DNA of 11,771 nt from a bacterium. Lineage in GTDB: Bacteria; ARS69. A program made the position numbers and the translations under genes. The stretch is from assembly GCA_025774865.1 (NCBI GenBank), contig JALGZO010000174.1:1-11771 (forward strand), in the 5' to 3' direction. Shown one piece after another: positions 1 through 11,771 of this stretch (position 1 is the first letter of the stretch; each line of letters starts with the position of its first letter). A model generated the notes under the pieces. It did no database searches. It was given only the letters and a program-made list of their open reading frames with translations, and was not told the DNA's origin.

Positions 1-323
1 GCGTCGATCGGCGGGATCTCCATCGGGACGAGCCGGAACACCATCGCGACGGTGCCACGCTGCTTGCAGACGTTCGCGCGGAATCGGCCGAGACCGGGGA
101 CGCCGAAGCCGAAGTCTATTTCGCGTTCGGTCTCGAATCCCTTGAGCTGTTTCGGCGTGAGAATCTGCTCGGCCAGACCGACCATGTCTTCCGGCGTTAT
201 GACGGGGTGTTCCGTCGGCGTGAGGGCACCGTTGATGCGAATCACGGGTGGAAAGCCCACGAAGATGTGGAGGTCGGAGCCCCCTCGAGCGAGCATTTCT
301 TCCAGGACGGCTCTGAGCTTCAT
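1..323 (-). CDS. pilT: Type IV pilus retraction ATPase PilT (N-terminal part, runs off the left edge)
   Basis: Only the first 107 codons lie in the window. PilT is a cytoplasmic hexameric ATPase that depolymerises type IV pili for twitching motility. The visible part is the N-terminal PAS-like domain. It has the family signature RGGSDLHIFVG at about residues 13-23, followed by PPVIRINGAL. Further on are the block ETEREIDFGF and GLGRFRANV, then QRGTVAMVFR and IPPID, which lead into the ATPase core. Walker A, Asp and Walker B boxes would lie beyond position 1 and cannot be checked, so PilU or a PilT paralogue is possible. The ATG at 323 is preceded by a purine-rich GGAGAGG stretch. It follows the accB stop after 41 bases in the same direction, so it may be co-transcribed. 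Identity comes from recalled family motifs. Confidence 0.93.
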   Translation of the reverse strand, partial: MKLRAVLEEMLARGGSDLHIFVGFPPVIRINGALTPTEHPVITPEDMVGLAEQILTPKQLKGFETEREIDFGFGVPGLGRFRANVCKQRGTVAMVFRLVPMEIPPID

Positions 324-364
324 TCGTCTCGCCTCTCCGCGTCGGACACCGCGATGGTGCGGTC

Positions 365-832
<468 letters not shown>

Positions 833-890
833 GATCGCGTCGTTCCTCGTCTCCTTTGGGGAACTTTCACCGAGATTCTCACTCGATGGC

Positions 891-1454
891 TCAACGTTTG
901 GCGCGCTCGACGTAACTCCGGCTCCGGGTGTCGATCTTGAGCACCTCTCCCACCTCGATGAACAGGGGGACGTTCACCGTCGCGCCAGTCTCCAGCTTCG
1001 CCGGCTTCGTGGCCCCCTGGGCCGTGTTCCCCCGGAACCCCGGCTCGGTCTCCGTCACCTCGAGGATGACGAAGTTCGGGATCTCCGCGACGATCGGCGT
1101 CTCACCGTTCATGAGCACGGTCACGATCTCGTTCTCCTTGAGCAGATCCGCCTGCTCACCGAACAGCTCGGCCGGCAACGTCAACTGTTCGTAGGTCTCC
1201 TGATCCATCACGTGGAGCATGTCGCCGTCTCGGTAGAGGTACTGCATGGAAAGCCGCTCGAGGCGGACCTCCTCGACCTTCTCGCCGGCGCGCCAGGTCT
1301 TTTCGACCACGGCTCCCGTCTTCACGTTCTTCAGCTTCGAGCGGACGAACGCCCCCCCTTTGCCGGGTTTCACGTGCTGAAACTCGACGATCGTGACGAG
1401 ATTCCCGTCGAACTTGAGTGCCATTCCGTTTCGAAAGTCGTTGCTGGTGGCCAT
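891..1454 (-). CDS. efp: Elongation factor P
   Basis: 187 residues, full length. EF-P binds the ribosome between the P and E sites and relieves stalling at proline runs. The N-terminal KOW-like domain contains the loop VKPGKGGAF (28-36). Its tip, Lys32, corresponds to the lysine that is modified in E. coli (Lys34). The middle OB domain has YLYRDGDMLHVMD and the C-terminal OB domain has GNTAQGATKPAKLETGA and VPLFIEVGE, ending with VERAKR. No EF-P modification gene (epmA, epmB, earP or ymfI) is visible here, so the modification type is unknown. The ATG at 1454 has GGAGG four bases upstream and lies 15 bases after aroQ, so the two are almost certainly one transcript. Confidence 0.98.
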   Translation of the reverse strand: MATSNDFRNGMALKFDGNLVTIVEFQHVKPGKGGAFVRSKLKNVKTGAVVEKTWRAGEKVEEVRLERLSMQYLYRDGDMLHVMDQETYEQLTLPAELFGEQADLLKENEIVTVLMNGETPIVAEIPNFVILEVTETEPGFRGNTAQGATKPAKLETGATVNVPLFIEVGEVLKIDTRSRSYVERAKR

Positions 1455-1458
1455 CCGT

Positions 1459-1463
1459 CCTCC
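1459..1463 (-). promoter_or_regulatory. Ribosome binding site of efp
   Basis: GGAGG on the minus strand, four bases before the efp ATG. It is the cleanest Shine-Dalgarno site in the left half and fixes the efp start within the 15-base aroQ-efp gap. Confidence 0.7.
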
Positions 1464-1469
1464 GTGAGG

Positions 1470-1946
1470 TCAGCCATCCCGGCCCCCGCCGGGCTCCGAG
1501 AGTTCTCGGTCCTGAAGCAGATCGATCAATGCCCCGAGGGCCAGTACCGTGCCCGCCGCGCCGAGGCCGGACACCTGGGCCGTCACGACATCCGCAATCA
1601 AGGACTTCTTCCGGAACTCCTCCCGAGCGTGGATGTTGCTGAGATGAACCTCGATCGTCGGAACCGCCACCGCCAGCAACGCGTCGCGGATCGCGACGGA
1701 CGTGTGGGTGAAGGCCCCGGGGTTGATCAGGATGCCGTCGACCCGGCCGACGGCCCGGCCGATCGCGTCCACGAGCTCACCCTCGTGATTCGACTGGATC
1801 CATGTTATGCGATGGCCCCCCGCGGCGGCACGCTCCTCGATGGACTCGCGGATCTGCCCGAGAGTGACAGACCCGTAAACCTCCGGCTCGCGCGTCCCCA
1901 GCAGATCGAGGTTCGCTCCGTGAACCACGAGGATGTGAAGGCTCAC
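1470..1946 (-). CDS. aroQ: Type II 3-dehydroquinate dehydratase
   Basis: 158 residues. It converts 3-dehydroquinate to 3-dehydroshikimate, the third step of the shikimate pathway, as a cytoplasmic dodecamer. The active-site residues of the type II family fall at the positions known from the M. tuberculosis enzyme: Arg19 and Tyr24 in LLGTREPEVYG, Asn75 and His81 in NPGAFTHTSVAIRDAL, His101 in EVHLSNIH, and Arg112 in REEFRKKS. The usual opening NGPN reads HGAN here. The start is GTG at 1946 and overlaps the stop of the preceding TPR gene (GTGA), giving translational coupling. aroB lies one gene upstream, so two shikimate enzymes share the cluster. Confidence 0.98.
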   Translation of the reverse strand: MSLHILVVHGANLDLLGTREPEVYGSVTLGQIRESIEERAAAGGHRITWIQSNHEGELVDAIGRAVGRVDGILINPGAFTHTSVAIRDALLAVAVPTIEVHLSNIHAREEFRKKSLIADVVTAQVSGLGAAGTVLALGALIDLLQDRELSEPGGGRDG

Positions 1947-2554
1947 GACTCCTCGTCTCCCCCGGGCTCGTCCCCCTGGTCGAGACCGCGACGCTTGATC
2001 TCGGCGTAGCTCTCCTGCGCCTTCTGGTCGAATCCCTGTTTCTCGAAGATGTCACCGAGGGTCTTCGAGTAGAGCGGCCCCGGCGGAACCTCGCGGAGCT
2101 CCTCGTCGGAAAGGGGCTCTTCGGGTTCGGCTTCGAGCTCGAGCTCGGCGGCGGTGGACATCGGCTCTTCGAGAGTCACGGCCTCCTCCGTGGCCGTCTC
2201 GGGGTCCCGCGGGGGCGGGATCGTGGCCTCGGCTGCGACGTCCGCCTCGACATGGGCGCGCGCATACGGATTGGCCGGATCGAGTTCGTAGACGAGCCGA
2301 AACGCCTCGAACGCCTTGTCCGGCTGTCCCGTGTCCTCGTAGCACCACCCCAACAGCACGTGCGGCGCGATGGCGGAGCGGTCCCGCTCGGTGAGTGGCG
2401 CGAGGAGCTCGACGGCTCGAGCGGTCTGCCCCACGCGCCAGAGCGCTTCCGCGACCCTCATGACGTTGCGCGACGAGAGATCCTCAGTGAGCGACTCCAC
2501 GAGCTCGGGGAGCGCGTCGACCAGACCGGGCACCGGAGGAAGATGCGGTCGCAT
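1943..2554 (-). CDS. Small TPR protein between aroB and aroQ (function unknown)
   Basis: 203 residues from the ATG at 2554. Residues about 31-97 form two tetratricopeptide-like helix pairs (AEALWRVGQTARAVELL, then VLLGWCYEDTGQPDKAFEAF ending YELDPANPYA). Residues 105-157 are a low-complexity Glu/Ala/Pro-rich acidic linker. Residues 160-190 (PLYSKTLGDIFEKQGFDQKA and on) look like a last TPR-type helical pair. There is no signal peptide or membrane segment, so it is probably cytoplasmic and binds a partner. An earlier ATG at 2596 would overlap aroB by 35 bases. The 2554 start has GAGGTG just upstream and follows the aroB stop by 7 bases, so I prefer it. The partner is unknown, and a role in shikimate metabolism is only guilt by association. 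Confidence 0.85.
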   Translation of the reverse strand: MRPHLPPVPGLVDALPELVESLTEDLSSRNVMRVAEALWRVGQTARAVELLAPLTERDRSAIAPHVLLGWCYEDTGQPDKAFEAFRLVYELDPANPYARAHVEADVAAEATIPPPRDPETATEEAVTLEEPMSTAAELELEAEPEEPLSDEELREVPPGPLYSKTLGDIFEKQGFDQKAQESYAEIKRRGLDQGDEPGGDEES

Positions 2555-2557
2555 GAA

Positions 2558-2563
2558 CACCTC
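2558..2563 (-). promoter_or_regulatory. Ribosome binding site deciding the start of the small TPR gene
   Basis: GAGGTG on the minus strand, overlapping the aroB stop codon and ending three bases before the ATG at 2554. It favours this start over the upstream ATG at 2596, which would lie inside aroB. Confidence 0.6.
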
Positions 2564-3656
2564 AGGCGCGGGAGAGCGGGCGACGAAGAAACTCAACGGC
2601 GGCCCGGGGGGCGCCTTCCGGAAGATCGCGGGCGACGCTAATCGAGCCCAAACCGAGTGTCAACTGGTAGCGATCTTCTCCACCGTGGCGCTTCTTGTCC
2701 AGGTGCGTGCGCGCCACGACCGCGTCGGGGTCCAATTCCGAGTCATGGGTCGGGAGTCCGAGCGCTTCCAGGAGCCGGATGAGACGATGGAGCAACGCTT
2801 CCTCGCAGCGGCCGGTTTCGACGGAGAGTTGGACGGCCGCCACCATCCCGAGCGCCACCGCCTCGCCGTGCCGGTAGCGTCCCGCGGCTTCCGTCTCGAT
2901 CGCGTGGCCCAACGTGTGTCCGAAATTGAGCTGCGCCCGGGCGCCGCCCTCCCGTTCGTCCTCCGAAACGATGCGCGCCTTCACAGCCACACACCGGCGG
3001 ACGATCTCGGCGACGGCGGGGTGATCGGGGTCGCCGGGCGGGTCGGATTCGAGTCGCCCGATCAGTTCCGGGTCCCCGATCCAGGCTGTCTTCACGACCT
3101 CGGCGAGGCCGGCGCGGAATTCCCGGAGGGGCAGCGTTGCGAGAAAAGCGGGATCGCAGCCGACGGCCATCGGCTGATGAAATGCGCCCACGAGATTCTT
3201 CCCCTCCGGTAGATCCACACCAGTCTTCCCTCCGACGGCCGCATCGACCTGGCCGAGCAGGGACGTCGGCAGCGCGACCCATCGCACGCCCCGCAGCAGC
3301 ACCGCCGCGACGAAACCCGCCGCGTCGGTCGCCGCGCCGCCGCCGAGCCCCACGACGATGTCGCCGCGCTCGAAGCCCCGCCCGATCACGTGCCGACACG
3401 CCTCCTCGACCGCGGCCAGGGACTTCGCGCCTTCTCCGGTCGGGAGCGGCACGAGTCGCACGTCGGCACCGCCGTCGCGAAGTCGGTCTTGCACGTCGTC
3501 GCCGTGGAGCTCGGCCACCGCCTCGTCGGCGAGCACGGCGACGCGTTCCGCGGCCTTGCCGGTCATATGGGTTACGGCATCGGCTGCGCCCGGCCCAACG
3601 ATAACGTCGTAGCCCCGTTCGCCGAGCTCGACCCGGATTCGATCGGGCTGGTTCAA
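2562..3656 (-). CDS. aroB: 3-dehydroquinate synthase
   Basis: 364 residues from the TTG at 3656, matching the usual 350-365. It converts DAHP to 3-dehydroquinate using NAD and a divalent metal (shikimate pathway, cytoplasm). Visible signatures are LPTGEGAKSL (NAD/substrate loop, about 71-80), GGGAATDAAGF (105-115), RGVRWVALPTSLLGQVDAAV, and GGKTGVDLPEGKNLVGAFHQP. Metal ligands are Glu186 (FRAGLAEVVK), His247 (LNFGHTLGHAIE) and His263 (HGEAVALGM); Lys189 is kept. Small departures from the common pattern are Thr110 where Gly is usual before the Asp, and Thr190 where Tyr or His follows the Lys. The TTG overlaps the stop of the lipoprotein gene (TTGA) and places the first homologous residues 5-7 from the N-terminus. 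An ATG at 3692 would add 12 residues and cannot be excluded. Confidence 0.95.
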   Translation of the reverse strand: MNQPDRIRVELGERGYDVIVGPGAADAVTHMTGKAAERVAVLADEAVAELHGDDVQDRLRDGGADVRLVPLPTGEGAKSLAAVEEACRHVIGRGFERGDIVVGLGGGAATDAAGFVAAVLLRGVRWVALPTSLLGQVDAAVGGKTGVDLPEGKNLVGAFHQPMAVGCDPAFLATLPLREFRAGLAEVVKTAWIGDPELIGRLESDPPGDPDHPAVAEIVRRCVAVKARIVSEDEREGGARAQLNFGHTLGHAIETEAAGRYRHGEAVALGMVAAVQLSVETGRCEEALLHRLIRLLEALGLPTHDSELDPDAVVARTHLDKKRHGGEDRYQLTLGLGSISVARDLPEGAPRAAVEFLRRPLSRA

Positions 3657-4669
3657 GACGGCCGCCCCCGCCGCCCGGTGGCCGGCACGCATCCGCACCG
3701 GAACGTGCGCGCGACCGCCTCGAGCGTGCGCATCAACGGTCGCTTGGGTCGATCGGGCGCGTAGACACACACGTCGACGAGGTACGTGCGATTGTCGTGG
3801 GGGCAGTGGAACGCCCAGCTGCGGAAGGGCCCCCCGATGACGTACTCCGCGTTCTCCCAGAGGCCCGAGAGGAGAACGCCGTCGAGATCGTACGGCGTCG
3901 GGCCGACGCTCCCCTCCGATCTCGCCGCCACGACCGTGTCGCCGTCGTAGTAGCGCTGGACGAGCTCGTCACGACGGGCGAGCCACTCCTCCACCGTGCG
4001 CTGGACCCGGCCGGGCTCCCAAGCGACGAAGAGCTGCTCGACCGGCGAGTCTCTCCACACCCGGACGAATCGCTCCCTCGCGTAGCGCTGATCGACGACC
4101 CAGTTGGGAGGGACCCGCACGCCCCAACCCCACGCGGCTAGCATGTCGTCACGGGCGCCGGGCACCTCTCCGGCGCGGAAGAGATTCGTAAGCATGAGCG
4201 TCACGGCCGCTTCCTCGACGACCGCGAGCAGGTCGTCCGGGCGCTCGGCCAGGACCTCGCGGAGCGCTTCGACCGTGCCCGAGAGAACGAAGAGGATCTG
4301 TCCGGCGGAGAAAGGCTCGGTCACGATCCAGAGACCGGGGAACTGGCTCCGCGTTTGCGTCCCCGTTGCGCCCCGGAGAAACTTCGCGAGATCCGCGTCC
4401 TCGGGAGTCCCCACCGCGAACAGGAGCTTGCGGGTCTTGTAGAACGAGTGATCCGCGAGGTCCGCTTCGACCGTGTCGAACGTGGGCTCGAAGTGCACGA
4501 CCCGAACCTCACGCGAAAGGATTTCGAGGACCTGCCCGCGGATCGGGCGCAACCCGGGCGACGACATCACGACGATCTCGGAACCCGGACCCACGGCGGG
4601 GATGCGCTTGCCTTGGCCGCAACCCCCGAGCGTGGCGATCGCGGCGGCGAGCGCGATGGTCCGGAACAT
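3653..4669 (-). CDS. DUF4837-type lipoprotein
   Basis: 338 residues. The start MFRTIALAAAIATLGGC is a lipoprotein signal peptide with lipobox L14-G-G-C17, so the mature protein is probably anchored to the outer (or inner) membrane facing the periplasm. The rest matches what I recall of DUF4837. It opens with GPGSEIVVM and has a PxFD-type block (FEPTFDTVEADLADHSFYKTRKLLF). Later come RVPPNWVVD, TVEEWLARRDELVQRY, LSGLWENAEYVIGGPFRSWA and VCVYAPDRPKRPLMR near the C-terminus. The family has no established biochemical function. The start at 4669 is chosen over an in-frame codon at 4717 because GGAGGA lies five bases upstream and the signal peptide begins there. It lies 82 bases after the HtrA-like gene and overlaps aroB, so it bridges the stress cassette and the shikimate block. 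Confidence 0.88.
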   Translation of the reverse strand: MFRTIALAAAIATLGGCGQGKRIPAVGPGSEIVVMSSPGLRPIRGQVLEILSREVRVVHFEPTFDTVEADLADHSFYKTRKLLFAVGTPEDADLAKFLRGATGTQTRSQFPGLWIVTEPFSAGQILFVLSGTVEALREVLAERPDDLLAVVEEAAVTLMLTNLFRAGEVPGARDDMLAAWGWGVRVPPNWVVDQRYARERFVRVWRDSPVEQLFVAWEPGRVQRTVEEWLARRDELVQRYYDGDTVVAARSEGSVGPTPYDLDGVLLSGLWENAEYVIGGPFRSWAFHCPHDNRTYLVDVCVYAPDRPKRPLMRTLEAVARTFRCGCVPATGRRGRPS

Positions 4670-4674
4670 GGGCT

Positions 4675-4680
4675 TCCTCC
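4675..4680 (-). promoter_or_regulatory. Ribosome binding site of the DUF4837 lipoprotein
   Basis: GGAGGA on the minus strand, five bases before the ATG at 4669. It decides the start and puts the lipobox cysteine at residue 17. Confidence 0.7.
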
Positions 4681-4687
4681 CACCGCC

Positions 4688-4711
4688 GACCATCGCCCGA
4701 CGCGCCGTTCC
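4688..4711 (-). promoter_or_regulatory. Weak candidate ECF-type promoter before the lipoprotein gene
   Basis: Minus strand GGAAC (4711-4707), 16 bases, then GTC (4690-4688), the general shape of ECF sigma promoters. The second element is only 18 bases before the start codon, so the leader would be very short and overlap the ribosome binding site. Chance occurrence in GC-rich DNA is likely. Confidence 0.2.
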
Positions 4712-4751
4712 TCGCAAGGCCGTAGAGGGGTGGAGGCCGAGCTTCGCGAAA

Positions 4752-5930
4752 CTAGCGCCGAGTGTCCTGCACTACGGGAATCGGAGGGAGCGGATTGGCG
4801 CCGATCGGCGGAACGCGCCGGAGCCGGCGCGGACCGGGCGGTGCGACGGCCTCTCCGATCTCGACCGTCGCGAGGACGTCGACGCCCTCTCGCCGGTACT
4901 CGATGTCGACGTGCGCGCGCGGCCACGTGCCGGCGACGAGCGCGCAGAGCTGGCGGGCGTTGGCCACGACCTGCTCTCGGTACACCGTGATCACGTCACC
5001 GGGCCGGATTCCGGCGCCCTGCGCGGGGCTGTCGGGGAGCACCGACAAGATGCGCGCTCCGATGTCTCCCTCGGGTGCGCCGCTCATTTCGACGCCGAGA
5101 AACCCGCGACGCACGTGACCGTGGCGAACGAGATCGTGCCAAGCCCGCCGGGCCGTGCCGGCCGGGATGGCGAGGCCTTCGGCGGCGGCGGGCTCCGTCG
5201 GGCGGCCCTCGAGATCGATCTCGCCGATCGAACCCTCGCGGATGGCGGGTCCCGACTGACAGGCGGCGGTGACGATCCCCAGGAAGCGTCCCTCCGTATC
5301 CACCACCGGCCCTCCGGAATCACCCGGATAGATCGGAGCCGCGACGCGTCGTACCTGCACCGGCATTCCCTCGGGATCGATCACCAGCATCCCTTCGAAT
5401 GTCCCGAGCGACGCGGAGAGCGAACCCCCGTACGCGTTGCCCAGCAAGAGACACGTAGTCCCCCTCGGGGGGCTCTCGACCAATTCGGGTGCGGGAAGGC
5501 CTTCGGTCTCCGGGAGCGCGCGGAACGTCTCGAGGACGGCCAGGTCGAGGTAACGGTCCTTGCCCACGATGCGCGCGAGGACGTGCCGACCGGCCTGATC
5601 GAAGATCTCGACCTCCCGGCTCTCCCCGACCACCGATGCCGTCGTGAGGAGGAACCGCTGTTCTCCCATGTAGATCGCGCAGCCGACTCGCCGCTTTCGG
5701 AACAGGACCTTGGGATCCTCCATCACGCGATCGACGGGAACTCGGGCGGGACCCGCGTCGGCGACGACGACGAAGACCCGATTCTTCCAGCGCTCCGCGA
5801 CTCGCGCGAGACTCTCCTCGAATGAATCCGTTTCGGCGTGGGTCTCGCCCGCCGGGGCCGGCGGCACGCAGAGCAATACCGGGCCTCCCAGCAGGAGGAT
5901 GGTGCGGAGGATGGTTGGCGCGCGCATCAT
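4752..5930 (-). CDS. HtrA/DegP-like trypsin-fold PDZ protein lacking the catalytic histidine
   Basis: 392 residues. A signal peptide (1-27, ending PPAPA) points to the periplasm. Residues about 50-270 are an HtrA-type protease fold and 275-360 a single PDZ domain (RRGFLGVEM, then SVLPDSPAQGAGIRPGDVITV). The triad aspartate (Asp129, DLAVL) and nucleophile (Ser205, YPGDSGGPVV) are present. The histidine position, normally LTNAHVV, reads LLTTASVV: Ser99 replaces His (codon TCG at 5636-5634). The usual GSG before it reads VGC. The protein is therefore probably inactive or altered as a protease. The C-terminal 30 residues are Pro/Arg-rich. The start overlaps the anti-sigma stop as TGATG; a second ATG follows directly. 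Its place after sigma/anti-sigma genes resembles mucD in the algT-mucA-mucD operon. Likely roles are PDZ-based sensing, chaperoning or a decoy; these are inference. Confidence 0.92.
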   Translation of the reverse strand: MMRAPTILRTILLLGGPVLLCVPPAPAGETHAETDSFEESLARVAERWKNRVFVVVADAGPARVPVDRVMEDPKVLFRKRRVGCAIYMGEQRFLLTTASVVGESREVEIFDQAGRHVLARIVGKDRYLDLAVLETFRALPETEGLPAPELVESPPRGTTCLLLGNAYGGSLSASLGTFEGMLVIDPEGMPVQVRRVAAPIYPGDSGGPVVDTEGRFLGIVTAACQSGPAIREGSIGEIDLEGRPTEPAAAEGLAIPAGTARRAWHDLVRHGHVRRGFLGVEMSGAPEGDIGARILSVLPDSPAQGAGIRPGDVITVYREQVVANARQLCALVAGTWPRAHVDIEYRREGVDVLATVEIGEAVAPPGPRRLRRVPPIGANPLPPIPVVQDTRR

Positions 5931-6649
5931 CAGAATGAGATGACCGTGACTTCCGGCTCGCCCGCCGATACGGGCGTTGAGCTCACGCTGCGCCCCACGC
6001 TCGACGGCGTATGCACCCGCCGCAGCGGGTAACTGTATTTGGAACGACGGAAGCGATCGGTGTCACCCTCCAGTCTCAGTTCCCGGGCACTCTCGAGGAA
6101 CACTTCGACCGCCTCGGGCATCCCCGCGAACACCTCGTTCGGACTGGAGTCGCGAAGACCGGCCGGCGACTCCTCACCCCGCGCAGGCACCACCGGTGCC
6201 TCTTCGGCCGCGGCGAGCAGCCCCGTCTCCGTGGCGGGAGGCTCGGCCCCCACCAGCGTCTCCACGGACCCCGTTTCCTGCACCGGCTCCGACGCGATCG
6301 CCACCATCAAGAGCACGGCCGCCGCCACCCCGACCGGGCTCCACCTCACCACACCGGGGAAGGCCCCGATCCGGCTCCAGTACTCGGCCGCTCGCATCCG
6401 GATGAGCGCTCGCACGCTGCGCGGAGTCGACACTTCCCGAATACGTCGCCAGACCTCTTCGTCGAAGTCGTCGGTCACTTCCACCGCGGGGAGCTCGCTC
6501 AGAATCGTCAGTGACTCTTTCATCTCGTCGTAGAACACGCGGCACGGAGGGCAACCCTCGAGGTGACGCTGGAACGCCTCCCGGACACTGCCCATCAGGA
6601 CTCCGTCCAGCGCGTCAGAAACGAGCTCCTGGACCCGATCACACTTCAA
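5930..6649 (-). CDS. Membrane-anchored zinc-finger anti-sigma factor
   Basis: 239 residues. The N-terminus has the anti-sigma zinc-finger (ZAS / zf-HC2) pattern: Cys3, then His29-x3-Cys33-x2-Cys36 (HLEGCPPC). It would hold the ECF sigma factor encoded just upstream at the inner membrane. One hydrophobic segment (about 103-119, WSPVGVAAAVLLMVAIA) places the first 100 residues in the cytoplasm and about 120 residues outside. The outer part is a Glu/Ala/Pro-rich stretch (121-165), then a predicted helix (PEAVEVFLESARELRLEG) and a Ser/Thr-rich tail that I do not recognise. The start is TTG at 6649, overlapping the sigma stop (TTGA), with AGGGGG about ten bases upstream. It would put Cys3 right at the N-terminus, as expected for the family. 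Release presumably occurs by regulated proteolysis; no site-2 protease is in this window. Confidence 0.92.
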   Translation of the reverse strand: MKCDRVQELVSDALDGVLMGSVREAFQRHLEGCPPCRVFYDEMKESLTILSELPAVEVTDDFDEEVWRRIREVSTPRSVRALIRMRAAEYWSRIGAFPGVVRWSPVGVAAAVLLMVAIASEPVQETGSVETLVGAEPPATETGLLAAAEEAPVVPARGEESPAGLRDSSPNEVFAGMPEAVEVFLESARELRLEGDTDRFRRSKYSYPLRRVHTPSSVGRSVSSTPVSAGEPEVTVISF

Positions 6650-7374
6650 TTCGGTGATCCCCCTTCTTCATCCGGTGCGACCCGGGACGGCCGATCTCCC
6701 TGTCGGGAGGCTTTCCAGAAAATCGTGGGGTCGTTCTTCCGCGTCCCCAGCAGAAGCGGCTCGACCCGTCTCTTGAACTCCAGTCGCGCGCGATTGATCC
6801 GGGATTTGACCGTTCCGAGCGGCAACTCGAGCATCGAGGCGATCTCTTCGTACGTGAACCCTTCCAGATCCCGCAGGACGATCATCATCCGGAAATGCTC
6901 GGGCAACGAATCGATCGCGATGCGGACTTTCCTCTGCCGGTCGTTGAGATCCGAGATGCGATCGGGAGCGAGGAAGTCCTCGCGGGTACCGAAGTGGTAG
7001 TCGTCTTGACGGAGCTCTCGCGGCGAGTCCTCCATCGAGACGTTGCGCCGGCGGGCTCTGTTCCTGAGCTCGTTCTTCCCGAGGTTGGAAGCGATCGTGT
7101 AGAGCCAGGTCGTGAAGCGCGCGGTCACCCGGTAGGTTCCGGCGTGGCGATAGACCCGGAGAAAGACCTCTTGGGCGAGATCCTCGGCCCGGTCACGGTC
7201 GCCGATCAGCCGGTTCACGTAGTTCACGATCGGCCCGCGATGCCGCCGCATCAGCTCGGCGAAGGCGCCTTCGTCGCCGGTCTTGAGGGCCAGCATCAGA
7301 TCTTCGTCGGGACGTTCGTCACGCATGCGAAAGACGCTCTCGGGATCGAGTCGGGCCGCCTGAATCGGACGCAT
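6646..7374 (-). CDS. RNA polymerase ECF sigma factor (SigE/RpoE-like)
   Basis: 242 residues from the ATG at 7374. Region 2 is clear: DEGAFAELMRRH, then DRAEDLAQEVFLRVYRHA (core binding), then ARFTTWLYTIASNLGKNELR (-10 recognition). A 40-residue charged linker follows. Region 4 is IDSLPEHFRMMIVLRDLEGF then TYEEIASMLELPLGTVKSRI with NRARLEFKRRV, the helix-turn-helix for the -35 element. It is an RpoE-like ECF type without extra C-terminal domains, only a 35-residue basic/Pro tail. An in-frame GTG at 7380 abuts the Shine-Dalgarno site directly, so the ATG six bases after AGGAGG is preferred. It overlaps the anti-sigma gene and heads the cassette. A GGAACTT element upstream suggests it activates its own promoter. 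Confidence 0.96.
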   Translation of the reverse strand: MRPIQAARLDPESVFRMRDERPDEDLMLALKTGDEGAFAELMRRHRGPIVNYVNRLIGDRDRAEDLAQEVFLRVYRHAGTYRVTARFTTWLYTIASNLGKNELRNRARRRNVSMEDSPRELRQDDYHFGTREDFLAPDRISDLNDRQRKVRIAIDSLPEHFRMMIVLRDLEGFTYEEIASMLELPLGTVKSRINRARLEFKRRVEPLLLGTRKNDPTIFWKASRQGDRPSRVAPDEEGGSPN

Positions 7375-7380
7375 GGACAC

Positions 7381-7386
7381 CCTCCT
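7381..7386 (-). promoter_or_regulatory. Ribosome binding site of the ECF sigma gene
   Basis: Perfect AGGAGG on the minus strand, six bases before the ATG at 7374. It excludes the GTG at 7380, which would have no spacing. Confidence 0.75.
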
Positions 7387-7392
7387 GAGCTC

Positions 7393-7421
7393 GTTTACCC
7401 GCGGGATCCACAGAAAGTTCC
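7393..7421 (-). promoter_or_regulatory. Candidate ECF (sigma-E type) promoter of the sigma/anti-sigma/HtrA cassette
   Basis: Minus strand GGAACTT (7421-7415), a 16-base spacer, then GTAAAC (7398-7393). GGAACTT equals the -35 element of RpoE-type promoters. The -10 part fits only loosely. It lies 19 bases before the sigma gene start, in the largest non-coding gap of the window, where an autoregulated promoter would be expected. No good sigma-70 promoter was seen in the gap. Confidence 0.45.
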
Positions 7422-7424
7422 CGC
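7401..7424. repeat. Inverted repeat overlapping the candidate promoter
   Basis: Six-base arms GCGGGA (7401-7406) and TCCCGC (7419-7424) separated by 12 bases. It covers the -35 element and spacer. It could be an operator or a small hairpin, or chance; no U-tract follows, so it is not a good terminator. Confidence 0.3.
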
Positions 7425-7432
7425 GTCAACGA

Positions 7433-7450
7433 GCGCCAAGAGTGCGCCAA
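7433..7450 (-). repeat. Direct repeat TTGGCGC with 11-base period
   Basis: TTGGCGC on the minus strand occurs at 7450-7444 and again at 7439-7433, one helical turn apart, just upstream of the candidate -35 element. The spacing and position resemble an activator binding site, but two 7-base copies are weak evidence. Confidence 0.3.
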
Positions 7451-7477
7451 ACTCCGCTGATTCTCTCGAATTCTACC

Positions 7478-9169
7478 TCAATCCCCCCGGAGTTTCGACG
7501 GAGGCCCCTCCGCCTCCGGATCGAGCTCGGCTGACCGCCGCCAGGCTTCGCGTGCCTCGCGCTCGAGCCCGAGGACGTTCAGCACGTCTCCGTAGTGGTC
7601 CAGGATGACGGCGTCACGGGGCACCTCCGCCACCGCCTTCTCGAGATACTCTCGGGCCTGCGGGTACTTCCCACTCTTGAAGAACGCCCACCCCAGGCTG
7701 TCCAGGAAGTATCCGTTCTCGGGCTCGAGCTCGACCGCGCGGTGCAGCACCCTCAACGCTTCGTCGAGGTGAATTCCCTTTTCGGCGAACATGTACCCGA
7801 GGTAGTTCAGCGCTTCCCCGTTCTCCGGCTCCAGGGCGACCACGGTCCGGAACTGCTCCGCAGCCTCCGGAGTGCGATCCAGTCGATCCAGCGCCACGCC
7901 GAGGCCGTAGTGAGCGTTCGCATTCCCGGCCCTGAGCTCGAGCGACCGCTCGAACGCGTCGACCGCCTTGTCGTGCTGCTCGAGCTGATTGTGGCAGACG
8001 CCCATATAGAAGTGCAGGCTCGCGTCCTGCGGTGCCCGCGATGCCGCCTCTCGGAACGCCTCGATCGCGCTGGCGGGCTGGCCGGTCTGCACGCGGAGGT
8101 ATCCGAGCGAGATCCAGCCGTCGGTGAACTCCGGATCGATTTCGACGGCCTCCTCGAATTGCTCGGTCGCCTTCCCGAGCTGTTCGGCCTCCCAGTAGAG
8201 CCGCCCCAGGTGCTTGCGAACCGTGACCCGGTCGGGCGCGCGCCGGCGAACTTCCAGGAGCTCCCGGGTCGCACCTTCGACATCACCTGAGCGAAGCAGC
8301 AAAAGCCCGTACTGCTCACGCACTTCCAGATCTTGAGGGTAGTTCTCGATGATCCACTCCGCGACATCCTTCGCCCCCGAGACGTCGTCCAGCAGGAGGT
8401 TCACGCGCAGGAGGCGCCGGCGGACCTGCAGGCTCCGCGGATCCAGCTCGAGCGCGCGCTCGTAGAGTTCCGCGGCCTCTTTCAGATCCATGCTCGCTTC
8501 CCGGACGGCCGCCGCGCTGATGAGCGCATCCACGAAGTCGGGGGCAATCTCGAGGACCGTCGAGTAGGCCTCGAGCGCATCGTCGAAACGCCCGAGCCGG
8601 CCGAGTAAGGAGCCGAGCCGGAAGTGGACGTGCGCGAGCCCGGGCCGGATCTGCGCCGCCGCCGTCAGGTGTTCCACCGCGCCCTCGAGATCCCCGTCCC
8701 GCTCGAGCGCCTCGGCCAAACGGACGCGGGCATCCAACTCCCTCGGACGGAGCTCGACGATCTTTTGCAGCTCCGTCGCCGCCGCGCGGTAGTTCCTCTC
8801 GCCGAGGTAGAGCTGCACCATGACCTCGAGCGCATCGACGTTGTCGGGATCTGTCTGCAGCGCCCGTCCCGCGGCTGCACGGGCCTCCTCCGCCTCTTGG
8901 AGCCGGAGATGGACGCGGGCGAGGCTCCCGTTCACCTCCGCCGAGTTCGGCGATTCCAGAAGCGCCAGTCTGTACTCGTGGATCGCTTCGCGCAGTCGAT
9001 CCCGGGCCTCGAAGAACGTCCCGAGCGAGTAGTGTTCGAGGGCCTGGAACGAGACCCCCTCGTCGGGAGCCTCGGTCGGAGGCTCCGCCCCGACGACGCG
9101 CTCCCCCTTCCCCGCGACTCCGACCAGCCCGACCAGGAGTACCGCGATGATTCGAGTCTTCTCACGCAT
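7478..9169 (-). CDS. Secreted protein of about 15 TPR repeats
   Basis: 563 residues from the ATG at 9169. The N-terminus (MREKTRIIAVLLVGLVGVAG and on) is a signal peptide with likely cleavage after VVGA near residue 28; there is no lipobox cysteine. From about residue 43 to 555 it is an unbroken array of about fifteen 34-residue TPR units with consensus ends such as ALELDPRS, AVEIDPEF, VVALEPEN and AELDPEA. The thirteenth unit is 35 residues. The last units (LNYLGYMFAEKG, FLDSLGWAFFKSGKY, DHYGDVLNVLG) resemble the C-terminal block of large periplasmic or outer-membrane-associated TPR proteins. An in-frame start at 9397 would cover 228 bases of dppC and is rejected. The chosen start overlaps the dppC end by 8 bases, with GGAAAGGAG about 12 bases upstream. 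It is probably a periplasmic scaffold; partners are unknown. Confidence 0.92.
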   Translation of the reverse strand: MREKTRIIAVLLVGLVGVAGKGERVVGAEPPTEAPDEGVSFQALEHYSLGTFFEARDRLREAIHEYRLALLESPNSAEVNGSLARVHLRLQEAEEARAAAGRALQTDPDNVDALEVMVQLYLGERNYRAAATELQKIVELRPRELDARVRLAEALERDGDLEGAVEHLTAAAQIRPGLAHVHFRLGSLLGRLGRFDDALEAYSTVLEIAPDFVDALISAAAVREASMDLKEAAELYERALELDPRSLQVRRRLLRVNLLLDDVSGAKDVAEWIIENYPQDLEVREQYGLLLLRSGDVEGATRELLEVRRRAPDRVTVRKHLGRLYWEAEQLGKATEQFEEAVEIDPEFTDGWISLGYLRVQTGQPASAIEAFREAASRAPQDASLHFYMGVCHNQLEQHDKAVDAFERSLELRAGNANAHYGLGVALDRLDRTPEAAEQFRTVVALEPENGEALNYLGYMFAEKGIHLDEALRVLHRAVELEPENGYFLDSLGWAFFKSGKYPQAREYLEKAVAEVPRDAVILDHYGDVLNVLGLEREAREAWRRSAELDPEAEGPPSKLRGD

Positions 9170-10127
9170 GACGCTTGCGGACTCCTTTCCAGGATGACCG
9201 ACCGGCGTCTGCCCGGAAGGTCGAAGCGAGCCGAGGATCGAGGGCGTCCCGCAGGCCGTCCCCCACGAGGTTGAACCCGAGCACCGTGAGAAGGATCGCC
9301 GTCCCCGGCGCGGCCAGGATCCACGGTGCATGAATGACGTACTCCCGCCCGTGACCGAGCATTGCTCCCCACTCCGGGAGTGGCGGCTGGGCGCCAAGCC
9401 CGAGGAAGGACAGCCCGGCCGCGTCCAGAATCGCGGTGGCCAGCCCCAGGCTCGCCTGCACCAGCAGCGGTGCCAAGCAGTGCGGAAGGACCGTCCGGAC
9501 GAGAATGCGTGCGTCCCGGGAGCCGATTGCTCGTTCCGACTCCACGAACGGGAGCGATCGGACGGTCAGCACCTGCGCACGAACCAGACGAGCGTACACT
9601 GGCACGCTGACGATTCCGACCGCGATCATGGCGTTCGTCAGGCTCGGTCCGAGCACCGCCACGACGACCACCGCGAGAAGAACACTGGGAAACGCCAGCA
9701 TCACGTCCACCACCCGCATGCCCAGGAGATCGATCCATCCTCCGAAGTACCCGGTGACCAGCCCCAGCGACCCGCCGACCGCGATCCCGATCCCGACCGA
9801 AACGATTCCCACGAGGAGCGAGAGCCTCGTTCCGTGCAGCAGCCGCGAAGCCACGTCCCGGCCGAACTCGTCGGTGCCGAGCAGGTGTCCCGTCCCCGGC
9901 GGCGTCAGCCGCCGCGTCAGGTCCTGCTCGAGCGGGTCCATCGGGGCGACCGCCGGGCCGACCAATGCCCCGGCCAAGAAGAGGCCGAGAATTCCCAGGC
10001 CGAACCGCGCGGTGCGTCGCTGCCACACCCGGGCGAGCACGCGGCGAGTCCGGTCGGGAGCGACGCTTCCCGTCCCTGGAATCGTCTCCCGATCAGCTGA
10101 GCTTGATTCGGGGGTCGAGAACCGCAT
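9162..10127 (-). CDS. dppC: Peptide ABC transporter permease, DppC/OppC type
   Basis: 321 residues. An inner-membrane permease subunit of a peptide importer (BPD_transp_1 fold). It has a 40-residue cytoplasmic N-terminus, a first membrane helix (GLGILGLFLAGALVGPAVAP), and the DppC-type marker GTGHLLGTDEFGRDVASRLL. Several membrane helices follow, then the EAA loop (ESERAIGSRDARILVRTVLP) that docks the ATPase. LSFLGLGAQPPLPEWGAML and NLVGDGLRDALDPRL are standard for the C-terminal part. The EAA region is somewhat divergent (RTVLPH for RHxLPN). The ATG at 10127 overlaps the dppB end by 35 bases and has only a weak ribosome binding site, so the exact start is less sure. No ATPase gene (dppD/dppF) follows; a TPR gene does. 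Confidence 0.95.
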   Translation of the reverse strand: MRFSTPESSSADRETIPGTGSVAPDRTRRVLARVWQRRTARFGLGILGLFLAGALVGPAVAPMDPLEQDLTRRLTPPGTGHLLGTDEFGRDVASRLLHGTRLSLLVGIVSVGIGIAVGGSLGLVTGYFGGWIDLLGMRVVDVMLAFPSVLLAVVVVAVLGPSLTNAMIAVGIVSVPVYARLVRAQVLTVRSLPFVESERAIGSRDARILVRTVLPHCLAPLLVQASLGLATAILDAAGLSFLGLGAQPPLPEWGAMLGHGREYVIHAPWILAAPGTAILLTVLGFNLVGDGLRDALDPRLASTFRADAGRSSWKGVRKRHA

Positions 10128-11097
10128 AGAGCACGTCCGTGAGGAGGTTCACGAGGGCGAAGGCGATCGCCATCAGGAGGATCCCCGCCTGGAGCACGGG
10201 GGCGTCCCGGGCCTCGACGGCGAGCAGCACCCAGCGTCCAACGCCGGGCCACGAGAAGATCGTCTCCGTGATGATGGCTCCGCCCAGAAGGAAGCCGAAC
10301 TGGAGCCCGATGACCGTGAGCGTCGGGAGGATGCCGTTGCGGGCCGCGTGACGCAGCAGGATCTCCCTCTCTCCCACCCCCTTCGCGCGGGCCGTCCGGA
10401 TGAAGTCCCGGCCGAGCACCTCCAGGAGGCTCGAGCGGGTGATCCGTGCGATCACCGCCATCGGAATCGACCCGAGGACGAACGCCGGGATGGCGAGATG
10501 GCGCACCCCCTCCCGAAAGGCCCACAAATCGCCGGCGAGCAACGCGTCCAGTAGAACGAAGCCGGTGGGAACGGTCCCGCCGAGTCCGATCGCCGTGCGG
10601 CCTGAAACGGGAAAGATCGGGAAACGAACGGCCAGGAGATACATCAACATCAGGCCGAGCCAGAACACCGGCATCGACACTCCGATCGACGCGAGGCTCG
10701 TGCTCACGGCGTCGATCGCGCCCCCGGGACGTCGCGCCGCGAACATGCCGAGGGGGACGCCGATCAGGCACGCCAGAAACAGGGCGGCCGTGGAGAGCTC
10801 CACGGTCGCCGGAAAGTAGCGGCGTATCTCGTCCGCGATGGTCTCGTGCGTCTTCGCCGAACGCCCGAGGTCCCCGCGAACGACGTCCCCCAGGTAGAAC
10901 AGGTACTGCTCGGCCAGCGGTCGATCGAGGCGGAGATCCTGTCGGATCTGGCGCACGACCTCGGGCGACGCGTGCTCCCCCGCGAGGATCTCCGCCGGGT
11001 CGCCGGGCATCCAGTGGATGAGCAGAAACGCGACGATGGAGACGCCGATGAGAGTCGGAGCCATGAGCGCGATGCGCCGGAGTAGGAACGAGGTCAA
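10093..11097 (-). CDS. dppB: Peptide ABC transporter permease, DppB/OppB type
   Basis: 334 residues from the TTG at 11097. It is the partner permease of DppC in the inner membrane. It begins TSFLLRRIALMAPTLIGVS (membrane helix 1), followed by HWMPGDPAEIL and LRLDRPLAEQYLFYL with RGDLGRS, all typical of DppB. The EAA loop is FIRTARAKGVGEREILLRHA followed by RNGILPTL, and the end is ETIFSWPGVGRWVL and VLYAVLDPRIKL. The TTG overlaps the stop of the binding-protein gene (TTGA) and gives the usual short N-terminus. A GTG at 11109 would add four residues, and an upstream start at 11208 would intrude 115 bases into the previous gene. Confidence 0.95.
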   Translation of the reverse strand: MTSFLLRRIALMAPTLIGVSIVAFLLIHWMPGDPAEILAGEHASPEVVRQIRQDLRLDRPLAEQYLFYLGDVVRGDLGRSAKTHETIADEIRRYFPATVELSTAALFLACLIGVPLGMFAARRPGGAIDAVSTSLASIGVSMPVFWLGLMLMYLLAVRFPIFPVSGRTAIGLGGTVPTGFVLLDALLAGDLWAFREGVRHLAIPAFVLGSIPMAVIARITRSSLLEVLGRDFIRTARAKGVGEREILLRHAARNGILPTLTVIGLQFGFLLGGAIITETIFSWPGVGRWVLLAVEARDAPVLQAGILLMAIAFALVNLLTDVLYAVLDPRIKLS

Positions 11098-11771
11098 CGC
11101 GAGAGCCACACCGGCGAGAGAGTCACGCGCCCGGTCGGATGGAGCCGGAAGCCGGTCACCTGTCGGCGCATGGCCGCCAGCTCCATGGTGTGAACGAGCG
11201 GGACCCACGGCGCGTCCCGCTGAATGATCCGCTGAGCCTCCCAGTAAATCGGCAGGCGCGCCTCCGGATCCACCGTACGCTGACCGGAGACGAGGAGCTC
11301 GTGGACACGTTCGTCGCGGTAGAAGGAGATGTTCCCGGCCGGAGGAACGGCGGCGGACTTGTCGAAATGGACGAACAGGAAGTTGTCGGGATCCCCGTTA
11401 TCCGCCTGCCATCCGAGCAGGGCCAGGTCGTGATGGCCCCGGTGCACGCGATCGAGATACGTGCCCCACTCGTAGGACACGATGCGCGCGTGCACACCCA
11501 CGGCTGCGAGGTCCGCCTGGATCACTTGAGCCACCCGCAGCGGCTGCGGCATGTACGGGCGGGGACCCGACATCGTCCATAGCGTCGTTTCGAAGCCTTC
11601 CGGGTACCCCGCCTCCAGCAAGAGCTCGCGCGCGAGATCCTGATCGTAGTCGAAGTCGGACAGTTCGGGATTCGCGCCGAACACGTTCGGCGGCACGGGC
11701 CCGATCGCGACGTCCGCGAGGTTCGCATAGAGACCACTGACGATCGCTTCTTTGTCGATCGCGTGACTCAA
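11094..11771 (-). CDS. dppA: Peptide-binding protein of ABC transporter, DppA type (C-terminal part, runs off the right edge)
   Basis: The last 225 codons of a family-5 solute-binding protein that delivers peptides to the DppBC permease in the periplasm. The visible part begins SHAIDKEAIVSGLY, equivalent to the NYAIDRxAIV region near the middle of the family. It continues with YDQDLARELLLEAGYPEGF, then GWQADNGDPDNFLF, which closely matches the DppA block GWTGDNGDPDNF and includes an Asp of the peptide-amino-binding site. It ends IIQRDAPWVPLVHTMELAAM and QVTGFRLHPTGR. The dipeptide preference is inferred from that block; other DppA-family members bind heme or longer peptides. The TTG at 11771 is not the true start: the frame stays open at the edge and about 250-300 N-terminal residues should lie outside. 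Confidence 0.95.
   Translation of the reverse strand: MSHAIDKEAIVSGLYANLADVAIGPVPPNVFGANPELSDFDYDQDLARELLLEAGYPEGFETTLWTMSGPRPYMPQPLRVAQVIQADLAAVGVHARIVSYEWGTYLDRVHRGHHDLALLGWQADNGDPDNFLFVHFDKSAAVPPAGNISFYRDERVHELLVSGQRTVDPEARLPIYWEAQRIIQRDAPWVPLVHTMELAAMRRQVTGFRLHPTGRVTLSPVWLSR

Follow-up and report, generated by a model that had tools for sequence, protein, structure and literature searches.

Why should an HtrA-type protein that has lost its catalytic histidine be encoded directly after an ECF sigma factor and its anti-sigma factor? The question is raised by the window analysed here, i.e., the whole stretch of 11,771 nucleotides (contig JALGZO010000174.1, GTDB lineage ARS69), in which the reverse strand carries, in order of transcription, the genes for an ECF sigma factor, a zf-HC2 anti-sigma factor, the HtrA-like protein (hereafter pseudo-HtrA), a DUF4837 protein and, fifth, a product that we take from its translation to be AroB; the genes abut or overlap. 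The relevant features are as follows:

6646-7380, reverse strand: ECF sigma factor (Sigma70_r2 and r4_2 by Pfam; TIGR02937 at 93.2 bits, cut-off 42.9).
5930-6649, reverse strand: zf-HC2 membrane anti-sigma factor (PF13490, 41.8 bits); its stop codon overlaps the start of the pseudo-HtrA gene (TTCTGATGATG).
5933-5944, reverse strand: last four codons of the anti-sigma gene, V-I-S-F-COOH, a proposed PDZ ligand ([VI][IL][SA]F in five of five orthologues).
4752-5930, reverse strand: pseudo-HtrA, an open frame of 392 amino acids with a signal-peptide-like N terminus, a Trypsin_2 domain without the catalytic histidine and a single PDZ domain.
5634-5636, reverse strand: Ser99 at the catalytic histidine position, codon TCG (phmmer and alignment).
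5544-5546, reverse strand: Asp129 at the catalytic aspartate position, in YLDLAVL (alignment; coordinate calculated from the start of the frame).
5316-5318, reverse strand: Ser205 in PGDSGGP, replaced by Met in the G003 orthologue (alignment; coordinate calculated from the start of the frame).
5091-5108, reverse strand: predicted carboxylate-binding loop of the PDZ domain, RGFLGV, residues 275-280 (loop columns conserved in 67 pseudo-HtrAs).
3653-4717, reverse strand: DUF4837 putative lipoprotein, the fourth gene (PF16125, 72.4 bits).

The product of the first gene contains sigma-70 regions 2 and 4 in addition to its TIGR02937 match, as is characteristic of ECF sigma factors, and the second has the N-terminal HxxxCxxC zinc motif and the one membrane segment of a zf-HC2 anti-sigma factor (L182; Kyte-Doolittle mean of 2.0 over 19 residues). 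Upstream of the sigma gene lies a large TPR-repeat protein (7478-9397, reverse strand); its listed start falls within the frame of an ABC-transporter permease (9162-10127), so that translation probably begins at a later point of the listed frame. The first-pass annotation of this DNA dealt with the HtrA-like protein itself; the operon, the multi-phylum clade and the anti-sigma tail described below escaped it, and these carry most of the interest of the locus.

The pseudo-HtrA has the domain order of the HtrA/S1C family, a chymotrypsin fold (Trypsin_2, 60.1 bits) followed by PDZ (PDZ_2, 35.2 bits), with both Pfam matches above cut-off, and it lacks the His-Asp-Ser triad of that family: serine takes the place of histidine in five of five members of its own family, and histidine is absent from all 67 members of the wider clade. 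Its AlphaFold2 model (pLDDT 80.8, pTM 0.76) aligns well with HtrA structures (VIA-align; Z of 31.9 to Rv0983 and about 31 to DegP/DegQ) and places a short helix, residues 98-101, where the histidine would be expected. The protein scores far below the cut-off of the DegS equivalog TIGR02038 (83.7 bits against 422.95) and is likewise far under the cut-off of the DegP family; it gives no match to the NCBIfam model of MamO at E <= 0.001, and the distant clade members stay far under the cut-off of 800 of that model. Ser99 falls exactly in the histidine column both in a phmmer comparison with AlgW and when the protein is aligned with triad-bearing HtrAs from other genomes; it lies within residues 95-103 (LTTASVVGE, positions 5622-5648), the segment to which the first-pass annotation had drawn attention. 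The TCG codon differs from CAC and CAT at all three positions, and hence a single base error cannot account for the serine. The first-pass annotation had further taken Asp129, Ser205 (in GDSGG) and the PDZ domain to be intact, which the alignment and the PDZ_2 match confirm, and it had named histidine in the close homologues as the observation that would speak against its reading; these homologues carry serine in five of five cases and histidine in none.

Within the phylum of the window, the sample comprised five genomes from five different genera, with one orthologue per genome. All five genera have serine at the histidine position, and the order of sigma, anti-sigma, pseudo-HtrA and DUF4837 genes is kept in every one of them; the four other orthologues share 38-47% of their residues with the window protein. 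In the G003 orthologue the catalytic serine is lost as well, with methionine in its place (GDMGG). When a collection of genome contigs was scanned with the pseudo-HtrA protein, a single locus was returned, in DHS20C21, a genome of the same phylum. Two cysteines, Cys84 and Cys160, are invariant among the five aligned orthologues. A redox switch formed by this pair was considered and rejected: Cys84 is not common to most of the wider clade, and AlgW also has a cysteine at the position of Cys160.

A profile of the five orthologues was then used as query, and its best matches beyond the phylum were mostly other HtrAs without the histidine. In ten of these with wider flanks, a zf-HC2 anti-sigma gene lay directly upstream, preceded by an ECF sigma gene where the contig reached that far. 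The set was widened by searches inside the phyla of the matched genomes, each with a separate genome set: G000 (5 genomes), G198 (47), G140 (4), G320/G043 (84), G062 (1), G275/G138 (8) and G080 (8). By these sets the clade is present in at least seven GTDB phyla and in 14 families. The set used for counting contains 67 His-less HtrAs, with two PDZ-only matches (L006, L007) left out. In a tree, all 67 proteins fall on one side of a single branch (SH-aLRT 100); when the active-site columns are removed, two changes are needed instead of one, so that a single origin of the clade is likely, short of proof. The histidine column is occupied by Ser (32), Phe (21), Gly (4), Thr (4), Ala (3), Asp (2) and Asn, the aspartate column by Asp (41) or Asn (26), and serine is kept in 56 of the 67 catalytic serine positions, the rest being Ile, Thr, Asn, Val, Ala or Met. 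The PDZ loop [RH]G[WYF]LGV is as well conserved in the clade as in triad-bearing HtrAs, with Gly279 present in 67/67 and Val280 in 64/67. A drifting triad beside a preserved PDZ loop is the pattern expected if the peptide-binding part is under selection and the active site is not. Many pseudo-HtrAs of other phyla (L072, L073, L075, L076, L078, L043) end in a short coiled-coil-like stretch, e.g., LEKRIEQLEEEIRRLEKLFNKEE, which is missing in the phylum of the window.

The link between the loss of histidine and the operon is close to complete. A sigma gene, an anti-sigma gene or both lie directly upstream of all 65 pseudo-HtrAs with enough flanking sequence (both in 63; 2 of the 67 loci are too short), while none of the 51 triad-bearing HtrAs with enough flank (51 of 59) has either gene upstream. 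Fisher's test on the raw counts of 63/64 versus 0/51 gives p of about 3e-32, a value to be read with the reservation that kinship among the sequences inflates any p value. The pattern of the pseudo-HtrAs holds in every phylum sampled. There are two exceptions: the sigma gene of L053 is missing from the count, the locus ending before its expected place, and the anti-sigma gene of L009 is missing from the count, yet stands in place in the ORF list. The G080 phylum, searched afterwards, added three pseudo-HtrA loci with both genes and one with too little flank, together with three triad-bearing HtrAs that have neither a sigma nor an anti-sigma gene upstream. The HMMs that detected the two upstream genes were built from the window's own phylum; in distant members, Pfam matches confirmed both domains, anti-sigma and HtrA. 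Additionally, in 18 loci from at least four phyla the gene immediately following the pseudo-HtrA encodes a DUF4837 protein, and no triad-bearing HtrA is followed by one; no mention of the DUF4837 family was found in the literature searched.

The anti-sigma factors share a further property. Those of the five genomes of the window's phylum carry Y-x-YPLRR, followed at a variable distance by the terminal residues [VI][IL][SA]F. Of the 64 linked anti-sigma factors, 34 end in Phe, 27 in Leu and one each in Trp, Tyr and Pro, so that 63/64 have Phe, Leu, Trp or Tyr in last place; the one ending in Pro (TVTFSP) has Phe two residues before its end. As a control we used 23 other sigma-linked, membrane-spanning zf-HC2 proteins from the same genomes, collected by a zf-HC2 search; such an ending occurs in 2 of these 23, one of them from a doubtful frame. 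Moreover, a Y-[VI]-[LYF]-like motif is found in 61 of the 64 linked anti-sigma factors and stands exactly 17 residues from the end in 35, a spacing that recurs in several phyla. In the G080 phylum the ending is strict, YVLD[NQ][VI]PMRVxYERTIY. That the tail is kept merely through the overlap with the next start codon can be set aside, since in another phylum the two frames lie tens of base pairs apart and the tail is still conserved. HtrA-type PDZ domains are known to read hydrophobic C-terminal residues (YxF for DegS and WVF for AlgW; PMC8545111). Any single ligand rule is loose here, given that one phylum has a C-terminal Leu after Gly-Gly and others have Phe or Tyr. In the G320 phylum (L074, L041) almost every anti-sigma tail has GGL as its last three residues, and Phe is the usual residue at the histidine position (TTTF[DE]M); PDZ domain and anti-sigma tail may have changed together in this phylum.

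The loss of the triad, the retention of the PDZ domain with its carboxylate loop, the conservation of the operon, the clustering on the tree and the hydrophobic anti-sigma tail are established at the level of sequence; that the PDZ domain binds the tail, and in which direction control runs, is inferred. We consider that the pseudo-HtrA is probably a non-catalytic periplasmic partner of the anti-sigma factor, a co-regulator resembling DegS or RseB, whichever the sign of its action. The PDZ domain would hold the hydrophobic C terminus of the anti-sigma factor, and the degenerate protease cleft or an adjacent surface would accommodate the Y-[VI]-[LYF] strand that precedes it. Bound in this manner at rest, the anti-sigma factor would be protected by the pseudo-HtrA, much as RseA is by RseB. 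The exposed C termini of misfolded envelope proteins would compete with the tail for the PDZ domain, and the freed tail could be cut by a separate site-1 protease and next by an RseP-type site-2 protease, with release of the sigma factor. Site-2 proteases of the RseP type (M50) were found in 12 of 12 genomes tested, and triad-bearing HtrA paralogues that could act as site-1 protease are present in the genome. On a wider scale we offer, as a conjecture and with some doubt, that these operons may be ancient, sigma-E-like switches shared by many phyla, in which a pseudo-HtrA sensor binds the anti-sigma factor's own PDZ ligand at rest, this ligand being a C-terminal Leu or aromatic residue that often stands 17 residues beyond a Y-[VI]-[LYF] strand, and stress peptides compete for the PDZ domain; the roles of sensor and protector, divided in E. 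coli between DegS and RseB, would then be united in a single protein.

We favour shielding only slightly: a presenting or activating role comes close to it in likelihood, and a simple chaperone function is possible. Control of the opposite sign, in which the pseudo-HtrA attaches to the anti-sigma tail and brings it to a separate, true site-1 HtrA, or activates that protease in the way MamO acts with MamE, is conceivable, if somewhat unlikely by our estimate: the triad-bearing paralogues and the precedent of MamO (PMC4794232) speak for it, and conservation of the tail fits docking in either sense, while none of the surveyed loci has a triad-bearing HtrA gene next to the operon. We regard it as unlikely that the pseudo-HtrA is only a periplasmic chaperone that makes no contact with the anti-sigma factor and is a target of the sigma factor, like mucD or degP in sigma-E regulons. 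Sigma operons often hold their own target genes, and an HtrA with an inactivated site keeps chaperone activity, as established for DegP S210A; such a role nevertheless leaves unexplained why only His-less HtrAs occupy this place in the operon, and why the linked anti-sigma factors, unlike others, have in common a hydrophobic C-terminal residue.

That the protein is an active protease, with Ser and Asp in an atypical arrangement or with another histidine standing in, is very improbable. The window protein does keep Ser205 and Asp129, and His116 is found in four of five family members. This histidine, considered as a substitute and set aside, is missing from the G003 member, the one that has also lost Ser205, and from the rest of the clade; it lies on a strand 13 residues before Asp129, which by homology to chymotrypsin-fold proteases should be far from the active site. 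No histidine is invariant among the five aligned family members, no histidine column exceeds 48% in the clade, and the aspartate and serine positions drift as well, Asp often being replaced by Asn and Ser sometimes lost. The enzyme with an unusual dyad, which the first-pass annotation had offered as an alternative, thus finds no support, and its other reading, that of a pseudoprotease, gains from close homologues without the histidine and from the lack of a replacement common enough in the clade; with the serine position kept in 56/67 and the aspartate in 41/67, weak or unusual chemistry is possible for some clade members. Finally, a sequencing error, frameshift or decaying pseudogene, for which the fragmented, metagenome-like assembly (785 contigs, 8.3% contamination) could be invoked, is refuted by the orthologues in four independent assemblies from other genera, which have the same residue, intact frames and the same operon despite their divergence, leaving this explanation a negligible chance and bearing out the earlier view that a frameshift was unlikely.

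DegS-type HtrA sensors are the textbook case of signalling by a PDZ-regulated protease. If the non-catalytic partner proposed here is real, a widespread clade without catalysis yet tied to sigma/anti-sigma pairs would mean that the peptide-reading part alone can carry a signal. Our findings suggest a widespread, apparently undescribed way of envelope stress sensing, and they offer a way into the functions of uncultured phyla and of the DUF4837 lipoprotein family. In the literature covered, outside which lie most subscription journals and the large ECF reclassification, we found no dedicated His-less HtrA described as third gene of ECF operons across phyla; earlier notice of this gene neighbourhood in ECF classification work is possible.

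Both elements of the system have known counterparts. HtrA sensors of sigma/anti-sigma pairs have been described in DegS and AlgW (PMC8103513), and pseudo-HtrAs in MamO (PMC4794232). MamO and the inactive copies of MamE, the magnetosome pseudoproteases, resemble the window protein in being HtrA family members with a degenerate triad and non-catalytic work; MamO has Thr for the catalytic Ser, carries a transporter domain and acts in magnetite formation, with no sigma/anti-sigma linkage described (PMC4794232). With DegS and AlgW (RpoE-RseA of sigma-E and AlgU-MucA, respectively) the pseudo-HtrA shares the HtrA fold, one PDZ domain and the association with a membrane-bound anti-sigma factor and its ECF sigma factor; DegS binds C termini of outer-membrane proteins through its PDZ domain, and the carboxylate loop of that domain is kept in the pseudo-HtrAs. 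Unlike DegS and AlgW, the pseudo-HtrA lacks the catalytic histidine, its gene lies inside the sigma operon, and it is the anti-sigma factor itself that carries the conserved hydrophobic C terminus. RseB/MucB resembles it in the role proposed here, that of a periplasmic protein that acts on the anti-sigma factor without proteolysis, and in being encoded after the anti-sigma factor in the operon, but has a fold unrelated to that of HtrA with its PDZ domain. MucD is likewise an HtrA encoded in a sigma/anti-sigma operon, as the last gene of algU-mucABCD; MucD is an active DegP-type protease, whereas every HtrA found in the operon described here is devoid of the catalytic histidine.
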